From the NCBI GenBank assembly GCA_015066225.1, contig SVOT01000001.1:1-64000 (forward strand): DNA of 64,000 nucleotides. Reading direction: 5' to 3'. A model generated the notes under the pieces. The model did not search any database, was not told the DNA's origin, and saw only the letters and a list, made by a program, of their open reading frames with translations. Below, piece by piece: positions 1-64,000 of this stretch (position 1 is its first letter; every line of letters begins with the position of its first letter). This stretch comes from Oscillospiraceae bacterium. Its GTDB lineage: Bacteria > Bacillota > Clostridia > Oscillospirales > Acutalibacteraceae. The position numbers were made by a program, and so were the translations under genes.

Positions 1-106
1 CAAAACTGACTCCGCTTGAAAAACGAAATCAGTTTGTTGCTTAAAATTTAATTTTATCTACCGTAAAGGTCTCTTTTTGTACTGTCCGCACAATTTGGGG
101 CAGTTC

Positions 107-132
107 AAACCTAATAAAAGTCCCTTTATTTA
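107..132. repeat. short direct repeat, left of MFS gene
   Basis: A 26-bp AT-rich segment is repeated in the same orientation, with a few indels, at 1483-1505, so the two copies flank the MFS transporter gene. Both copies are followed within about 30 bases by TTTTGTG. The remainder of 1-172 shows no gene or strong hairpin on either strand. The repeat may be chance or the trace of a small duplication. Confidence 0.4.
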
Positions 133-172
133 TAAGTTTTGTGTGGTCTGCGCTTTTTTTACAGCCCCTCTT

Positions 173-1393
173 TTATGGTTTTTTAATTGTAAAGTTAAGT
201 CCCAATGCACCGATGGCAAGAACAAGAAGCATAATAAACGGTGCAGTGTAGCCGCCTGTTGAGGTGAGCAGGGAATTTGAAAACGTTGCAATAAACGATG
301 CAACAATAAGGTTGAAGTTTGTCAGGCTATAGTTTGTGGGGAAATATTTTGTACCGTAGAATGATGCCGTGAAAGCCGATGTCATAGTGGGGCAGGAGCC
401 GTAGGAAAGACCCGTAAGGCAAAGGCCGACAATACAAAGCGGCAAGGAGCTTATCTGCACCGCAACGAGTGTGAGCCCGGCGGCAAGGATTGTCAGAATG
501 TTCGATGCAAGCATCGTTGTTTTTCTGCCGAGAGCATCGTAAACCGCACCGGTTAAAATTCTGCCGAAACCATTGAAAATCGAAAGCACACCAACAAGCG
601 TTGTTGCAAGTGCAGGGGCATTTTCAACAGAAATAACAAGGTCTCTCGCAAAGCTGATAACGCTGTTGCCGACTGCGGTGATTAACGCCATAAAAACAAA
701 TGCACGCCAGAATGTAAAGCTTTTGAGCATTTCCTTTGTGGTGAAATCTCTTGGTTCAAAGCTTTCTGTTTGAACGTTCTTTTTTGCCTTTGGTGCGGGG
801 AATAATATTCCCTCGGGTGGCTTGCGAAGAACAACGCCCGCAATAACAAGAACACCTGCAACCACAACACCTAAAAGTATGTAAGCCTTGCTCCAACCGA
901 TGCTTTCATTTTCAAATAGTGCATTGATTACGTTACCGAGTAGAAGTGTGCTGATGCCAAAGCCCATCATAAGGCAGCCTGATGAAAGCCCTTTTTTATC
1001 AGGGAACCATGAGTTGACGGTTGAAACAACAACATTGTATGAAATGCCGATTCCTGTGCCGGCTAAAATTGCGTATGTAAGATATATAAGGTAGGGGATT
1101 TCTGCGCTGAGAAGCCCTGTTGAAACGAAGCCGACGCCAACAAGTGCACCTGCAATTATTAGTGTGATCTTTGGCCCGATTTTTTTACAGATAAGGCTGC
1201 CGAAAAATGCACCAAGACAAAAGAAGCACATTGTCAAAGTGAAGTTGAAAGCAAGAACAGAGCTGCTCCACTTAAACTCGTTTGCAAAAGGGATTTTTAA
1301 AATTGACCAGGCATATAAAACACCTGAAAAAAGCATTGTAAAAACGCCCGAGGCAAGATAGAGCCAGCGCTTGTTAAGTTGAGATTTTTCCAT
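173..1393 (-). CDS. MFS transporter, OFA (oxalate/formate antiporter) family
   Basis: A 406-residue polytopic membrane protein with about 12 hydrophobic helices. The N-terminal stretch, with GVLYAWSILKIPFANEF in helix 1, is typical of the OFA family of major facilitator carriers, which exchange or import small monocarboxylates such as oxalate, formate or pyruvate. The substrate cannot be read from sequence. The frame extends to a GTG at 1405, but the ATG at 1393 has a GGAGGTG site about 10 bases upstream and is preferred; the GTG lies inside that ribosome binding site. The gene stands alone on the minus strand with no obvious partner enzyme. Family assignment is good; the substrate is unknown. 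Confidence 0.85.
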   Translation of the reverse strand: MEKSQLNKRWLYLASGVFTMLFSGVLYAWSILKIPFANEFKWSSSVLAFNFTLTMCFFCLGAFFGSLICKKIGPKITLIIAGALVGVGFVSTGLLSAEIPYLIYLTYAILAGTGIGISYNVVVSTVNSWFPDKKGLSSGCLMMGFGISTLLLGNVINALFENESIGWSKAYILLGVVVAGVLVIAGVVLRKPPEGILFPAPKAKKNVQTESFEPRDFTTKEMLKSFTFWRAFVFMALITAVGNSVISFARDLVISVENAPALATTLVGVLSIFNGFGRILTGAVYDALGRKTTMLASNILTILAAGLTLVAVQISSLPLCIVGLCLTGLSYGSCPTMTSAFTASFYGTKYFPTNYSLTNFNLIVASFIATFSNSLLTSTGGYTAPFIMLLVLAIGALGLNFTIKKP

Positions 1394-1482
1394 TAAACGA
1401 AACACCTCCGTGGAATTGTTAAGGGGTCAGGCTGGCGCCTACGGTGTGTTTTCCTAAAGTATTAACGGAAAATATTAAGTTT

Positions 1483-1505
1483 AAACCTAATAAATCCCTT
1501 ATTTA
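1483..1505. repeat. short direct repeat, right of MFS gene
   Basis: Second copy of the segment at 107-132, with a 2-base and a 1-base deletion. It lies in the 138-base gap between the MFS gene and the downstream membrane protein gene. Confidence 0.4.
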
Positions 1506-1531
1506 CGCTCCCTTTTTCGGGGATTTTGTGT

Positions 1532-2188
1532 TTATATTGTTCTGCTAGATAAAATTGCTCGGGCATCAATAACTTTTTCAATTTCTGTCAGAGCACCGTC
1601 AACGTCAAAGCCGGGAACAGAAATGTTGGAGTTGAGCTGAACAAGCATATTGGTTATTTGTTCATCCTGCTGTGTGATTACAGCATCGTTGGAGTAGTGA
1701 AGTTTTTCATCTAATTTATTCAGTTTAACTTCATATTGTGAAGCAGCGGGGTTGCTTTTTATGAGCTTTATGAGCTTTCTCATATAAAGCATATTGTTCT
1801 TTGCGTTTTGTAAAGCATCGTTCGCATTGTCTCTTTTTGCACTGAAGCTATAAAGGATGGCGGTTATGACCATAACGATTATAAAAGCAACGGCATAAAG
1901 GGAAATATAAGTAACGTAGCCAAATGGGAAGGCTATTATATAAACCACCGATAAAATTATGGCAATAGGAATCATTATAGCTGAAACAATGGCTGCGGTT
2001 ACTTTTCTGGGATTACCTGCTGCGAGGTAGGCAAGAATTGTTGTAACTGCTTCTGCAAGAATTACGCCCAGAAGAGTAATCAGACAAATAGTTTCAAGTA
2101 AAACATTTCCCAAAATTACAAAATACAAAATAACAGTGACGAGAATAGCACCGATACCACCAATAAGGCTGAATGAGGCTTTTTTCAT
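1532..2188 (-). CDS. four-helix membrane protein with C-terminal coiled coil, unknown function
   Basis: 218 residues. The first about 115 residues form four hydrophobic segments. Residues 120-218 are polar and predicted to be coiled-coil-like (NDALQNAKNN, LNKLDEKLHYSND). It matches no family I can name. It starts 18 bases after the SPFH gene and shares that promoter, so the two are probably co-transcribed. Bacillus encodes a small membrane protein next to its SPFH protein YdjI in the pspA-ydjGHI envelope-stress operon; this gene may fill a similar place, but that is inference from position only. Confidence 0.6.
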   Translation of the reverse strand: MKKASFSLIGGIGAILVTVILYFVILGNVLLETICLITLLGVILAEAVTTILAYLAAGNPRKVTAAIVSAIMIPIAIILSVVYIIAFPFGYVTYISLYAVAFIIVMVITAILYSFSAKRDNANDALQNAKNNMLYMRKLIKLIKSNPAASQYEVKLNKLDEKLHYSNDAVITQQDEQITNMLVQLNSNISVPGFDVDGALTEIEKVIDARAILSSRTI

Positions 2189-2206
2189 AAATAAGACTCC
2201 TTTCCG

Positions 2207-3484
2207 TTATTCGGTTTTCATTCCACATTCGGGGCAGAAGCGAGCTTTGTCAGATAAATCAGCACCGCATCCTGTGCATTTTTTCACAAAAGAGTAACCG
2301 CATTCGGGGCAGAATTTAGTGTTGCCTGAAATTGAAGCACCGCAACCCGGGCAGATAGACATACCGCAAGCGGAGCAAGCTGTTTCGCCGTCAGCAATGT
2401 CATTACCGCAGTTTTTACAAGCGTTAAACTTTCTTCCGCATTCTGCACAGAATTTTGTGCCTTCGGAATATGATGCTCCGCAAGAAGAACATTTCAATTC
2501 TTTAAAAGTCGCTGCTTTTGTTGTGTCAGCACCGCACTGGGGGCAAAATTTGAGGCTTTCACCGATTTTTGCGCCACAAGCGGGGCAGTCTTTTTTATTT
2601 TCTTTTGTGGACATAACGTTATCTATATTGCCGGCTGCACTACCAATTGCGCCACCGATACCGAAGCCCATACCCAGACCAACACCTGCACCCATAACTG
2701 TGCCGGCGGCACCTGTGTTGCCTGCGGCTGTGTTAAGAGTGTCAAAGGTTCTTTCCTGCTGATAGTTGTAGCCGAGAATATCCATTTCGGCACGTTTTGC
2801 AAGAGCACTCTTGAGCTGTTTTACGGCAGGGTCATTTTCCGGAACGTTAATATCGTTAACATAGAATGATTTTATACTGATGCCATAATCTGCAAACTCT
2901 TCTTTGAATTGCTCGGAAAGCTCTTTTGAGATTTCATCGAGGTGGGAGTTAATTTCAAGAATAGAGATTTTTGAAGATATAAGACATGTTGAGATTTTAT
3001 CTTTAACACGTGTGAGATAAAGACCTCTGAAATAATCTGTCAAAGTATTTGTGTTGAAGAAAGAGAGTGTGCCAACCAGCTTTGTGAGGAATCTGCGAGA
3101 ATCCTCAATCTGAATGCCAAATTGACCAAAAGCCCGCAAAGGAACAAAAACACCGTATTTAGGGTCCTGAACCTGTATGGGAGTTGTTGTGCCCCATTTG
3201 ATATCGAGAGCAAAAGCTCTGTTGATGAACCATACTTCTGCAGAATAAGGTGATTTTCCACCAAAGGGAATATTAATGATTTTCTGCAAAACGGGGATAT
3301 TATCTGTAGAAAGAACATATCTTCCGGGACCAAATACATCAGTAATCTGCCCGTTTTTAACGAGGATTGCTTCTTGTGCTTCATTAACGATTAGCTGAGT
3401 CCAGGTCGAAAGCTCAGTGTTTGGATGTTTCCAAGCAAAAATGCTTGCATCTGAATTGAATTTAAGTACTTCGGCAATTGCCAT
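2207..3484 (-). CDS. SPFH-domain protein with five C-terminal zinc ribbons (YdjI/virion-core-like)
   Basis: 425 residues. An N-terminal SPFH/band-7 domain of the YdjI or virion-core-protein type (MAIAEVLKFN, GPGRYVLSTDN, about residues 1-255) is followed by a Gly/Ala-rich hydrophobic stretch (about 260-300) and five CxxC...CxxCG zinc ribbons to the C terminus. SPFH proteins form membrane-associated scaffolds; B. subtilis YdjI recruits PspA-type stress proteins. The frame continues upstream to 3514, but the ATG at 3484 has AAAGGAG 7 bases upstream. Five ribbons is more than usual. It is divergent from a TM2 protein that also carries a zinc ribbon, which suggests a related envelope function. 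Confidence 0.85.
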   Translation of the reverse strand: MAIAEVLKFNSDASIFAWKHPNTELSTWTQLIVNEAQEAILVKNGQITDVFGPGRYVLSTDNIPVLQKIINIPFGGKSPYSAEVWFINRAFALDIKWGTTTPIQVQDPKYGVFVPLRAFGQFGIQIEDSRRFLTKLVGTLSFFNTNTLTDYFRGLYLTRVKDKISTCLISSKISILEINSHLDEISKELSEQFKEEFADYGISIKSFYVNDINVPENDPAVKQLKSALAKRAEMDILGYNYQQERTFDTLNTAAGNTGAAGTVMGAGVGLGMGFGIGGAIGSAAGNIDNVMSTKENKKDCPACGAKIGESLKFCPQCGADTTKAATFKELKCSSCGASYSEGTKFCAECGRKFNACKNCGNDIADGETACSACGMSICPGCGASISGNTKFCPECGYSFVKKCTGCGADLSDKARFCPECGMKTE

Positions 3485-3519
3485 TTTCAGCACTCCTTTG
3501 ATAAAAATATACAAATAAA

Positions 3520-3548
3520 ATTATAGTTTATTTGTCAAAATTTGTCAA
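3520..3548 (-). promoter_or_regulatory. sigma-A promoter of the SPFH operon
   Basis: On the minus strand TTGACA (3548-3543) and TATAAT (3525-3520) are separated by 17 bases. Both boxes match the consensus exactly, about 35 bases upstream of the SPFH start. Confidence 0.85.
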
Positions 3549-3603
3549 TGATAGAATTATTTTGTAAAATATCGTTATTTGCCATTATTTTTGTCTAAAA
3601 CTG

Positions 3604-3632
3604 TTGAAAAAATAATTCTTTTGTAGTAAAAT
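3604..3632 (+). promoter_or_regulatory. sigma-A promoter of TM2 gene
   Basis: TTGAAA (3604-3609), 17-base spacer, TAAAAT (3627-3632), followed by AAAGGAG and the TM2 ATG at 3665. Confidence 0.7.
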
Positions 3633-3664
3633 CAACTCAAATATAATTAAAGGAGTTTTTTAAT

Positions 3665-4048
3665 ATGAGTAACTTGTGTCCTCAATGTGGTGCACCTGTT
3701 AATGTTGGTGTTGCAAAGTGTGAATACTGCGGTGCTGCAATAGCTGCTCCTGCTCAGCAGGCTCAGCCACAGGCACAGCCCCAGCAGGTTGTTTACGTTC
3801 AGCAGCAGGTTGTTAACGAGAAGGCCAGCTGGCCTGTAAAGAGCAAAATTGCTGCAGCTCTTCTCGCATTTTTCCTTGGTGGTATCGGTGCACACAAATT
3901 CTATCTCGGTCAAATTGGTATGGGTGTTGTTTATTTGCTTTTCTGCTGGACATTTATTCCCGGCATTGTTGCATTTATCGAGTTCATCATCCTTATTACA
4001 ATGAATGATGAAAAATTCGAAAACAAATACAGATGCAGAGTAAAATAA
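3665..4048 (+). CDS. TM2-domain protein with N-terminal zinc ribbon
   Basis: 127 residues. One zinc ribbon (CPQCG...CEYCG, residues 5-21) is followed by a Gln/Pro/Ala-rich linker and a TM2 domain: two hydrophobic helices with the family signature GGIGAHKFYLGQIGMGVVYL. TM2 proteins are small inner-membrane proteins of unknown biochemical role. It has its own promoter and a strong terminator, so it is a single-gene unit. The zinc ribbon echoes the divergent SPFH protein and suggests a shared partner or regulator, which is inference. Confidence 0.9.
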   Translation: MSNLCPQCGAPVNVGVAKCEYCGAAIAAPAQQAQPQAQPQQVVYVQQQVVNEKASWPVKSKIAAALLAFFLGGIGAHKFYLGQIGMGVVYLLFCWTFIPGIVAFIEFIILITMNDEKFENKYRCRVK

Positions 4049-4063
4049 GCTTTTAAAACTTAA

Positions 4064-4093
4064 CGGAGCGAAGAAATCTTCGCTCCGTTTTTT
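4064..4093 (+). terminator. Rho-independent terminator after TM2 gene
   Basis: A perfect 10-bp stem CGGAGCGAAG / CTTCGCTCCG with loop AAAT is followed by six T. Confidence 0.95.
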
Positions 4094-4098
4094 ATATC

Positions 4099-5046
4099 TT
4101 AAAGATTATTAAGAATTTTCAATACGCATTCAAGCTGTTCGGGTTTAACCTTTTCAACGGGTTTGTTATTTTCTACGCAATCTGCGAAATAATTGATTTC
4201 GTTAGCATAAGCGTCGCTCTTGGGCAGGTTGATTGCACCTGTGTCGCCCTCTGCCTGTTGTGAAAGGTCGATTTTTTCATCATTTTTGAGATGTATCATC
4301 ATTTTGCCGTTTTCGTTTGCAACGATTGCATCTTCAAATTGAAAACGGAATTCAGCGGTGAAGGGGTAGCTTGAGGCGTACCATGATGCCTCAGAATTAA
4401 TAGAAAACTCACCAAAATCGTATGTAATACTGATGTAATCCTGTTCGGGGCGTTTTGAACGGTATTGGTGAGCAACCTTAGGCATACCGAAAGCGTAAAC
4501 CATAAAATCAAGGTCGTGGATGTGCAAATCAAAGGGTACAAGACCGCTTCGTTTTTCATCCATCATCCAGCCGTCCCAGCTCCATCTGGGGTAGCTGCCG
4601 AGCCTTATCATTGTGCCGGAAAGAAGCTTGCCGTATTTTTTAGTTTCATAAATTTCTTTGAGAAGCTCGTATTCGGGCCAGAAGCGAAGAACCTGTGCAA
4701 CCATAAATTTAACATTGTTCTTTTCAGCTGTTCTGTAAACTCTTTCAACATCCTCTTCTTTTAAGGAGATGGGTTTTTCTGTAATAACGTTTATGCCTTT
4801 TTCCATAGCCATAACGGCAAAATCTGCATGAAGATATGTAGGCAGACAGATATCAAGAATATCTAATTCTTCGTTAGCAAGCATTTCTTCAAAGCTTGTG
4901 TAAAGGCGTTTTTTGCCTTCGAATTTTTCCATTCTTTCGGGGCGGATGTCACAAAGAGCAACAAGCTCAGCATTTTCCATTGCCTCCCAAGCGGGGATAT
5001 GAGCACCGCTGATTCCGCCGACGCCGACAAGACCGATTTTTAACAT
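4099..5046 (-). CDS. Gfo/Idh/MocA-family NAD(P)-dependent oxidoreductase
   Basis: 315 residues. The Rossmann start GLVGVGGISGAHIPAW (residues 5-20) and the EKPIS motif (90-94) carrying the catalytic lysine identify the Gfo/Idh/MocA family, which oxidises or reduces sugars, inositols and related polyols using NAD(P). The family's C-terminal beta-sheet domain follows. Substrate specificity cannot be assigned. It lies 66 bases downstream of a NamZ-type muramidase gene on the same strand, so it may act on an amino-sugar acid or related cell-wall sugar. That link is from context only. Confidence 0.88.
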   Translation of the reverse strand: MLKIGLVGVGGISGAHIPAWEAMENAELVALCDIRPERMEKFEGKKRLYTSFEEMLANEELDILDICLPTYLHADFAVMAMEKGINVITEKPISLKEEDVERVYRTAEKNNVKFMVAQVLRFWPEYELLKEIYETKKYGKLLSGTMIRLGSYPRWSWDGWMMDEKRSGLVPFDLHIHDLDFMVYAFGMPKVAHQYRSKRPEQDYISITYDFGEFSINSEASWYASSYPFTAEFRFQFEDAIVANENGKMMIHLKNDEKIDLSQQAEGDTGAINLPKSDAYANEINYFADCVENNKPVEKVKPEQLECVLKILNNL

Positions 5047-5112
5047 AAAAAGACCTCCGTTGTTAAAATATATATTGATTTTATCACATTGAAATAAAAT
5101 TACAAGAACAAA

Positions 5113-6273
5113 TTAATATATATAGTATTTTTTTGCCTTGTTTTTAAAATTTTTCAATTCCTTCTTTTGAGAATTTATGTATTTATGAGGATTAAAGTCA
5201 TCATTGAGAATCAGCTTTGTTCCCGCAAGGTTTGTGAGGTGAGCTGAAAACTCAATGTAATTGGGGTGGATTTCTCTTACCGTGTTTATGAGCTGCAGCC
5301 CTGTTTCAAACATATTAACACAGCTTTTATCAATTATTTCGATTTGTATTCCGTTGCATTTTTCACTTTTATAATCGCTGAACGTGGGTGTAAATTCGCA
5401 AGGTGAAAAATTTAATCCCTTGAAAACTTCTTTATCTTCGTTTGGCATAGATTGTAAATAATCAATAACTTTTTTTGTATCTAACCAGGGTGCTCCGAAC
5501 AGTTCAAACGGTTTACCGGTGCCACGCCCCTCTGAGAGATTTGTTCCCTCAAAAAGGCAGGTTCCTGCATAAAGAAAAAGTGCGTCAGTATTTCTCATAT
5601 TAGGTGACGGCGGATTAAAGAGCAAATCCGTGTCTTCGATTGTCAAATCTCTTATTAAACCATCGCAAGGAATAACCTTGATTTCTGCATTGATGTTTAA
5701 AAAGTCATTGTACCACAATGCAATTTCACCTATAGTCATACCTGTAACGGTGGGTTGACCCGCAACCCTTCCTACCTCTGAAATGCAGTCGCTTTCCAAT
5801 AAATTTCCCTCAATTCTGTTACAACCGAGAGGATTTATTCTGTCGAGAACCACTAATTGTGTGCTCGTTTTTTTACATAAATACAAAGCGTCAAGAAGAG
5901 TATATTGGTATGTATAGTATCGGGTGCCGATGTCCTGAATATCAAAAACAATGCAGTCTAGTTTATTAAAAACCTCTTCAGCCTTTTTTAACGAGGAGTT
6001 ACCGCCGAAAAGGTCATAAACGGGGATACCGGTTTCGCTTTCGGTGAAAACCTCATTGTCAAAACCACCGGCTTGCTTTTTTGTGTTGAAGCCGTGCTCA
6101 CCGCTGAATAAAGCGAAAAGACTGTATTTTTGGTTTATTGCAAGAGCAACGGTTTCGCCGTTTTTTAAAAGCGCACAAGAGTTTGAAATTAAACCCAGTT
6201 TTTTGCCGCAAAGCATATTAAAGCTTAGTTCGTTGTCAAGAAGATCGCAACCGTTAAGGATTTTTTTCTTCAA
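5113..6273 (-). CDS. namZ: exo-beta-N-acetylmuramidase NamZ-like protein (DUF1343)
   Basis: 386 residues with the DUF1343/YbbC signatures: SGEHG (57-61), the FDIQDIGTRYYTY block (110-122), DRINPLG (144-150) and FEGTNLSEGRGTGKPFELFG (241-260). The family founder NamZ removes terminal MurNAc from peptidoglycan fragments. There is no signal peptide or lipobox, so this copy should be cytosolic and act on imported or recycled muropeptide sugars. The start ATG has GGAG-type spacing (CTCCTTTTT on the plus strand) and a matching promoter upstream. The downstream Gfo/Idh/MocA gene is probably co-transcribed. Confidence 0.88.
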   Translation of the reverse strand: MKKKILNGCDLLDNELSFNMLCGKKLGLISNSCALLKNGETVALAINQKYSLFALFSGEHGFNTKKQAGGFDNEVFTESETGIPVYDLFGGNSSLKKAEEVFNKLDCIVFDIQDIGTRYYTYQYTLLDALYLCKKTSTQLVVLDRINPLGCNRIEGNLLESDCISEVGRVAGQPTVTGMTIGEIALWYNDFLNINAEIKVIPCDGLIRDLTIEDTDLLFNPPSPNMRNTDALFLYAGTCLFEGTNLSEGRGTGKPFELFGAPWLDTKKVIDYLQSMPNEDKEVFKGLNFSPCEFTPTFSDYKSEKCNGIQIEIIDKSCVNMFETGLQLINTVREIHPNYIEFSAHLTNLAGTKLILNDDFNPHKYINSQKKELKNFKNKAKKYYIY

Positions 6274-6304
6274 ACCATCACTCCTTTTTGTAATAATCTA
6301 ATAA

Positions 6305-6333
6305 ATTTTATCATTTATATTAATAAAAATCAA
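6305..6333 (-). promoter_or_regulatory. promoter of namZ
   Basis: On the minus strand TTGATT (6333-6328), 17-base spacer, TAAAAT (6310-6305), about 30 bases upstream of the namZ start. Confidence 0.65.
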
Positions 6334-6384
6334 TATGCTTTATCGTCAAAATGCACATATTTAATTATTGTTCGCTGAAAATAC

Positions 6385-6413
6385 TTTACAAAATGCATAA
6401 CATATTGTAAACT
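6385..6413 (+). promoter_or_regulatory. possible promoter of DUF1874-like gene
   Basis: TTTACA (6385-6390), 17-base spacer, TAAACT (6408-6413). The boxes are imperfect; position relative to the gene at 6458 is suitable. Confidence 0.45.
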
Positions 6414-6457
6414 AATATTAACCTATAAGGTGAATATTAAAAAAGGGAGGCTTATTT

Positions 6458-6841
6458 ATGGTAGATGCCAACAAATTGCCGTTGTTGCTGTTAGATAACA
6501 GCAGTATGATGTCCGTTCTTAACGAGGGTCAGTTCAAATGCTACAATATCTCATTTGAAGAGGCTAAACACATTCTTGAAATTTTTGACGAAGACGAATA
6601 TGTTAAATGCTTTATCAACGCAGACATTGAGTCTGTAATGTTTGAGCAGTTGGGTATCAAAAAACGTAATTTTGAATACAAGAGCATCCGTAATATGCGT
6701 CCCGGTCAGAATGCAATTGTTTTTAAGCTGTATCGCACACCGTCAGAAACAAATCCGATAATCCGGGCGGATGACGGGGTAGAGGCTAAAAAGATAATGA
6801 ATGTTTACGCATATTGTCAATACCTTGTACGAATTGAATAA
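6458..6841 (+). CDS. DUF1874 / STIV B116-like protein, catalytic His region missing
   Basis: 127 residues. The order of motifs resembles the DUF1874 (STIV orfB116) family: an N-terminal strand with LDNS, then ISFEEAKHIL, a short FINADIES helix start, LGI, and PGQNAIVFKLYRTPSE before a C-terminal strand LVRIE. Viral members such as AcrIII-1 are ring nucleases that degrade cyclic tetra-adenylate, using a histidine in an IGH(D/E)ST motif. Here that segment reads NADIESV and is about three residues shorter, so ring-nuclease activity is not expected. The resemblance is by eye. The gene has a GGGAGG site and its own terminator; no CRISPR genes are in the window. Confidence 0.5.
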   Translation: MVDANKLPLLLLDNSSMMSVLNEGQFKCYNISFEEAKHILEIFDEDEYVKCFINADIESVMFEQLGIKKRNFEYKSIRNMRPGQNAIVFKLYRTPSETNPIIRADDGVEAKKIMNVYAYCQYLVRIE

Positions 6842-6853
6842 TTATAATTTCTT

Positions 6854-6895
6854 GTGGTGTCTGAAATTCATGTGGTTTCTGACACCACGTTTTTT
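6854..6895 (+). terminator. terminator after DUF1874-like gene
   Basis: GTGGTGTC (6854-6861) pairs with GACACCAC (6881-6888), the stem is extended inward by GAAA/TTTC after a T-T mismatch, and a T-run follows. Confidence 0.9.
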
Positions 6896-6967
6896 GCTTT
6901 TGAGCTTTATTTAATGTGAATATTGTGATAAAATAAAGTGCACAAATTTTGATTCGAGGGTTTTATT

Positions 6968-8626
6968 TTGAAGGTTATTATCGCTTGTCTTAATTCGAAA
7001 TACATTCACGCATCCCTTGCCCCTTGGTGCTTGCTTTCGGGGGTCAGGGAGTTTTGTGCCTGCTCTGCAGATGCAAAGGTTATGGAAAGCACAATAAACA
7101 GCGATATAAATGTCTTCGCCGAACAGATAATAAATGAAAAGCCCGACGTTGTTTCCTTTTCTTCATATATCTGGAATATTGAGAAAACCCTTGAAATCGC
7201 AAAGCTTATAAAAGAGAAAACCGATTGCGCAATTATCCTTGGGGGACCTGAGGTGTCTTACAGAGCGAAAAATATTTTGGAAAATTATCAGTTCGTGGAT
7301 TTTGTTCTTTCGGGCGAGGGTGAAAAAAGCTTTCCGCAGTTTCTTGATATATATAACAGTAACGGCGACTATAAAGACGTTTGCGGACTTTCTTATCGGG
7401 AAAGCGGCAGTGTTATTTCAATTCCTGAGGCTGAATGTAAAAATACACCGCCATCACCGTATAACAGTGAGTTCTTTGATAATTTAAACGGAAGAATTTC
7501 ATATATTGAAACAAGCCGCGGCTGCCCATACAGATGTGCCTTCTGTCTGTCCGGCAGGTGTTCACCGTTGAGGTTTTTTGATATTGAGCAGGTGAAGGCT
7601 GATATTTTAAAGCTTGCTGTCAGCGGCACAAAAACAATCAAATTTGTTGACCGCACCTTTAACGCAAAGGCTGACAGGGCAAACGAGATTTTAAACTTTA
7701 TTCTTTCAAGCTACGGCACTGAAATCCCCGAGGGTACGTGCTTCCACTTTGAAATTGCGGGCGATATCCTAAAGGAAAGCACAATGCAAATTCTCTCAAA
7801 GGCACCAAAAGGCGTTTTTCAGCTTGAGATCGGTATGCAGTCCTTTAACGAGGAAACCCTCAAAGCAATAAACAGAAAAACTGATACTAAAAAGCTCGTT
7901 GAAAACATTAAAAAGCTGATATCCTTCGGTAATATGCACATACATATTGACTTAATAGCCGGTCTTACAGGTGAAGATATAAACAGCTTTGAACGAAGCT
8001 TTAATATCGGCTACAGCCTGAAAGCTAATATGCTTCAAATGGGCTTTTTAAAGCTTCTTTACGGTGCAGAAATGCGAGAAAACAGAGAGAAATACCCCTG
8101 TGAATTCAGCGAAAGCCCACCCTATGAGGTAACCTCAACACCTTGGCTTTCGGGTGAAGAAATAGTAATGCTTAAAAAATGCGAGGATGCTCTTGAGAGA
8201 ATGTATAACAGCGGGCGTTTTCCTTTTACTCTTGACTATTTGTTGGATGAATGCGGTTTTACACCATTCAGACTGTTTATGGATTTCGGTAATGAAATCA
8301 ACGGCAGCAAAATGAATCTGTCTGATTATGCCGTGCATATCTACTATTATTTCAAAGAATTTGCAGACGCGGAAAGGCTTCGTGAAGCTCTTATCTGTGA
8401 CTTGCTTTCGTGCTCGTCTGCCTTGCAGATTCCTGAAATACTTAAAAGAAAAGACCCTCTTTACAAGAAGGTCAAAAAACATTTTACGGCGGATGAAAAT
8501 GCGCTTAACAAGGTTGCTATTCTTTATAAATCAGAAAAAGTTTTTGTTGTTAACCAAAGGAGTCAAAAGGATTTCAGCGGAAGATATGAAGGAACATTTT
8601 ATAATTTAAAAGATTTTATGGATTAA
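6968..8626 (+). CDS. B12-binding-domain radical SAM protein (DUF4080 type)
   Basis: 552 residues. An N-terminal cobalamin-binding-like fold (about 1-140, with PDVVSFSSYIWN and GGPEVSYRA) precedes a radical SAM core whose CxxxCxxC motif is RGCPYRCAFC (Cys186, 190, 193). The C-terminal about 200 residues match the DUF4080 extension common in clostridial proteins of this type. These enzymes use a 4Fe-4S cluster and S-adenosylmethionine; the substrate is unknown. Translation begins at TTG 6968, seven bases after GAGGG, with no competing ATG. It is a single-gene unit closed by a strong terminator. Confidence 0.9.
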   Translation: MKVIIACLNSKYIHASLAPWCLLSGVREFCACSADAKVMESTINSDINVFAEQIINEKPDVVSFSSYIWNIEKTLEIAKLIKEKTDCAIILGGPEVSYRAKNILENYQFVDFVLSGEGEKSFPQFLDIYNSNGDYKDVCGLSYRESGSVISIPEAECKNTPPSPYNSEFFDNLNGRISYIETSRGCPYRCAFCLSGRCSPLRFFDIEQVKADILKLAVSGTKTIKFVDRTFNAKADRANEILNFILSSYGTEIPEGTCFHFEIAGDILKESTMQILSKAPKGVFQLEIGMQSFNEETLKAINRKTDTKKLVENIKKLISFGNMHIHIDLIAGLTGEDINSFERSFNIGYSLKANMLQMGFLKLLYGAEMRENREKYPCEFSESPPYEVTSTPWLSGEEIVMLKKCEDALERMYNSGRFPFTLDYLLDECGFTPFRLFMDFGNEINGSKMNLSDYAVHIYYYFKEFADAERLREALICDLLSCSSALQIPEILKRKDPLYKKVKKHFTADENALNKVAILYKSEKVFVVNQRSQKDFSGRYEGTFYNLKDFMD

Positions 8627-8630
8627 AAAT

Positions 8631-8676
8631 TGGGTTCACATTGAAAAAGCTTCAATGTGAACCCATTAGTTTTTTA
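8631..8676. terminator. bidirectional terminator between radical SAM and reductase genes
   Basis: A 15-bp perfect stem starting TGGGTTCACATTGAA, loop AAAGC, then TTAGTTTTTT. It serves the plus-strand radical SAM gene and lies at the 3' end of the convergent minus-strand reductase gene. Confidence 0.92.
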
Positions 8677-9876
8677 TTTGGAAACAGGAACGTTGATTTC
8701 CAAATCAGTTAAGGGGAATGAACAGCAGGGGTGAATGCAGTTGAACTTGTAGTCTGCAAGCCTGCGGTATTCAAGGTGCTTCGGCACGTAAACCTTGCCC
8801 GAAATAAGGTGGGAATGGCAGAAGCCACATTCGCCGCTTCGGCAACGTGTTGGGGCGGCGATGCCGTTCTTTTCAAGAATCTGCACAACGGAGTCTGTGG
8901 ATTTGCCCTCAACTGTATAAGTCTGGTCTTGAATTGTAACCTTGATTTTAACGGTTTCGGGGATACCTGCGGGGTAGTCGGGCTGAGTCTGAGGATTGTG
9001 GAACTCGCCGAACATTTCGTGGCGAACGTATTTTTTAGGAAGGTTTAATTTCTCCAATTCCTTGTCAACAAACTCATACATCTGCTGAGGACCGCAAAGG
9101 AATACAGAGTAAGCCTCGTTTTCGGGAGCGTATTTTTTGATGAGCTCTGCTGTTATAAATCCCTTTTCTGTGCCCTCGACATCGTTTTTGTCGTCGCTGA
9201 GAACGTGAACAACCTTGATTTTGTTGCTCTTTTTCTGAAGCTCATCCAGCTCTTCGCGGAAAAGAATGTTGTCATAGCTTCTGCTGCCGTAAAGAAGTGT
9301 CATCTCGAAATCTTCGTCACCGTCACAGATAGCGTTAGCCATTGAAACGAAAGGTGTAATACCACTACCGCCTGCAAGGCAGATAACCTTATTTGCATCT
9401 CTGAGGGGCTGATATTCGAAGTTGCCTGATGGGGCAGATACCTCAACAGAGGTGCCAACTGCCCAATTATCAAAAATGTATTGTGACATCAAGCCACCCT
9501 CAACGAGCTTGATTGTGAGAACGTATTTACCCTCAAGAGAATCCTTGGGTGAGGATGAAATTGAATAGCCTCTTGTTACGGGCATACCCTCAATTGTTTC
9601 GAAAACCGTAAGGTATTTACCCGCACCAAACCAGGCGAGAGCAGATGTGCCTTTATCTTTGTCCGGAACAAGTGTAAAGCTTTTGCAATCTGCACCACGT
9701 TCTTTTATTTCTGCAATTTTAAGATATTGCCTTTTGGGGTGCAGAGCTTTTGCGATTACGGTTGCTTGGTCGGAAACGGGCTTGAGGTCTGCCGTTGCTT
9801 TTTCAAATCTCTCTTGACGGGCGGAGAGCATTGGGAAGAATTTTTTTGCACTTAATTTTTTGAGTTTGCTTGCCAT
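8674..9876 (-). CDS. flavoprotein reductase with C-terminal plant-type [2Fe-2S] domain
   Basis: 400 residues. Order: a short basic N-terminal segment; a ferredoxin-reductase-type FAD domain with RGYSISS (102-108); an NAD(P) domain with GGSGITPF (169-176); and a plant-type ferredoxin domain with CRSGECGFC (Cys345, 350, 353) and the fourth ligand near Cys380. This is the layout of oxygenase reductases and CDP-6-deoxyglucoseen reductase. It would pass electrons between NAD(P)H and a partner. The start is one base after the stop of the upstream FAD oxidoreductase gene, with AAGGAGGG before it, so the two are translationally linked and probably partners. Confidence 0.88.
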   Translation of the reverse strand: MASKLKKLSAKKFFPMLSARQERFEKATADLKPVSDQATVIAKALHPKRQYLKIAEIKERGADCKSFTLVPDKDKGTSALAWFGAGKYLTVFETIEGMPVTRGYSISSSPKDSLEGKYVLTIKLVEGGLMSQYIFDNWAVGTSVEVSAPSGNFEYQPLRDANKVICLAGGSGITPFVSMANAICDGDEDFEMTLLYGSRSYDNILFREELDELQKKSNKIKVVHVLSDDKNDVEGTEKGFITAELIKKYAPENEAYSVFLCGPQQMYEFVDKELEKLNLPKKYVRHEMFGEFHNPQTQPDYPAGIPETVKIKVTIQDQTYTVEGKSTDSVVQILEKNGIAAPTRCRSGECGFCHSHLISGKVYVPKHLEYRRLADYKFNCIHPCCSFPLTDLEINVPVSK

Positions 9877-9877
9877 C

Positions 9878-11434
9878 TTATTTGCCCTCCTTTTTTAATG
9901 CTTTAACAACAATTCCTGCTGCCTTTTCGCCTGTATAATAAGCACAACCGTAGCCATCGCCACGTTCTTGAGAAGCGCCGCAGAAATAAAAATTGTCAAA
10001 GGGTTGGTCGTTAAGATATTGAACTGTTCGGGGAATCATACTATCCCATTTTTCCAGCATATAGCCGTAGGGCGTTCCCTCGGGAGTGTTGAGGTAACGG
10101 CAGAAGGTGGGCGGAAGAGCAATTTCAATTTCTTCGATATATGGTGTGATGGAAATGCCCAGCGCCTTTTCGCAGGTTTCGATCATATTTCTTGCAACCT
10201 TGGTTTTGAACTTCTTGTAATCCTCGGGTTTAACGTCCTTCATAACATCGCCAAAGGTCATTGTTGTAAGGAAAAGCTGACTTGTTCCTTCGGGAGTACA
10301 GTCGGGAATGATTTCATTAAGGCAGTTGATGATGCAGTAACCGCTGAAAAAGTCCTGCACGGCTTCATACTGTTTATCAGAATCTGAATCGGGAGCGATA
10401 AAAATTGAATAATCCTTGATTCCCAATTCTTCTTTGGTTTTGTTCATACCAAGATAAACTGTTGTAAGAGCACAGGCAGTTTTTCTTGCATTGAGCATTT
10501 TTAGCTGCTTTTCGGGAATATCTTTAACCTCAAAAAGGTCATTCCACACCTTATTGGGTGAGGAGTTGCAAATGAAGTATTTGCCGTAAACCTCCTTGTT
10601 GCCGTTGATAACAACGCCGGCGGGCTTGCCGTCTTTCATAATAACCTTTGTTACCTCGGAGTTGTACCAGATGTCTCCACCGTTTTTACGGATTACTTCA
10701 TCAAGAGCAAGGCTCATTTCGTGGCTTCGGAGCTCAGGCACACCTGTTCCGAATTCAACATAACTGTGAAGAACAGTCATATAGTAAAGGAAGTCAAACT
10801 GTGAGGCAGGGGAGCCCATATAGCACCAATATGTATTGAAAATATCCTGGGCCTTCTTGGGCATGCCAAGTGCGTCAAGCCCCTCTTTCATTGTGTGAGA
10901 AACCATTCTCAAAATGTCGGGGATATCCTTGAAGCTTCCCGGTAATTTTTTAGGGTCATCAAGGGCATTGAATGCTACAAACAGTCTTTCGCTGAGTCTG
11001 AACGCTTCCATACAGCTTTCATATGAGCCGGGAACAAGCTCGTCAAGCTTCTCTGCAAATTCCTTTAAGCCAACGGGCATACGTGCATCAACAGTTACCC
11101 ACTTACCATCTTCGTTAAGAAAAGCCCCTTCATCGCCCTCGTTTGCAGGGACTACAAGACGGAATGTTGAATCATGGGTGTACCATTTAACGTTACCGCC
11201 CATGCGTTTGAACATATCTTCAACCTGTCCTTTTTTATCAGGCGCACCAACACCACAAAGCTCGTGAAGTGATGGTTCGAATTCAAAGCGACCTCTTACA
11301 AAAGAGGATGCAGAACCACCGGGGATGTTGTGTCTTTCGAGTAAAAGGGTTGAAAGACCCTCTCGTGCACAGGTTGCAGCTGCCGCAAGACCGCCGTTTC
11401 CGGCACCGATAACAACTACATCATAAGTTTTCAT
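9878..11434 (-). CDS. phytoene desaturase-like FAD-dependent oxidoreductase
   Basis: 518 residues. The N terminus holds a dinucleotide-binding motif GAGNGGLAAA followed by LLERHNIPGGSASSF, as in the CrtI/phytoene desaturase and retinol-saturase-like family. The C terminus has the second FAD contact, FYFCGASQERGDGYGCAYYTG. No carotenoid genes are nearby, so a carotenoid role is unlikely; in anaerobes such proteins reduce or isomerise unsaturated lipids or other substrates, not known here. The frame opens at TTG 11446, but ATG 11434 is preferred and has AAAGG 12 bases upstream. It is co-transcribed with the downstream iron-sulfur reductase. Confidence 0.85.
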   Translation of the reverse strand: MKTYDVVVIGAGNGGLAAAATCAREGLSTLLLERHNIPGGSASSFVRGRFEFEPSLHELCGVGAPDKKGQVEDMFKRMGGNVKWYTHDSTFRLVVPANEGDEGAFLNEDGKWVTVDARMPVGLKEFAEKLDELVPGSYESCMEAFRLSERLFVAFNALDDPKKLPGSFKDIPDILRMVSHTMKEGLDALGMPKKAQDIFNTYWCYMGSPASQFDFLYYMTVLHSYVEFGTGVPELRSHEMSLALDEVIRKNGGDIWYNSEVTKVIMKDGKPAGVVINGNKEVYGKYFICNSSPNKVWNDLFEVKDIPEKQLKMLNARKTACALTTVYLGMNKTKEELGIKDYSIFIAPDSDSDKQYEAVQDFFSGYCIINCLNEIIPDCTPEGTSQLFLTTMTFGDVMKDVKPEDYKKFKTKVARNMIETCEKALGISITPYIEEIEIALPPTFCRYLNTPEGTPYGYMLEKWDSMIPRTVQYLNDQPFDNFYFCGASQERGDGYGCAYYTGEKAAGIVVKALKKEGK

Positions 11435-11478
11435 TAATTTAACCAACCTTTCGGATGTTTTATTTCTGTAACAAGCTA

Positions 11479-11507
11479 ATTATAGCATATATAAAAAGGT
11501 AAATCAA
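11479..11507 (-). promoter_or_regulatory. promoter of the oxidoreductase pair
   Basis: On the minus strand TTGATT (11507-11502), 17 bases, TATAAT (11484-11479) with an upstream TGC giving an extended -10. Confidence 0.75.
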
Positions 11508-11513
11508 TTAAAA

Positions 11514-11996
11514 TCACACACCGAAAATAGCATAATCCTTATCTGTTCGACCTTTAGCTAAAAAATCACTTTTTTCTAAACCGTTTTTATTGTTTATATA
11601 GGACTTTAATATCTTTCTGCTCATATTAGTTAAGTCATCACGTTCAAGAGCTTCATCAATACTTAATAATAGAATTTCACTGTTTTCGTGTCCGTCAGAG
11701 GTGGGGGTGCCCGATTTGTATTCCATTGTGAAAACTGCACACCATTGCTCGCTTTTGAATTGCATTGAATATAATTCTTTTGCTTCGCAAATAATACCTG
11801 TTTCTTCGAAAAGCTCCCTTTCAGCAGCGAAAGTAGGGAGTTCATTTTCCTTTACATAACCACCGGGTAAAAGGATTCTATCTTTGGCAACTCCGTAGGT
11901 GTGACGAACAAATAGAATTTTGCCGCCAATTTCAACTATTCCGCAAACAGCAAAGTGTGGAATGTTGTTAGCTTCTTTTTTCTTGAATATGTTCAT
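11514..11996 (-). CDS. NUDIX hydrolase
   Basis: 160 residues. The full NUDIX box is visible: GYVKENELPTFAAERELFEE followed by TGI, that is Gx5Ex7REUxEExGU, near residues 47-69. The family hydrolyses nucleoside diphosphates linked to another moiety; the substrate cannot be predicted. AGGAGAACGCAA precedes the ATG, and a good promoter sits upstream. The gene is monocistronic and is bordered upstream by the hairpin-rich region next to the tRNA operon. Confidence 0.92.
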   Translation of the reverse strand: MNIFKKKEANNIPHFAVCGIVEIGGKILFVRHTYGVAKDRILLPGGYVKENELPTFAAERELFEETGIICEAKELYSMQFKSEQWCAVFTMEYKSGTPTSDGHENSEILLLSIDEALERDDLTNMSRKILKSYINNKNGLEKSDFLAKGRTDKDYAIFGV

Positions 11997-12029
11997 TTGC
12001 GTTCTCCTTGCAATATCTATTACAATAAT

Positions 12030-12058
12030 ATTGTACCATAAGCTAACCTGTTATGCAA
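12030..12058 (-). promoter_or_regulatory. promoter of the NUDIX gene
   Basis: On the minus strand TTGCAT (12058-12053), 17 bases, TACAAT (12035-12030). Confidence 0.7.
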
Positions 12059-12240
12059 TTGGTTTGCTACGCAAACAACCGATTGTGTTCGGCTTCGCCG
12101 AGGGAGTTCGAACCTCGTTTAAATTGAAATTTACAACAACAAAACAGCACCATCTTTTGATGGTACTGTTTTGTTGTCTATGGACAACGAAAAAGATATT
12201 TTTCGTTGTTTTGTGTATGACTTCGAACTCTCACAGTTTT
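12057..12240. repeat. cluster of nested palindromes with tRNA T-arm-like pieces
   Basis: No gene is seen here. Hairpins include TCGGC-TTC-GCCGA, a long stem at 12136-12177 (12 bp, one mismatch, then ACCATC/GATGGT around TTTT), and ACAACGAAAAA paired with TTTTTCGTTGT (12184-12209). GAGTTCGAA on the left and TTCGAACTC near 12222-12230 can pair around the inner stems; these nonamers resemble the T-arm of tRNAs and may be remnants of tRNA genes. The region runs into the hairpin array at 12241-12420. Confidence 0.6.
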
Positions 12241-12420
12241 AGTGAAATCGTTCGCTTACGCTCACGGTGAAATAATTTACTCCGTAAATTGTGAAATTTG
12301 ATGCTATCGCATCAAGTGAAATTAAATCCACCCACTCGCCGTCGAGGCGAATTTCACACGCCGCAGGCGTATTTCACATTGCAAAGCAATATTTCACCCA
12401 CCCGCAAGGGTGGATTTAGT
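12241..12420. repeat. array of mini-hairpins joined by a constant GTGAAAT heptamer
   Basis: Short palindromes of different sequence alternate with a constant heptamer. GTGAAAT stands at 12242, 12267, 12291 and 12316; then the orientation flips and ATTTCAC stands at 12351, 12371 and 12391. Palindromes between them include AATTTAC-TCC-GTAAATT, TTGATGC-TATC-GCATCAA, TCGCC-GTCGA-GGCGA, ACGCC-GCA-GGCGT, ATTGC-AAA-GCAAT and CACCC-GCAA-GGGTG. An 11-bp arm at 12323-12333 can also pair with 12408-12418, so the right half folds under an outer stem. It is not coding and not a CRISPR, because the units are not direct repeats with spacers. Confidence 0.85.
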
Positions 12421-12421
12421 T

Positions 12422-12457
12422 GAAAACGACAGATTCCTGTCGGAATCTGTCGTTTTC
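12422..12457 (-). terminator. hairpin terminating the tRNA operon
   Basis: A perfect 16-bp stem (12422-12437 with 12442-12457), loop TGTC, directly after the CCA end of tRNA-Gln on the minus strand. The 3' arm ends in CGTTTTC, so it is a plausible terminator though the T-run lies inside the stem. Confidence 0.7.
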
Positions 12458-12532
12458 TGGCAGGGATGGCGAGGTTCGAACTCACGAATGACGGAGTCAA
12501 AGTCCGTTGCCTTACCGCTTGGCTACATCCCT
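12458..12532 (-). tRNA. tRNA-Gln (TTG anticodon)
   Basis: A cloverleaf folds on the minus strand: acceptor AGGGATG/CATCCCT, anticodon arm ACGGA-CTTTGAC-TCCGT giving anticodon TTG, T-arm with GTTCGAAC, and encoded GCCA end. It is the last tRNA of a four-gene operon. Confidence 0.95.
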
Positions 12533-12543
12533 AGATATAAAAA

Positions 12544-12620
12544 TGGGGTGGATGATCGGAATCGAACCGACGACCTCCAGGGCCACAACCTGGCACTCTA
12601 ACCAACTGAGCTACATCCAC
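12544..12620 (-). tRNA. tRNA-His (GTG anticodon)
   Basis: Acceptor GTGGATG/CATCCAC, anticodon arm CCAGG-TTGTGGC-CCTGG giving anticodon GTG, encoded CCA. The base upstream is G, matching the extra G-1 of histidine tRNAs opposite C73. Confidence 0.95.
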
Positions 12621-12635
12621 CATAATTTATTAAAT

Positions 12636-12712
<77 letters not shown>

Positions 12713-12718
12713 GCATTG

Positions 12719-12792
12719 TGGAGCGGGTGATGGGAATCGAACCCACACGACCAGCTTGGAAGGCTGGGATTCTACCATTGAACTACACCCGC
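12719..12792 (-). tRNA. tRNA-Gly (TCC anticodon)
   Basis: Acceptor GCGGGTG/CACCCGC, anticodon arm CCAGC-CTTCCAA-GCTGG giving anticodon TCC, encoded TCCA end. It is the first tRNA of the operon. Confidence 0.95.
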
Positions 12793-12812
12793 GTGCTGTC
12801 ACAACAACAGAT

Positions 12813-12841
12813 ATATTATCACAACACTATATTATTGTCAA
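12813..12841 (-). promoter_or_regulatory. promoter of the tRNA operon
   Basis: On the minus strand TTGACA (12841-12836), 17 bases, TAATAT (12818-12813), about 20 bases before tRNA-Gly. It lies directly after the end of mtaB. Confidence 0.9.
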
Positions 12842-12869
12842 GGATATTTTTTGAAAATCTCACGAAATT

Positions 12870-14153
12870 TTACACAAAAATTCCAACGCAATAATCTTTT
12901 TCTGAGTCTGTTATTTTTACACTCAGAAATTCACCTTTGCAGGTTCTTTGAGCTTTAACTCTTACAGGAATATAGTTTTTTGTGTAGCCTTCGCAAAAGC
13001 CCTCTTTTTCGGTTTCAAAAAGAACTTCTACAGTTTTTCCAATTTGTTCCTTTAAAAAATCCTCACGAATTTTGTCGGTAACCTCAGAAAGTCGGGCTGC
13101 TCTGCTCTCTTTTATTGCTTTTGTATGCTGCTCCATTTTTGCAGCCCTTGTACCCTCGCGAACAGAATAGGGGAATACGTGAGTTTTTTCAAAGCCGACT
13201 CTTTTAACAAATTCCACGGTTCTGTTAAAATCTTCTTCGGTTTCTGTGGGAAAGCCCACAAGAACGTCGGTTGTAATTGTGGCGTCGGGAAAGGTTTTTC
13301 GCAATTTTTTTGCAAGATGCTCATATTCGTCTGCGGTGTAGTGGCGATTCATTGCCTTCAAAACACTATCACAACCGCTTTGAACAGAAATGTGGAATTG
13401 TGGACAGAGCTTAGTGATTGATTTTAACTGTTCAATCATTTCGTCTGTAATGTGGTCGGGCTCAAGGGAGCCAAGACGCACTCTTTTAATTTCATTATAT
13501 TTTTCTGCAAGACGTAAAGCGTCAGGGAGAGAATGTGGTGTGTTTTTGCCATAGTCGGAGAGATTAATGCCGACAAATACAATTTCAGAGTAGCCGTTAG
13601 ATGCGAGAGCTCTTAACTCGGTATCAATATCGACAAGGCTTTTTGAGCGTGAACGTCCTCTTGCAGTGGGAATAAGGCAATAGGAACAAAATCTGTCACA
13701 TCCGTCCTGGATTTTTAAAAATGCACGTGTGTGACCGTCAAAACGTGTAATACCTGTTCCGCAAAATTCGTCGCCTGGCAGGTGTTCAATTCGTTTTGTG
13801 AGCTTGCACTTGTTTTCAATATATTCAGAAAGGGCATCAACAATTTTTATGTTGCTTCTGTTACCCATAAAAATATCAACTTCTGGTAATTCGTTAATAA
13901 TATGTGGCTCCGCCTGTGAAGCACAGCCTGTTAATACTATTATAATACCGTCATTTTGCTTTTTGAGTTTTCTGATAATTTGTCTTGTTTTTCTTACACT
14001 TTCGGCGGTAACGGTGCAGGAGTTTACAACAGCAATATCCGCCTCGGATGCAGAATATATAATGGTATAGCCGTTCTTTTCTAAAAGCTCAGCCATCTCC
14101 TGTGTTTCATATTGGTTAACCTTGCAACCTAAAGTGTAAAAATAAACCTTCAT
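12870..14153 (-). CDS. mtaB: tRNA t6A37 methylthiotransferase MtaB
   Basis: 427 residues. It has the three UPF0004 cysteines (Cys10 in TLGCKVNQYE, Cys46 in VNSCTVT, Cys77 in TGCASQ), a radical SAM CxxxCxxC in GCDRFCSYC (Cys152, 156, 159), and a C-terminal TRAM-like domain. The start TLGCKVNQYET distinguishes MtaB from MiaB and RimO. It adds a methylthio group to N6-threonylcarbamoyladenosine 37 of tRNAs reading ANN codons. The start is ATG 14153 with GAGG 6 bases upstream; the frame upstream overlaps a terminator and is not used. The gene sits just before the tRNA operon promoter. Confidence 0.93.
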   Translation of the reverse strand: MKVYFYTLGCKVNQYETQEMAELLEKNGYTIIYSASEADIAVVNSCTVTAESVRKTRQIIRKLKKQNDGIIIVLTGCASQAEPHIINELPEVDIFMGNRSNIKIVDALSEYIENKCKLTKRIEHLPGDEFCGTGITRFDGHTRAFLKIQDGCDRFCSYCLIPTARGRSRSKSLVDIDTELRALASNGYSEIVFVGINLSDYGKNTPHSLPDALRLAEKYNEIKRVRLGSLEPDHITDEMIEQLKSITKLCPQFHISVQSGCDSVLKAMNRHYTADEYEHLAKKLRKTFPDATITTDVLVGFPTETEEDFNRTVEFVKRVGFEKTHVFPYSVREGTRAAKMEQHTKAIKESRAARLSEVTDKIREDFLKEQIGKTVEVLFETEKEGFCEGYTKNYIPVRVKAQRTCKGEFLSVKITDSEKDYCVGIFV

Positions 14154-14163
14154 TTTAAACCTC

Positions 14164-14195
14164 AAAAAAATCACTCCCGAATAACTTCGGGAGTG
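14164..14195 (-). terminator. terminator after the secreted hydrolase gene
   Basis: On the minus strand a perfect 10-bp stem CACTCCCGAA / TTCGGGAGTG with a 4-base loop is followed by ATTTTTTTG. It separates the hydrolase from mtaB. Confidence 0.92.
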
Positions 14196-14234
14196 AAATT
14201 ATATCACATATAAACGCTCTGCGCAAGTGATTTA

Positions 14235-16229
14235 TTATTTGTTGGGGAATGCGCCCGTGTCAGCAATGTCTGAGAAGCCGCCGCCACCGAAGACTGAGAA
14301 GATTGTATCGTCAAGGAACTTGCAAACTTCTTCAAGGATTTTGTCTGTTGTTTCATCTGCAGCTTCGCCTTCAACGCCAACACGTCTGAGAGCGTTGAGA
14401 AGTCTGTCTGTGGTAGCATCAGCAACTGCCGGGTCACAGATTGTTGTATCAAGGAGGAGGAGAGCCTCTGCATATGCATCCTGAAGCTCTAAAAGGTCAG
14501 CCTCTGCGTACATTGACTGATCCTCTGCAAAGAGTACTTCTTCAGCTTCTTCAATGTACCAACGTCTGATGTTTTTGGTGTTACGGTTGCCGTTGAACTG
14601 AGGATATTCGTCTGACATATCAGCAGTTGATTTAATTTCACCTGTGATAAGTTTACCGATAAGGCTGATAACAACGTCGTTTCTGCCAACCTCGTGATGC
14701 TGACCGTGGAAGAGCCATACATTCTCGGGGAAAAGACAGGTTGAAACATCGATAGAGCCATCGGGTGAAACTATTGCATTGTCATCGAAAAGAATTTCGT
14801 CTGCAAGGATTTCGCCTGCTTTAGCATATCTTGCACCAAGAGTTGTTGAATCGATGTCGATAATAGCATCACTATTTGTTGTTTTTGAGGAATTCATAAT
14901 TGCAAAGAAGCAATAATCCTGTGCGCTGTAGTCGAGGTCGTAACCTGCAACGTTGTGAACGAGGTTAGCGCTGTCTGCATCTACGAATGCCTGAAGGTTT
15001 GTTTTGAGGTTTGCTCTTGCTTGAGCGAAAGCATCAATTTTGTCTGCAAGAACAGCATACTCATCATCTGTCCAGATGTAGTTGTATTTTGCCTTGATTT
15101 CTTCAAATCTGTCTGAGGGAACCATTGCCCAGAACTGAGGACAGTTAAGCATTAATGTATCAAGGATACCGTCAATTGCAGCTGTAAGAAGAGTGTAAAC
15201 CACCTGTTTGGGGAATATCTTGAGTGCTATGTTGATGAGATGACCGAGAGTTGAGAAGCCTTCGGTTTCCTTCATAATCATAGGAATGTACTCATGGAAA
15301 AGGAATTCGTCAGAAATGTCGAAGTTTCTGAGATAGAAGTCACCCATAACGTCTGTACCGTCAAGGCAGGCAACAACGTTAACGATTCTGTTAAGGTCGG
15401 GGTAACCTGTATCCTTGAAGAGCTCAAGGTAAGCTGTGAGGATTGTACCACCGAGAGAGATGGTAACGATGTTAACCTTGTCAACACCCTTTTCGCTTTT
15501 AACGAACTGAATGTATTCATCAAGACCTCTTGCGGATTCCATGGGGTCGCCGATAAGCGGGAATGCATAGAGATAGAGGTTGTCTTCGCCAACGTCATCT
15601 TTAATGGATTCCATAGGAATCATACGGTAGAAATAATCTCTGTCGTCCTGGCTCATACCTGCAACTGAAGTTTCATATTTAACAGTTTTGAGGTTGTTGA
15701 CGGGGTTACCGTTTTTATCAGAGGACTGGATAGCGAAAAGGTCAGCAACTGTGTCATATACGCCGTCTGCAAGGTCGCTGGCAGGTCTCTGATAAACGAG
15801 AGATTCGATGAGGGGAGATACAAGATTATTGGCGATTGTGGGGATAAGCTTTGAGTCGTCAATAATAAGAAGTCCGCCGGAGAGCTCTGTGCCGTTTGAG
15901 TTAACGGCAGGGTCACCGTTTTCATCAGCAAGGTAAGAAATAGACTGGCTGATACCGGGGATGACGATTGTGGGATAAATTACGTTATCCTTTGCATCGT
16001 AGGAGTCAACGCTGCCTGAAATCTCTTCGCCGAGAATTTCGGGGGAAGCTTCCATAAGCTCAACGGCTTCTTCAACGCTGTTTGCATTGATGATTGTTGA
16101 ACCGTCTGCTTTGATTGTCTGGTTTGATTTGAAGAAACTTGTGAGAGCCACAGCGCCGACAGCAACAACCGAGAAAACGATTGCAAATGTCAGAACAACG
16201 GCAATTACACGTTTGCTTGTCTTTTTCAT
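14235..16229 (-). CDS. secreted alpha/beta-hydrolase, LCAT/lipase-like
   Basis: 664 residues. The N terminus is a signal peptide or membrane anchor (MKKTSKR then a hydrophobic stretch to about residue 30). VIPGIS (89-94) fits the oxyanion loop, and VNIVTISLGGTILTAYL places a serine nucleophile at Ser258 in an xSxGG elbow, as in lecithin:cholesterol acyltransferase-like lipases. A histidine candidate lies in LFHGQHHEVG. The last about 120 residues form an acidic helical segment without a known domain. It probably acts outside the membrane on a lipid or glycolipid ester. AAGGAGG precedes the ATG. Function beyond the fold is not known. Confidence 0.72.
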   Translation of the reverse strand: MKKTSKRVIAVVLTFAIVFSVVAVGAVALTSFFKSNQTIKADGSTIINANSVEEAVELMEASPEILGEEISGSVDSYDAKDNVIYPTIVIPGISQSISYLADENGDPAVNSNGTELSGGLLIIDDSKLIPTIANNLVSPLIESLVYQRPASDLADGVYDTVADLFAIQSSDKNGNPVNNLKTVKYETSVAGMSQDDRDYFYRMIPMESIKDDVGEDNLYLYAFPLIGDPMESARGLDEYIQFVKSEKGVDKVNIVTISLGGTILTAYLELFKDTGYPDLNRIVNVVACLDGTDVMGDFYLRNFDISDEFLFHEYIPMIMKETEGFSTLGHLINIALKIFPKQVVYTLLTAAIDGILDTLMLNCPQFWAMVPSDRFEEIKAKYNYIWTDDEYAVLADKIDAFAQARANLKTNLQAFVDADSANLVHNVAGYDLDYSAQDYCFFAIMNSSKTTNSDAIIDIDSTTLGARYAKAGEILADEILFDDNAIVSPDGSIDVSTCLFPENVWLFHGQHHEVGRNDVVISLIGKLITGEIKSTADMSDEYPQFNGNRNTKNIRRWYIEEAEEVLFAEDQSMYAEADLLELQDAYAEALLLLDTTICDPAVADATTDRLLNALRRVGVEGEAADETTDKILEEVCKFLDDTIFSVFGGGGFSDIADTGAFPNK

Positions 16230-16371
16230 AGAAAAAGTTCCTCCTTAGGTTTTTATACGAAAATAATATACCATATTCTGTAATAAAAAACAACAATATT
16301 ATAATGGCAAAGTTGAACAAAATGGAGTGTCAATATTTGTTGACTTTAACATAAGTAAATAATTATTGCGG

Positions 16372-16400
16372 TTGACTTTGTAACGAAAAAAATATATAAT
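16372..16400 (+). promoter_or_regulatory. promoter of prepilin peptidase operon
   Basis: TTGACT (16372-16377), 17 bases, TATAAT (16395-16400). The -10 match is exact. Confidence 0.85.
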
Positions 16401-16439
16401 GAACAAAAAATGCAGATGGTTCTGCAGAAAGAGGCAGTT

Positions 16440-17249
16440 ATGATAGAATTTCTCACTGCATATATAGCGGTTATCGTGTTCGTTTTCGGCACTGTTATCG
16501 GTAGCTTCTTAAACGTTCTGATATACAGGCTCCCTATTGGTATGGATTTCAAAAGAGGTAATTCAATTTGCACGTCATGCAAGCATAAATTGAATTGGAA
16601 GGATTTATTTCCTTTGTTCAGTTGGATTTTCCTCGGTGGAAAATGCAGATATTGTAAAGCGAAAATTTCTTCAAGATACCCCATAGTTGAAGCTCTCAAC
16701 GGTGCTTCTTATGTTCTTGTTTATCTTTTTTTGAGTGGAGGCAACGCCATTGAAGGGCTCAATCTCAAGCTTTTAGGCTATATGGTTGTTATGTCTGCAC
16801 TCATAGTTGTTTCGTGGATTGACTTTGAGCACCAGATTATTCCTGACTCAATGTGGATTGCAATTTTCGTGGGTGGCTTGTTTATTGTTGGCGATTCGTT
16901 GATTAACGGTTATTTCTCAAAGGAATGGATAATTTCAAGAGTTATCGGTCTTTTTGCCGTATCCGGTCTTTTCTTTCTCATTGCGTTTGTCACACAAGGC
17001 AGAGCAATGGGTGGCGGCGATATTAAGCTTATGGCTGCAGTGGGCTTCGTTTTGGGTTGGAAAGCCGTTCTTATTTCGCTCTTTATGAGTGCATTTTTCG
17101 GTGTTTTCTTCTCAATCGGCAGGAAAATTATCAGTAAAAAAGAGATGAAGGGCGTTGTGCCTTTCGGTCCCTTCCTCGCTATGGGCTCGGCGGTTTGTGC
17201 CTTTGTGGGCGAGCTGATTTTTGACGTATACTTTAATCTTTTTATATAA
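16440..17249 (+). CDS. type IV prepilin peptidase (A24 family)
   Basis: 269 residues. It has an N-terminal methylase-type segment with GSFLNVLIYRLP, a zinc-binding four-cysteine motif (Cys44, 47, 69, 72), and the two catalytic aspartates of A24 aspartic peptidases in WIDFEHQIIPD (Asp128) and MGGGDIKLM (Asp194). About eight membrane helices are seen. It cleaves and N-methylates type IV pilin-like precursors in the cytoplasmic membrane. The start is ATG 16440 with AGAGG upstream; the frame extends to 16410 without a better site. No pilin or secretion genes are in the window, so its substrates are encoded elsewhere. Confidence 0.92.
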   Translation: MIEFLTAYIAVIVFVFGTVIGSFLNVLIYRLPIGMDFKRGNSICTSCKHKLNWKDLFPLFSWIFLGGKCRYCKAKISSRYPIVEALNGASYVLVYLFLSGGNAIEGLNLKLLGYMVVMSALIVVSWIDFEHQIIPDSMWIAIFVGGLFIVGDSLINGYFSKEWIISRVIGLFAVSGLFFLIAFVTQGRAMGGGDIKLMAAVGFVLGWKAVLISLFMSAFFGVFFSIGRKIISKKEMKGVVPFGPFLAMGSAVCAFVGELIFDVYFNLFI

Positions 17250-17309
17250 GCACTATTCATCAAACTCCCTTATTACGCATATCAATGTTGTAATAAAGGA
17301 GTTGTGTTT

Positions 17310-17789
17310 ATGTTTGTTTTATCTGTGAAATCCCGGAAAATTAAGCTGTATGCCTGTGTTTTTGCAGGAGTTTGTGCTGTTTTGCTGCTTGCAACGGCTA
17401 TTTTGTCGGGCTCAGATAAAGCCGATTCAAAATCTGTATGGTATAATGTCTCAGCAAAAAGTGCAGAGGAGCGTATTGCCTTTGCCGAGCAATTCGGGTG
17501 GAATGTTGAAAAAACTCCTGTTGAAATCAAAAATGTTGTGATACCCGTTGAGTTCAACGACGTTTACAAAAATTATAATGACTTGCAGCTTTCACAGGGG
17601 CTTGATTTAACCGCCTTCGCAGGTGAGCAGGTCAGCCGGTTTTCTTATGTGATTACCAATTATCCCGGGTATCCCGAGGGTACCGATTATATAAGGCTGA
17701 ATATTCTTGTGCATAACGGTGCTGTTATCGGCGGTGACGTGTGCTCTGTAAAATTAGGCGGATTTATGCACGGGTTTGAAAAGGAGTGA
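17310..17789 (+). CDS. DUF4830 membrane-anchored protein
   Basis: 159 residues. One N-terminal transmembrane helix (about 10-32) is followed by an extracytoplasmic domain with the DUF4830 hallmarks: AEERIAFAEQFGWNVE, IPVEFNDVYKNYNDLQLSQG, and a C-terminal GGDVCSVKLGGFMHGF. Function is unknown; the family is common in Oscillospiraceae. The start ATG 17310 has AAAGGAG 7 bases upstream, while the GTG at 17304 lies too close to it. It is followed after 4 bases by the pseudouridine synthase gene. Confidence 0.8.
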   Translation: MFVLSVKSRKIKLYACVFAGVCAVLLLATAILSGSDKADSKSVWYNVSAKSAEERIAFAEQFGWNVEKTPVEIKNVVIPVEFNDVYKNYNDLQLSQGLDLTAFAGEQVSRFSYVITNYPGYPEGTDYIRLNILVHNGAVIGGDVCSVKLGGFMHGFEKE

Positions 17790-17793
17790 TGCT

Positions 17794-18522
17794 ATGAAAA
17801 AAGAGCGTATTGACAAAATAATATCGTCACAAGGCTTATTATCACGAAGTGAGGTAAAGCTTCTCATAAAAAAGGGGCTTGTCAGCGTTAATGGGATCTG
17901 CGTTACAGACAGCGGCTTCAAGGCATCATATGAGGATGACATAACGGTTGATGGACAACCCCTTAACAGCAGTGAGTTTACGTATATTATGCTCAATAAG
18001 CCAAAGGGCGTTGTCAGCGCCTCTGACGATAAAAAGGATGTAACTGTTGTTGACATTTTACCGGACGAGCTTAAACGTAAAAGGCTTTTTCCGGCAGGTC
18101 GCCTTGATAAGGATACTACAGGCTTTTCATTGATAACGGATGATGGGGATTTTGCCCACAGAATTCTGTCACCTGCACGCCACGTAAAGAAAACGTATTT
18201 AGCAAGAGTTTCCGGCAGAATTGATTTGGAAAGGGCGATTAAGGCATTTGAAGAGGGTGTTGTTCTGGGTGACGGAACGGTTCTTCTTTCAGCAGGTCTT
18301 GAATTGCTTGAAGATGCAGATGAACCACTTTTTAAGGTTGTAATAAAAGAGGGGAAGTATCATCAGATAAAAAGAATGTTTTTAACGTTGGGTGTTTCGG
18401 TCACGGAGCTTAAAAGAGTTGCAATCGGTGGGCTGAGGCTGGATGAAACTCTTGAGCCCGGGCAGGCACGTTTGCTTAGCAAGGATGAATTGGATTTGAT
18501 AGAAAACGGCGCATTGAACTGA
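17794..18522 (+). CDS. 16S/23S rRNA pseudouridine synthase, RsuA/RluB family
   Basis: 242 residues. An S4 RNA-binding domain (1-60, RIDKIISSQGLLSRSEVKLL) precedes the catalytic domain with PAGRLDKDTTGFSL, where Asp105 is the nucleophile. The short single-domain form and the motif LMLNKPKG-like IMLNKPKGVVSA fit RsuA-type enzymes, which convert uridine 516 of 16S rRNA; RluB/E cannot be excluded. The start ATG 17794 has AAGGAG 7 bases upstream; the longer frame overlaps the DUF4830 gene. Confidence 0.88.
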   Translation: MKKERIDKIISSQGLLSRSEVKLLIKKGLVSVNGICVTDSGFKASYEDDITVDGQPLNSSEFTYIMLNKPKGVVSASDDKKDVTVVDILPDELKRKRLFPAGRLDKDTTGFSLITDDGDFAHRILSPARHVKKTYLARVSGRIDLERAIKAFEEGVVLGDGTVLLSAGLELLEDADEPLFKVVIKEGKYHQIKRMFLTLGVSVTELKRVAIGGLRLDETLEPGQARLLSKDELDLIENGALN

Positions 18523-18629
18523 ATTTCTCCGGATTTTATTAATTTGTAGTTTTTTGCATTTAAAACAAGAAAAAGAGCCCTAAAGTAAACATTTTGCATA
18601 AAAATATTTGGGAAATATAAAAAAAAGGC

Positions 18630-18658
18630 TTGCAAAATTGTGCAAAGTTGTGTATTAT
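18630..18658 (+). promoter_or_regulatory. promoter of CdaR-type regulator
   Basis: TTGCAA (18630-18635), 17 bases, TATTAT (18653-18658). Confidence 0.7.
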
Positions 18659-18707
18659 GTATAACTGTCAAATGTTAATTTGTTAAAAATTATCGGAGGT
18701 CATAATA

Positions 18708-19793
18708 ATGTCCAACAGAGTGTTCCAGAGTGTTATTCACCAAATGCGTGATGTTGTTGACAGAACAATCGGTATAATCGACGAGTCAGGTGCCGTTATT
18801 GCCTGCAGCGATTTAACAAGAATCGGCGAGGTTCGTAACGTTAATACCGCTTCTGTTTTCTCAGCATCTTCTTTTGTTGCTTTTGATGGATGTCTTTATC
18901 AATCTTTCGGTACTCATATGCGTCCCGACAATGCTGTTTTTGTTGAGGGGGATGATGCTGCCGCCCAGAATTACATAGGCGTTCTCAGCGTTGCTCTTTC
19001 AAGCATCAAACAGTTCTATGATGAAAAATACGACAGAAGCAACTTTGTTAAAAATATCATCCTTGATAATATCCTTCCCGGTGATATTTACCTCAAAGCA
19101 CGCGAGCTTCATTTTAACAATGATTCAACAAGAGTTGTTTTTCTCATAAGACTTCTCGATAAAGCAGATGTTTCTGTTTACGATGGAATTCAGAGCTTGT
19201 TCCCTGACAAAACAAAAGACTTTGTTATCAATATCAGCGAATCTGATATTGCTCTTGTAAAAGAGGTTAAAAGTGATATCGACGGCAAAGCTCTTGCGAG
19301 CCTTGCCCGTTCAGTTGCAGACTCTCTTTCCTCAGAGTTCTATGCACACGCTCTTATCGGTATCGGTACACCTGTTGTTGGTGTTAAGGACCTTGCAAAA
19401 TCCTTCAAGGAAGCACAGGTTGCTCTTGAGGTCGGTAAGGTTTTCGACACGGAGCGCAACATTGTAAGCTACGACCATCTTGGTATTGCACGTCTTATTT
19501 ACCAGCTTCCCACAACTCTTTGTGAGATGTTCCTTAAAGAAATTTTCAAGGTTGGTTCAATCGAGACCCTTGACCAGGAAACACTTTTCACAATTCAGCG
19601 TTTCTTTGAAAACAATCTTAACGTTTCCGAAACATCAAGAAAATTGTTCGTTCACCGTAACACCCTTGTTTACAGACTTGAGAAAATCAAAAAGCTCACA
19701 GGTCTTGATCTCAGAGAGTTTGATGATGCAATCGTGTTCAAGGTAGCTCTTATGGTTAAGAAGTATCTTGATGCAAACCCCGTTAAATATTAA
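18708..19793 (+). CDS. CdaR/PucR-family transcriptional regulator
   Basis: 361 residues. A sensory N-terminal region (DRTIGIIDESGAVIACSD) precedes a central GGDEF-like degenerate domain and a C-terminal PucR helix-turn-helix: FFENNLNVSETSRKLFVHRN followed by TLVYRLEKI. This layout is that of CdaR (sugar diacid regulator). Its own gene is monocistronic with a strong GGAGG site. The target operon cannot be read from the window; the neighbours rsuA and ftsEX are not typical targets. Confidence 0.85.
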   Translation: MSNRVFQSVIHQMRDVVDRTIGIIDESGAVIACSDLTRIGEVRNVNTASVFSASSFVAFDGCLYQSFGTHMRPDNAVFVEGDDAAAQNYIGVLSVALSSIKQFYDEKYDRSNFVKNIILDNILPGDIYLKARELHFNNDSTRVVFLIRLLDKADVSVYDGIQSLFPDKTKDFVINISESDIALVKEVKSDIDGKALASLARSVADSLSSEFYAHALIGIGTPVVGVKDLAKSFKEAQVALEVGKVFDTERNIVSYDHLGIARLIYQLPTTLCEMFLKEIFKVGSIETLDQETLFTIQRFFENNLNVSETSRKLFVHRNTLVYRLEKIKKLTGLDLREFDDAIVFKVALMVKKYLDANPVKY

Positions 19794-19839
19794 TATTTTA
19801 TTAAGATTGAAAAAATAGCACATTTTCATTACAAAAGGG

Positions 19840-19868
19840 TTACATTTTGTAATAAGATGTGCTATAAT
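19840..19868 (+). promoter_or_regulatory. promoter of ftsE-ftsX-pcsB operon
   Basis: TTACAT (19840-19845), 17 bases, TATAAT (19863-19868), followed about 35 bases later by the ftsE start. Confidence 0.75.
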
Positions 19869-19902
19869 TGTTTTCGTAATAAACTAAGATAGGGTGTTGA
19901 AC

Positions 19903-20751
19903 TTGATAGAATTCAAAGGCGTCACAAAAATATATGAAGACACCGAAACAAAAGCCCTCGATAATCTTGATATCAGGATTGAAACAGGTGAATTTGTTTT
20001 TATCGTCGGTTCTTCAGGCGCAGGTAAAAGTACTCTTTTAAAGCTTATGATGCGTGAAGAGGTGCCAACCTCAGGTACAATCAACATTAACGGCTTTAAT
20101 CTCAATACATTGAAAAAAAGACAGATTCCTTATTTCAGAAGGTCTCTTGGTATTGTTTTTCAGGATTTCAGACTTATTCCTTCAATGAATGTTTATGATA
20201 ACATCGCCTATGCAATGCGTGTTATAGGTTCAAGGGAGTCTGCAATCAGAAAACGTGTTCCTTATTTATTGGGCCTTGTTGGTCTTAACTCAAAAGCAAG
20301 GTCAAAGCCAAATCAGCTTTCGGGCGGTGAGCAGCAGCGTGTTGCGCTTGCAAGAGCATTGGCAAATAACGCAAGTATGATTATTGCGGACGAGCCCACC
20401 GGCAACATTGACCCCAAAATGTCATATGAAATTGTTGACCTTCTTAACCATATCAATGCTGACGGAACAACAATTATTATGGTTACTCACGATTATCATT
20501 TGGTTAAAACCTTTAATCATCGTGTTATAACAATCAAAAACGGTAAGATTGAAAGTGATTATCCCGATGCATCGCATATTGATGTAGAACCCTACTCATT
20601 TGATGGTCCCGAAAATGAAATCAGCTCATATTTCATTGAGGAAGATAACGGTAACCTTGATTATCTTATGGAGACATACGGTGTTCTCGGTGATGAAGCA
20701 TTGGATGACGCCGTTATTGAAATCCCGGGAGAGGAGGGTGTTGCTCAATGA
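19903..20751 (+). CDS. ftsE: cell division ATP-binding protein FtsE
   Basis: 282 residues. ABC ATPase: Walker A GSSGAGKST (36-44), Q-loop FQDFRLIPSMNVYDNI, signature LSGGEQQRVALARAL, Walker B MIIADEPTGNID and the H-loop VTHD. With FtsX it forms the membrane complex that activates a septal peptidoglycan hydrolase. The start is best read as TTG 19903 with AGGG 8 bases upstream, giving the usual MIEF beginning; GTG 19894 is possible. The protein is about 50 residues longer than typical FtsE, with an acidic C-terminal tail after the ATPase core. Its stop overlaps the ftsX start by 4 bases. Confidence 0.93.
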   Translation: MIEFKGVTKIYEDTETKALDNLDIRIETGEFVFIVGSSGAGKSTLLKLMMREEVPTSGTININGFNLNTLKKRQIPYFRRSLGIVFQDFRLIPSMNVYDNIAYAMRVIGSRESAIRKRVPYLLGLVGLNSKARSKPNQLSGGEQQRVALARALANNASMIIADEPTGNIDPKMSYEIVDLLNHINADGTTIIMVTHDYHLVKTFNHRVITIKNGKIESDYPDASHIDVEPYSFDGPENEISSYFIEEDNGNLDYLMETYGVLGDEALDDAVIEIPGEEGVAQ

Positions 20752-21662
20752 AAGGTGCCAGTTTAGGATATCTTACCCGTGAGGGCTTCAGAAACATTTG
20801 GGTAAACCGCCTTTTATCCCTTGCGACAATCGTTGTTCTTGTTTCTTGCCTTATTATTGTCGGCAGCGGCTTGTTGGTTTTCTTTAACATCAATGCCGTT
20901 CTCGACCTTATCGAGGGTCAGAACGTTGTTATGGTTTATGTTAATGATGAAGCCGATGAATTTCTGACACAGACTCTCGGCGTTCAGCTTGAAACGCTTG
21001 ATAATGTTTCATCGGTTGAATTTGTACCGAGAGAGGAAGCGTTTGAAAGGCAAAAGGCTGAGTATGGTGACAAAGCCTCGCTTCTTGATGGGCTTTCAGC
21101 CGAAATTTTGCCCGACGCGTATAAAGTTACGGTTGAGGACCTTGAGTTGTTTGATAAAACCGTTAGCGATATCAAAAAGCTCGATAATGTTTTACAGATT
21201 CACGAAAACAGTGATCTGGCAGGTAAGCTTGCAAGTATCAGAAATGCTGTGACGTACATAAGCATCGGCATTGTTTCAATTCTCTTTTTTGTTTCATTGT
21301 TTATTGTTTCAAATACAATCCGCATCACAATTTACAACCGTAGGCTTGAAATCAGCATTATGAAGGCGGTTGGTGCAACAAACTCCTTTATCAGATGGCC
21401 TTTTATTGTTGAAGGTATCCTTTTAGGCTTGTTCTCAGCCTTACTTGGCTTGGGCTTGCAGTACGGTGTTTATTCAATTGCATCAATCTGGCTCGGTAAT
21501 ATTCTTTCAATGCTTGGTGGCCAGGCTGTAAGCTTCCTGGATTATATCTGGCTTTTGTTCGGTATATTTGCATTCATCGGTGTTGTAATCGGTGCATTCG
21601 GTAGTATTATTTCTCTTAACAAATATCTCAAGGAGCATAATAATGTTGTTGAAAACGACTAA
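20748..21662 (+). CDS. ftsX: cell division protein FtsX
   Basis: 304 residues. One N-terminal membrane helix follows GYLTREGFRNIWVNRLLSLAT, then an extracellular loop (about 55-165), then three helices with the FtsX/MacB permease core TIYNRRLEISIMKAVGATNS. It couples cytoplasmic FtsE ATP hydrolysis to activation of the extracellular hydrolase. ATGA overlap with ftsE and a 20-base overlap with the following M23 peptidase gene show tight translational linkage. Confidence 0.95.
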   Translation: MKGASLGYLTREGFRNIWVNRLLSLATIVVLVSCLIIVGSGLLVFFNINAVLDLIEGQNVVMVYVNDEADEFLTQTLGVQLETLDNVSSVEFVPREEAFERQKAEYGDKASLLDGLSAEILPDAYKVTVEDLELFDKTVSDIKKLDNVLQIHENSDLAGKLASIRNAVTYISIGIVSILFFVSLFIVSNTIRITIYNRRLEISIMKAVGATNSFIRWPFIVEGILLGLFSALLGLGLQYGVYSIASIWLGNILSMLGGQAVSFLDYIWLLFGIFAFIGVVIGAFGSIISLNKYLKEHNNVVEND

Positions 21663-22980
21663 TAAACTCAATAAAATAGTCAGCCTACTTCTTGCTGTTA
21701 CGATAATTTTGAGCGTTTGTTCACTTAGCGTTTTTGCTCTTACAGACGCAGAAAAGCAGGAGTATGAAGACAAAATTGCTGATATTAAAGATCAGATTGC
21801 TGAAAACGAAAAGAAAATTGAAGAATTAAAGGCTGAGGCTGCAACTTATGATGACGAAATCAGCACTCTTCAGGAAAAAATCGACGTTTTGCAGGATCAA
21901 ATCGACCTTTATAATGAGGCAATCGCAGTTATTGATGCCGATATAGCAGACATTGATAACCAGATTACAGGCATTGAAAACGAAATTGATGCACTTAACA
22001 AGCAAATCGATAAGCTTGATAAACAGGTTCTTGATATTGAGCAGAAAATTGCTGATACATATACACTTCTCGGTGAAAGAATCCGTGTTGCATATATGTC
22101 GGGTGCCGGTACACCACTTGAGTTTTTGCTCACAACAGATGATTTTGAGTTTCAATCATATCTTGAGCGTGTTGAGCTTCTCGAAAGGATTGCCGAGCAC
22201 GACGATAAATTGGTAAAGGATCTTGAAGATGATATTGAGAGCCTTAAAGCCAAGGTTATTGAAATCAAGGATATGCAGACAAGACTTGACGGAAAAATCA
22301 AAGAGCTTGACGAAGTTAAAAAAGAGCATGAAGCAAAGAAGCAGGAACAGGTTGATGCCCGTAAGGTTATTGAAGACGCTGAGGCGGAAATTCAGGCGGA
22401 CCTTGATAAGGTTATGTCGGTTGTTAACAAGCTCAACCAGACAAGTGCCGAGTATGAAGCAATCATCGAAAAGGGCGAAGCAACAATTCTCGATTACGAA
22501 GATAAGCTTGCTCAACAGAATGAATCATACGGCTCAGGTGTTGTTTCGGGCGATATGATATGGCCCTTGCCTTATTCAGATACCTATGTATCTTCTTCAT
22601 TTAAAATGAGAACTCTTAACGGTGTCACAAGACAGCATAACGGTATTGATATCTGCCGTTGGGGCGGTACACACGGTGCAACTATTGTGGCAGTTAAAGA
22701 GGGTACTGTTGAAACCGCATATCACAGCGGTTATAACGGTGGCTTTGGTCTTTACGTTGTTATTAACCACGGTAACGGTGTCAAGACTTATTATGCACAC
22801 CTCTCTTCAACAGCTGTCAATGTTGGGGATTACGTTACTCAAGGCACAACAATCGGTTATGCCGGAAATACGGGTTATTCATTCGGTGCTCACTTGCACT
22901 TCGGTGTAATGGTTAACGGCGGTTGGGTCAACCCTATGAACTATCTTACCAAGCCCGCGGGTCTTGAGATAGTAGGTTAA
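21643..22980 (+). CDS. EnvC/PcsB-like coiled-coil M23 peptidoglycan hydrolase or activator
   Basis: 445 residues. A signal peptide (about 1-32, ending SVFA) is followed by a long coiled coil (about 35-285), as in EnvC and PcsB/CwlO partners of FtsEX, and by a C-terminal M23/LytM domain. The metallopeptidase ligands appear intact: HNGIDICRWG (H and D) and GAHLHFGV (HLH), so it may be an active endopeptidase rather than an inactive activator. The start ATG 21643 lies inside the end of ftsX with AGGAG 7 bases upstream. The three genes encode a complete septal hydrolase module. Confidence 0.92.
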   Translation: MLLKTTNKLNKIVSLLLAVTIILSVCSLSVFALTDAEKQEYEDKIADIKDQIAENEKKIEELKAEAATYDDEISTLQEKIDVLQDQIDLYNEAIAVIDADIADIDNQITGIENEIDALNKQIDKLDKQVLDIEQKIADTYTLLGERIRVAYMSGAGTPLEFLLTTDDFEFQSYLERVELLERIAEHDDKLVKDLEDDIESLKAKVIEIKDMQTRLDGKIKELDEVKKEHEAKKQEQVDARKVIEDAEAEIQADLDKVMSVVNKLNQTSAEYEAIIEKGEATILDYEDKLAQQNESYGSGVVSGDMIWPLPYSDTYVSSSFKMRTLNGVTRQHNGIDICRWGGTHGATIVAVKEGTVETAYHSGYNGGFGLYVVINHGNGVKTYYAHLSSTAVNVGDYVTQGTTIGYAGNTGYSFGAHLHFGVMVNGGWVNPMNYLTKPAGLEIVG

Positions 22981-22986
22981 TAAAAC

Positions 22987-23025
22987 ACTCCTCTTTTTCA
23001 TATTGTGTGAAAAAGGGGAGTTTTT
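22987..23025 (+). terminator. terminator that contains the ribosome binding site of the next gene
   Basis: A 14-bp stem (22987-23000 with 23008-23021, one G-U pair) followed by TTTTT. The 3' arm contains AAAGGGGAG, the ribosome binding site for the gene starting at ATG 23026. Confidence 0.85.
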
Positions 23026-23712
23026 ATGTTGGTATTAAAAATTGTTTCAGATAAGCCTGTTTGCAAAAAACGAAGCCTTTTCAAGAAACGAAAAGATATA
23101 AATTTCATCGAAAGAAAAAGGGTTGTATTGAACGGGAAGCTGTTTTATATAGCGGAAATACCGGAATCTCTGCTTGAATCACATGACACACAAAGGCTAT
23201 TTAATGCCTTTAAGGGGAGAATTATCGTTGCTGATAATATGAAACAAGTTATTGATAACAGTTATTTGTTTCAACCGTATGAATATTATCAAAGAGCTTT
23301 TTTATCATCTCTGATTTCAAGGGTAAAATCAGAGGATGTCTTTGACAGATGTGTGCTTCTGAAAATAAAAACATTTAAAAAGTGCGATGAAATAACGGAG
23401 CTTGTTAAAATTTCAAAAAAAGTGAATGTTTGTGCTGAAAAGTATTTTGATTTTGACGGGATTTATAGCTATTGTTTCGAGAAATACGGTGCAGTTATTC
23501 ACAGAGTAAATACTGTAGATAATAACACAAATCAATGCTTTTTCTGCGATTTAACAGGGTGCGATGTGCCGCAAGGCATATCTGTTTATTATAAAGGAAT
23601 AAGAGAACGGCTCAGCCCGGATAAAAGCTACTTTTCAGCAAATGCTGATGTTGAGCTTTTAGAAAATCTGGGTATTTCACGGGAGGAAGCGTCGGCTGTT
23701 ATTTATGCTTGA
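23026..23712 (+). CDS. hypothetical protein
   Basis: 228 residues, basic N terminus (CKKRSLFKKRKDINFIERKR), no membrane helix or signal peptide. A middle LFNAFKGRIIVADN and a C-terminal CFFCDLTGCDVPQGI stretch show no motif I recognise. The end DVELLENLGISREEASAVIYA resembles a small helical domain. The ribosome binding site is buried in the terminator hairpin of the preceding pcsB-like gene, so it is either read through from that operon or poorly expressed. The promoter of greA overlaps its 3' end. Confidence 0.6.
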   Translation: MLVLKIVSDKPVCKKRSLFKKRKDINFIERKRVVLNGKLFYIAEIPESLLESHDTQRLFNAFKGRIIVADNMKQVIDNSYLFQPYEYYQRAFLSSLISRVKSEDVFDRCVLLKIKTFKKCDEITELVKISKKVNVCAEKYFDFDGIYSYCFEKYGAVIHRVNTVDNNTNQCFFCDLTGCDVPQGISVYYKGIRERLSPDKSYFSANADVELLENLGISREEASAVIYA

Positions 23713-23737
23713 CTTTTGTGTTCTTATTTAATATAAT
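23709..23737 (+). promoter_or_regulatory. promoter of greA
   Basis: TTGACT (23709-23714) overlaps the stop of the upstream gene; 17 bases later TATAAT (23732-23737). Confidence 0.85.
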
Positions 23738-23787
23738 ACTACTTATGAATTTTACAATTTGTGTAATATATGAGAGGATGTAATTCA

Positions 23788-24276
23788 ATGGCACAGGATA
23801 TTGTTTTAACCAAAGAAGGTTATGAGGAGCTTTCACAGAAACTCCAGGTTTTAAAGTCTGAGGGCCGTTCAGAGATTGCCGAAAAACTCAAAGTTGCCCG
23901 TTCTTTTGGCGACCTTTCGGAAAACAGCGAATACGACGAAGCTAAATCCGAGCAGGCAAAGCTCGAGGCAGAAATCAACGATATTGAGGCTATTCTTTCA
24001 AGAGCAACAATCATCGATGAAGCAGCAAACACCAATACAGAGGTTGTTCACCTCGGCTCTATTGTTTCAATCAAAAGCACAGCCAAGGGCTCAAAAGAAC
24101 TCACATACACAATCACAGGCTTCGCTCAGGCCGATCCTATGAGGGGCAGAATTTCTGATGAATCACCCGTGGCAAAGGCTCTTATGGGTCACAAGGTGGG
24201 CGACAAGGTTGAGGTTGAAGCTCCCGCAGGTGTATTCACCTACAAAATTGTCAAAATTGACGTTGAACAAAAATAA
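23788..24276 (+). CDS. greA: transcription elongation factor GreA
   Basis: 162 residues, the normal length. The N-terminal coiled coil (VLTKEGYEELSQKLQVLK) carries the acidic tip in GDLSENSEYDEAK, which enters the RNA polymerase secondary channel. The C-terminal FKBP-like domain ends DESPVAKALMGHKVGDKVEV. It rescues arrested RNA polymerase by stimulating transcript cleavage. ATG 23788 is preferred to ATG 23770, because AGAGGA lies between them at suitable spacing. Confidence 0.96.
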   Translation: MAQDIVLTKEGYEELSQKLQVLKSEGRSEIAEKLKVARSFGDLSENSEYDEAKSEQAKLEAEINDIEAILSRATIIDEAANTNTEVVHLGSIVSIKSTAKGSKELTYTITGFAQADPMRGRISDESPVAKALMGHKVGDKVEVEAPAGVFTYKIVKIDVEQK

Positions 24277-24283
24277 AAAAATT

Positions 24284-24318
24284 AAGCCGATTTATGCGAA
24301 AGCATAAATTGGCTTTTA
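24284..24318 (+). terminator. terminator after greA
   Basis: A 14-bp stem beginning AAGCCGATTTATGC, GAAA loop, complementary arm, then TTTATA. One G-U pair is present. Confidence 0.88.
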
Positions 24319-24332
24319 TAATAGGTGTTGAT

Positions 24333-25079
24333 ATGAGAAGAAGTTTCGTTTTTGTTGCATTGCTGTTGATTATTTCTATGCTTTGCGGTTGTTCTCAAAA
24401 CGGTAATGGTGTTATTGTTCAGAAGCCTACGGTTGCACTTGAAGCAGGCGTTTCTGCCGAAAAGGCTTTTGAGGAGCTGAATGCACAGTCGGAATATTCT
24501 GAAATAAAATTCAACGACGTTTTTGATGTTGTTGCTGCGTTGGAAAACGGCAAAACCGATTATGCAATAGTTGACAGTTACCAGCTTGAGTCCTTGAAGA
24601 AATACAATGATGTAAACATTAGGGTTGAGAAAGAGCTCGATTACAAAGCTGATTACTGTCTTTATTTCTCTTCAGAAAATGAGAAGCTTCGCGAAAGCTT
24701 CGATTTTGCTATAAAAGAACTCAAAAACGACGGAACTTTTGAAAATATTAAAAAGGCATTTATACAATCGTATGAGTATGATAATACCATAATCGATCCT
24801 GTAAATGGTAAGCTGGTGATGCTGTGTGTTTCCGATGAGCGTACCTATGACGGGGTGGCTTTTGGAATGGATTTTTATATGATACGAGAAATTACCGCAA
24901 TGCTTGGCTATGAGCTTGATTTTGTCAGCGTCGATTTCGATGAATTATTTATAAAGCTCGAAAACGGTGAAGGGGATTTTGTTGGCGGCGCTGTTGAATT
25001 CACACAGGAAAGAGCGAGCTCATATCTTGCCAGTGAATCATATTACAGTGATAATTATTATCTGGTTACAAATGAATAA
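24333..25079 (+). CDS. solute-binding lipoprotein (SBP_bac_3-like), orphan
   Basis: 248 residues. A lipoprotein signal peptide ends in LCGC with the acylated Cys20. The mature part has two half-domains typical of amino-acid type periplasmic-binding proteins: GKTDYAIVDSYQLESLKKYN and GEGDFVGGAVEFT. The start is ATG 24333 with TAGGTG upstream; the longer frame would place translation in the greA terminator. No ABC permease or ATPase is adjacent, so it is an orphan receptor or works with components encoded elsewhere. Confidence 0.78.
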   Translation: MRRSFVFVALLLIISMLCGCSQNGNGVIVQKPTVALEAGVSAEKAFEELNAQSEYSEIKFNDVFDVVAALENGKTDYAIVDSYQLESLKKYNDVNIRVEKELDYKADYCLYFSSENEKLRESFDFAIKELKNDGTFENIKKAFIQSYEYDNTIIDPVNGKLVMLCVSDERTYDGVAFGMDFYMIREITAMLGYELDFVSVDFDELFIKLENGEGDFVGGAVEFTQERASSYLASESYYSDNYYLVTNE

Positions 25080-25084
25080 AAAAT

Positions 25085-25118
25085 AAAACCTTCAATGCAA
25101 ATGCATTGAAGGTTTTTT
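25085..25118. terminator. bidirectional terminator between the lipoprotein gene and gap
   Basis: A 14-bp perfect stem from AAAACCTTCAATGC with a 4-base loop; T-runs flank it on both strands. Confidence 0.92.
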
Positions 25119-25132
25119 GTTTGTTTAATTAA

Positions 25133-26170
25133 TTATGCAAGCTCTGCGAAGTATTTGATAGTTCTAACCATCTGGCTTGTGTAGCTGTTTTCATTGTCGT
25201 ACCAAGAAACAACCTGAACTTCATAGAGATCGTCAGCAACTTTTGCTACCATTGTCTGTGTAGCATCGAAGAGTGAACCGTATTTCATGCCGATAACGTC
25301 TGAAGAAACGATTTCATCTGTGTTGTAGCCGAAAGACTCAGAAGCAGCAGCTTTCATTGCAGCGTTGATGCCTTCTTTTGTAACGTCTGCGCCCTTAACA
25401 ACAGCTGTAAGGATTGTTGTTGAACCTGTGGGAACAGGAACACGCTGTGCAGAACCGATGAGTTTGCCGTTAAGCTCGGGGATAACAAGACCGATAGCCT
25501 TTGCAGCACCTGTTGAGTTGGGAACGATGTTAGCAGCACCTGCACGAGCTCTTCTCATATCGCCTTTTCTGTGGGGACCGTCAAGAATCATCTGGTCGCC
25601 TGTGTAAGCGTGGATTGTGCTCATGATACCGCTCTGGATGGGAGCGTAGTCGTTAAGAGCTTTTGCCATGGGAGCAAGGCAGTTTGTTGTGCAAGATGCA
25701 GCAGAGATGATCTGGTCATCAGCTGTAAGAGTATCTTCGTTTACAGAGAAAACGATTGTTTTGAGGTCATTGCCTGCGGGAGCAGAAATAACAACCTTCT
25801 TAGCACCGGCATTGATGTGAGCCATGCTCTTTTCTTTTGAGCAGTAGAAGCCTGTGCATTCAAGAACAACGTCAACACCGATTTCGCCCCAGGGGAGTTC
25901 AGCAGCGTTAGCCATTGCGTAGATTTTGAGTGTTTTGCCGTCAACTGTGATTGTGCCTTCTTCGTCGTTTGCTTCAACAGTGTGAAGGTTTTCGCCGATT
26001 CTGCCACAGTAGCCGCCCTGAGCTGTGTCGTATTTGAGAAGCTGAGCAAGCATTGAGGGTTTTGTAAGGTCGTTGATAGCTACTACTTCGTAACCTTCAG
26101 CGCCGAACATCTGACGGAATGCGAGACGGCCGATACGACCGAAACCGTTAATTGCAACTTTAACTGACAT
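25133..26170 (-). CDS. gap: glyceraldehyde-3-phosphate dehydrogenase, type I
   Basis: 345 residues. N-terminal [17 protein letters not shown]-binding motif and the active site [12 protein letters not shown] with nucleophile Cys160. It oxidises glyceraldehyde 3-phosphate to 1,3-bisphosphoglycerate in glycolysis. The start is ATG 26170 with GGAGGTAA 8 bases upstream. It stands alone, away from pgk and other glycolytic genes. Confidence 0.97.
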
Positions 26171-26215
26171 TTGAGTTACCTCCAAATATTTTTAGTTTAG
26201 TTTTTAACCTTATTT

Positions 26216-26243
26216 ATTTTAACATAAAATTGAATAAATGCAA
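26216..26243 (-). promoter_or_regulatory. promoter of gap
   Basis: On the minus strand TTGCAT (26243-26238), 16 bases, TAAAAT (26221-26216). Confidence 0.6.
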
Positions 26244-26350
26244 GGACTTTGACATAATTTTAACTTGTATTTGAAAGTTTTGTCACATTGTAAAAAAAAT
26301 CATATCAAAGCCATAAAAAATGGGGCATTTTTTCCAATTATAGTTAAAAA

Positions 26351-27319
26351 TTACTTATTAACAACATTTATGGGTGAACCGTCAATATAGCTTTTTATAT
26401 TGTTTTCAAGAATTCCCATAAGTCTTATGCGTGTTTCGTATGCCGCCCAGGCTATGTGTGGGGTGATGCAACAGTTTTTTACGCTGAGAAGCGGGTTGTC
26501 TGCCATTGGCGGTTCGGTTGAAAGCACGTCTGTGCAATAATAGGAAAGGGAGCCGTTATTTAAAGCATCGGCAATATCCTGTTCATTGGCTACCGCACCC
26601 CTTGCCGTGTTTATTATGCAGGCACCTTGTTTTGTTTTTGAAATAAAATCCTTGTTTATAAGACCCGTTGTTTGTGGGGTAAGTGGGCAATGCACCGTGA
26701 TATAATCGGAATTTTTAATTACTGTCTCCATATCGGTGAAAACAACGTTATCGGCACCGTCTTTTTTACCTGAGGGGGTGTAGGCGATAACCTTCATTCC
26801 GAAAGCATTTGCCAGCTCGCTGACACGTTTACCTATTTTACCGAATCCGATAATTCCGAGGGTTTTTCCGTCAAGCTCATAAACCGGTGTGTTCCAATAG
26901 CAAAAATCCGCGCAATTTGTCCAGTCGCCGTTTTTAACTGATTGTGTATATTCTGCCACTCTGTTAGTATACTCAAGAATGTAGGAAAAAACCATCTGTG
27001 CCACTGCATTTGTTGAGTATGCGGGGATGTTTGATAACGGAATCCCTCTTCTTTTCAACGCTTCGCAATCAATCTGATTGTAGCCCGTTGCGAGAGTTGA
27101 AACATATTTAAGGTTGGGCAGCTGTTCAATAATTTCTTCTGTTAACGTAACCTTGTTAACAATGAGAATGTCTGCATCCCTTGAACGCTCAACAACAGCC
27201 TCGGGAGGAGTTCTGTCATAAACCGTTAAATCGGTTAATTCTGCAACCCTTTCCCATGAAAGGTCGCCCGGGTTTTCTGTGTAGCCGTCAAGAATAACGG
27301 CTTTTAATTTGTTATTCAT
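26351..27319 (-). CDS. D-2-hydroxyacid dehydrogenase
   Basis: 322 residues. NAD-binding GIIGFGKIGKRVSELA and the family motifs CPLTPQTTGLINKDFIS, INTARGAVANEQDIADAL with the arginine, and the catalytic HIAW near the C terminus (CCITPHIAWAAYETR). It reduces 2-oxoacids with NAD(P)H; hydroxypyruvate/glycerate dehydrogenase is most likely from the overall pattern, but the substrate is not proven. The start is ATG 27319 with GGTGA upstream, downstream of a consensus -10 box. No apparent operon partner. Confidence 0.92.
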   Translation of the reverse strand: MNNKLKAVILDGYTENPGDLSWERVAELTDLTVYDRTPPEAVVERSRDADILIVNKVTLTEEIIEQLPNLKYVSTLATGYNQIDCEALKRRGIPLSNIPAYSTNAVAQMVFSYILEYTNRVAEYTQSVKNGDWTNCADFCYWNTPVYELDGKTLGIIGFGKIGKRVSELANAFGMKVIAYTPSGKKDGADNVVFTDMETVIKNSDYITVHCPLTPQTTGLINKDFISKTKQGACIINTARGAVANEQDIADALNNGSLSYYCTDVLSTEPPMADNPLLSVKNCCITPHIAWAAYETRIRLMGILENNIKSYIDGSPINVVNK

Positions 27320-27334
27320 AAAATCACCGCTGAT

Positions 27335-27362
27335 ATTATACCACAAAATTCATTTCTTTCAA
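27335..27362 (-). promoter_or_regulatory. promoter of the 2-hydroxyacid dehydrogenase gene
   Basis: On the minus strand TTGAAA (27362-27357), 16 bases, TATAAT (27340-27335). It leaves a very short 5' leader. Confidence 0.7.
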
Positions 27363-27379
27363 TGTTTTTTGTTATTTAC

Positions 27380-27408
27380 TTGACCTTGGGGGAATATTGT
27401 TATAAAAT
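27380..27408 (+). promoter_or_regulatory. promoter of VTT-galK-ynbB operon
   Basis: TTGACC (27380-27385), 17 bases, TAAAAT (27403-27408), divergent from the dehydrogenase promoter. Transcription should start near 27415. Confidence 0.75.
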
Positions 27409-27527
27409 ACGGAGTATATGTTCTTGATTTATTTAAAAGGAATAGAAAAATCGGATTAAACAGAGCTGTAAAGAAAAAACTTAAAATTACAAGTGTTCTA
27501 AGCGGCGCGTGCTTTATCGGTGCATTT

Positions 27528-28184
27528 GTGTTGCTTGTGTTGCTTGTTTTACTGTCCTTTGCCGGTGTTCAGAAATATCTTTTGGAGTTGCAGCTTTATT
27601 TTAATGCTGTTCAACAGTTTATTGCAGGGCTCGATAAATTTGCCGCTGTTTTCACCGTGCTGTTTCTTTTCCTTATCAGAAGCTTTATCCCTATTATTCC
27701 GTTTTCGGTTCTGTTTGCGGGTTCTGCGTTGGTTCTTTCAATGCCTGTTGCCGTAACCGTTAACGTTATCGGTTTTTTGATATTTATCACTACAAAGTTC
27801 CAATGGGGGCGAAGGTTCGGTTGCGGTAAAACCCTTGACGTTTTTATAAGGCTCGGAAAGGTCAACGGGATTAACAATGCAAAGGTTTTCAAGCGTCCGT
27901 TCACTTTGTTTCTTCTGCGATTGGCTCCGTTTGTTCCGGTGGGTTTTGTCAGCCGATTATATGGCAGTGGTGATTTACAGCAAAGGAAATTTCTCATTTT
28001 TTCTTTGTTGGGATTTTTGCCCAGATTGATTTCCTGGAGCGTCTTCGGCAGCAATATTACACAACCCTTTACCCCAGGCTTTATAGTTCCCGTGATTGTT
28101 TTGTTGATAATCAGCGGTTTATCGCTTATGATATTTGATTCCATTTTCGGAAAGGATGTAAATTATGAAAAAAACAGAGATTAA
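27528..28184 (+). CDS. VTT/TVP38-type (DedA-like) membrane protein, true start unclear
   Basis: At least 218 residues with about five membrane helices. IRSFIPIIPFSVLFAGSAL and the later LLRLAPFVPVGFVSRLYGSG plus LLGFLPRLISW match the VTT domain of TVP38/TMEM64 and DedA-like lipid scramblases and transporters. GTG 27528 is the first standard start but lies inside the first helix and has no ribosome binding site. The same frame is open upstream to about 27408 and encodes a basic cytoplasmic N terminus (LNRAVKKKLKI), so translation probably starts earlier: at ATC 27450 with AAAAGGAA before it, or at ATG 27418 with a -1 shift. The 3' end overlaps galK by 20 bases. Confidence 0.75.
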   Translation: MLLVLLVLLSFAGVQKYLLELQLYFNAVQQFIAGLDKFAAVFTVLFLFLIRSFIPIIPFSVLFAGSALVLSMPVAVTVNVIGFLIFITTKFQWGRRFGCGKTLDVFIRLGKVNGINNAKVFKRPFTLFLLRLAPFVPVGFVSRLYGSGDLQQRKFLIFSLLGFLPRLISWSVFGSNITQPFTPGFIVPVIVLLIISGLSLMIFDSIFGKDVNYEKNRD

Positions 28185-29424
28185 TTCAGCTTCTTTCTTT
28201 GAAAGGCTCTCTGTCGTCTACGGAACAGAGGCAAAATCACAGCAAGAAAGATACTATGCATTGGCTGAACGCTTTGAAAGCGAGTTTTCCGCCGATGCAG
28301 ATATCAGATTCTTTTCTGCCCCCGGCAGAACTGAGGTGGGCGGCAACCATACCGACCACAACAACGGCAAGGTTTTAGCCGCCGCTGTTAATCTTGACGC
28401 TGTAGCCGCAGTTTCAGTGCGTGAAGACGGCATTATATGTGTTCATTCAGAGGGTTACCCCGCAATTACGGTTGATACTGCAGATTTTGAAATCAAAGAT
28501 TGTGAAGAGGGAAAATCAGAAGCGCTTATCAGGGGTGTTTGTGCACGCTTTGCACAGTTGGGCTACGCATACGGCGGTTTTGATGCCTGCGTAACCTCAA
28601 GAGTTCTTTCCGGCTCAGGTCTTTCTTCTTCTGCTGCATACGAGGTTCTTATCGGCACTATTCTTAACTACATATATAATGACGGTAAAATCAGCGCCGT
28701 TGAAATTGCTCAGATTTCACAGTATGCCGAAAATGTATATTTCAAAAAGCCTTGCGGTCTTATGGACCAGACGGCCTGCTCTGTGGGCGGATTTGTTCAG
28801 ATTGATTTCGAAGATACCGCCGCTCCCGTAATCAATAAGGTTGATTTCGATATGGAGAAATACGGCTACAATCTTTGCATTGTTGACACTGGCGGAAACC
28901 ATGCAGATTTAACAGGTGACTATGCCGCAATAAGAAAAGAAATGAATTCTGTTGCGGAGTTCTTCGGTAAGGATGTTCTTCGCCGTGTTGATGAGTCCGA
29001 AATTTTTGCAAATATCGGCAAAATCCGCGAGAAAACAGGCGACAGGGCTATCGAACGAGCAATTCATTTCTATAACGAAAACAAGCGTGTTGACAGGCTT
29101 GCAAATGCTCTTGCAAAGGGCGATTTTGATGAGTTTAAATCAATAATCATTGAAAGTGGTAAGTCTTCTTATATGTATAACCAGAACTGCTTCACACTTT
29201 CAAACCCTGCAGAACAACCTGTTGCTTTGGCGCTTTGCGTTATGGAGGAGCTTCTTAAGGGTAAGGGTGCATACCGTGTTCACGGCGGTGGCTTTGCAGG
29301 CACGGTGCAGGCTTTTGTTCCCTCTTGCGAAACTGAAGGCTTTGTTAACGCAATGCGTGGCATTTTCGGTGAAAATTCTTGCTATATTCTCAACATCAGA
29401 AGCCATGGCGGCTGTGAGATATGA
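28165..29424 (+). CDS. galK: galactokinase
   Basis: 419 residues. GHMP kinase with the galactokinase signature APGRTEVGGNHTDHNNGKVL near residue 50, the ATP-binding loop SGSGLSSSAAYEV, and a C-terminal GGGFAGTVQAF. It phosphorylates galactose at C1 in the Leloir pathway; galT and galE are not in the window. An alpha-galactosidase gene at 49-51 kb could supply galactose. GGAAAGGATG precedes the ATG. The stop overlaps the GNAT gene by 4 bases. Confidence 0.95.
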   Translation: MKKTEINSASFFERLSVVYGTEAKSQQERYYALAERFESEFSADADIRFFSAPGRTEVGGNHTDHNNGKVLAAAVNLDAVAAVSVREDGIICVHSEGYPAITVDTADFEIKDCEEGKSEALIRGVCARFAQLGYAYGGFDACVTSRVLSGSGLSSSAAYEVLIGTILNYIYNDGKISAVEIAQISQYAENVYFKKPCGLMDQTACSVGGFVQIDFEDTAAPVINKVDFDMEKYGYNLCIVDTGGNHADLTGDYAAIRKEMNSVAEFFGKDVLRRVDESEIFANIGKIREKTGDRAIERAIHFYNENKRVDRLANALAKGDFDEFKSIIIESGKSSYMYNQNCFTLSNPAEQPVALALCVMEELLKGKGAYRVHGGGFAGTVQAFVPSCETEGFVNAMRGIFGENSCYILNIRSHGGCEI

Positions 29425-30161
29425 TTAAAAAAGCTACCGATTCTAACTGTTTAAGCGGCGTTTCTTCGCCGCTTTTAACATTGCTTTACAGCGCCCTTGG
29501 TTATTCCGGGAATTCACGTGACGGTCTTTACGTTCAGTATGATTCAGCGGGAAATGTTCAGAGCTTAATAGGTCTTGAAAACGGTAACGCCGTTGTTGAA
29601 AATCTATCACCTGAAGACACCGACGAAATCAAAAGCTTTTTGGACTTTTGCCACATAAAAACAGTTACGTCTTCAGCGCCGTTAACAGACCTTTGTGGTT
29701 GCTTCAAGGAGTATTCTTATATGAGCAGGGTGGTTGAATCAGCTTGTGGCGAAAACTCCTGCAATTATCTTTCGAAAACGTCAAGGCTCAGCGAATATGA
29801 GTCGGTTTATGATTTAGTTTTTTCTGAATACGGCGATTTTGAAAAATGGTATTGCAATTTTTCAAAAAGAATAAACGACGGCAACGCCGTTGCATCGTAT
29901 CTTATAAATAACGGTGTTTTGCTCAGCGCCGCTGTTGTTACCTGTATCTATGGCGGTAACGCTTTGTTGAGTGGTGTTTTTACACCGCCCGTGTACCGCA
30001 AAAATGGTTATGCAGGTGAATGTATAAAAAGTGTTATCAACAAATTATCAGATGAGAAAATAAAAACGATATCCCTTTGGTGTGAAAAAAATAATGTTGG
30101 ATTTTATGAAAATCTTGGTTTTTCAGTTAACGGTAAAATATACGTGGGAGAGTGTAAATAA
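29421..30161 (+). CDS. GNAT-fold N-acetyltransferase-like protein
   Basis: 246 residues. The C-terminal half has the GNAT pattern: a strand GGNALLSGVFTPPVYRKNGY, where RKNGYAG matches the acetyl-CoA loop RxxGxG/A, followed by CIKSVINKL, then LWCEKNNVGFYENLGF. The N-terminal half is divergent. Acceptor unknown. ATGA overlap with galK and a one-base overlap with the next gene show a tight operon. Confidence 0.78.
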   Translation: MIKKATDSNCLSGVSSPLLTLLYSALGYSGNSRDGLYVQYDSAGNVQSLIGLENGNAVVENLSPEDTDEIKSFLDFCHIKTVTSSAPLTDLCGCFKEYSYMSRVVESACGENSCNYLSKTSRLSEYESVYDLVFSEYGDFEKWYCNFSKRINDGNAVASYLINNGVLLSAAVVTCIYGGNALLSGVFTPPVYRKNGYAGECIKSVINKLSDEKIKTISLWCEKNNVGFYENLGFSVNGKIYVGECK

Positions 30162-31423
30162 TGGGATTTTTTAAATTTTCGGATGAACTTAATGAGCTTT
30201 CTGCAAGCGTTCTTGCAGAGTGCAGTGAAAAGTTCAATGAAATTGATGATATAACAGAATATAACCAACAGCTTGTTTTGAAAGCGTTTATTGATAACGG
30301 CGTCAGCGAATCTCATTTCGCCGGGTCAACGGGCTACGGCTACGGCGACAGAGGCAGGGATTTGCTTGACGAGGTTGCGGCTCAGATTTTCGGAACGGAG
30401 TCTGCGATAATCAGCCATAATTTTGTCAGCGGAACACACACTCTCGGCGTTATGCTTTTTGGTGTGCTTCGCCCCGGTGACAGGGTTTTGTGCGCAACAG
30501 GTGTACCTTATGACACCATTCATTCGGTTATCGGCATTGATGGCAAAGGTAAAGGTCAGGGCTCCCTTGCAGATTACGGCATAGAATTTGATGTTCTTGA
30601 TTTGAAATCTGACGGAACCGTTGACCTTGAGTGCCTGAAAGAAAAAATCAAAGCAGGCGATTACAGGGCTGTTTATATTCAGCGTTCAAGGGGCTACACC
30701 TTGCGCCCCTCTCTTACAACTCCGAAAATCAAAGAGATTACTTCAATAGTCAAGACTAACAGCAAGGCTGTAACAATTCTTGATAACTGCTACGGTGAGT
30801 TTACCGAGAAGCTGACGCTTGAGGGCTCGGGTGTTGACATTTTCGCGGGCTCACTCATTAAAAATCCCGGTGGCGGAATTGCAAAATGCGGCGGTTACAT
30901 CGCAGGCAGAAGCGACCTTGTTGAGCTTTGCTCCTACCGTTTCACAACACCCGGTATAGGCAGGGAGGTTGGTGCAACCCTCGGCAACACAAGAGACATT
31001 TTTATGGGGCTTTTCCACGCTCCCCACGTTACGGGCGAAGCGCTAAAAACAGCGGTTTTCACAGCCGCATTGTTTGAAAAAATGGGGTACGAGGTTTCGC
31101 CGTCTTCAAAAGAAACAAGAGCTGATATTATTCAGAGCATAAAGCTTTGCACAAGCGAAAAGCTAATAGCTTTCTGCCGGGGGCTTCAGAGCGGTTCGGT
31201 TATTGACAGCTACGTTGTGCCTGAGCCTTCACCGATGCCCGGCTACGATTCCGATGTTATTATGGCGGCGGGCGCTTTCACGAACGGTTCTTCAATCGAG
31301 CTATCTGCCGATGCTCCTTTAAGAGAGCCCTTTGCCGTGTGGCTTCAGGGCGGTCTTAATTTTCACAGCGCAAAAATCGGTGTTCTTTTAGGTGCTCAAA
31401 GAGTTCTTGAAATTCAAGAATGA
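30161..31423 (+). CDS. methionine gamma-lyase family protein (YnbB/aluminium resistance type)
   Basis: 420 residues. A PLP enzyme of the PF06838 family: STGYGYGDRGRDLLDEVAA near residue 50, SGTHTLGVMLFG, and the PLP-lysine segment GSLIKNPGGGIAKCGGYIAG. The family is annotated as cystathionine beta-lyase/aluminium resistance, with gamma-lyase-like chemistry presumed. The substrate is not established. It is the last gene of the operon, and its end overlaps the convergent PBP gene by 10 bases. Confidence 0.9.
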   Translation: MGFFKFSDELNELSASVLAECSEKFNEIDDITEYNQQLVLKAFIDNGVSESHFAGSTGYGYGDRGRDLLDEVAAQIFGTESAIISHNFVSGTHTLGVMLFGVLRPGDRVLCATGVPYDTIHSVIGIDGKGKGQGSLADYGIEFDVLDLKSDGTVDLECLKEKIKAGDYRAVYIQRSRGYTLRPSLTTPKIKEITSIVKTNSKAVTILDNCYGEFTEKLTLEGSGVDIFAGSLIKNPGGGIAKCGGYIAGRSDLVELCSYRFTTPGIGREVGATLGNTRDIFMGLFHAPHVTGEALKTAVFTAALFEKMGYEVSPSSKETRADIIQSIKLCTSEKLIAFCRGLQSGSVIDSYVVPEPSPMPGYDSDVIMAAGAFTNGSSIELSADAPLREPFAVWLQGGLNFHSAKIGVLLGAQRVLEIQE

Positions 31424-33006
31424 TCATAAACATAAATTTTTTCAGCGATTTCCTTGTATACGGGTGCTCCGTCTGTACTGCCGGAGCTCCCGTTCTCTTT
31501 TATTACGCAGATTACGTATTGCGGGTCATCATAGGGGAAGAAGCCAACGAACCAACTGTAGTTGATTTCGTTACCGTTTTCGTCGAATCTGCCGCTTTGT
31601 GCCGTTGCTGTTTTTGTACAGGAGTCAAAAAGACTTGAAAAAGCGGTTTTACCTGTACCCGTCAATGTGGTCTGTAATAACGCTTCCTTTATCTGCTCAC
31701 AGGTTTCTGCTTTTAAAACTCTTTTACCATCTGTTTTTCTTTCGGGTGAAAAACTGCCATCGGGGTTAACCTTGCCGCTGTAAATATGCGGAGCGTTATA
31801 TATCCCTCCGTTTGCAAAGATTGCGTAGCAAGTGGCGATTTGTAAAGGTGTTGCCGTCAGATAGCCTTGTCCGAATGCGAGATTGCCCACGGCGGCATCG
31901 CTGTTAAGAAGTGATTTATCGGGTAGTGTGCCGCTATCGGTGAAAAATCCGTTGCCCATGTCTGTGGCTTTTCCGAATCCCAGCTTTTGTGCGGTGTTTA
32001 ATAGCTTCTCACCGCCTGTTTTAGTGCCGAGATTTATAAAATAAGGGTTGCAGGATAAAGCCAATGCGTTTTTTAAATCAAGGCTACCGTGTCCCTCTTT
32101 TTTGTTGCAGTTAAAAATGTTGCCGCTTTTTTCTATACTACCGCTGCAATAGTAATTATCGGAAGTTATGTTGTTTTCAATGGCGGAGGCGGCTGTAACG
32201 CTTTTAAAGACCGAGCCGACAGGGTAGGCGGAAAAAGCTCTGTTTATAAACGGTGCATTTTTATCGCTCAGCGATTTTTCGATATTGTTTCTGTCAAATA
32301 CAGGTGTTGAGGCACAGGCGAGTATAGCAGAGGTTTTAACGTCGAGCACTATTGCCCCGCCTTTATTGATGTTGCCGTTAAGAAGTGCCCTTTCTGTTAT
32401 GGATTGAATTGTTCTGTCGAGTGTTAAGGCAATACCGCCTTTTTGATAATAGCCGTTATTTCGTATTTCAACAGGGAAATCTGTCAACATTCTTTCTGTA
32501 GCGGATGCCTGATAGGTCAAGGATATCCCGCCACCGCTATTTATTAATTCGTAATTATAATATTTTTCAATTCCGCTCACTCCGTTGTTGTCAGTGTCCG
32601 TGTAGCCGATAACGTGCAGAGCGAGAGAATCGCCGTATCTTTCATATATGTCGAGTGTCAAATGTTGTGAATTTGTGGGCGGGGCTTCGTCTTTGTTCAG
32701 CGAAAGGGTGGTGAAATAACCTTTTCCGAGGGTGTCAGTTGCAAACTGCTTGCCGCGTATATCCGAAAGATATTGAAAGCTTTCTTCACAGGGCTTCAGG
32801 CAGATAACATTTCTGAAAGCGTTGTTTGTCAGCGGTTCAAGGTTTCTGTCATAAATAAATCCGCGGCGGTAATCAATATCACGTACCCTCAGCGATTTTT
32901 GTGCATTTGCGTAAACCGGGTTAGTGGCGATGCTGTAAAGTCGCACACAGATGCCCGAAAACAGCAAAGAGAAAATAACAATTATTGAGATAAACCTCTT
33001 TTTCAT
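31414..33006 (-). CDS. class B penicillin-binding protein (PBP2/FtsI/SpoVD-like)
   Basis: 530 residues. One N-terminal membrane anchor, a dimerisation domain starting RDIDYRRGFIYDRN, and a transpeptidase domain with SxxK at Ser265-Lys268 (GSVFK), SxN at Ser318-Asn320 (SCN) and a KTG-type motif as KTATA near 478. There are no PASTA repeats. It is shorter than FtsI/PBP2 of many bacteria; a sporulation (SpoVD) or elongation role cannot be separated. The third motif differs from the usual KTG by alanine in place of glycine. It is convergent with and overlaps ynbB. Confidence 0.9.
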   Translation of the reverse strand: MKKRFISIIVIFSLLFSGICVRLYSIATNPVYANAQKSLRVRDIDYRRGFIYDRNLEPLTNNAFRNVICLKPCEESFQYLSDIRGKQFATDTLGKGYFTTLSLNKDEAPPTNSQHLTLDIYERYGDSLALHVIGYTDTDNNGVSGIEKYYNYELINSGGGISLTYQASATERMLTDFPVEIRNNGYYQKGGIALTLDRTIQSITERALLNGNINKGGAIVLDVKTSAILACASTPVFDRNNIEKSLSDKNAPFINRAFSAYPVGSVFKSVTAASAIENNITSDNYYCSGSIEKSGNIFNCNKKEGHGSLDLKNALALSCNPYFINLGTKTGGEKLLNTAQKLGFGKATDMGNGFFTDSGTLPDKSLLNSDAAVGNLAFGQGYLTATPLQIATCYAIFANGGIYNAPHIYSGKVNPDGSFSPERKTDGKRVLKAETCEQIKEALLQTTLTGTGKTAFSSLFDSCTKTATAQSGRFDENGNEINYSWFVGFFPYDDPQYVICVIKENGSSGSTDGAPVYKEIAEKIYVYDHS

Positions 33007-33034
33007 TAATATGGGCCCCTTTCTGTGATTGCTG

Positions 33035-33064
33035 TTGACTTTGCAATGATATTTATTGTAAAAT
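33035..33064 (+). promoter_or_regulatory. promoter of tcdA-yhaM-prmA operon
   Basis: TTGACT (33035-33040), 18 bases, TAAAAT (33059-33064). Confidence 0.65.
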
Positions 33065-33093
33065 AACCGTAGTATATTTTACGGAGTTGACTT

Positions 33094-33780
33094 ATGAGCG
33101 AGCGTTTTTCACGTTCTGAACGTGTTTTAGGTAAAAATGCAATAGAAAAACTAAAAAATTCTTCCGTTATCGTTTTCGGTATCGGGGGTGTTGGCGGCGC
33201 CGCAGTTGAGGCTCTGGCACGTGGCGGCATTGGTCGCATAGCGGTTGTTGACAAGGATGTTGTTGATGTTACAAACATCAACCGTCAGATAATTGCAACC
33301 GATGAAACTGTCGGTTTAAAGAAAACAGATGTGGCAGAAAACCGTATTTTATCCATCAATCCACAGGCAGAGGTTCAGAAATACGATATGTTTTATCTGC
33401 CCGAAAACGCCGATGATATAGATTTGACAAGGTATGATTATATAATTGACGCTATTGATAATGTAACCGCAAAAATCGAACTTATTACAAGAGCCGAAAA
33501 GTGCGGAGTCCCCATTGTTTCGTCAATGGGAACGGGCAATAAGGTTCATCCCGAAATGCTGAAAATAGCCGATATTTATAAAACCTCGGTTTGCCCGCTT
33601 GCGAGGGTGATGAGGCGTGAGCTCAAAAACCGCGGTGTCAGGAAACTGACTGTTGTTTATTCCGAAGAGGAGCCCTTTAAAACCGATTCATCCGTGCCGG
33701 GCTCCGTTTCATACACTCCGCCGGTTGCGGGCTATTTGTTGGCTTCTGTTGTGTTAAATAAATTATCTTTTGATTCCTGA
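33094..33780 (+). CDS. tcdA: tRNA threonylcarbamoyladenosine dehydratase TcdA (YgdL/CsdL)
   Basis: 228 residues. E1/ThiF-like adenylating enzyme with FGIGGVGGAAVEALARGGIG (28-47), VDKDVVDVTNINRQ with the conserved arginine (Arg64), and D in IIDAIDNVTAK. It converts t6A37 to cyclic t6A in ANN-decoding tRNAs. CPL in SVCPLAR replaces the usual second metal site. Together with mtaB in this window it shows that t6A is modified in more than one way. GGAG precedes ATG; yhaM follows after 9 bases. Confidence 0.92.
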   Translation: MSERFSRSERVLGKNAIEKLKNSSVIVFGIGGVGGAAVEALARGGIGRIAVVDKDVVDVTNINRQIIATDETVGLKKTDVAENRILSINPQAEVQKYDMFYLPENADDIDLTRYDYIIDAIDNVTAKIELITRAEKCGVPIVSSMGTGNKVHPEMLKIADIYKTSVCPLARVMRRELKNRGVRKLTVVYSEEEPFKTDSSVPGSVSYTPPVAGYLLASVVLNKLSFDS

Positions 33781-33789
33781 GGTGTTAAT

Positions 33790-34779
33790 ATGAAATTTGT
33801 TAGCTGCGAAAAACCGGGTGTAGTTGAATGCTTCGCCCTTGTAAAAGGCTGTGATAAAAAAACTGCCAAAAACGGCTCAAGCTATCTCGATATGCTTCTT
33901 GCTGATAAAGACGGCGAGATGTATGCAAAGCTTTGGGATTACCGTGAGGATGTTCTGCCCTTGCCACAGGTTAACACTGTGATTAAGGTCAGAGGCACGC
34001 TACAGCAATACAACGGCAATGACCAGATGATTGTTCAGAAAATAAGGGTGGCGGTGCCGTCAGATAATATCAATATTTCAGATTTTGTTAAATCCTCCGA
34101 TTACAGCGGTGAGATTATGTTCAACACCGTCTATTCTTTGGCGGAGAGCTTCGCCGACAGCGAATTGAAGGGTGTTGTAACCGGTATGCTTAGCGACAAC
34201 AGAGAAAAGCTTTTGTTTTTCCCTGCGGCTGAAAAGCTGCACCACGCTATGACGGGTGGCTTGCTTTACCACACGCTTTCAATCATAAGGCTTTGCGAGT
34301 GTGTTTGCGCTATTTACCCTTGTGTTGACCGTGAGCTTCTAGTGGCGGGCGCAATTTTGCACGATATCGCAAAAATTAAGGAATATACCGTTAACGAAAC
34401 AGGCATAATAAACGGCCACACCGTTGAGGGCGTTCTTCTCGGTCACCTTGTTATGGGGGCTGAGGATGTGGGCAGAAAATGCGATATGCTCGGTGTCAGC
34501 GAGAAAACGAAATTCCTTCTTCAGCATATGCTTATTTCACACCACGGCAAGCCCGAATTCGGCGCTGCGGTAAGACCCGCTTTCATTGAGGCAGAGGTTC
34601 TTTCACAGCTCGATATGTTTGATGCAAATATGTATGAAATGGCAGATGCGGTTAAGGATGCCCCTGTTGGCGATTTCACAGGCAGATTGTGGATGCTCGA
34701 CAACAGAAGATTTTTTAATCACGGCAGAAAAGCAGTTGAGCCCCAGGCAATTATTATTGATGAAGAAAGTGCAGAATAA
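33790..34779 (+). CDS. yhaM: 3'-5' exoribonuclease YhaM (OB-fold plus HD domain)
   Basis: 329 residues. N-terminal OB fold (about 1-90, with NGSSYLDMLLADKDG) and a C-terminal HD phosphohydrolase domain with His161, the HD pair His191-Asp192 in GAILHDIAKIKEY, GHLVMG and LISHHGKPEFG. This order is diagnostic for YhaM, an Mn-dependent exonuclease in RNA turnover. Its neighbours are tcdA and prmA; spacing is 9 and 5 bases, so it is one operon. Confidence 0.93.
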   Translation: MKFVSCEKPGVVECFALVKGCDKKTAKNGSSYLDMLLADKDGEMYAKLWDYREDVLPLPQVNTVIKVRGTLQQYNGNDQMIVQKIRVAVPSDNINISDFVKSSDYSGEIMFNTVYSLAESFADSELKGVVTGMLSDNREKLLFFPAAEKLHHAMTGGLLYHTLSIIRLCECVCAIYPCVDRELLVAGAILHDIAKIKEYTVNETGIINGHTVEGVLLGHLVMGAEDVGRKCDMLGVSEKTKFLLQHMLISHHGKPEFGAAVRPAFIEAEVLSQLDMFDANMYEMADAVKDAPVGDFTGRLWMLDNRRFFNHGRKAVEPQAIIIDEESAE

Positions 34780-34784
34780 TTAAA

Positions 34785-35702
34785 ATGGAATATACAGAGA
34801 TTAAGGTTTCAATATCAACAGAAAATACCGAAAGGGCGGGTGCGATTGCCAATATGGTTGTGCCCTACGGCATTTATATTGAAGATTACAGCGACCTTGA
34901 ACAAGAGGCTTGGGAAATTGCCCACATTGATTTGATTGATGAAGAGCTTCTTTTAAAAGACCGTTCAAAATCAATTATCCACATCTATGTTGAGGACGAT
35001 AAAAATCCCGACGAAGCAGTATCCTTTTTAAAGGAACGCCTCGAAAACGAAAATATCGGCTATGATATAGAAATCAGCGGCTGCTCCGATTCAGATTGGC
35101 GAGATAAATGGAAGACCTATTTCAAGCCCACTCCCGTTGGGGACCGCCTTTTTATCAGACCTATATGGATTGATGATTATAACCCGGGCGACAGAGCTGT
35201 TCTCAATATAGAGCCGGGTGCGGCATTCGGCACGGGCACCCACGACACAACAAGGCTTTGCCTTGAAACCCTTGACAAGGTTGTTAAAAAGGGCGACACC
35301 GTTCTCGATATCGGTTGTGGCAGCGGTATTCTTGCCATTTCCTCGTTGCTTCTTGGGGCGGGTGAGGCATTTGGTGTTGATATTGACGAGCTGGCGGTTA
35401 AAACAGCAAAGGCAAACGGCAAAATGAACGGCTTTGATGAGCCGGAGCTCCGTTTCGTTTGCGGCGACCTTGCCGACAAGGTAACAAAGCAATATGATAT
35501 TGTTGTTGCAAACATTGTTGCCGATATAATTATTCTTTTCAGCACACAGGTGCGAGCCTTTATGAAAAAGGGCGCAAAGTTTATTGCATCAGGCATCATC
35601 GACTCAAGAGCCGATGAAGTGGTTGATGCATTGTGTAAAGCAGGCCTCGTTTTAAAAGAACGCATAGAGTGCGATGGCTGGGTCTGCCTCGTTTGTGAAT
35701 AA
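34785..35702 (+). CDS. prmA: ribosomal protein L11 methyltransferase PrmA
   Basis: 305 residues. N-terminal substrate-recognition domain; then WRDKWKTYFKPTPVGDRLFI, GAAFGTGTHDTTRLCLE and the SAM-binding LDIGCGSGILAISSLLLGA; catalytic-region ANIVADII. It trimethylates lysines of ribosomal protein L11. It is last in the operon and followed by a strong terminator. Confidence 0.95.
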   Translation: MEYTEIKVSISTENTERAGAIANMVVPYGIYIEDYSDLEQEAWEIAHIDLIDEELLLKDRSKSIIHIYVEDDKNPDEAVSFLKERLENENIGYDIEISGCSDSDWRDKWKTYFKPTPVGDRLFIRPIWIDDYNPGDRAVLNIEPGAAFGTGTHDTTRLCLETLDKVVKKGDTVLDIGCGSGILAISSLLLGAGEAFGVDIDELAVKTAKANGKMNGFDEPELRFVCGDLADKVTKQYDIVVANIVADIIILFSTQVRAFMKKGAKFIASGIIDSRADEVVDALCKAGLVLKERIECDGWVCLVCE

Positions 35703-35713
35703 TAAAAAATGTT

Positions 35714-35741
35714 ACCCCGACAGTTTCTGTCGGGGTGTTTT
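35714..35741 (+). terminator. terminator after prmA
   Basis: ACCCCGACAG-TTT-CTGTCGGGGT perfect stem, then GTTTTGTT. Confidence 0.9.
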
Positions 35742-35768
35742 GTTGCGTTATGGTATTTTGGGGGATAT

Positions 35769-35830
35769 GCGGGACGGTCTTGACCATCCCGCTTTTTAAA
35801 TTGCAAGTTGAGAGTGGCAAGTGGCAAGTT
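35769..35830. repeat. hairpin plus 38-bp direct repeat, copy 1
   Basis: A hairpin GCGGGACGGTC-TT-GACCATCCCGC (35769-35792, one mismatch) is followed by a 38-bp segment (35793-35830) beginning TTTTTAAATTGCAAGTTGAG. The segment returns with 37 of 38 bases identical and in the same orientation at 36958-36995, where it also follows a hairpin. Confidence 0.9.
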
Positions 35831-35874
35831 TCGGGTGCTGCGCACGGCATTTTATTAATGTGTTGCGGCATTGC

Positions 35875-36024
35875 GAAGCTTATCATCCCTGTGCACGCAA
35901 GTGCATAGGGAGGGGGACACCGCCGTAGTGTAACGCAGGCGGGGTGGTGGGTCGCCCCCTTGCGGACACTCTTCGCTGATGAAACGAATAACGTAGGGGA
36001 CGGTCTTGACCGTCCCGCTTTTAT
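35875..36024. repeat. left arm of composite inverted repeat
   Basis: The outer 50 bp (35875-35924) are the reverse complement of 37273-37322 with one mismatch. A second block (35941-36018) is the reverse complement of about 37087-37161 with a few mismatches; it ends in the hairpin GGGACGGTC-TT-GACCGTCCC (35997-36016). Between the blocks the arms differ in length. No ORF here is real; the open frames are repeat artefacts. Confidence 0.9.
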
Positions 36025-36281
36025 GTTTTGCACAATTCTCGGTGTATGCATTTATGCAACCATACAAATCTGTAAAAAATTGTAGTAATATTGAAATTTT
36101 TTTCATATATGGGTGAAGGGTTAAAAATATATCGGGTGAATTTTTTGAAAAATTCACCCACCTAGGGGATCTTAAAACGACAGGGGGGTGATTGCCTTTT
36201 TTACGCTAGGTTGAAGAAAATGAAATTTAGTGTTATATTAGTTACAAGAAACCAATCGGGGGCAGTTTTGAATAAAAATCG
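36025..36281. other. unique AT-rich spacer with one perfect hairpin
   Basis: No gene is seen. A perfect 12-bp hairpin, GGGTGAATTTTT with its complement around a 2-base loop, lies at 36134-36159. Confidence 0.6.
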
Positions 36282-36306
36282 CAATCACAGAACCGTCCCC
36301 TGATTG
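36282..36306. repeat. inner inverted repeat, left
   Basis: 25 bp containing ACAGAACCGTCCCCTGATTG. It is the reverse complement of 36875-36899 with one mismatch. Motifs with the core GGGACGGTTCT are often seen around REP-associated tyrosine transposase (RAYT) genes in gut Firmicutes, as far as I recall; no transposase is present here. Confidence 0.85.
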
Positions 36307-36342
36307 TTTTGGCAATTATGATGTTTCTGAGGTGTGGTAAAT

Positions 36343-36870
36343 ATGAAGATGTCTTTTAAAACAAAACTAATAGTAGTTGTGAATGTAATTTTATTATTGG
36401 CTTCTATAAGCATTTTTGCAATAACTTCTGTTAATCTTGCATCTTTTGAGAAAAACGCCCACGAAGAAAACATACAGTATGCTTTGGACGTTGAGTATCA
36501 GAAAGAAATAAGCGAGGCAAGAAGTAATTTTGAAATCAGTCAAATTAATCTGAAATATGCGAAAAAGTGGTCTGGTAAAGCCGAGCATTATTATCAACAG
36601 ATAATCGACTACTATGAAACAACCACATTTCATGCAGATTCACAAGAAATGATAGAGAAAACCAAAGAAGCAAAAGTTCAATGGGAAAAAAACTATGCTT
36701 CTGAAAAAAGCTATTATGAAAGTTTTATGCTTTCAGTCTATACTTCCGGTAGCATAGTTCCTATAAAATTATCTGAATTTGAGTACACCTCCTATCGTGC
36801 GTGTGCGTTGGAGTTGTCGGATATGTGCCGAGAGTTGCATATACCGGACCTATCAGACACTTCGGACTAA
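36343..36870 (+). CDS. small membrane-anchored protein inside nested inverted repeats
   Basis: 175 residues. An N-terminal transmembrane helix (about 5-30, KLIVVVNVILLLASISIFAI) is followed by an extracellular helical domain rich in Lys, Glu and Tyr (about 35-150) that may form a coiled coil, and an end with ALELSDMCRELHIPDLSDTSD. I recognise no family. The start ATG 36343 has TGAGGTG 9 bases upstream. The whole gene lies between two 25-bp inverted repeats and inside a second, larger inverted repeat, so it looks like cargo of a mobile or recombining unit. Codon use is somewhat more AT-rich than its neighbours. Confidence 0.75.
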   Translation: MKMSFKTKLIVVVNVILLLASISIFAITSVNLASFEKNAHEENIQYALDVEYQKEISEARSNFEISQINLKYAKKWSGKAEHYYQQIIDYYETTTFHADSQEMIEKTKEAKVQWEKNYASEKSYYESFMLSVYTSGSIVPIKLSEFEYTSYRACALELSDMCRELHIPDLSDTSD

Positions 36871-36874
36871 GGAC

Positions 36875-36899
36875 CAATCATGGGACGGTTCTGTGATTG
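36875..36899. repeat. inner inverted repeat, right
   Basis: Reverse complement of 36282-36306 with 24 of 25 bases matching, 4 bases after the stop codon of the enclosed gene. Confidence 0.85.
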
Positions 36900-36931
36900 A
36901 CCCGGATTAACTACAATTTAATATTTCAAAG

Positions 36932-36995
36932 GGCGGTTTGGTTAATTCCAAGCCGTCTTTTTAAGTTGCAAGTTGAGAGTGGCAAGTGGCAAGTT
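36932..36995. repeat. hairpin plus 38-bp direct repeat, copy 2
   Basis: A G-U-containing hairpin (36932-36957) ends in a T-run and is followed by the second copy (36958-36995) of the 38-bp repeat found at 35793-35830. Confidence 0.85.
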
Positions 36996-37048
36996 AATGG
37001 GCACTTCGTGCCGATTGTAATAATTTGTTGTTGGGATAGATAATGTAG

Positions 37049-37322
37049 GGGCAGGTCTTGACCTGCCCGTTTTGGTACTCGGTTTGCGGGACGGTCAAGA
37101 CCGTCCCCTACATTGTTCGTTTCATCAGCGAAGAGTGTCCGCAAGGGGGCGACCCACCACCTCGTCAGCACGAAGTTTCGCTTATCATTTTTTCGCTACG
37201 CAAAAAAATTCAACGCTACACTGTGCTTCCTCTCCCCCTAAAAAGCTACGCTTTTTGGGGACCCCGAAATAAGGCGGTGTCCCCCTCCCTATGCACTTGC
37301 GTGCACAGGGATGATAGGCTTC
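37049..37322. repeat. right arm of composite inverted repeat
   Basis: Starts with the hairpins GGGCAGGTC-TT-GACCTGCCC (37049-37068) and GGGACGGTC-AA-GACCGTCCC (37088-37107), then carries the reverse complement of the left arm, ending with the 50-bp outer block at 37273-37322. It has about 100 extra bases between the two blocks, themselves containing short palindromes such as AAAAAGC-TAC-GCTTTTT. No real gene is in this stretch. Confidence 0.88.
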
Positions 37323-37393
37323 ACATCTTTTTTATCCTCTCATCCGTTCTAAAACTACTGAATTTTCATAAAAATGCCATAAGGAGTGATATT

Positions 37394-38605
37394 ATGCGAA
37401 AAATACTTTGTGGAATTTTATGCGTGCTGCTGATGTTCGGAACAACCCTTTCGGCACAGGCAAAACGAGTTGTCAAAGAAGACGAAACCGTTGAGGTCAG
37501 TTTAACTCAGACAAAGGTCCGGAACAAAGCAAATTTGCCCGTTGAAATTAAAGCACAGTCAGCGGTTTTGATGGATGCTTCTACAGGAAAAATTCTTATG
37601 GAATTCAATGCTGACGAAAAGCTTTATCCGGCATCTGTAACAAAGGTTATGACAATGCTTCTTGTTTGTGAGGCACTCGACAGCAAAAAAATAGCATTGA
37701 CCGATGAGGTGACTTGTTCGGAGAATGCCGCATCAAAGGGTGGGTCACAAATCTGGCTCGAGCCGGGCGAAGCAATGAGTGTAGATGAGCTTTTGCGCGC
37801 AACGGCTATCGGTAGCGCAAACGACGCCGCTACGCTTCTGGGTGAATACGTCAGCGGAAGCGAAGAAGCCTTTATTTCACTTATGAACAAAAGAGCTGTT
37901 GAGCTTGGCATGAAAAACACCAATTTTGAAAACGCAACCGGTCTTGACGACACAACCGAAACACACCTGACAACGGCAAGAGATATTGGGATTATGTCGT
38001 GCGAGCTTTTGAAGCATGAGCTTGTTAAAAACTACACAACCGTGTGGATGGATTCCTTGCGAAACGGCGAAACAGAGCTTGTTAACACTAATAAGCTCGT
38101 AAGGTTTTATAACGGCACAACAGGACTCAAAACAGGAACAACCGCTAAGGCGGGTTGTTGCATTTCTGCCTCTGCAAAGCGTGACGGGCTTGAGCTTGTA
38201 GCCGTTGTTATGGGTAGCAAAACAAGCAACGACAGGTTTGAAACAGCCAAAGCGATGCTCAACTGGGGTTTTTCAAATTACACCGGCGTAACACCCGAGA
38301 TAAAGCTTGGCGATGCAAAGGAAATAAAGGTTAAAGGCGGCAAAATGCCCACCGTCAAAACCGAAACCGATAAGATTTTGCCATTGCTTTTAAAAAAAGG
38401 CGAGGAGAGCACTCTTGAGGTAAAAATTGTTGCAAAAGATAGTGTGGAGGCACCCGTTAAAAAGGGTGAAGTGCTGGGCTCGGTTAAGATATATTCCGAG
38501 GAAAAAATTCTCGGCTCTTATAATATTAAAGCCGCCGAAAATGTTGAAAAACTCAGCCTTTTTGATTGCTTCAAAAAAGTCCTCTGTTTTTTATGCAATG
38601 GTTGA
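37394..38605 (+). CDS. D-alanyl-D-alanine carboxypeptidase (DacA/DacF-like, PBP5 family)
   Basis: 403 residues. Signal peptide (about 1-23, ending SAQA). Peptidase S11 domain with SxxK at Ser81-Lys84 (YPASVTK), SAND (SxN) and LKTGTT. A C-terminal PBP5-type beta domain follows (GDAKEIKVKGG onwards). It trims the terminal D-Ala of peptidoglycan stem peptides outside the membrane. The start ATG 37394 has AAGGAG 7 bases upstream; the reading frame runs far upstream through the inverted repeat but that part is not coding. Its stop overlaps the thrC -35 box. Confidence 0.95.
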   Translation: MRKILCGILCVLLMFGTTLSAQAKRVVKEDETVEVSLTQTKVRNKANLPVEIKAQSAVLMDASTGKILMEFNADEKLYPASVTKVMTMLLVCEALDSKKIALTDEVTCSENAASKGGSQIWLEPGEAMSVDELLRATAIGSANDAATLLGEYVSGSEEAFISLMNKRAVELGMKNTNFENATGLDDTTETHLTTARDIGIMSCELLKHELVKNYTTVWMDSLRNGETELVNTNKLVRFYNGTTGLKTGTTAKAGCCISASAKRDGLELVAVVMGSKTSNDRFETAKAMLNWGFSNYTGVTPEIKLGDAKEIKVKGGKMPTVKTETDKILPLLLKKGEESTLEVKIVAKDSVEAPVKKGEVLGSVKIYSEEKILGSYNIKAAENVEKLSLFDCFKKVLCFLCNG

Positions 38606-38630
38606 CAATTATCGGAGCTTTTGGTAATAT
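38602..38630 (+). promoter_or_regulatory. promoter of thrC
   Basis: TTGACA (38602-38607), 17 bases, TAATAT (38625-38630); the -35 box overlaps the carboxypeptidase stop codon. Confidence 0.85.
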
Positions 38631-38678
38631 ATTAAAGATTATAATGCGATAATATGTATTTTTAAGGAAGTGTTAAAA

Positions 38679-40175
38679 ATGTTCTATACATCTACACGTG
38701 ACAACAGCGTCAGAGTAACTGCTTCAAAGGCTATTACAGACGGTATTTCTCCTGATGGCGGTCTTTATATACCCGTTGAAATTCCTGCCCTTTCTGCAGA
38801 CGAATTGAAGGCGCTTTGCGATGCGGATTATAAAGAGCGTGCAAAGAAGGTTCTCGGTCTTTATCTCACAGACTTCTCAAAGGATGAACTCGATTATTGC
38901 GTAGAGGGTGCATACAAAGAGGGGAAATTTTCTTCCGAAAAGGTTGCCCCCGTTGTCAAGCTTCACGATAACGTAAGCATTCTTGAGCTTTTCAAGGGCC
39001 CCACTTGCGCATTCAAGGATATGGCACTTCAGATTTTGCCCTATCTTCTCACAGTTTCTGCAAAGAAAAATCTTAAAGATAAAGAAATTGTTATTCTCGT
39101 TGCAACCTCCGGCGACACGGGTAAAGCCGCTCTTGAGGGCTTCAAGGATGTTGACGGCACAAGGATTCTTGTTTTCTACCCCGTTGACGGTGTAAGCCCA
39201 ATGCAGAAGCTTCAGATGACAACTCAGGAGGGTAACAACGTTGGCGTTTGTGCAATAAAGGGCAATTTTGACGATGCTCAGACAGGAGTTAAATCCATTT
39301 TCACAAACAAAGAAATCCTCAAAAGATTTGAAGAAAACAATCTTGTTTTCTCTTCTGCAAACTCAATCAACTGGGGCAGACTTGCTCCGCAGATTGTTTA
39401 TTATATTTCAGCTTATTGCGATATGGTGAACAACGGCTCCGTAAAATTCGGCGAAAAAATCAACATCGTTGTTCCCACAGGTAACTTCGGCAACATCCTT
39501 GCGGCATATTTCGCAAAGGAAATGGGTTTGCCTGTTAACAAGCTTATCTGCGCTTCAAACGCTAACAGAGTTCTTACAGATTTCATTCAGAGTGGAACTT
39601 ACAACAGAAATCGTGATTTCTACACAACTGTTTCACCGTCAATGGACATTCTCATTTCAAGTAACCTTGAAAGACTTCTCTATATTCTTTGCGGCAGAGA
39701 TGCCGACGTTATTAACGATTGGTTCTCACAGTTGGGTGATAAAGGCGTTTACACCGTCAGCGATGACGTGAACGCAAAAATCAAGGAGCTTTTTGTTGCG
39801 GGCTGCTGTGATGATGCGCTCACAAAAGAAACAATTAACGAAACCTACAACGATTACGATTACCTTGCAGACACACATACTGCAGTTGCAATCAACGTCT
39901 GCAACAAATATATCGAAGAAACAGGGGATATGACACCTGTTGTTATCGCCTCAACAGCTTCACCCTTCAAATTCTCGAAGGCTGTTCTCGGTGCGGTTGA
40001 AACCGATGCTAAGGATTATGATGATGAATTCAGCACAGTTGCAGCACTCGAAGAGTTGTCCTCCCTCAAAGCACCTGAGCAGCTTTCAGCTCTCAAGGGC
40101 AAGGAAGTTCGTTTTGACAAGGTTGCTTCAAAAGAGGATATGGCTAAGGTCGTTTTCGATATGCTCGGTATCTGA
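38679..40175 (+). CDS. thrC: threonine synthase
   Basis: 498 residues. PLP-lysine motif KGPTCAFKDMALQ, ATSGDTGKAALEGF, and the glycine-rich PLP-phosphate loop VPTGNFGNILAAYFAK, all typical of threonine synthase of the long (yeast/E. coli) type. It converts O-phosphohomoserine to threonine. The start is ATG 38679 with AAGGAAG 8 bases upstream. The phosphoesterase gene follows after 19 bases. Confidence 0.95.
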   Translation: MFYTSTRDNSVRVTASKAITDGISPDGGLYIPVEIPALSADELKALCDADYKERAKKVLGLYLTDFSKDELDYCVEGAYKEGKFSSEKVAPVVKLHDNVSILELFKGPTCAFKDMALQILPYLLTVSAKKNLKDKEIVILVATSGDTGKAALEGFKDVDGTRILVFYPVDGVSPMQKLQMTTQEGNNVGVCAIKGNFDDAQTGVKSIFTNKEILKRFEENNLVFSSANSINWGRLAPQIVYYISAYCDMVNNGSVKFGEKINIVVPTGNFGNILAAYFAKEMGLPVNKLICASNANRVLTDFIQSGTYNRNRDFYTTVSPSMDILISSNLERLLYILCGRDADVINDWFSQLGDKGVYTVSDDVNAKIKELFVAGCCDDALTKETINETYNDYDYLADTHTAVAINVCNKYIEETGDMTPVVIASTASPFKFSKAVLGAVETDAKDYDDEFSTVAALEELSSLKAPEQLSALKGKEVRFDKVASKEDMAKVVFDMLGI

Positions 40176-40194
40176 TTGCTGAAAGGCGGATTTA

Positions 40195-40890
40195 ATGGCT
40201 TTATTTGTAATTGGTGACACACATCTTTCGCTTTCCTGCGACAAGCCTATGGATATTTTCAAGGGCTGGGCGGATTACGTTGAGCGAATTGAAACCAACT
40301 GGAACAAAATCGTCGGCGAAAACGACAGCGTCGTTATCCCCGGCGACATATCCTGGGCGATGAGCCTGCAGGAGGCTGTCAAGGATTTTGAATTCCTTAA
40401 TAATCTGAACGGCACAAAGTATATTCTCAAGGGCAACCACGATTATTGGTGGAATACTGCCTCTAAAATGAATAAATTTTTTGAAGAAAATAATTTTGAT
40501 TCAATTAAAATTATTCACAACAACGCTTTCTCGGTAGAGGGTTTTGCCCTTGCAGGCTCCAGAGGATGGTTTTATGACGACACAGCCGATGCCGACAAAA
40601 AGGTGATTCTCAGAGAAGCGGGCAGGCTGAGAGCTTCTTTAAAGGAAGCGGAAAGGCTTGGCGGCGAAATAATTGCGTTTCTTCATTACCCGCCGCTTAG
40701 TGAAACCCAGAAATGTGATGAGATTTTAGACGTGCTTGGCGAGTTTTCTGTTAAAAGGTGCTTCTTCGGTCATCTTCACGGCTTTGTTTCTCCGGCGAAT
40801 GCACAAATCGATTATAACGGAACAAAATTCAGCCTTGTTTCTGCCGATTATCTTAAATTTGTTCCCCGTTTGATTACATCGGATATGTAA
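40195..40890 (+). CDS. metallophosphoesterase
   Basis: 231 residues. Calcineurin-type motifs in order: GDTHLS (7-12), GDISWAMS, KGNHDYWW, FLHYPP and FGHLHG. This is a dimetal phosphohydrolase of the YmdB-unrelated, short cytosolic type with unknown substrate. It is probably co-transcribed with thrC. Confidence 0.92.
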   Translation: MALFVIGDTHLSLSCDKPMDIFKGWADYVERIETNWNKIVGENDSVVIPGDISWAMSLQEAVKDFEFLNNLNGTKYILKGNHDYWWNTASKMNKFFEENNFDSIKIIHNNAFSVEGFALAGSRGWFYDDTADADKKVILREAGRLRASLKEAERLGGEIIAFLHYPPLSETQKCDEILDVLGEFSVKRCFFGHLHGFVSPANAQIDYNGTKFSLVSADYLKFVPRLITSDM

Positions 40891-40961
40891 AATCCAATAA
40901 ATTGGGCATTAAATTACCTTTTTGTTGGAAAAATATTGAAAAAACAGTAGAAATTTGCAAA

Positions 40962-40990
40962 TTGTTATGATATAATTTTGCAGTTATAAT
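40962..40990 (+). promoter_or_regulatory. promoter of the tig operon
   Basis: TTGTTA (40962-40967), 17 bases, TATAAT (40985-40990). Confidence 0.65.
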
Positions 40991-41021
40991 ATGTTCGCAA
41001 AATGAAAGGATGTTATTCAAA

Positions 41022-42482
41022 ATGAGTTTAAAATCTTGCGAAAAAGTTGAAACAAACGTATATGCTCTTGAAATTGCTTTAGAGGGCGACGCTTTCAAGG
41101 CGGCAGTTACAAAAGCATACAACAAAAACAAGGGTAAATACAACGTTCCCGGTTTCCGCAAAGGTAAGGCTCCCAAACAGTTTATTGAGAGAAACTACGG
41201 CAAAGAAGTTTTCTGGTATGATGCAATTGACGCTGAATACCCCGCACTCTTCGAAGCAGCAGTTAAAGAAGCAGGTGTTGAGCCTGTTGCAGCTCCTTTT
41301 GAGGATTCTATCGAATCAATCGATGAAAACGGCTTTGTAATCAAATGCAAAATCGTTGTTAAGCCCGAGGTTGAGCTTAAAGCATACAAAGGCATCAAGG
41401 CTGAAAAAGAAAAGGTTACAGTTAAGAAAACCGAAATCAAAGAAGAGGTTGAGAAAAATCTTCAGCAGAACGCTCAGCTCGTTACTGTTGAAGGCAAAGC
41501 CGCTAAGAAGGGCGACATTGCAACAATCGATTTTGAAGGTTTTGTTGACGGCGTTGCTTTCGAAGGCGGCAAAGGCGAAGGCTACGACCTTGAACTCGGC
41601 TCAGGCAACTTCATTCCCGGCTTTGAAGAGCAGGTTATCGGCCACAAGGCTGATGAGGAATTCGACATAACTGTTACATTCCCCGAAGAATACGGTGCAG
41701 AAGACCTTGCAGGTAAAGAAGCAGTGTTCAAAATCAAGCTCCACAAAATCACAAAGAAGGAGCTCCCCAAATACGATGATGAATTTGTTAAAGATGTCAG
41801 CGAATTTGACACAGTAGCAGATTATGAAAAGCATCTCGAAGAAGAAATCAAAGCTCGCAAGGAAGCTGCTGCAAACCGCGCATTCGAAAGCGCAGTTTTA
41901 GATGCACTTGTTGATAACGTTGTTGCTGAAATTCCCGATGTTATGATCGAAAAAGAGGTTGACAACCAGCTTAACGAGTTCAACTACAGACTTTCTGCAC
42001 AGGGTCTTGACATCAACACATATGCTCAGTATCTCGGAATGGATATCAACGCACTTCGCGAATCCTATAAGGCTGATGCTGAAAAGAGTGTTAAGCTTCG
42101 TCTTGCTCTTGAAAAAATCACAGAGCTTGAAAAAATCGAAATCAGCGATGAAGACGTTGAAACAGAAATCAAGACATATTCCGATATGTACAATATGCCT
42201 GTTGAACAGGTTAAAAAGTACGTTTCTGCTGAAGATATCAAGGCTGACCTTGCTTGCAGAAAAGCAATGGATCTTGTAAAAGAAACTGCAGTTGCAGGTG
42301 CAAAGAAAAAGGCTGCTCCCAAGGCAGACGATGCTGCTGAAGAAAAACCCGCAGCAAAGAAAACAACAAAGAAAAAAGCAGATGCTGAAGATGCATCCGC
42401 TGAAAAGAAAACAACTGCAAAGAAACCTGCAGCTAAAAAAGCTCCTGCAAAGAAAAAAGCAGACGCTGAAAAGGCTGAATGA
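41022..42482 (+). CDS. tig: trigger factor
   Basis: 486 residues. Ribosome-binding N-terminal domain with the signature NVPGFRKGKAPKQFIER (around 45-60), an FKBP-type peptidyl-prolyl isomerase domain (GDIATIDFEGFVDGVAFEGG) and a helical C-terminal chaperone domain. The last about 60 residues are a low-complexity Lys/Ala/Glu tail (KKTTKKKADAE, KKPAAKKAPAKKKADAEKAE) not present in standard trigger factor; similar tails occur on some clostridial homologues. It chaperones nascent chains at the ribosome exit. ATG 41022 with AAAGGA upstream is preferred to ATG 41010. A GC-rich hairpin follows at 42495-42523. Confidence 0.95.
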   Translation: MSLKSCEKVETNVYALEIALEGDAFKAAVTKAYNKNKGKYNVPGFRKGKAPKQFIERNYGKEVFWYDAIDAEYPALFEAAVKEAGVEPVAAPFEDSIESIDENGFVIKCKIVVKPEVELKAYKGIKAEKEKVTVKKTEIKEEVEKNLQQNAQLVTVEGKAAKKGDIATIDFEGFVDGVAFEGGKGEGYDLELGSGNFIPGFEEQVIGHKADEEFDITVTFPEEYGAEDLAGKEAVFKIKLHKITKKELPKYDDEFVKDVSEFDTVADYEKHLEEEIKARKEAAANRAFESAVLDALVDNVVAEIPDVMIEKEVDNQLNEFNYRLSAQGLDINTYAQYLGMDINALRESYKADAEKSVKLRLALEKITELEKIEISDEDVETEIKTYSDMYNMPVEQVKKYVSAEDIKADLACRKAMDLVKETAVAGAKKKAAPKADDAAEEKPAAKKTTKKKADAEDASAEKKTTAKKPAAKKAPAKKKADAEKAE

Positions 42483-42494
42483 TTTAAACTTAAA

Positions 42495-42523
42495 TGCCGC
42501 CACAGTCTTTTTACTGGGGCGGT
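42495..42523 (+). other. intergenic hairpin between tig and clpP
   Basis: GCCGCC pairs with GGCGG(T) and CAGT with ACTG around CTTTTT. There is no T-run after it, so it may be a weak terminator or a processing/stability element. Confidence 0.5.
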
Positions 42524-42602
42524 ATTGTGTATATTAAGATTATCGGTTTAAAATAAAAAAACCGTGCCAATAATACAAATATATTTTCAGGAGGTTGTAG
42601 CT

Positions 42603-43184
42603 ATGGCACTTGTACCCTATGTTATCCAGGAAACAAATCGAGGCGAGCGTTCTTATGACATTTTCTCTCGTCTTCTAAACGACAGAATCATCGTTCTCTC
42701 AGATGAAGTAAACGATGCAACAGCAAGCGTAATTGTTGCACAGATGCTTTATCTCGAAGGTCAGGACCCTGATAAGGATATCAGCTTTTATATCAACAGC
42801 CCCGGCGGAAGCGTGACAGCGGGTATGGCAATTTATGACACTATGCAATACATTAAATGCGACGTTTCAACAATTTGTATGGGTATGGCGGCATCAATGG
42901 GTGCTTTTCTTTTCTCAGCCGGCACAAAGGGCAAGCGTTACATCCTTCCCAATGCTGAGGTTATGATTCACCAGCCCTTGGGTGGCGCAAAGGGTCAGGC
43001 AACAGAAATCCTTATTGCCGCAGACCACATCAAGAGAACAAAAGAAAGACTCAATAGAATTCTTGCTGAGAATACAGGCAAATCCGTTGAAGAAATCACA
43101 CAGGACACTGAACGTGATAACTGGCTCACAGCAGAGGATGCAGTTGCATACGGTCTTGCTGATAAAATTATTGACAAGAGATAA
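42603..43184 (+). CDS. clpP: ATP-dependent Clp protease proteolytic subunit
   Basis: 193 residues, standard length. Catalytic triad Ser98 (GMAASMGAF), His123 (MIHQPLGG) and Asp172. The start ATG 42603 has AGGAGG 8 bases upstream; upstream in-frame codons are not used. It assembles with ClpX, encoded next, into a cytoplasmic protease. Confidence 0.97.
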
Positions 43185-43207
43185 AAAAATATCGGAGGTG
43201 CTCAGAT

Positions 43208-44464
43208 TTGGCACATGACGAAAAAAATATATGTTGTTCTTTTTGCGGAAAGCCTCAGACTTCCGTGAAAAACCTTATTTCGGGTGCAAACGTTAACATT
43301 TGCGACAACTGTGTTTATCTTTGCCTTGATATTATTGAAGGCGTTGCCGAAAATGAAAATAAAATAAAAGAAAAAAAGAATGGCGCAAAGAAAAAGTTGC
43401 CCAAGCCCCAAGAGCTCAAAGCTGCTCTTGACGAATACGTAATCGGTCAGGATGAGGCAAAAAAGGTTCTCAGCGTTGCTGTTTATAACCACTATAAAAG
43501 GATTTATCTCAAGTCTTCTGATGATGTTGAAATAAATAAGAGCAACGTGCTTCTTTTGGGCCCCACAGGTGTGGGTAAAACCTTGCTTGCATCAACACTT
43601 GCAAAAATTCTCGATGTACCTTTTGCTATTGCGGATGCTACAACTCTTACAGAGGCGGGCTATGTTGGCGAAGACGTTGAAAATATTCTTCTCCGTCTTA
43701 TACAGGCGGCAGATTATGACGTCGAGAAAGCAGAAAAAGGTATTATTTACATCGACGAAATTGATAAAATTTCAAGAAAATCCGAAAACACCTCAATTAC
43801 CCGTGATGTCAGCGGTGAGGGCGTTCAGCAGGCTCTTCTCAAAATTATCGAGGGAACTGTTGCGAACGTTCCGCCTCAAGGCGGAAGAAAACATCCCCAA
43901 CAAGAGTTTATACAGATTGATACATCAAAAATCCTCTTTATCTGTGGTGGTGCTTTCTCAGGTCTTGAAAAGATTATTGAAGACAGACACGGCAAAAGTG
44001 GTATGGGCTTTGGCACTGAGGTTTATTCAAAGGTTCAGCTCAAAAATATGAACTGGTTTGCAAAAGCAATTCCTCAGGATTTAGTGAAATTCGGCATTAT
44101 ACCCGAGCTTGTGGGCAGAATCCCTGTTATCACATCTCTTGAAAACCTTGATGTTGATGCGCTTGTAAAGATTATTTCAGAGCCTAAAAACGCATTGCTC
44201 AAGCAATACAGAAGCCTTTTGAAGATGGATAAGGTTGAGCTTGAGTTTACCGAAGATGCTGTCAGACGTGTTGCGGAGCTGACTATAGAAAAGGATACAG
44301 GTGCCCGTGGTCTCAGGGGTATTATGGAAGGGATTCTTCTTCCGATTATGTATTCTGTTCCGTCAGACGACACAATTGCGGCGGTTAAAATAACAGCCGA
44401 GGTTGTTGACGGCAAAGAGGAGCCTATTTACGTTAAAAAGACGGCTGAAACACAAACTGCATAA
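43208..44464 (+). CDS. clpX: ATP-dependent Clp protease ATP-binding subunit ClpX
   Basis: 418 residues. N-terminal C4 zinc finger (CSFCGK...CDNC), Walker [14 protein letters not shown], Walker [10 protein letters not shown], and the C-terminal sensor region [11 protein letters not shown]. It unfolds substrates for ClpP. The start is TTG 43208, with GGAGGTG 7 bases upstream and no nearby in-frame ATG. A hairpin at 44473-44494 separates it from lon. Confidence 0.97.
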
Positions 44465-44472
44465 TTAAAACA

Positions 44473-44494
44473 GGGGAGTCGGTTACGACTCCCC
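44473..44494 (+). other. intergenic hairpin between clpX and lon
   Basis: A perfect GGGGAGTCG-GTTA-CGACTCCCC stem without a T-run; a possible RNA processing or stabilising structure within the operon. Confidence 0.6.
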
Positions 44495-44517
44495 GAATGA
44501 TATTGTAAGGAATTAAT

Positions 44518-46959
44518 ATGAGTAAAGCTACTGATATGAAAATAGAAAATGCGATTTTGCCCGTTCTGGCATTACGTGACCTTATGCTTTTCCCCGAGGC
44601 TACAATCCGTTTTACAGTTGGCAGAGCAAAATCGAAAAACGCAATAAATGCCGCCACAACTAACGGTTCACCGTTGTTTTTGGTTACTCAGGAGGATGCT
44701 TCCGTTGAAGACCCGGCTTTTGAGGACCTTAAACCAATCGGCGTCGTTGCCACAATAGAAAGCGTTGAGCCTAACAGAGAAAACGGCACGTATGACATTG
44801 TTGTAAAGGGTCTTTACCGTGGCAGATTCAAAGAGGCTACGTTTAAAAGAATGCTTATCAAGGGCGAGATTGTTCATTTACCCGATGAATATACACAGAT
44901 TGATAAGGTAAAGGAGGAGGCTCTTCTTTTACAGATAAGAGATAAGCTTGAAACACTTTATTCTCTTGCTCCCAGAATGCTTGCCCACGCATTTTACCGC
45001 GCACTTAAAATGACTGATTTGTCGGCAACTGTTGACTACATAGCCGGTAACCTTTTTGTTGGCATTGAGCATAAAGAAAAGCTCCTTTATACAATGAATG
45101 TTTATGACAGGGCAGAGGCCTTGTGTGTAGTTCTTGCAAGAGAAATTGAGGTTGCCAAAATTGAAGCAGAAATCAACGACAAGGTGCAAGAGGTTGTTGA
45201 CAAAAATCAGCGCGATTATTATCTTCGTGAACAAATCAGAGTCGCAACAAATGAATTGGGCGATGACGACTCAATTCAGGGTGAAGCCGAGAAATTCAAA
45301 AAACGCATTGCAGAAAACCCTGTTCTTGATGAAAAATCAAAGAAAAAGCTTTTTGATGAATGCGACAGGTTTCTTAAAAGCTCACCCGGTAGCCCCGAAG
45401 CCAACGTTTCAAGAACTTACCTTGAGCGTGTAACAACCTTGCCATGGGGTATTTACACTGAGGATAATCTCGATGTTACCGAAGCTCGTAAAATTCTCGA
45501 GAAAGACCACTACGGTCTTGAAGAGGTTAAAGAGCGTATTCTTGAGCTTATTGCTGTTAAAAGGTTTGCTCCCGATGCCAATGCACAGATTCTTTGCCTT
45601 GTTGGCCCACCCGGTGTTGGCAAAACCTCTGTTGCAAGGTCTCTTGCGCAGGCTATGGGCAGAAAATACGTAAGAATTTCTCTTGGCGGTGTTCATGATG
45701 AGGCTGAAATAAGAGGCCACAGAAAAACTTATATCGGCTCAATGCCGGGCAGAATAATTACCGCTATTGAGCAAGCGGGCACATCAAACCCATTAATTCT
45801 TTTTGACGAGATTGATAAGCTGGGGAGTGATTACAAAGGTGACCCGTCTTCTGCACTTCTCGAGGTGCTCGACGGTGAACAAAACAGCACCTTTACAGAC
45901 CACTACGTTGAAGTCCCCTTTGATTTGAGCAAGGTTCTTTTCATCACCACTGCAAACGATGCGTCCCATATTCCGGGGCCTTTGTTTGACAGAATGGAGC
46001 TTATTGAACTTTACAGCTACACATCAGAGGATAAATTCAAAATAGCAAAGAAGCACCTCATACCCAAACAGCTTAAAAATTACGGTCTGAAAAGGAAACA
46101 AATCAAGTTTACCGATTCAGGTATTCGTGGAATAATTTCCGGCTACACCAAAGAAGCGGGTGTGCGTACTCTTGACAGAGTGATTTCAAAAATCATCAGA
46201 AAATGCGCCGTCAGATTTGCCGAAGGTTATGAAGGAACGATTACTGTTTCTGCTTCAAACCTTTCCGAGTTTTTAGGCGCCGTGAAATATAAACCCTCTA
46301 ACCTTGATTTGTGTGAAATGATTGGTGCCGCAAACGGTCTTGCGTGGACCTCTGTTGGCGGTGAAATAATGCAGATAGAGGTTGCCGTGCTTGAGGGAAG
46401 CGGCAAGCTTGAGTTGACAGGTTCCCTTGGCGACGTTATGAAGGAATCCGCAAAAGCGGCTGTCAGCTACATAAGAGCCAATTCCGAAAAGCTCGGCGTT
46501 GAAAGTGATTTTTATAAAACTAAAGATATTCACATTCATGTTCCCGAGGGCGCTGTGCCTAAAGACGGACCCTCGGCAGGTGTCACTCTCACAACAGCAT
46601 TGGTTTCCGCTTTGACAAACACAGCAGTTAATAAAACTGTCGCTATGACGGGTGAAATTACTCTCAGGGGTAACGTTCTTGCAATCGGCGGCTTGCGTGA
46701 GAAGGCAACGGCTGCGTTTAAAAACGGTATGAAAACAGTTGTTATTCCCGCTGAAAACATTGCAGATGTTGATAAAATTAATGATGCTGTAAAAAACGGT
46801 CTTGAGTTTATACCTGTTTCAAGCCTTGACGAGGTTCTCGCCATTGCTCTTGAAAGGAAAAAAGGTGTAAAAGTAAAAACCGATAATAACAAGACAACAG
46901 AATTAAAGAATAATGAAAAAAGCAATAAGACTACGGGCGTTTATTGCAGGGAGGCATGA
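44518..46959 (+). CDS. lon: ATP-dependent Lon protease
   Basis: 813 residues. N-terminal LonB-type substrate domain (PVLALRDLMLFPEAT), AAA+ domain with Walker A GPPGVGKTS and DEIDKLGSD, and the C-terminal protease domain with catalytic Ser in KDGPSAGVT and the Lys further on (LREKATAAFKNG). A Lys/Thr/Asn-rich C-terminal tail is present. Degrades misfolded proteins in the cytoplasm. engB begins at its stop codon. Confidence 0.97.
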   Translation: MSKATDMKIENAILPVLALRDLMLFPEATIRFTVGRAKSKNAINAATTNGSPLFLVTQEDASVEDPAFEDLKPIGVVATIESVEPNRENGTYDIVVKGLYRGRFKEATFKRMLIKGEIVHLPDEYTQIDKVKEEALLLQIRDKLETLYSLAPRMLAHAFYRALKMTDLSATVDYIAGNLFVGIEHKEKLLYTMNVYDRAEALCVVLAREIEVAKIEAEINDKVQEVVDKNQRDYYLREQIRVATNELGDDDSIQGEAEKFKKRIAENPVLDEKSKKKLFDECDRFLKSSPGSPEANVSRTYLERVTTLPWGIYTEDNLDVTEARKILEKDHYGLEEVKERILELIAVKRFAPDANAQILCLVGPPGVGKTSVARSLAQAMGRKYVRISLGGVHDEAEIRGHRKTYIGSMPGRIITAIEQAGTSNPLILFDEIDKLGSDYKGDPSSALLEVLDGEQNSTFTDHYVEVPFDLSKVLFITTANDASHIPGPLFDRMELIELYSYTSEDKFKIAKKHLIPKQLKNYGLKRKQIKFTDSGIRGIISGYTKEAGVRTLDRVISKIIRKCAVRFAEGYEGTITVSASNLSEFLGAVKYKPSNLDLCEMIGAANGLAWTSVGGEIMQIEVAVLEGSGKLELTGSLGDVMKESAKAAVSYIRANSEKLGVESDFYKTKDIHIHVPEGAVPKDGPSAGVTLTTALVSALTNTAVNKTVAMTGEITLRGNVLAIGGLREKATAAFKNGMKTVVIPAENIADVDKINDAVKNGLEFIPVSSLDEVLAIALERKKGVKVKTDNNKTTELKNNEKSNKTTGVYCREA

Positions 46960-46961
46960 TG

Positions 46962-47543
46962 ATGAACTATAATAAAGTTGTGTTTGAAGCCGCATTCGGC
47001 ACGTTGAAGCAGATCCCTCAGTCTGACTTGCCCGAAGTTGTCTTTGCAGGTCGCTCAAATGTTGGTAAATCATCAATGCTTAACCGCCTTTTCAACAGAA
47101 AAAACCTTGCGAGAGTTTCTTCTGTGCCGGGAAAAACAATCACGATTAACTTCTTCAGGGTTGAGGACGTGAGAATTGTTGATTTGCCCGGCTACGGCTA
47201 TGCAAAGGTTGCCAAAGGCGAAAAACGCCGTTGGGCAGAAATGATGGAGGGGTATTTTCAAAGCCCCCGCAACATCAAGTTTGTTGTTCAGCTTGTTGAT
47301 ATGCGTCACAAGCCCTCTGAGGATGACTACGTTATGATGAGGTTTCTTCAGGACGCAGGGCTTCCGTTTATTGTTGCCGCCACAAAGAGCGACAAGCTTA
47401 ATAAAACACAGTATAATGAGCGTAAAAACGCACTTAGAGAAGAGTTAGCCGAATTTGGTGATAATCTCACCATTCTTCCTTTCTCCTCTGAAAAGGGCGA
47501 GGGAACAGAAGAACTCAAAAAGATAATAGAATCGGTTATATAA
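46962..47543 (+). CDS. engB: ribosome biogenesis GTPase EngB (YsxC/YihA)
   Basis: 193 residues. G1 AGRSNVGKSSMLN, G2 T in PGKTITINFF, G3 DLPGYGYAKV, G4 TKSDKL and G5 SSEKG. Essential GTPase of large-subunit assembly. Three consecutive ATG codons (46956, 46959, 46962) follow AGGGAGG; 46962 has the best spacing. Same position after lon as in Bacillus subtilis. Confidence 0.95.
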   Translation: MNYNKVVFEAAFGTLKQIPQSDLPEVVFAGRSNVGKSSMLNRLFNRKNLARVSSVPGKTITINFFRVEDVRIVDLPGYGYAKVAKGEKRRWAEMMEGYFQSPRNIKFVVQLVDMRHKPSEDDYVMMRFLQDAGLPFIVAATKSDKLNKTQYNERKNALREELAEFGDNLTILPFSSEKGEGTEELKKIIESVI

Positions 47544-47550
47544 AAATTTT

Positions 47551-47597
47551 ATGCACCCCATGCTTTCCATTGAAAAGTATGGGGTGCATTGCTTTTT
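47551..47597. terminator. terminator between engB and the convergent membrane protein gene
   Basis: A 17-bp stem with G-U pairs from ATGCACCCCATGC, loop ATTG, then TGCTTTTT. Confidence 0.85.
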
Positions 47598-49035
47598 ATT
47601 CGTCTATTTCAAATCCATTTTTCTCTGCAAACTCTTCCAATGTTTTGTGTTCAGTCAGTTTGCAGTCTGCTGCTTTGATTTTGTCTAGTACAGTGTTTGT
47701 AACGTAGCCGTCATCTTCAAAAAGCTCGCAATGATAATAGTTTTGGTAATCGCCGTCAAAAACATAAAGTAATGATCTGTATCCTTCTGAGGTTTCGTAT
47801 ATCACAGAGCCGTTGTCATCTTCATACTCTGTTCCTTTAATATATACAAACTCAATATTATAATCACTTTTGTTAATGGGGGTTTTGTCAAGATAAAGCG
47901 TGTTATTTTTTATTTCAATAGCGTGATTTTTGTAGGTATTGAAGGACATTATTACACTCAAAAGGAGAGCAATAATACCAACACAAATTAAAGCTTTATC
48001 GTATTTTTCTTTGAAAAACATACGGTTAACCTTATCTTTTAATCTTGATGTTTTATAGGCAATTGGTACAAGTATGAGCATTGGTGCAAACAGTAACCCG
48101 ATAAGCTCGAGTCTCATGTTTGTTGTGCCTAAAAACAAAGAACCCTCATGAAAATGTGTAACCGTGAAAACGGAAATTGTGGAATCAAGAACTAATCCGA
48201 TTATGGCATTCAATACAAAGCAAATGATGTACAAAAGTGTTGTCCAAAAATGCTTTTTGCTTCTTGCTTGCATTTTTTTTGAAATGCTTTCGTCAACATT
48301 TTGAAAGCTGTGGTCATATAAATATTTCTGATATCGTTTTTCGAAAATAATAAGATTATTTTTCTTTTCCGCTTTGTCAAATTGTTTAACAAGTTGTTTG
48401 TAGTTGCCTGTCAATATGAATTTATAAACACCTGACTCGATAGGTAAATGAATACCCATAAGTATTTCGTGGAGCTCAGCATTTTCTTCTATATCAGAAT
48501 TGAAGTTTTCTTCGTTGAATTTTTTGTCAAAGACACGTTCATCCTCGAAATAGTTTGTTATCAGTTGCTTTTGTAGATTTTTGTCTTTTGAAACATTGGA
48601 AATAAATCTGTTGTGTTTTGACGTGAAATCTAAAATTTCGCCAATTGCTTTAATAATTCCGTTTTCGTCAACTATTTTATGAAAGCAAAGAGTTCTGAAA
48701 TCGTTGTGATTAATTATGTTATGTATATCGTATATAGAAAATAGAATTGGTGAAAAGTCGAATTTAAAGCGAGCTTCAACGGTTGCTTCAACCGTTCCGA
48801 ATGTTGTCTGGTTTGTTTCCTCGAAAAGTGGCTCTTCCATAAATGCGTAGCCTGTATGGTTTTTGTGGCATCTTATGATTACAGTGAATCCCTCGAACTC
48901 CAAAGATCCCTGTGTATAATCTTCGTCTGTGTTTGCAACTTCGTTAAAAACAACAGAGGGGTTGCGTGAGGCAAAGCTTTTCAATTCTCTGTTAAGAACA
49001 TCAATATGTTCTTGAAAATTTTTCTTAATCTTCAT
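47596..49035 (-). CDS. membrane protein of unknown function
   Basis: 479 residues. A soluble N-terminal region (about 1-260, ending in a coiled-coil-like KAEKKNNLIIFEKRY) precedes four hydrophobic helices (about 270-400) and an acidic extracellular C-terminal domain (YDGDY-type YVFDGDYQNYYHCELFEDDG). No known motif. Length and layout resemble large two-part membrane proteins of Clostridia but I can assign no family. Its AAAGGTGA site begins right after the alpha-galactosidase stop, 11 bases away, so it is the last gene of the obg operon. Confidence 0.65.
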   Translation of the reverse strand: MKIKKNFQEHIDVLNRELKSFASRNPSVVFNEVANTDEDYTQGSLEFEGFTVIIRCHKNHTGYAFMEEPLFEETNQTTFGTVEATVEARFKFDFSPILFSIYDIHNIINHNDFRTLCFHKIVDENGIIKAIGEILDFTSKHNRFISNVSKDKNLQKQLITNYFEDERVFDKKFNEENFNSDIEENAELHEILMGIHLPIESGVYKFILTGNYKQLVKQFDKAEKKNNLIIFEKRYQKYLYDHSFQNVDESISKKMQARSKKHFWTTLLYIICFVLNAIIGLVLDSTISVFTVTHFHEGSLFLGTTNMRLELIGLLFAPMLILVPIAYKTSRLKDKVNRMFFKEKYDKALICVGIIALLLSVIMSFNTYKNHAIEIKNNTLYLDKTPINKSDYNIEFVYIKGTEYEDDNGSVIYETSEGYRSLLYVFDGDYQNYYHCELFEDDGYVTNTVLDKIKAADCKLTEHKTLEEFAEKNGFEIDE

Positions 49036-49046
49036 AAATTCACCTT

Positions 49047-51176
49047 TTAAATACTTTCATATAATACAAGCTCAGACGAAAGTGAAGCGTTGATTTCAAC
49101 AGCAATTCCGTTTCGTTTTAGCTTTTCGCCCGATATAACGTAGCTGAAGCCGTCGTTATCCAACGTTACTTTATATTCCTTTGAAACATCAATTCCTTTA
49201 GGCTTAACTGTTATTGCTTTTTCATTTGTGCCGCAAAGGGTGATAACGGTAATTGCGCCTTTCGATTTGTCGGGGGCGGATATTTCAAGAACCGAGTAAT
49301 CACTTTCGTTTAAATCGGGGGTGTGGTGATATATTTTTGACTCATATAAGAAAGGTCTTATAAATTTTTTGTAAATATCTGTTGAATGCCTTACAAATGC
49401 CATCTGTTTTTCGTTGATTTTAGCATCGGCAGGGGATATTACGTTGAGCGAAATATGACCCAACATTGTGTTTCTCAGATGAGCGTCAAAGGAGCCGATT
49501 GTGTGGCAGCCCATTCCCGCAAAAAGTCTGTCAACTCTTTCCGGCGGGAGCGCCATTGTCATTCCATTAGTTATGGCAATAGAACGGGGCATTTTCTGCC
49601 AGTCTGAAACCCAGGTGTGATTGAAGCTTTTCATCATTCCGAGGTCTGTTCTTCCGCCGCCACCTGCACAGTTTTCAAAAATCACATTCGGAAATCTCTT
49701 TTTCAAATTTTCATACATTCTGTAAACTGCTTCGTTGTGCTTTAAGCAAACGCATTCAGGAATGCCGAAGCCCGTGTCACGCATTCCGAAATATTCGGTA
49801 AAATCAACGTTGTGGTCAACTCTCAAAAGGTCGAGCTCATATTCTTCAATAATTCTTGAAAGCTCGTTTTCAGCCCATTTGCTGACCTCGGGGATAGACA
49901 TATCAAGGAATTTTTCTGACCTTTCGCCTAAGGCGTTTACAGTGCGCCATTCAGGATGTTCTGTGTGAATTTTGCAGTATTGACCCACATTCTCAATATC
50001 AACCCATAAGCCGAATTTCAAGCCTTTTGAGTGGGCATAATCACGAAGCTCCTTGATGCCGTTGGGGTACCTGTCTTTATCCGGAATGTTTCTGCCGTTA
50101 TATGCACCCCATTCCATTTGCTCGTCGGGCGGGCATTCCCAACCTGCATCGATGGTGAAAATCTCACCACCCATAAGGGCAAATTGGTCGATAAACGCTT
50201 TGCTGTCCTCCACGTTCATAGTATGCTCTGCACCCATACCGCAGTTAATAAGAGCAGTTTTGCCCTCTGCTTCGGGAAGTGTTAAAACAGATTTTCTGAT
50301 GTGAGCGTGCATTTCATTAATTGCATCGTCAAGATTGCCGTGAACGAGTCCCATATAAACAACGGGAGAAATGAATTTTCCCTTTGGTGCAATTACATAA
50401 AGAGGCTTGTGTCCTGTGATTTCTGTCTTTAGGGAAAGGTGAGTTGTGCAGGCGTTTGGTCTTGCGTGATAATCCACAGAATAACTGTAACCGCCGCTGA
50501 AGCCGATTTGAGAAAACCATATAATACCGGTTGTGTTGTTTCTGATAAACAAAAGTGGATGACGGAAACGGTCTCTGCCGAAACGACCTTCAATAGCTGT
50601 GCAACCGGGTCTGAGGTTATTCCATTTAAACTGCCCCTCGTTACCCCATGCATCGTTTTCAAAATAACCGATGGAGTAAACATCGTCAACGCTTTTGACG
50701 TGGTCCAGAGCATCGTCATCAAGGGATTCAACGCCACCGCTCAAAACAGAAAGCCTGCTGAGCTTTAAGGGCTTGTCGGATGCGTTTTCGATTTCTAACC
50801 AACGTGAAAGCATCTGTGTGCCGTCAATTAAGGTGTGCACCTTGATGATAGCGGGTGTTACGGTGCTTTTTAGTGTTAATACGGATTTTTCGTCGTTTTC
50901 GGTTTTGTCGGTTTTAAAATCAACATACTCTAAAGAAAAATCAAGACTTTGACCATCGATTTCGACGTTGAACGCAAATGGCTCTGCGAATTTTTTGTGG
51001 TTGAGATACGAGGGGCAATTTTTCAAAACATTGAGGGGATAGCCCGATGCATTCCAACCGCTTGAAAGCAAAGCGCCGTTTGCGAAAACCTCTTCATATA
51101 CCATTTCACCGCTTCTGTAACAGAAACGGTGATTGCTTTCATTATGGTAATAAATATCAAAATAATTGTTGTTCAT
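49047..51176 (-). CDS. alpha-galactosidase, glycoside hydrolase family 36
   Basis: 709 residues. An N-terminal beta-supersandwich domain is followed by the GH36/GH-D barrel: WVDIENVGQYCKIHTEHPEW, LDLLRVDHNVDF where the Asp of RVDHN is the expected nucleophile (usual pattern KWDxN), and ENCAGGGGRTDLGMMKSFN with the acid/base region TWVSD. It hydrolyses terminal alpha-galactose from raffinose-type sugars; no signal peptide, so it acts in the cytoplasm. The frame extends 168 bases into lepA, but ATG 51176, 20 bases after the lepA stop, is the likely start with AAGAG upstream. galK in this window could use the product. Confidence 0.9.
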   Translation of the reverse strand: MNNNYFDIYYHNESNHRFCYRSGEMVYEEVFANGALLSSGWNASGYPLNVLKNCPSYLNHKKFAEPFAFNVEIDGQSLDFSLEYVDFKTDKTENDEKSVLTLKSTVTPAIIKVHTLIDGTQMLSRWLEIENASDKPLKLSRLSVLSGGVESLDDDALDHVKSVDDVYSIGYFENDAWGNEGQFKWNNLRPGCTAIEGRFGRDRFRHPLLFIRNNTTGIIWFSQIGFSGGYSYSVDYHARPNACTTHLSLKTEITGHKPLYVIAPKGKFISPVVYMGLVHGNLDDAINEMHAHIRKSVLTLPEAEGKTALINCGMGAEHTMNVEDSKAFIDQFALMGGEIFTIDAGWECPPDEQMEWGAYNGRNIPDKDRYPNGIKELRDYAHSKGLKFGLWVDIENVGQYCKIHTEHPEWRTVNALGERSEKFLDMSIPEVSKWAENELSRIIEEYELDLLRVDHNVDFTEYFGMRDTGFGIPECVCLKHNEAVYRMYENLKKRFPNVIFENCAGGGGRTDLGMMKSFNHTWVSDWQKMPRSIAITNGMTMALPPERVDRLFAGMGCHTIGSFDAHLRNTMLGHISLNVISPADAKINEKQMAFVRHSTDIYKKFIRPFLYESKIYHHTPDLNESDYSVLEISAPDKSKGAITVITLCGTNEKAITVKPKGIDVSKEYKVTLDNDGFSYVISGEKLKRNGIAVEINASLSSELVLYESI

Positions 51177-51195
51177 CAGTATCAACTCTTTTGAA

Positions 51196-53013
51196 TTATT
51201 TGTCGTCGTCAAGCTTGAGAATAGCCATAAATGCTTCTTGGGGCACTTCAACCGTACCAAAGGTGCGCATTCTCTTTTTACCCTCTTTTTGTTTTTCAAG
51301 AAGCTTTTTCTTACGGGTGATGTCACCGCCGTAGCATTTTGCAAGAACGTCTTTTCTCATAGCCTTAACAGTCTCTCTTGCAATGACCTTGCCGCCGATT
51401 GCCATCTGAATGGGTATTTCAAACATCTGTCTCGGGATATTGTCTTTCAGCTTTTCTGCAATTCGTCTTGCTCTGCCGTACGCCTTGTCTGAATGGACAA
51501 TGAACGAAAGGGCGTCAACAATATCGCCGTTGAGAAGCACGTCTAGCTTTACAAGGTTTGAACGCTGGTATTCAGAAATTTCATAGTCAAGCGAAGCGTA
51601 GCCGCGTGTTCTTGATTTGAGCGCATCAAAGAAGTCATAGATGATTTCGTTAAGTGGCAAATCATATTTAATCTCCACACGGTCACCTGAAATGTAATCC
51701 ATATTTTTAAAGGTGCCTCGTCTTTCCTGGCAAAGCTCCATTACTGAGCCGACGTATTCGCTGGGTGTAAAAATGTGAGCATCTGCAACGGGCTCTTCGC
51801 AATAGTCAATTACTGCGGGGTCGGGGTAGTGTGTGGGGTTGTCAATCTCAACCACGTCACCGTTTGTGAGGTGAATTTTATATACAACGCTGGGCACGGT
51901 GGTTACAAGGTCAAGGTCGTATTCTCTTTCGAGTCTTTCCTGAATAATTTCAAGGTGCAAAAGACCGAGGAAGCCGCAACGGAAACCAAATCCAAGGGCG
52001 CCGGACGTTTCGGGCTCGTATGAAAGAGAAGCGTCGTTTAACTGCAATTTTTCAAGTGCCTCGTGAAGGTTTTCATAATCTGCGCCGTCGGCGGGATAGA
52101 TACCGCAATAAACCATTGGCGTAGCTTTTCTGTAACCGGGGAGCGCCTCCTTAGCGGGGTTTGTAGCAAGGGTTACGGTGTCGCCTACAACAGCATCTCT
52201 GACGGTTTTAATGGAACCGGTTATGTAACCGACCTCGCCCGAGCAAAGCTTGCCTATGGGTTGCAAGCCCGTTGCCTTCATTGTGCCGACCTCAACAACG
52301 GTGAATTCAGCACCTGTCGCCATCATTTTCATTGTGTCGCCAACTTTGATTGTGCCGTCAACAACACGCACGTAAACGATAACACCCTTGTAGTTGTCAT
52401 ATACAGAGTCGAAAATCAATGCTCGCAGGGGTGCATCGTCGTCACCCTCGGGGCATGGCACAAGCTCAACAATCTGCTCGAGCACCTGCTCAACGTTCTG
52501 ACCTGTTTTTGCAGAAACTCTCGGAGCATCCTGACAAGGCAGACCGATAATATCTTCAACGTCGTTTGCAACTCTGTCGGGGTCGGCGGAGGGAAGGTCA
52601 ATTTTATTGATAACGGGTACAAGCTCAAGGTTGTGGTCAAGAGCGAGGTATGTGTTACCAAGGGTTTGTGCCTCAATACCCTGTGAAGCGTCGATTATGA
52701 GAATTGCTCCTTCACAAGCCGCTAAAGAGCGCGACACCTCGTAATTAAAGTCAACGTGACCGGGGGTGTCAATAAGGTTGAGCTGGTATTGCTTGCCGTC
52801 ATTTGCGGTGTAATCAAGCTTAACGGCGTGGGCTTTTATTGTAATGCCTCTCTCTTTTTCAAGATCCATATCGTCAAGAATCTGCGATTCCATATCACGC
52901 TTTGCAACGGAATCGGTTAATTCAAGAAGCCTGTCGGCAAGGGTTGATTTGCCGTGGTCAATATGGGCAATTATAGAGAAGTTTCTGATGTGTTCTTTCT
53001 TAACAAGGGACAT
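51196..53013 (-). CDS. lepA: elongation factor 4 (LepA)
   Basis: 605 residues. Translational GTPase with [15 protein letters not shown] (G1), IDTPGHVDF (G3), NKIDLP (G4), and the LepA-specific C-terminal domain ending [19 protein letters not shown]. It back-translocates or remodels stalled ribosomes. ATG 53013 has AAAGGA 9 bases upstream; the longer frame overlaps mrnC and is not used. Confidence 0.96.
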
Positions 53014-53026
53014 TTTAATATTCCTT

Positions 53027-53473
53027 TCAAAGAGTTTCTGTTTTATTGTTTTCAAAGAATTGTAATGTGCTCAGGCTGAACAATTCTTTAATTCTTTGTG
53101 TTTCGCCGCAAAGGTACAAATAACCGTAAAGCGTTTCAAGACCTGTAGCATATCTGTAATCACCGGCATTCTGGTTTTTAGGTGAATGGGAGGAGTGAGC
53201 ATTTCTGCCCCTTTTAAAAACTGTTTCTTCATTTTCTGTGAGGTGGGGCAAAAGCTCCTTCGCCATTTGCGCCTGAAAGGCGGCATTAACGTATTTTATT
53301 GAATCCTTGTGGAGCTTACCGGTGGGCTTGTTTGCCTGTAACGAAAGCATATTTCTCACAAGCAGGCTGTAAACGGCGTCGCCGAGAAACGCTAACGTCA
53401 AGGGGCTGTAAAGCCTTGCTTCTTTTTCAGGTAACGGTGAGCAGAGTTCGTTTAACAATTCATTATGGCACAT
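53027..53473 (-). CDS. mrnC: Mini-ribonuclease III
   Basis: 148 residues. RNase III domain without dsRNA-binding domain: [15 protein letters not shown] with the metal-binding Asp/Glu pattern and [16 protein letters not shown]. It matures 23S rRNA in Firmicutes. ATG 53473 lies inside the end of obg with TGGAG 8 bases upstream, an 11-base overlap. Confidence 0.93.
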
Positions 53474-54734
53474 AGTCAAACTCCAGATCATAAATGCTTA
53501 CTGTGTCGCCCTCGGCTATGCCGTGGTCAACAAGGCTTTGAATGATTCCGCTTGTGACAAGAATATTCTGGAAATATTGAAGAGAGGAGTAGTCGTTCAA
53601 ATCTGTTTTCATAAGAATTTTTGCAAGCCACGGTGCTTCAACAATAAATACGTCGCCCTCAACGCGGATTTTGAAATCCTTTTTCGCAGATTTTAAAATC
53701 TCTTTAGGTGTTATTTCCTGTTTTTCATAGATTTTAACAGGGGGGAGCTTGTGAAGCTCTGCGGCAACAGCATTGATAAGCTCCTGTGTTCCCTCGGCAA
53801 TCGGTGCGATTATTTCATAATAATCGTAACCCTTGCCGCGGACGTATTTTTCAAACTCCTTGCGTTGCTCGTCTGTTGCAAGATCAATTTTGTTACCTGC
53901 AACAATCTGTGGGTATTTTGTAAGCTCTTCGTTATATCTGCCTAATTCGTAATTGATGGCTTCAAAATCTTCGATGGGGCTTCTGCCCTCACTTCCTGCA
54001 ACGTCAACAACGTGAACAAGAAGTCTGCAACGCTCAATATGGCGAAGAAATTCGTGACCGAGACCAACACCGTCGCTGGCACCCTCAATAATTCCGGGAA
54101 TATCCGCCATAACAAAGCTGCTTTCGGGACCCATACGAACAACACCGGGAACGGGGGTGAGCGTTGTGAAGTGGTAGTTTGCAACAATGGGCTTTGCCTC
54201 ACTGACAACCGAGATAAGAGTTGATTTACCAACGTTCGGGAAGCCGATTAAACCAACGTCTGCAAGAAGCTTCAATTCAAGAATAACTTCCCAATCTTCA
54301 CCGGGGGCACCGTCTTTTGCAAATCGGGGGACCTGTCTTGTAGAGGTTGCAAAATGGGCATTACCCCAGCCGCCCTTACCGCCCTTTGCGGCAATAAAGG
54401 TTTCTTCAATGCTCATGTCCGCCATAACAAAGCCGGATTCACTTTCTTTTATAACGGTACCTCTGGGAACCTTGATAATAAGGTCTTCACCTTTCTTGCC
54501 GCTGCAGCGTGAGCCCCTGCCGTTATCACCGTTGGGTGCTTTGTACTTTCTTTTATAGCGGAAATCAGAGAGAGTAGAGAGGTTGTCGTCAACTTGAAAA
54601 ACGATGTTTCCGCCTCTTCCGCCGTCGCCGCCATCCGGACCGCCGGCGTTAATATATTTCTCTCTGTGAAAAGCAACGGCACCGTTACCGCCCGTGCCGG
54701 CTATTATATGGATTTTTGCTTTATCAACAAACAT
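53463..54734 (-). CDS. obg: GTPase ObgE/CgtA
   Basis: 423 residues. Gly-rich Obg fold (1-158, GGDGGRGGNIVFQVDD), G domain with GFPNVGKSTLIS and DIPGIIEGASDGVGLG, and a C-terminal OCT domain (about 345-420). It links ribosome assembly with the stringent response. First gene of the minus-strand operon obg-mrnC-lepA-alpha-galactosidase-membrane protein. Confidence 0.96.
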   Translation of the reverse strand: MFVDKAKIHIIAGTGGNGAVAFHREKYINAGGPDGGDGGRGGNIVFQVDDNLSTLSDFRYKRKYKAPNGDNGRGSRCSGKKGEDLIIKVPRGTVIKESESGFVMADMSIEETFIAAKGGKGGWGNAHFATSTRQVPRFAKDGAPGEDWEVILELKLLADVGLIGFPNVGKSTLISVVSEAKPIVANYHFTTLTPVPGVVRMGPESSFVMADIPGIIEGASDGVGLGHEFLRHIERCRLLVHVVDVAGSEGRSPIEDFEAINYELGRYNEELTKYPQIVAGNKIDLATDEQRKEFEKYVRGKGYDYYEIIAPIAEGTQELINAVAAELHKLPPVKIYEKQEITPKEILKSAKKDFKIRVEGDVFIVEAPWLAKILMKTDLNDYSSLQYFQNILVTSGIIQSLVDHGIAEGDTVSIYDLEFDYVP

Positions 54735-54993
54735 AATTTTAATCCTGCCTACATAGATTATTAATAACTAATTTATTATACATTATTTATATCAAAAATA
54801 AAATACCCAATTTTCGCTATTTCAATATTTTTTGTTAGTTTTTGTTGTTATGGGTGAACAAAAGGCAAACATTTTATGATGTGTTTTATTAAAAAAAGTT
54901 GTTTTTCTTGTAAAAAAACTCTCAAAAACCGCCTGAAATATCACAAAAACGGCAGAAAGTACAAAAAAACGTACTACAAAAACAAAGAAAAAA
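54735..54993. other. AT-rich intergenic region, no gene
   Basis: Divergent gap between obg and the small membrane protein. AGTAC-AAAAAAAC-GTACT near 54957-54974 is a weak hairpin. A possible -10 TATAAT for obg is visible on the minus strand near 54780. Nothing else is supported. Confidence 0.4.
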
Positions 54994-55054
54994 GAACATT
55001 TGTGTTGACAAATGTAAAAATGGTGATATAATGAAATCACAAAAACAAATGTTC
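54994..55054 (+). promoter_or_regulatory. promoter flanked by two LexA-type (SOS) boxes
   Basis: TTGACA (55005-55010), 16 bases, TATAAT (55027-55032). Box 1, GAACATTTGTGT (54994-55005), overlaps the -35. Box 2, AAACAAATGTTC (55043-55054), lies just after the expected start site and read on the minus strand is GAACATTTGTTT, a perfect match to the GAAC-N4-GTTT form known from clostridial LexA. Box 1 differs by one base. ACATTTGT and ACAAATGT also form an inverted repeat around the -35. Confidence 0.75.
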
Positions 55055-55076
55055 GTTAATGTTCGGAGGTATTTAT

Positions 55077-55349
55077 ATGACAACAGCTAATCTTTTCAGT
55101 TTTGTATTTCAGGTTATTGTTATTTTCGCTATCAGCGCAGGAATTTGCAATCGTGACGCTGTTATAAGATTTGAAAGAAGAGCCTGGGTTTATATCAAAG
55201 CTTTTTTCCTTGCGTTGAATGACGTTGCGAAAGAAAGAATCGGTAAAAAATCAATCCCCGTTAAATCAAATGTTATTGAGTTCAGTAATTATGATATTGC
55301 AGAAGCTGATTTTAACAATGAATTTGATAGCGAAGTAAGTGTTGCATAA
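55077..55349 (+). CDS. small single-pass membrane protein, probably SOS-induced
   Basis: 90 residues. One N-terminal membrane helix (about 5-25, LFSFVFQVIVIFAISAGI) followed by an amphipathic segment (RFERRAWVYIKAFFLALNDVAKERIGKK) and an acidic tail. The start ATG 55077 has GGAGG 7 bases upstream. The operator suggests LexA control; small membrane proteins such as YneA and SosA are SOS-induced cell division inhibitors in other Firmicutes. It has no LysM domain and no similarity to them that I can see, so the function is inferred only from regulation and size. Confidence 0.75.
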   Translation: MTTANLFSFVFQVIVIFAISAGICNRDAVIRFERRAWVYIKAFFLALNDVAKERIGKKSIPVKSNVIEFSNYDIAEADFNNEFDSEVSVA

Positions 55350-55400
55350 TTCTGAAGTGTTGCTATAATTAGAATTAATAATAGCTTTGAGGTGAGTGCA

Positions 55401-56294
55401 ATGCCCAATAAAACCATTTTATCATTAGCGGATGCCGCGGCGATGTTGCCTGTGAGAAATCAAAACGGGCACAAAGGAACCTTTGGCAGAGCTATGATGA
55501 TTTGCGGCAGCAAAACAATGGTGGGGTGTTGCGTTCTTGCTTGTGAGGGCGCTCTCAGAAGCGGAATCGGTATCGGTATTCTTGCTTTCCCGGAGTGTTT
55601 GTATAATACACTTACATCGCGTTTGACTGAAAACCTGTTTCTTCCCCTTGCCGACAATGGCGACGGCTTTATCGGCAAAGAAAATACATCATATATTATT
55701 GAAAAAGCAAATGAGTGCGATGTTGTGTTGCTCGGTTGCGGTATCGGTGTTAACGATGACGTAAAATCGGTTGTCAAAGCGGTAGTTGAAAATGTTAACA
55801 AACCGCTGATTATTGATGCCGACGGTTTAAACTGTCTCAGCTTTTTTAAAGAATCACTTCTGAACCGCGGCGCGCAGACCTTGTTGACTCCTCATCCGGG
55901 TGAAATGGCTCGCCTTTGCGGTTGCGACGTTCAGAATGTTTTGCAGAAATCAGAATTGATACTTTCTGATTTTTGCAAAACATATAACGTTAACGTTCTC
56001 TTGAAGGGTCACAGAACTCTTATTTGTAATAATGACGGAAGTCATTTTTATGTGAATGAAACCGGTAACACGGGTCTTTCAAAGGGCGGCTCGGGTGATT
56101 TGCTTTCCGGTATTATTACAGGGCTTGCGCCGTCTATGGGTTGTGATTTGTTTAAAACAGCGGCACTTGGCGCTTTTATCCACGGTCTCACAGCCGACCT
56201 TATGAAGAATGATTTTTCAGAGTACGTTATGCTTCCGAGTGATTGTGCAAAATATATTAACAAATCTTTTAAATTTTTGGAGGAATACAACTGA
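55401..56294 (+). CDS. nnrD: ADP-dependent NAD(P)H-hydrate dehydratase
   Basis: 297 residues. Ribokinase-like YjeF C-terminal domain with KGTFGRAMMICGSKTMVG (ATP-binding start), LLTPHPGEMARLCG and GLSKGGSGDLLSGIITGLAP. It repairs damaged NADH and NADPH hydrates. It lacks the N-terminal epimerase half (NnrE) present in fusion forms. The start ATG 55401 follows GAGGTG by 6 bases; an upstream GTG 55392 lies in the site. Confidence 0.93.
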   Translation: MPNKTILSLADAAAMLPVRNQNGHKGTFGRAMMICGSKTMVGCCVLACEGALRSGIGIGILAFPECLYNTLTSRLTENLFLPLADNGDGFIGKENTSYIIEKANECDVVLLGCGIGVNDDVKSVVKAVVENVNKPLIIDADGLNCLSFFKESLLNRGAQTLLTPHPGEMARLCGCDVQNVLQKSELILSDFCKTYNVNVLLKGHRTLICNNDGSHFYVNETGNTGLSKGGSGDLLSGIITGLAPSMGCDLFKTAALGAFIHGLTADLMKNDFSEYVMLPSDCAKYINKSFKFLEEYN

Positions 56295-56758
56295 GAAGGT
56301 TGTGTTTAGTGTGTTTAGCTTTGTTGTTGCCGGTTCTTTCATCTTGCAACGTGGCAAGCAAAACTTCAGATGTTGATTTTTCAGAGAATAAAAAAATCCA
56401 GGTTTCATATAACAGTCTTGTTTTCGATGCTGAAATTGAGTTTTTCGGCGAAACCCTTATTTTTAAATATCTCAACGCTTCTGATTCCGTTATAAGTGTT
56501 GAACTGAACAACGAGGATTATAAAATAGTTTGTAATGATATGGTTTTCGACGGTAAAACAAAGAGCTTACCCGATGTTTTTCTGCCTAAAATCATTTTTG
56601 TATTTTTTAATTCACAGGGGAGTATGTTGAATTTTTCGGATTTTGACGAGGACGGTAATTGTTATGTTTTTTCAGGTGAGGCATTAAATAAAGCTCTTTT
56701 GTTTGAAGCATATAAAAACCTTAACGAAGGATATTCATATTCATTAACGATTAATTAA
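56291..56758 (+). CDS. putative lipoprotein, apparent CTG start
   Basis: 155 residues if read from CTG 56291. N terminus LRRLCLVCLALLLPVLSSCN gives a basic n-region, a hydrophobic core and a lipobox LSSC, so it is a lipoprotein. GGAGG lies 7 bases before the CTG. The CTG overlaps the nnrD stop (CTGA). TTG 56300 is the alternative but is 16 bases from the site and loses the arginines. The mature part is beta-rich and unrecognised. Confidence 0.65.
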   Translation: MRRLCLVCLALLLPVLSSCNVASKTSDVDFSENKKIQVSYNSLVFDAEIEFFGETLIFKYLNASDSVISVELNNEDYKIVCNDMVFDGKTKSLPDVFLPKIIFVFFNSQGSMLNFSDFDEDGNCYVFSGEALNKALLFEAYKNLNEGYSYSLTIN

Positions 56759-56761
56759 AAA

Positions 56762-56794
56762 ACTCACAGTCACCGCGGTGACTGTGAGTTTTTT
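56762..56794. terminator. bidirectional terminator between lipoprotein and nagB
   Basis: A 28-bp perfect palindrome centred on CACCGCGGTG, with A- and T-runs on both sides. Confidence 0.95.
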
Positions 56795-56809
56795 GTTCAG
56801 AATTAAATA

Positions 56810-57532
56810 TTAAAGTAGAGAAGCAGCGGCTTCATCAAGGAAGATGATAACGTCGTCGTGTTTCTGGAGAATTGAAGCGGGAACCTGGGGTGTAACTTCA
56901 CCCTTTACCATATTGCGGATTGCTTCAGCCTTTTTTGGACCTGTTGCAATAAGAATAATTTTCTTTGCCGCCATAATCTGATTGATGCCCATAGTTAATG
57001 CGTAATGGGGCATGGGGTTTTCATCAAAATAGATTTTGTTTGCTTCAATAGTGCTGTCAGTGAGCTTAACCTTAAATGAACCGTCTGTGAAGCTGTCTGC
57101 GGGTTCGTTGAAGCCGATATGAGCATTGTTGCCGATGCCGAGAAGCTGGATATCAATACCGCCTGCTGCATTGATTTCAGCATCGTATCCTTTGCACTCT
57201 GCTTCGCTGTCTTCAGCATTACCGTCAAGGAAATGAACATTCTCTTCAAGAATGTCAAGACCGTTGAAAAGCTGTTCGTGCATAAATGTGTAGTAGCTGT
57301 TTTTGTCGTTTTTGGGCAAATCGCAATATTCGTCCAGGTTGTATGTTTTAACATCTTTGAATGTGATTCCGCCGTTTTCAAAGGCTTTAATGATTTCTTT
57401 ATAAGTGGGGATGGGGCTTGCACCTGTTGCAAGACCAAGCACGCAAGAGGGGTTGTTTTTTACTTCGTCAACAAAAATTGAGGCAACGGCAGAGCCGATT
57501 TCCTCAGCGGTTTTAAAAACTTTGATTTCCAT
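56810..57532 (-). CDS. nagB: glucosamine-6-phosphate deaminase
   Basis: 240 residues. GLATGASPIPTYKEIIKAFE phosphate loop, YNLDEYCDLPKND with the catalytic Asp, QLLGIGNNAHIGFNEP with the active-site His. It deaminates glucosamine 6-phosphate to fructose 6-phosphate. AAAGGTGG precedes ATG. It stands alone; nagA is not in the window. It could use amino sugars released with the NamZ-type enzyme. Confidence 0.96.
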   Translation of the reverse strand: MEIKVFKTAEEIGSAVASIFVDEVKNNPSCVLGLATGASPIPTYKEIIKAFENGGITFKDVKTYNLDEYCDLPKNDKNSYYTFMHEQLFNGLDILEENVHFLDGNAEDSEAECKGYDAEINAAGGIDIQLLGIGNNAHIGFNEPADSFTDGSFKVKLTDSTIEANKIYFDENPMPHYALTMGINQIMAAKKIILIATGPKKAEAIRNMVKGEVTPQVPASILQKHDDVIIFLDEAAASLL

Positions 57533-57621
57533 ATTGTTTCCACCTTTACAACTTTGTTCTAATTAATTATATCACAATATTCTGAAATTAAAAGTGAATT
57601 TTTGGATTTTCTTATTATATA

Positions 57622-57649
57622 TTGAAAAATTTTAAATAAATGTTATAAT
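57622..57649 (+). promoter_or_regulatory. promoter of the HAD hydrolase gene
   Basis: TTGAAA (57622-57627), 16 bases, TATAAT (57644-57649). The -10 covers an in-frame ATG at 57648, so that codon cannot be the start. Confidence 0.8.
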
Positions 57650-57674
57650 GTTTGTGGTAAAAGGCGGTGATTTT

Positions 57675-58283
57675 TTGATTAAAAATGTTGTTTTTGATAT
57701 GGGTGGAGTTTTAATTGATTTCAATCTGCTCAAAACGATGAATAAATGCTTTTCCGAAGAATATCACGAAATTCTCACAGAGAAGGTGTTTGGCGGTCAG
57801 TTCTGGCGTGAGCTGGACAGGGGTATTTTGAAATCTGCCGACGTTATCCCGACGATTTTACCCGAAATCCCTGAGGATACCCGTCAGCTTGTAGCTGAGA
57901 TGATCAGTGACTTTTACCCCTATATGCCTGTATACGAAGAAATGTATGACTTTGTCAAACGTATTAAAGACGCAGGCTACAATGTGTACTTATTATCAAA
58001 CGCAACCGCCCGTTTTTTTGACAGGTATCTTGATATTCCAGCCATCAGTTTAATGGATGGTATGTTTATATCTTGCGTTTACAAATTATTGAAGCCGGAG
58101 CGTGAGATTTACGAGGCTTTTTGCAACAAGTTTTCACTTGTTCCCGAGGAGTGCTTCTTTATTGATGATATGCCCCAGAATATAGAGGGTGCTAAAGCCT
58201 ACGGAATGAAAGGCTACGTGTACAAAGCACCGGATTACAGCGGTCTTGAAAAAGCTCTCAATGCTGAGGGCGTTGTGTTTTAA
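57675..58283 (+). CDS. HAD-family hydrolase (subfamily IA)
   Basis: 202 residues. Motif I FDMGGVLIDFN (Asp8 nucleophile), motif II LLSNATA, motif III K with PEREIYEA and motif IV FFIDDMPQNIEGAKAYGMKG. A phosphatase of the haloacid dehalogenase superfamily, subfamily IA, with unknown substrate. Translation starts at TTG 57675 with GGCGGTGA upstream; the promoter -10 excludes the upstream ATG. A lipoprotein gene follows after 15 bases. Confidence 0.9.
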   Translation: MIKNVVFDMGGVLIDFNLLKTMNKCFSEEYHEILTEKVFGGQFWRELDRGILKSADVIPTILPEIPEDTRQLVAEMISDFYPYMPVYEEMYDFVKRIKDAGYNVYLLSNATARFFDRYLDIPAISLMDGMFISCVYKLLKPEREIYEAFCNKFSLVPEECFFIDDMPQNIEGAKAYGMKGYVYKAPDYSGLEKALNAEGVVF

Positions 58284-58298
58284 ACAGGAGGTTTTTTT

Positions 58299-59096
58299 AT
58301 GAAAAAAATAATTGCATCATGTTCGGTTTTATTGGCTTTATCACTTGTTTTTGCTTTGTTTGCAGGCTGTGGCGGCAAAGGTGATGACGGCAACACAACT
58401 ACAACAAAGAATAATACCGTAACTATCAATGGTTTAACAGCAGAAATTGAAAAAACATCTGCCACAATCAAAAAAGACGGTGAAGTTTTCCAAAAACTCG
58501 AATATCCCGTTAACCCCGACTTTAAATTTGATTTGGAATATGCAAAAAGTCATTACGAATTCAAGGATATGAATTTTGATGGTGTCCCCGATTTTTATAT
58601 TGCGGCATCTAAAGAGGGCGACGTTATATCCTTTATGTGCTGGTTGTTCAACGACACCAATAAGACCTTTGAATATTCAATCATTCTTTCTTCCTTAAAG
58701 AATATTTCTGTTGATACTGAAAATCAAAGAATTTATTCAACGATCAACTTTGAAGGCGTTGAGAAGGTAGTTGCATACAAATGGGTTGATGGCTCCTTGG
58801 ATTTCGACAAACAGTACGATAACTCTTCAGACACAATTCCCGAAGATGTTGCAGGCAACGTACAGAGTAACAGCATTGGTGTCAATGCCGAAACTTCAGC
58901 AGATGATGAAACTACAACAAAAGCACCTAAGCCCTCAAAGGGTGATAAGGATGACACGACTAAAAAGCCCGTTACCACCGATAAAGAAACAGAAAAAGAA
59001 ACAGAAAAACCCACTCAGAATATTAAACCCGACACAGGCAATGGTGAAAACGTTCAGCTTGGCAGCGGCGATATTGATGACGGTTGGTCTGAGTAA
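58299..59096 (+). CDS. lipoprotein with Thr/Lys-rich C-terminal linker
   Basis: 265 residues. Signal peptide ending LFAGC, with mature N-terminal Cys near residue 24. Residues 75-200 form a beta-rich domain with FKDMNFDGVPDFYIAASKEGD, a calcium-loop-like DxNxDGxxD motif seen in FG-GAP and XAC2610-type surface proteins. The C-terminal about 65 residues are a low-complexity Thr/Lys/Glu linker. Attached to the outer face of the membrane. AGGAGG precedes the ATG. No enzyme motif is seen. Confidence 0.72.
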   Translation: MKKIIASCSVLLALSLVFALFAGCGGKGDDGNTTTTKNNTVTINGLTAEIEKTSATIKKDGEVFQKLEYPVNPDFKFDLEYAKSHYEFKDMNFDGVPDFYIAASKEGDVISFMCWLFNDTNKTFEYSIILSSLKNISVDTENQRIYSTINFEGVEKVVAYKWVDGSLDFDKQYDNSSDTIPEDVAGNVQSNSIGVNAETSADDETTTKAPKPSKGDKDDTTKKPVTTDKETEKETEKPTQNIKPDTGNGENVQLGSGDIDDGWSE

Positions 59097-59110
59097 TGCA
59101 GGAGGCTTTT

Positions 59111-59431
59111 ATGACAGATAACATTCAGAATACAGCTACACAGCAAAAAAACGACGAAGTTATGGCTTCGGGTCTCGGCTTCAAATTCTTTAAAAAATGC
59201 TCAACATCATTGAAAAGGCTTTCAGTTGTTGTCTTTATTCTCAATATGTTTTTCTTGATTTCACTTATCGTTGTCGGTGCAGTGTTTTTAGGCGTGTGGT
59301 TGGGCTTTGATATGCTTTCGTTCCTTGCATTACCATTGATAACTGTTTTCGTAATCGGTGTTGTAATCGCAAGACTTATCTCGGCATTGATTTACGGCTT
59401 TGCCGAAATCGTCGAAAAAAACGAAAATTAA
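59111..59431 (+). CDS. small two-helix membrane protein
   Basis: 106 residues. Two hydrophobic helices (about 38-62 and 68-92) after a soluble N terminus TDNIQNTATQQKNDEVM. No recognised family. ATG 59111 has AGGAGG 6 bases upstream; the ATG at 59096 overlaps the lipoprotein stop and is not favoured. Co-transcribed with the lipoprotein gene. Confidence 0.65.
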   Translation: MTDNIQNTATQQKNDEVMASGLGFKFFKKCSTSLKRLSVVVFILNMFFLISLIVVGAVFLGVWLGFDMLSFLALPLITVFVIGVVIARLISALIYGFAEIVEKNEN

Positions 59432-59459
59432 TAAAAATGCAATAATTTTTAGTTTTTTG

Positions 59460-59488
59460 TTGACAAATAAAAAAACGAGGAGTACAAT
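59460..59488 (+). promoter_or_regulatory. promoter of aromatic amino acid operon
   Basis: TTGACA (59460-59465), 17 bases, TACAAT (59483-59488). Transcription should start near 59495. Confidence 0.85.
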
Positions 59489-59519
59489 GTTCACATATTT
59501 TTCAGGAGAGGTGTTACAG

Positions 59520-59591
59520 ATGATTCGTAATTTCGGATATTTTCGATTTTATTATTTTACACAGGATTGTCTGTTTTCATCTTGTAACTGA
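59520..59591 (+). CDS. Phe/Tyr-rich leader peptide of the aromatic operon attenuator
   Basis: 23 codons with GGAGAGGTG 7 bases upstream. The peptide starts MIRNFGYFRFYYFTQD and contains Phe at 5, 8, 10, 13 and 19 and Tyr at 7, 11 and 12. It lies between the operon promoter and a terminator hairpin, upstream of aromatic aminotransferase and pheA. Such composition and position are those of pheA-type leader peptides; the ribosome would stall at the Phe/Tyr codons when charged tRNA is scarce. Confidence 0.85.
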   Translation: MIRNFGYFRFYYFTQDCLFSSCN

Positions 59592-59666
59592 AATTTCAGT
59601 TTAGTGTGAATAGACAGTCCGCATTCTGCTATGCTTTTAAAAGTATATCGGTTTGCGGATTTTTTG
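59564..59666 (+). promoter_or_regulatory. transcription attenuator with competing hairpins
   Basis: Segment 1 (59564-59579, at the end of the leader ORF) pairs with segment 2 (59607-59620), giving the antiterminator. The end of segment 2, GTCCGCA (59617-59623), pairs with TGCGGAT (59654-59660) around an inner stem (59630-59638 with 59639-59647), giving a terminator followed by TTTTT. A ribosome reading to the TGA at 59589 covers segment 1 and allows termination; a ribosome stalled at the earlier Phe/Tyr codons leaves segment 1 free. A perfect palindrome AACTGAAA-TTTCAGTT (59586-59601) lies in the loop of the antiterminator. Confidence 0.82.
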
Positions 59667-59946
59667 TTTAGGGTGAAAGGAGTCATCCGAATCTGCCTAA
59701 AAGCAAATCTTTTTAAGTCTTTTCGGCGTTTCGGTCTTGAAAGACGGCAGCCTATCTTCGTCCTTAACACCAAAAATCCAATAAAAATTTTTTTGTTTTT
59801 AGGTCGAAGATTTTATACAGTGCGGATTTTTGGTCAGCCTAGGCAAAAACGCAGCTAATCCTTTCGGATTGGCGAGTATTTTAACAACGGATGAGCGGAA
59901 ATCCGCCTGTAGAAAACACGGTTCGGATAATTCCATTCACCCTAAA
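59667..59946 (+). ncRNA. candidate structured RNA between the attenuator and the aminotransferase gene
   Basis: A 25-nt segment (59667-59691) pairs with 59922-59946 (22 Watson-Crick, one G-U, two mismatches). Inside: CTGCC (59693-59697) with GGCAG (59746-59750), enclosing GTCTTT(T)C/GAAAGAC (59717-59745); ATCTTCG (59754-59760) with CGAAGAT (59805-59811); a pseudoknot CCAAAAATCC (59770-59779, in that loop) with GGATTTTTGG (59824-59833), 10 of 10; AATCC-TTTC-GGATT (59857-59870); GCGG-AAAT-CCGC (59895-59906). The closing stem ends 1-2 bases before the AAGGAG of the next gene. No T-box sequence is present. I do not recognise the family; a cis-regulatory RNA or an inserted element with terminal inverted repeats are both possible. 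Confidence 0.6.
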
Positions 59947-59959
59947 AAGGAGTATTAAA

Positions 59960-61150
59960 ATGATTTCAGAAAAAATGATGCAGCTTGGCAAAAAAAGTTC
60001 GATTATCCGTGAGATTTTTGAATACGGCAAGAAAAGAAAGGCAGAAATCGGTGCAGAGAATGTTTTCGATTTCAGCCTTGGTAATCCTAGCGTGCCGGCT
60101 CCCCAAAAGGTTACTGACGTTATGAATAAGCTTATTGCCCAGACTCCTGCAGAGGTTCTTCACGGCTATACATCAGCACCCGGCGATTTAAACGTCAGAG
60201 CAAAAATTGCTGAATACATTAAAGAAAAATTCGGAGTGAATGCAAATCCCGGTCTTGTTTATATGACCTGTGGTGCGGCTGCTTCACTTACAATTACTCT
60301 CAATGCTATTGTCGAAGCTGGTGACGAAGTTATAGCATTGGCACCGTTTTTCCCCGAATACAGGGTTTTTGCTGAGCAGGCCGGGGCAAGGCTTGTGGTT
60401 GTGCCTTCGAAAAAAGAAGATTTGCAAATTGATTTTGATGCACTTGAAAAGGCAATTACCCCCAACACAAAGGCAATTATCGTAAATTCACCCAATAACC
60501 CCTCGGGCGTTATTATCCCTGAAAGCGATATTGTTAAATTAACTGATTTGCTTAAAGAAAAGCAAAAGGAATATAATAAAGAGATATTCATAATTTCCGA
60601 CGAACCATACAGAGAGCTTGTTTTCACAGGTGAAAAGGTTCCTTACATCCCTTGTTACTACGATAACACCTTTGTGTGTTATTCATACAGCAAAGCACTT
60701 TCCTTACCCGGTGAGCGTATCGGTTACATTTTTGTTTCACCCGATATGAAGGATGCGAGCGACGTTTATGCGGCAATATGCGGTGCGGGCAGAGCTCTCG
60801 GTTACGTTTGTGCACCGTCTTTGATGCAGTACACAATCGCCGAATGTCTTGAAGATACCGCCGATATCTCAGTTTATGAAAAGAACAGAAAAATTCTTTA
60901 CGATGCACTTACAGATATCGGATACACCGTAATTAAACCAGATGGTGCATTTTATATGTTTGTTAAATCCCTTGAGGAAGACGCAAACAAATTCTATGAA
61001 AGAGCGAAGAAGTTCGAGCTGCTTCTTGTACCAAGCGATTCATTCGGGTGCGAGGGCTTTGTGAGAATCTCTTATTGTGTTGACACAGAACTCATTGAAC
61101 GCTCTATTCCTGCATTTAAAGCACTTTATGAGGATTATAAAAATGACTGA
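59960..61150 (+). CDS. PLP-dependent aminotransferase, class I/II (aromatic or aspartate type)
   Basis: 396 residues. Class I fold: GNPSVPAPQKVTD near the N terminus, NSPNNPSGV, and the PLP-lysine in SYSKALSLPGERIGY, with a C-terminal arginine in GFVRISYCVD. Next to pheA it most likely transaminates phenylpyruvate or prephenate, or supplies a related aromatic acid, but aspartate activity is also possible. ATG 59960 has AAAGGAG 8 bases upstream; the longer frame would run through the structured leader. It overlaps pheA by 8 bases. Confidence 0.92.
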   Translation: MISEKMMQLGKKSSIIREIFEYGKKRKAEIGAENVFDFSLGNPSVPAPQKVTDVMNKLIAQTPAEVLHGYTSAPGDLNVRAKIAEYIKEKFGVNANPGLVYMTCGAAASLTITLNAIVEAGDEVIALAPFFPEYRVFAEQAGARLVVVPSKKEDLQIDFDALEKAITPNTKAIIVNSPNNPSGVIIPESDIVKLTDLLKEKQKEYNKEIFIISDEPYRELVFTGEKVPYIPCYYDNTFVCYSYSKALSLPGERIGYIFVSPDMKDASDVYAAICGAGRALGYVCAPSLMQYTIAECLEDTADISVYEKNRKILYDALTDIGYTVIKPDGAFYMFVKSLEEDANKFYERAKKFELLLVPSDSFGCEGFVRISYCVDTELIERSIPAFKALYEDYKND

Positions 61151-62243
61151 TTACGAAAAAAAATTCCATGAAGCCAGAAAAACCATTGGCGAAATTGACG
61201 TGGAAATTGCCGCTCTGTTCCAAAAAAGAATGGAAGCGGTCAAGGATGTTGCAGAATATAAAAAGGTTAACGGTATTCCCGTTGAGGACACTGTAAGAGA
61301 GGTGGCTCTTCTCGAAAAAAACAGTGCTTTGATTTCTGATGAGGAAATCCGCTCATATTACATAAACTTTCAGAAAAAGACAATGAATCTTTCAAAGGAT
61401 TTTCAGCACAAAATTCTTGACGGAACAAGAATTGCTTTTTCCGGCGTGAAGGGTGCATTTGCAGAAATTGCCGTAAAGCGCATTTTCCCTGACGGTAATC
61501 CTGTTGCATTCCCTGATTTTAAATCTGCGTATAAGGCGGTTGAAAAGGGCGAGTGTGAGTGTGCAGTTTTACCGATTGAAAACAGCTATGAGGGTGATGT
61601 TGCCCGTGTTATGGATCTGACGTATTTCGGCTCGCTGTTTATAAATGGTGTTTATGACATGGCAGTTGAACAACACCTTTTCGGTACGCCGGATTCACAC
61701 CGGAACACAATTAAAAGGGTTGTCAGCCACCCGCAGGCTCTGGGTCAATGTGCTGAATATATCTCCGAAAGGGGCTTGCAGACTGAGGAAGCGGTTAATA
61801 CCGCTGTTGCGGCGCAAATTGTTTCAGAGAGTGGTGACAGTTCACTTGGTGTTATATGCAGTCTTGAAGCGGGTCACGAATACGGGTTAAAGCTGATTGA
61901 CAGAAAGATTAATAAAGACAGTAAAAATACTACACGTTTTGCGGTTTTTTCAAGAATCCCGAGGGGTGAATCGATGGGGGACGAAAACTTTATCGTTCTT
62001 TTCACCGTTCGTGATGAAGCGGGCTCTCTCAGCAAGGCTATTTCTGTTTTTGGTGAATGCGGATACAATCTTAAGGCATTGAAAAGCCGTCCGTCAAAGG
62101 ATGTTATCTGGAATTATTACTTTTTCCTTGAGGGTGAGGGCAAGCTTTCCGAAGAGGATGAGAAAAATATGCTTTCAAAGCTGTCTGAGGTTTGCACCAA
62201 CGTTCGTCTTGTGGGCAGATATTCTAAAGAACAACAGATATAA
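61143..62243 (+). CDS. pheA: bifunctional chorismate mutase / prephenate dehydratase
   Basis: 366 residues. AroQ-type chorismate mutase (1-90, RKTIGEIDVEIAALFQKRME), prephenate dehydratase (about 100-275, FSGVKGAFAE, LPIENSYEGDVARVMDL, TRFAVFSR) and a C-terminal ACT domain (NFIVLFTVRDEAGSLSKA). It carries out the last two common steps to phenylpyruvate. In the ACT domain the usual ESRP reads KSRP and the GAL motif reads GSL, so feedback by phenylalanine may differ from the standard enzyme. Overlaps the aminotransferase; aroB follows after 11 bases. Confidence 0.95.
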   Translation: MTDYEKKFHEARKTIGEIDVEIAALFQKRMEAVKDVAEYKKVNGIPVEDTVREVALLEKNSALISDEEIRSYYINFQKKTMNLSKDFQHKILDGTRIAFSGVKGAFAEIAVKRIFPDGNPVAFPDFKSAYKAVEKGECECAVLPIENSYEGDVARVMDLTYFGSLFINGVYDMAVEQHLFGTPDSHRNTIKRVVSHPQALGQCAEYISERGLQTEEAVNTAVAAQIVSESGDSSLGVICSLEAGHEYGLKLIDRKINKDSKNTTRFAVFSRIPRGESMGDENFIVLFTVRDEAGSLSKAISVFGECGYNLKALKSRPSKDVIWNYYFFLEGEGKLSEEDEKNMLSKLSEVCTNVRLVGRYSKEQQI

Positions 62244-62254
62244 GGATATTACTT

Positions 62255-63268
62255 ATGGAATTAACAGTAAAAACATCAATGGGTGATTACAATATTACAA
62301 TTGAAAGGGGCGCAATTAACAACCTTTCTGAATATTGCGACATAAATAAAAAAGCACTTATTGTAACAGACAGCGGTGTGCCTTCAGAATATGCCGAGGC
62401 TGTTTCAAAGCAATTCAAAAACAACATTATAAAGGTCATTCCCCAAGGGGAACAAAGTAAATCATTTGAAACATATAAAGAATTGCTTGAAGTGTTAAAT
62501 GAAAACGCTTTCACAAGGTTAGACTGTGTTGTTGCTGTGGGCGGCGGCGTTGTGGGTGATCTGTCTGGCTTTACAGCCGCAACGTATATGCGCGGTATTG
62601 ATTTTTATAATATCCCTACCACCTTGCTTTCTCAGGTGGACTCATCAATAGGCGGTAAAACTGCTATTGATTTCGGGGGGTATAAAAATACCGTTGGCGC
62701 TTTTTATCAGCCAAAGGCTGTTGTAATTGATCCCGATGTTTTAAAAACTCTTTCACAGAGACAGTTTTATAACGGCCTTGCCGAGAGTATAAAAATGGCG
62801 GCAACAAGCGATAAAGAGCTTTTCGGAATGTTAGAAAATAACAATGCAGAAGACATCATCGATATAGTAATTGAACGCTCTTTAAAAATTAAAAAAGCGG
62901 TTGTTGAAGAGGATGAAAAAGAAACAGGGCTTCGCAAGGTTCTTAACTTCGGTCACACTGCTGGCCACGCTATTGAAACTGCCGCAGGTCTTTCCGGATA
63001 CCTTCACGGTGAATGCGTGGCTATGGGGATGCTCGCTTTTTCAGCCTGTGACGTAAGAAAACGACTTCTTAATGTTTTAAATAAATATAAGTTACCGATT
63101 CAGTTCGATTTTTCGGTAAATGAAATAATATCCTCTCTTCGACACGATAAAAAGGCGAAGGAGGATGGAGTTAACGTTGTTTTTGTTAATGAAATCGGTA
63201 GCTTTGAATTCAGATTTCTGACGTTCAGCGAATTAGAAATTTTAGTAAAGGAGGCGTACTCAGAATGA
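62255..63268 (+). CDS. aroB: 3-dehydroquinate synthase
   Basis: 337 residues. NAD-binding AVGGGVVGDLSGFTAATYMR, PTTLLSQVDSSIGGKTAID and the zinc-site region NFGHTAGHAIE followed later by HGECVAMGM. It catalyses the second step of the shikimate pathway. AAGGATATT precedes the ATG. Its stop overlaps the aroC start (ATGA). Confidence 0.96.
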   Translation: MELTVKTSMGDYNITIERGAINNLSEYCDINKKALIVTDSGVPSEYAEAVSKQFKNNIIKVIPQGEQSKSFETYKELLEVLNENAFTRLDCVVAVGGGVVGDLSGFTAATYMRGIDFYNIPTTLLSQVDSSIGGKTAIDFGGYKNTVGAFYQPKAVVIDPDVLKTLSQRQFYNGLAESIKMAATSDKELFGMLENNNAEDIIDIVIERSLKIKKAVVEEDEKETGLRKVLNFGHTAGHAIETAAGLSGYLHGECVAMGMLAFSACDVRKRLLNVLNKYKLPIQFDFSVNEIISSLRHDKKAKEDGVNVVFVNEIGSFEFRFLTFSELEILVKEAYSE

Positions 63269-64000
63269 AAAATACTTTTGGTAACAATATCAGCGTAACA
63301 CTTTTTGGTGAAAGTCACGGAACGGCTATTGGCGCCGTTATTGACGGTTTACCTGCCGGTGTTAAGGTTAATGAAGAATTTATTTCACACCAGCTTGACC
63401 TGAGACGTCCTTTCGGTAAAATTTCCACACCACGACAGGAGTCAGATAAATTTGAGATCGTTAGCGGTGTTTTCGGAAAAAAAACAACGGGTACACCTCT
63501 TTGCATAGTAATACCCAATGAAAACACGCAATCCAAAGACTATTCAAAGGATTACGGCAAAGCAAGACCCGGTCACGCTGATTACACAGCCTTTTGCAAA
63601 TATAACGGCTGTGAGGATTACCGTGGCGGCGGTCACTTCAGTGGCAGAATTACCGCGGGGCTTGTTGCGGCGGGCGCAATTGCAGTTGATTTGCTTTTAA
63701 AAAAAGGTATAAAAATAGGCACACACATATCAAAATGTGCAGGTGTTGAAGATGATGGCTTTTCGGATTATGAAAACGATATCTCCGTTCTTTCTCAGAA
63801 ACTCTTCCCTGTTTTAAATGAAACAGCCGGCAAAGAAATAATAAGCAACATTGAAAATGCTGCAAAAGAGGGCGACAGCGTCGGTGGAATTCTTGAAACA
63901 GCTGTTGTCGGGTTACCTGTTGGTGTTGGTGAGCCGTGGTTTGATTCCGTTGAAAGTGTTCTTTCACATGCGCTTTTCTCAATTCCGGGTGTGAAAGGTG
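63265..64000 (+). CDS. aroC: chorismate synthase, 3' end beyond window
   Basis: About 245 of an expected 350-370 residues are visible before the window ends. Motifs: LFGESHGTAIGAVIDG (13-28), RPGHADYT, RGGGHFSGRITAGLVAAGAIA and the FMN-binding DSVGGILET. It makes chorismate from EPSP, the substrate of PheA encoded two genes upstream. ATGA overlap with aroB, with AAAGGAGG in the end of aroB. Confidence 0.95.
   Translation, partial: MKNTFGNNISVTLFGESHGTAIGAVIDGLPAGVKVNEEFISHQLDLRRPFGKISTPRQESDKFEIVSGVFGKKTTGTPLCIVIPNENTQSKDYSKDYGKARPGHADYTAFCKYNGCEDYRGGGHFSGRITAGLVAAGAIAVDLLLKKGIKIGTHISKCAGVEDDGFSDYENDISVLSQKLFPVLNETAGKEIISNIENAAKEGDSVGGILETAVVGLPVGVGEPWFDSVESVLSHALFSIPGVKG

Follow-up and report, generated by a model that had tools for sequence, protein, structure and literature searches.

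A probable MITE-like mobile element with a covarying interior fold in the leader of an aromatic amino acid operon

Several small bacterial repeats that are mobile, structured or both have been described. RUP of Streptococcus pneumoniae is a small intergenic MITE that inserts at TA, and its mobilisation in trans by IS630-Spn1 has been proposed (PMC2229807). ERIC and Correia/NEMIS are short palindromic mobile repeats between genes, whose transcripts fold end-to-end and can affect mRNA through RNase E or RNase III (PMC2229807, PMC3049150). The CIR repeats of Caulobacter and Brucella form a family with a phylogenetically conserved inner RNA fold (PMC2229807), while BOX, RUP and SPRITE of the pneumococcus are dispersed, transcribed and structured small repeats enriched between convergent genes (PMC3049150). 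IStrons combine a group I intron with an IS and are thus mobile DNA bearing a structured RNA (PMC4227781). In the literature on bacterial MITEs and structured RNAs, mainly that outside subscription journals and preprints, the parts available to us hold no description of the element reported here or of its conserved core.

Here we describe a 276-bp feature in the leader of an aromatic amino acid operon, which is probably a non-autonomous, MITE-like mobile element. Its closest known kind would be MITEs such as ERIC, RUP and Correia; this is a likeness of kind, with the sequences of those elements outside the comparison. The element resembles RUP in being a small intergenic MITE inserted at TA (PMC2229807), but RUP is 107 bp long with ends like those of a known IS, whereas the present element has variable ends, a kept interior and no DDE_3 transposase domain in 22 genomes of its genus. 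With ERIC and Correia/NEMIS it shares the short palindromic form, the mobility and the end-to-end pairing (PMC2229807, PMC3049150). The available descriptions of both mention no covarying core common to elements with unrelated ends, a distinction made by description and not by sequence. With CIR it shares a conserved RNA fold inside a repeat family (PMC2229807); CIR is described there as having two arms, a linker and an exposed GANTC motif, in contrast to the closing end stem and inner helices P2–P6 found here. Like BOX, RUP and SPRITE it is a dispersed, structured small repeat (PMC3049150), yet those are reported to be enriched between convergent genes and the gap types of its insertions equal the background (p = 0.73). 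Like an IStron it is mobile DNA with a structured fold (PMC4227781), but it has no Rfam intron match and no coding part in its 276 nt.

The window is the whole 64,000-nt stretch of DNA that was analysed, and the features of the element within it are collected in Table 1. The element occupies a TA that lies downstream of the attenuator terminator and ahead of the Shine-Dalgarno (SD) of an aromatic aminotransferase gene, which is followed by genes for chorismate mutase/prephenate dehydratase and 3-dehydroquinate synthase. The host leader upstream holds a Phe/Tyr-rich leader peptide (MIRNFGYFRFYYF...), a terminator recognised by eye and a promoter-like site. Positions 59460-59665 contain a promoter-like TTGACA-17-TACAAT, a short ORF (59520-59591) rich in Phe/Tyr codons, and a hairpin and poly-T resembling a terminator. 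Together these features resemble a classical attenuator of the leader-peptide type that would serve the aromatic operon; relatives have leaders of a similar build. Elsewhere in the window, a Gut-1 RNA lies beside four tRNA genes (12346-12792, minus strand).

Table 1. Positions of the element, its predicted helices and the adjoining Shine-Dalgarno in the window
Feature	Position	Strand	Remarks
Probable mobile element, TA to TA, 276 nt	59669..59944	+	Equally sharp ends in other copies; end patterns 59669-59693 (+) and 59920-59944 (-)
Left terminal inverted repeat, 5' strand of closing stem P1	59669..59693	+	Pairs counted: 59670-59691 with 59922-59943
Domain closed by P2 (59695-59705 with 59794-59804), hairpin P3 inside	59695..59804	+	RNAalifold, covariation
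Hairpin P3, AGGC/GCCT type (59742-59745 with 59750-59753)	59742..59753	+	
5' strand of pseudoknot, complementary to 59824-59834	59769..59779	+	Weakly supported; competes with P4
P4 domain (59811-59839 with 59889-59916), conserved core together with P5 and P6	59811..59916	+	Core model matches 59802-59917
P5 (59842-59850 with 59876-59885), A-rich and U-rich strands	59842..59885	+	
Hairpin P6 (59854-59861 with 59866-59873)	59854..59873	+	100% paired, 67 copies
Right terminal inverted repeat, 3' strand of P1	59920..59944	+	Pairs counted: 59922-59943
Shine-Dalgarno of the aminotransferase gene (AAAAGGAG), ATG at 59960	59945..59952	+	Host sequence directly outside the element

A preliminary description of this DNA had reported a long closing stem with nested helices, the right strand of the stem lying against the aminotransferase SD. 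Both observations stand. The predicted fold of 59640-59980 has a free energy of -109.5 kcal/mol (z = -7.07), none of 100 shuffles was as good, and the SD begins directly after the element. There are no pairs between element and flanks in the predicted fold of the leader. An Rfam scan, which that description had proposed, gave no match in the window at the gathering score and nothing credible in 59400-60000 at E up to 10; likewise no family matches any of 19 loci carrying relatives of the core at the gathering score. On the sense strand, P6 and the GAGTATTTTA that follows it (59854-59883) score as a site resembling an intrinsic terminator (one found, 0.5 expected), so a transcriptional effect of the element is conceivable.

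The element is repeated within and beyond its own genome. Two further DNA matches lie in that genome, one full-length at 91% identity and one a 93-bp end fragment, and a model of the P4–P6 core finds at least four places there. When leader plus element was used as the query, 24 of 99 relatives (own genome included) gave a match. Many of the 24 carry full-length copies with the same sharp ends; the rest match in the host leader only, mostly ending at the start of the element. Per-genome copy numbers are lower bounds, the best 6 or 9 candidates having been scored in relatives and Bacillota and the best 12 in Bacteroidota. Among public genome contigs the core pattern matches at least 119 stretches. 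The 80 matches listed comprise 77 titled Clostridia, Eubacterium, Oscillospiraceae or Ruminococcaceae (mostly animal-gut MAGs), one titled bacterium and two Bacteroidota. Profile searches gave 197 places, from which 124 full-length copies with flanks were taken, 118 of them distinct and 80 under 90% identity; 74 of these 80 are 270-282 nt long and uniquely placed. The 118 distinct copies derive from the contig matches together with the copies of the genus. TA stands at both start and end in 99 of them. In 114 a purine (G or A) follows as third base, and the length is 274-278 nt in 102. The ends vary widely between subfamilies (TAGGGTGA, TAAGCAAA, TAGCCAAA, TAACCGAA, TAGAGTGG and others), and both ends within a copy match.

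Empty sites are found at two loci. In three orthologous leaders (L022, L049 and L050) the attenuator poly-T is followed by the SD and ATG of the aminotransferase gene, with no element between them, and the element was therefore inserted into a pre-existing leader. The leader alignment counted these three of five relatives, with L019 and L020 left out. The site between csd and thiI is empty in G011 and G015 and filled in G001 and G018. The empty site of G011 reads GGA-TA-ACTATG. The filled site of G018 reads GGA-TA[element]TA-ACTATG, its left junction being two bases longer, and that of G001 has one base fewer on the right. These sites fit a TA target duplication with small indels at the filled junctions. 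Copies also decay. The orthologous insertions L064 and L066 have been eroded by deletion in a sister species, and derivatives that keep one or both ends with part of the interior gone were seen at G018:C30:137280-137386 and G008:C30:116760-116919 as well as in L064 and L066. Repeats at unrelated loci, absence from orthologous sites, terminal inverted repeats and a target site duplication were thus all found, as in a MITE. The preliminary description had offered a MITE as one of several options, and as to mobility this option is borne out by sharp-ended copies elsewhere, empty orthologous leaders and TA at both ends.

The interior of the element is strongly structured. We aligned 67 of the 74 copies, leaving out L176, L124, L160, L147 and the second copies in L003, L012 and L072. 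Over these 67 copies the 54 pairs of P2–P6 are paired in 95.0% of cases; shuffling the partners gives 80.7% and sliding them at most 53.3%. These percentages are somewhat favourable because the seven omitted copies are mostly divergent, and P2–P6 is favoured over the slid versions because the structure is that of RNAalifold on the same alignment, plus P3. The covariation score is 0.374 against 0.112 when shuffled, and 502 cells are compensatory, with changes on both sides, against 138. Compensatory changes exceed both the shuffled and the slid controls. RNAalifold predicts 72 pairs including the end stem, with both-side change in 50. The end stem itself, where covariation had been suggested as a check, is 92.5% paired against 70.1% when shuffled. 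An early hunch that the fold is conserved was thus sound. The same description held that many copies at unrelated sites without covariation would mark a mobile repeat; copies at unrelated sites are many, but their interior does covary. By comparison of the copies, pairing within one strand of P2–P6 is well shown, and it does not distinguish RNA from folded DNA as the selected form. In an ordinary MITE the transposase reads the ends and the interior is free to drift. Here the reverse is seen, with the interior kept more than the ends, and this is a counterpoint to reading the element as a MITE.

The helix that the preliminary description stressed most, a pseudoknot, fares less well. Its complementarity is exact in this copy and extends over 11 nt. 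In the predicted fold, however, its 3' strand is taken by the nested helix P4, which is strongly supported over the 67 copies. Pseudoknot cells are paired in 78.1% against 74.1%, with a score of 0.125 against 0.080, both above all 500 shuffles. The number of both-side pairs is six, which 204 of the 500 shuffles reach, and one slid version has more both-side cells. When the two strands come from different copies, the pairing is scarcely shorter than within a copy (8.1 against 8.7). Some clades lengthen the pairing with different letters (13 bp in L018, 14 bp in L186 and 12 bp in L092), so the pseudoknot is possible as an alternative state to P4. Across the copies it is weakly supported, the least so of the helices tested, and it does not carry the argument for an RNA function that had been built on it.

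The P4–P6 core extends beyond elements with these ends. A covariance model was built from 51 of the 67 copies. Among 398 Bacillota genomes sampled evenly, 5 match it, including the own genome, and each does so at several places. Of 296 Bacteroidota genomes it matches 4, one being G492; two of the 4 have many matches and the other two a single one. With E up to 0.01, G492 has at least 150 core matches; there are 10 in G493, 31 in G494, 25 in G495 and 16 in G405. G492 is the 7.4-Mb draft of the Bacteroidota genome of L089, and most of its matches are of a 162-bp form. We read 17 of its copies, most of them about 162 bp long; the ends resemble AGGGAGTAGGAAATAAATAA in 16 and differ in the last one, and the copies centre on the core AGGCAAAAAACGCAG-hairpin-CGAGTATTTTTAACG. 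Still other ends occur in G090, G405, G078, G657, G653 and G673 and, by eye, in G073. The flanking genes of L089 and L109 read as Bacteroidota-like by eye, in agreement with their titles. In L288 and L227 the P5 stem appears, again by eye, to be swapped for other complementary letters. A covarying core beneath unrelated ends in two phyla is unusual for MITEs.

Several variant forms were observed. L227 (G000:C3:261728-261845) is a 278-nt relative in the own genome with other ends and a P5–P6 hairpin wholly different in letters. Shorter Clostridia forms of about 165-180 nt (L024 1475-1644; L076, L121, L141, L138) keep the end stem and P4–P6 and lack most of the P2–P3 domain, a layout like that of the Bacteroidota forms. 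In the ends of some relatives (L112 4330-4538, L173 4845-4993, L088 2628-2782) tRNA-like stretches, T-arm plus 3' part, e.g. GTTCGACTCCCG, were noticed by eye.

What moves the element was sought among known transposases. An IS630/Tc1 origin fits the TA target, yet DDE_3 (PF13358, IS630-type transposase) is found in none of the 22 genus genomes, and we rejected it. A Y1 transposase scores above the cut-off in 7 of the 22 and not in the own genome. An origin from IS200/IS605 was rejected on this patchy distribution and on the TA at both ends, since a TA duplication is not expected for IS200/IS605. When an autonomous relative was sought with one end type in the 22 draft genomes of the genus, end pairs stood only about 275 bp apart or closer, and each lone end match fetched in the genus proved to be a contig break, a relic end or a deletion form. 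By eye, the end patterns in G405, G073 and G492 gave no clear pair of transposon length among the matches listed (100 in G405). No cognate transposase was found in the genus genomes, G405, G073 or G492, all searched as draft genomes. Phages and plasmids gave no match to the element, and one IMG/VR contig carries a copy.

A riboswitch-like or protein-binding leader that controls the aromatic operon in cis was among the early suggestions. It draws on the position in the 5' UTR beside the SD, on a fold far better than its shuffles, and on the predicted accessibility of the SD, for which the unpaired value is 0.60 in the leader lacking the element and 0.36 in its presence. This option nevertheless fails at the aromatic locus, because the orthologous leaders lack the element and its neighbours elsewhere are unrelated. 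Copies lie at unrelated loci such as csd-thiI. The Phe/Tyr-rich leader peptide and terminator are already present upstream, and no Rfam model matches, whether for a riboswitch or a T-box. We therefore find regulation of this kind scarcely credible. Hardly better placed, and very improbable, is an element that is removed from the mRNA or skipped by ribosomes, like an intron or a bypass element. It would account for two coding insertions, both sense, in L104 (about 4277-4554; Walker A, MKIAVLGYAGSGKTYL) and L147 (3938-4215; Rieske motif CPHMGC), where the frame is intact once the element and one TA are removed. A fresh knock-out would look alike, however, and no Rfam intron model matches. Coding sequence makes up most of a bacterial genome and only 2 of the 118 copies were judged to lie within genes, so coding insertions look purged.

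Copies between tandem genes are sense in 53 cases and antisense in 15 (p = 4e-6), or 33:13 without near-duplicates (p = 0.005), with the element removed for gene calling. This count uses 88 of the 118 copies; 21 inside a frame by the ORF rule and 9 with no gene on one side were dropped. With the element left in place, 64 are sense, 17 antisense, 12 divergent and 10 convergent (103 of 118). The sense bias could mean a role in the mRNA. It could also follow replication direction, as genes in such bacteria are mostly located on the leading strand, and this would agree with a fold selected as a single-stranded DNA hairpin for a recombinase, of the sort needed by IS200/IS605 elements and integron attC sites. 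Wobbles and A-C departures are balanced in the end stem (52:53) and do not differ significantly in P2–P6 (66:47, p = 0.09), as such a hairpin would allow. A wobble excess as proof of RNA was dropped: the first count rested on a few columns with G-U as the common state, and 66:47 is the count without them. P6, on the other hand, departs by wobbles only (10:0), which shows at least that one of the two strands is the one that folds. The patchy Y1 transposase and the TA duplication also speak against a DNA hairpin of this type, and we regard it as unlikely. A further idea is ribosome bridging, in which the closing stem joins the flanks and a start codon to the right of the element is served by an SD or stop codon to its left; the fold would then be kept because it renders operon insertions harmless. 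In L009, L011/L032, L035 and L181 the element lies by eye apparently between an SD-like stretch and a putative ATG, and for thiI the SD and ATG are confirmed by the empty orthologues. An SD follows the insertion TA within 3 nt in 8 of 22 tandem cases, while in gaps of this kind the same holds for 34 of 510 other TAs. Yet the end stem has no wobble excess, leaderless or coupled initiation could account for thiI, and most copies retain an SD or a longer gap to the right, only a handful splitting SD from ATG. Bridging is thus distinctly improbable. The excess of SD-proximal TAs may reflect insertion preference or survival, which these counts from 22 copies do not separate. The insertion TA lies at the first base of the stop codon in 9 of the 22, and gaps with an insertion have a median of 88 nt (element removed) compared with 27 nt in other gaps.

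Two comparisons bear on where the fold is selected. Inside pairing is 0.941 in sense copies (n=31) and 0.956 in antisense copies (n=11), and this equality suggests that selection maintains the fold in the lineages that move. A possible exception is the orthologous pair at csd-thiI. Its copies in G001 and G018 are alike except at 5 of about 275 positions, and two of these five changes compensate each other in the end stem. In thiI, by contrast, 70 of 819 positions have diverged, and so have 30 of 116 four-fold sites. So few differences could mean a function in place. Recent parallel insertion or gene conversion may also explain the likeness, because another G018 copy is 97% identical to the G018 csd-thiI copy.

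We conclude that the element is of a known kind, a MITE, with an unusual interior; at the aromatic locus the riboswitch reading is rejected and the repeat reading accepted. A putative transposase supplied in trans would move it. Selection on the fold, whether in RNA or in a folded single strand of DNA, would act in the lineages that go on moving and would not come from each host gene. At the aromatic operon the element is most likely a passenger behind the attenuator, a self-contained predicted domain closed by its end repeats, whose stem ends just before the SD. Translation or mRNA stability there might be mildly affected. A kept, covarying interior under changing ends, from gut Clostridia to Bacteroidota, points to some requirement, either for moving or for tolerance in mRNA. 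Tentatively, and with considerable doubt, we suggest that the P4–P6 core is the working part of mobility, an RNA or folded single-strand module that would be read by a putative protein and would enable small elements whose ends change freely to move into TA sites, in many cases beside ribosome-binding sites, in at least two phyla. Ends and core would then evolve as separate, exchangeable parts. Tolerance is directly testable at csd-thiI, where the insertion parts the SD from the start codon in two species. Element copies in 5' UTRs resemble riboswitches, which is a warning for annotation, and the 67-copy alignment and the 51-copy core model can be used to annotate such elements.
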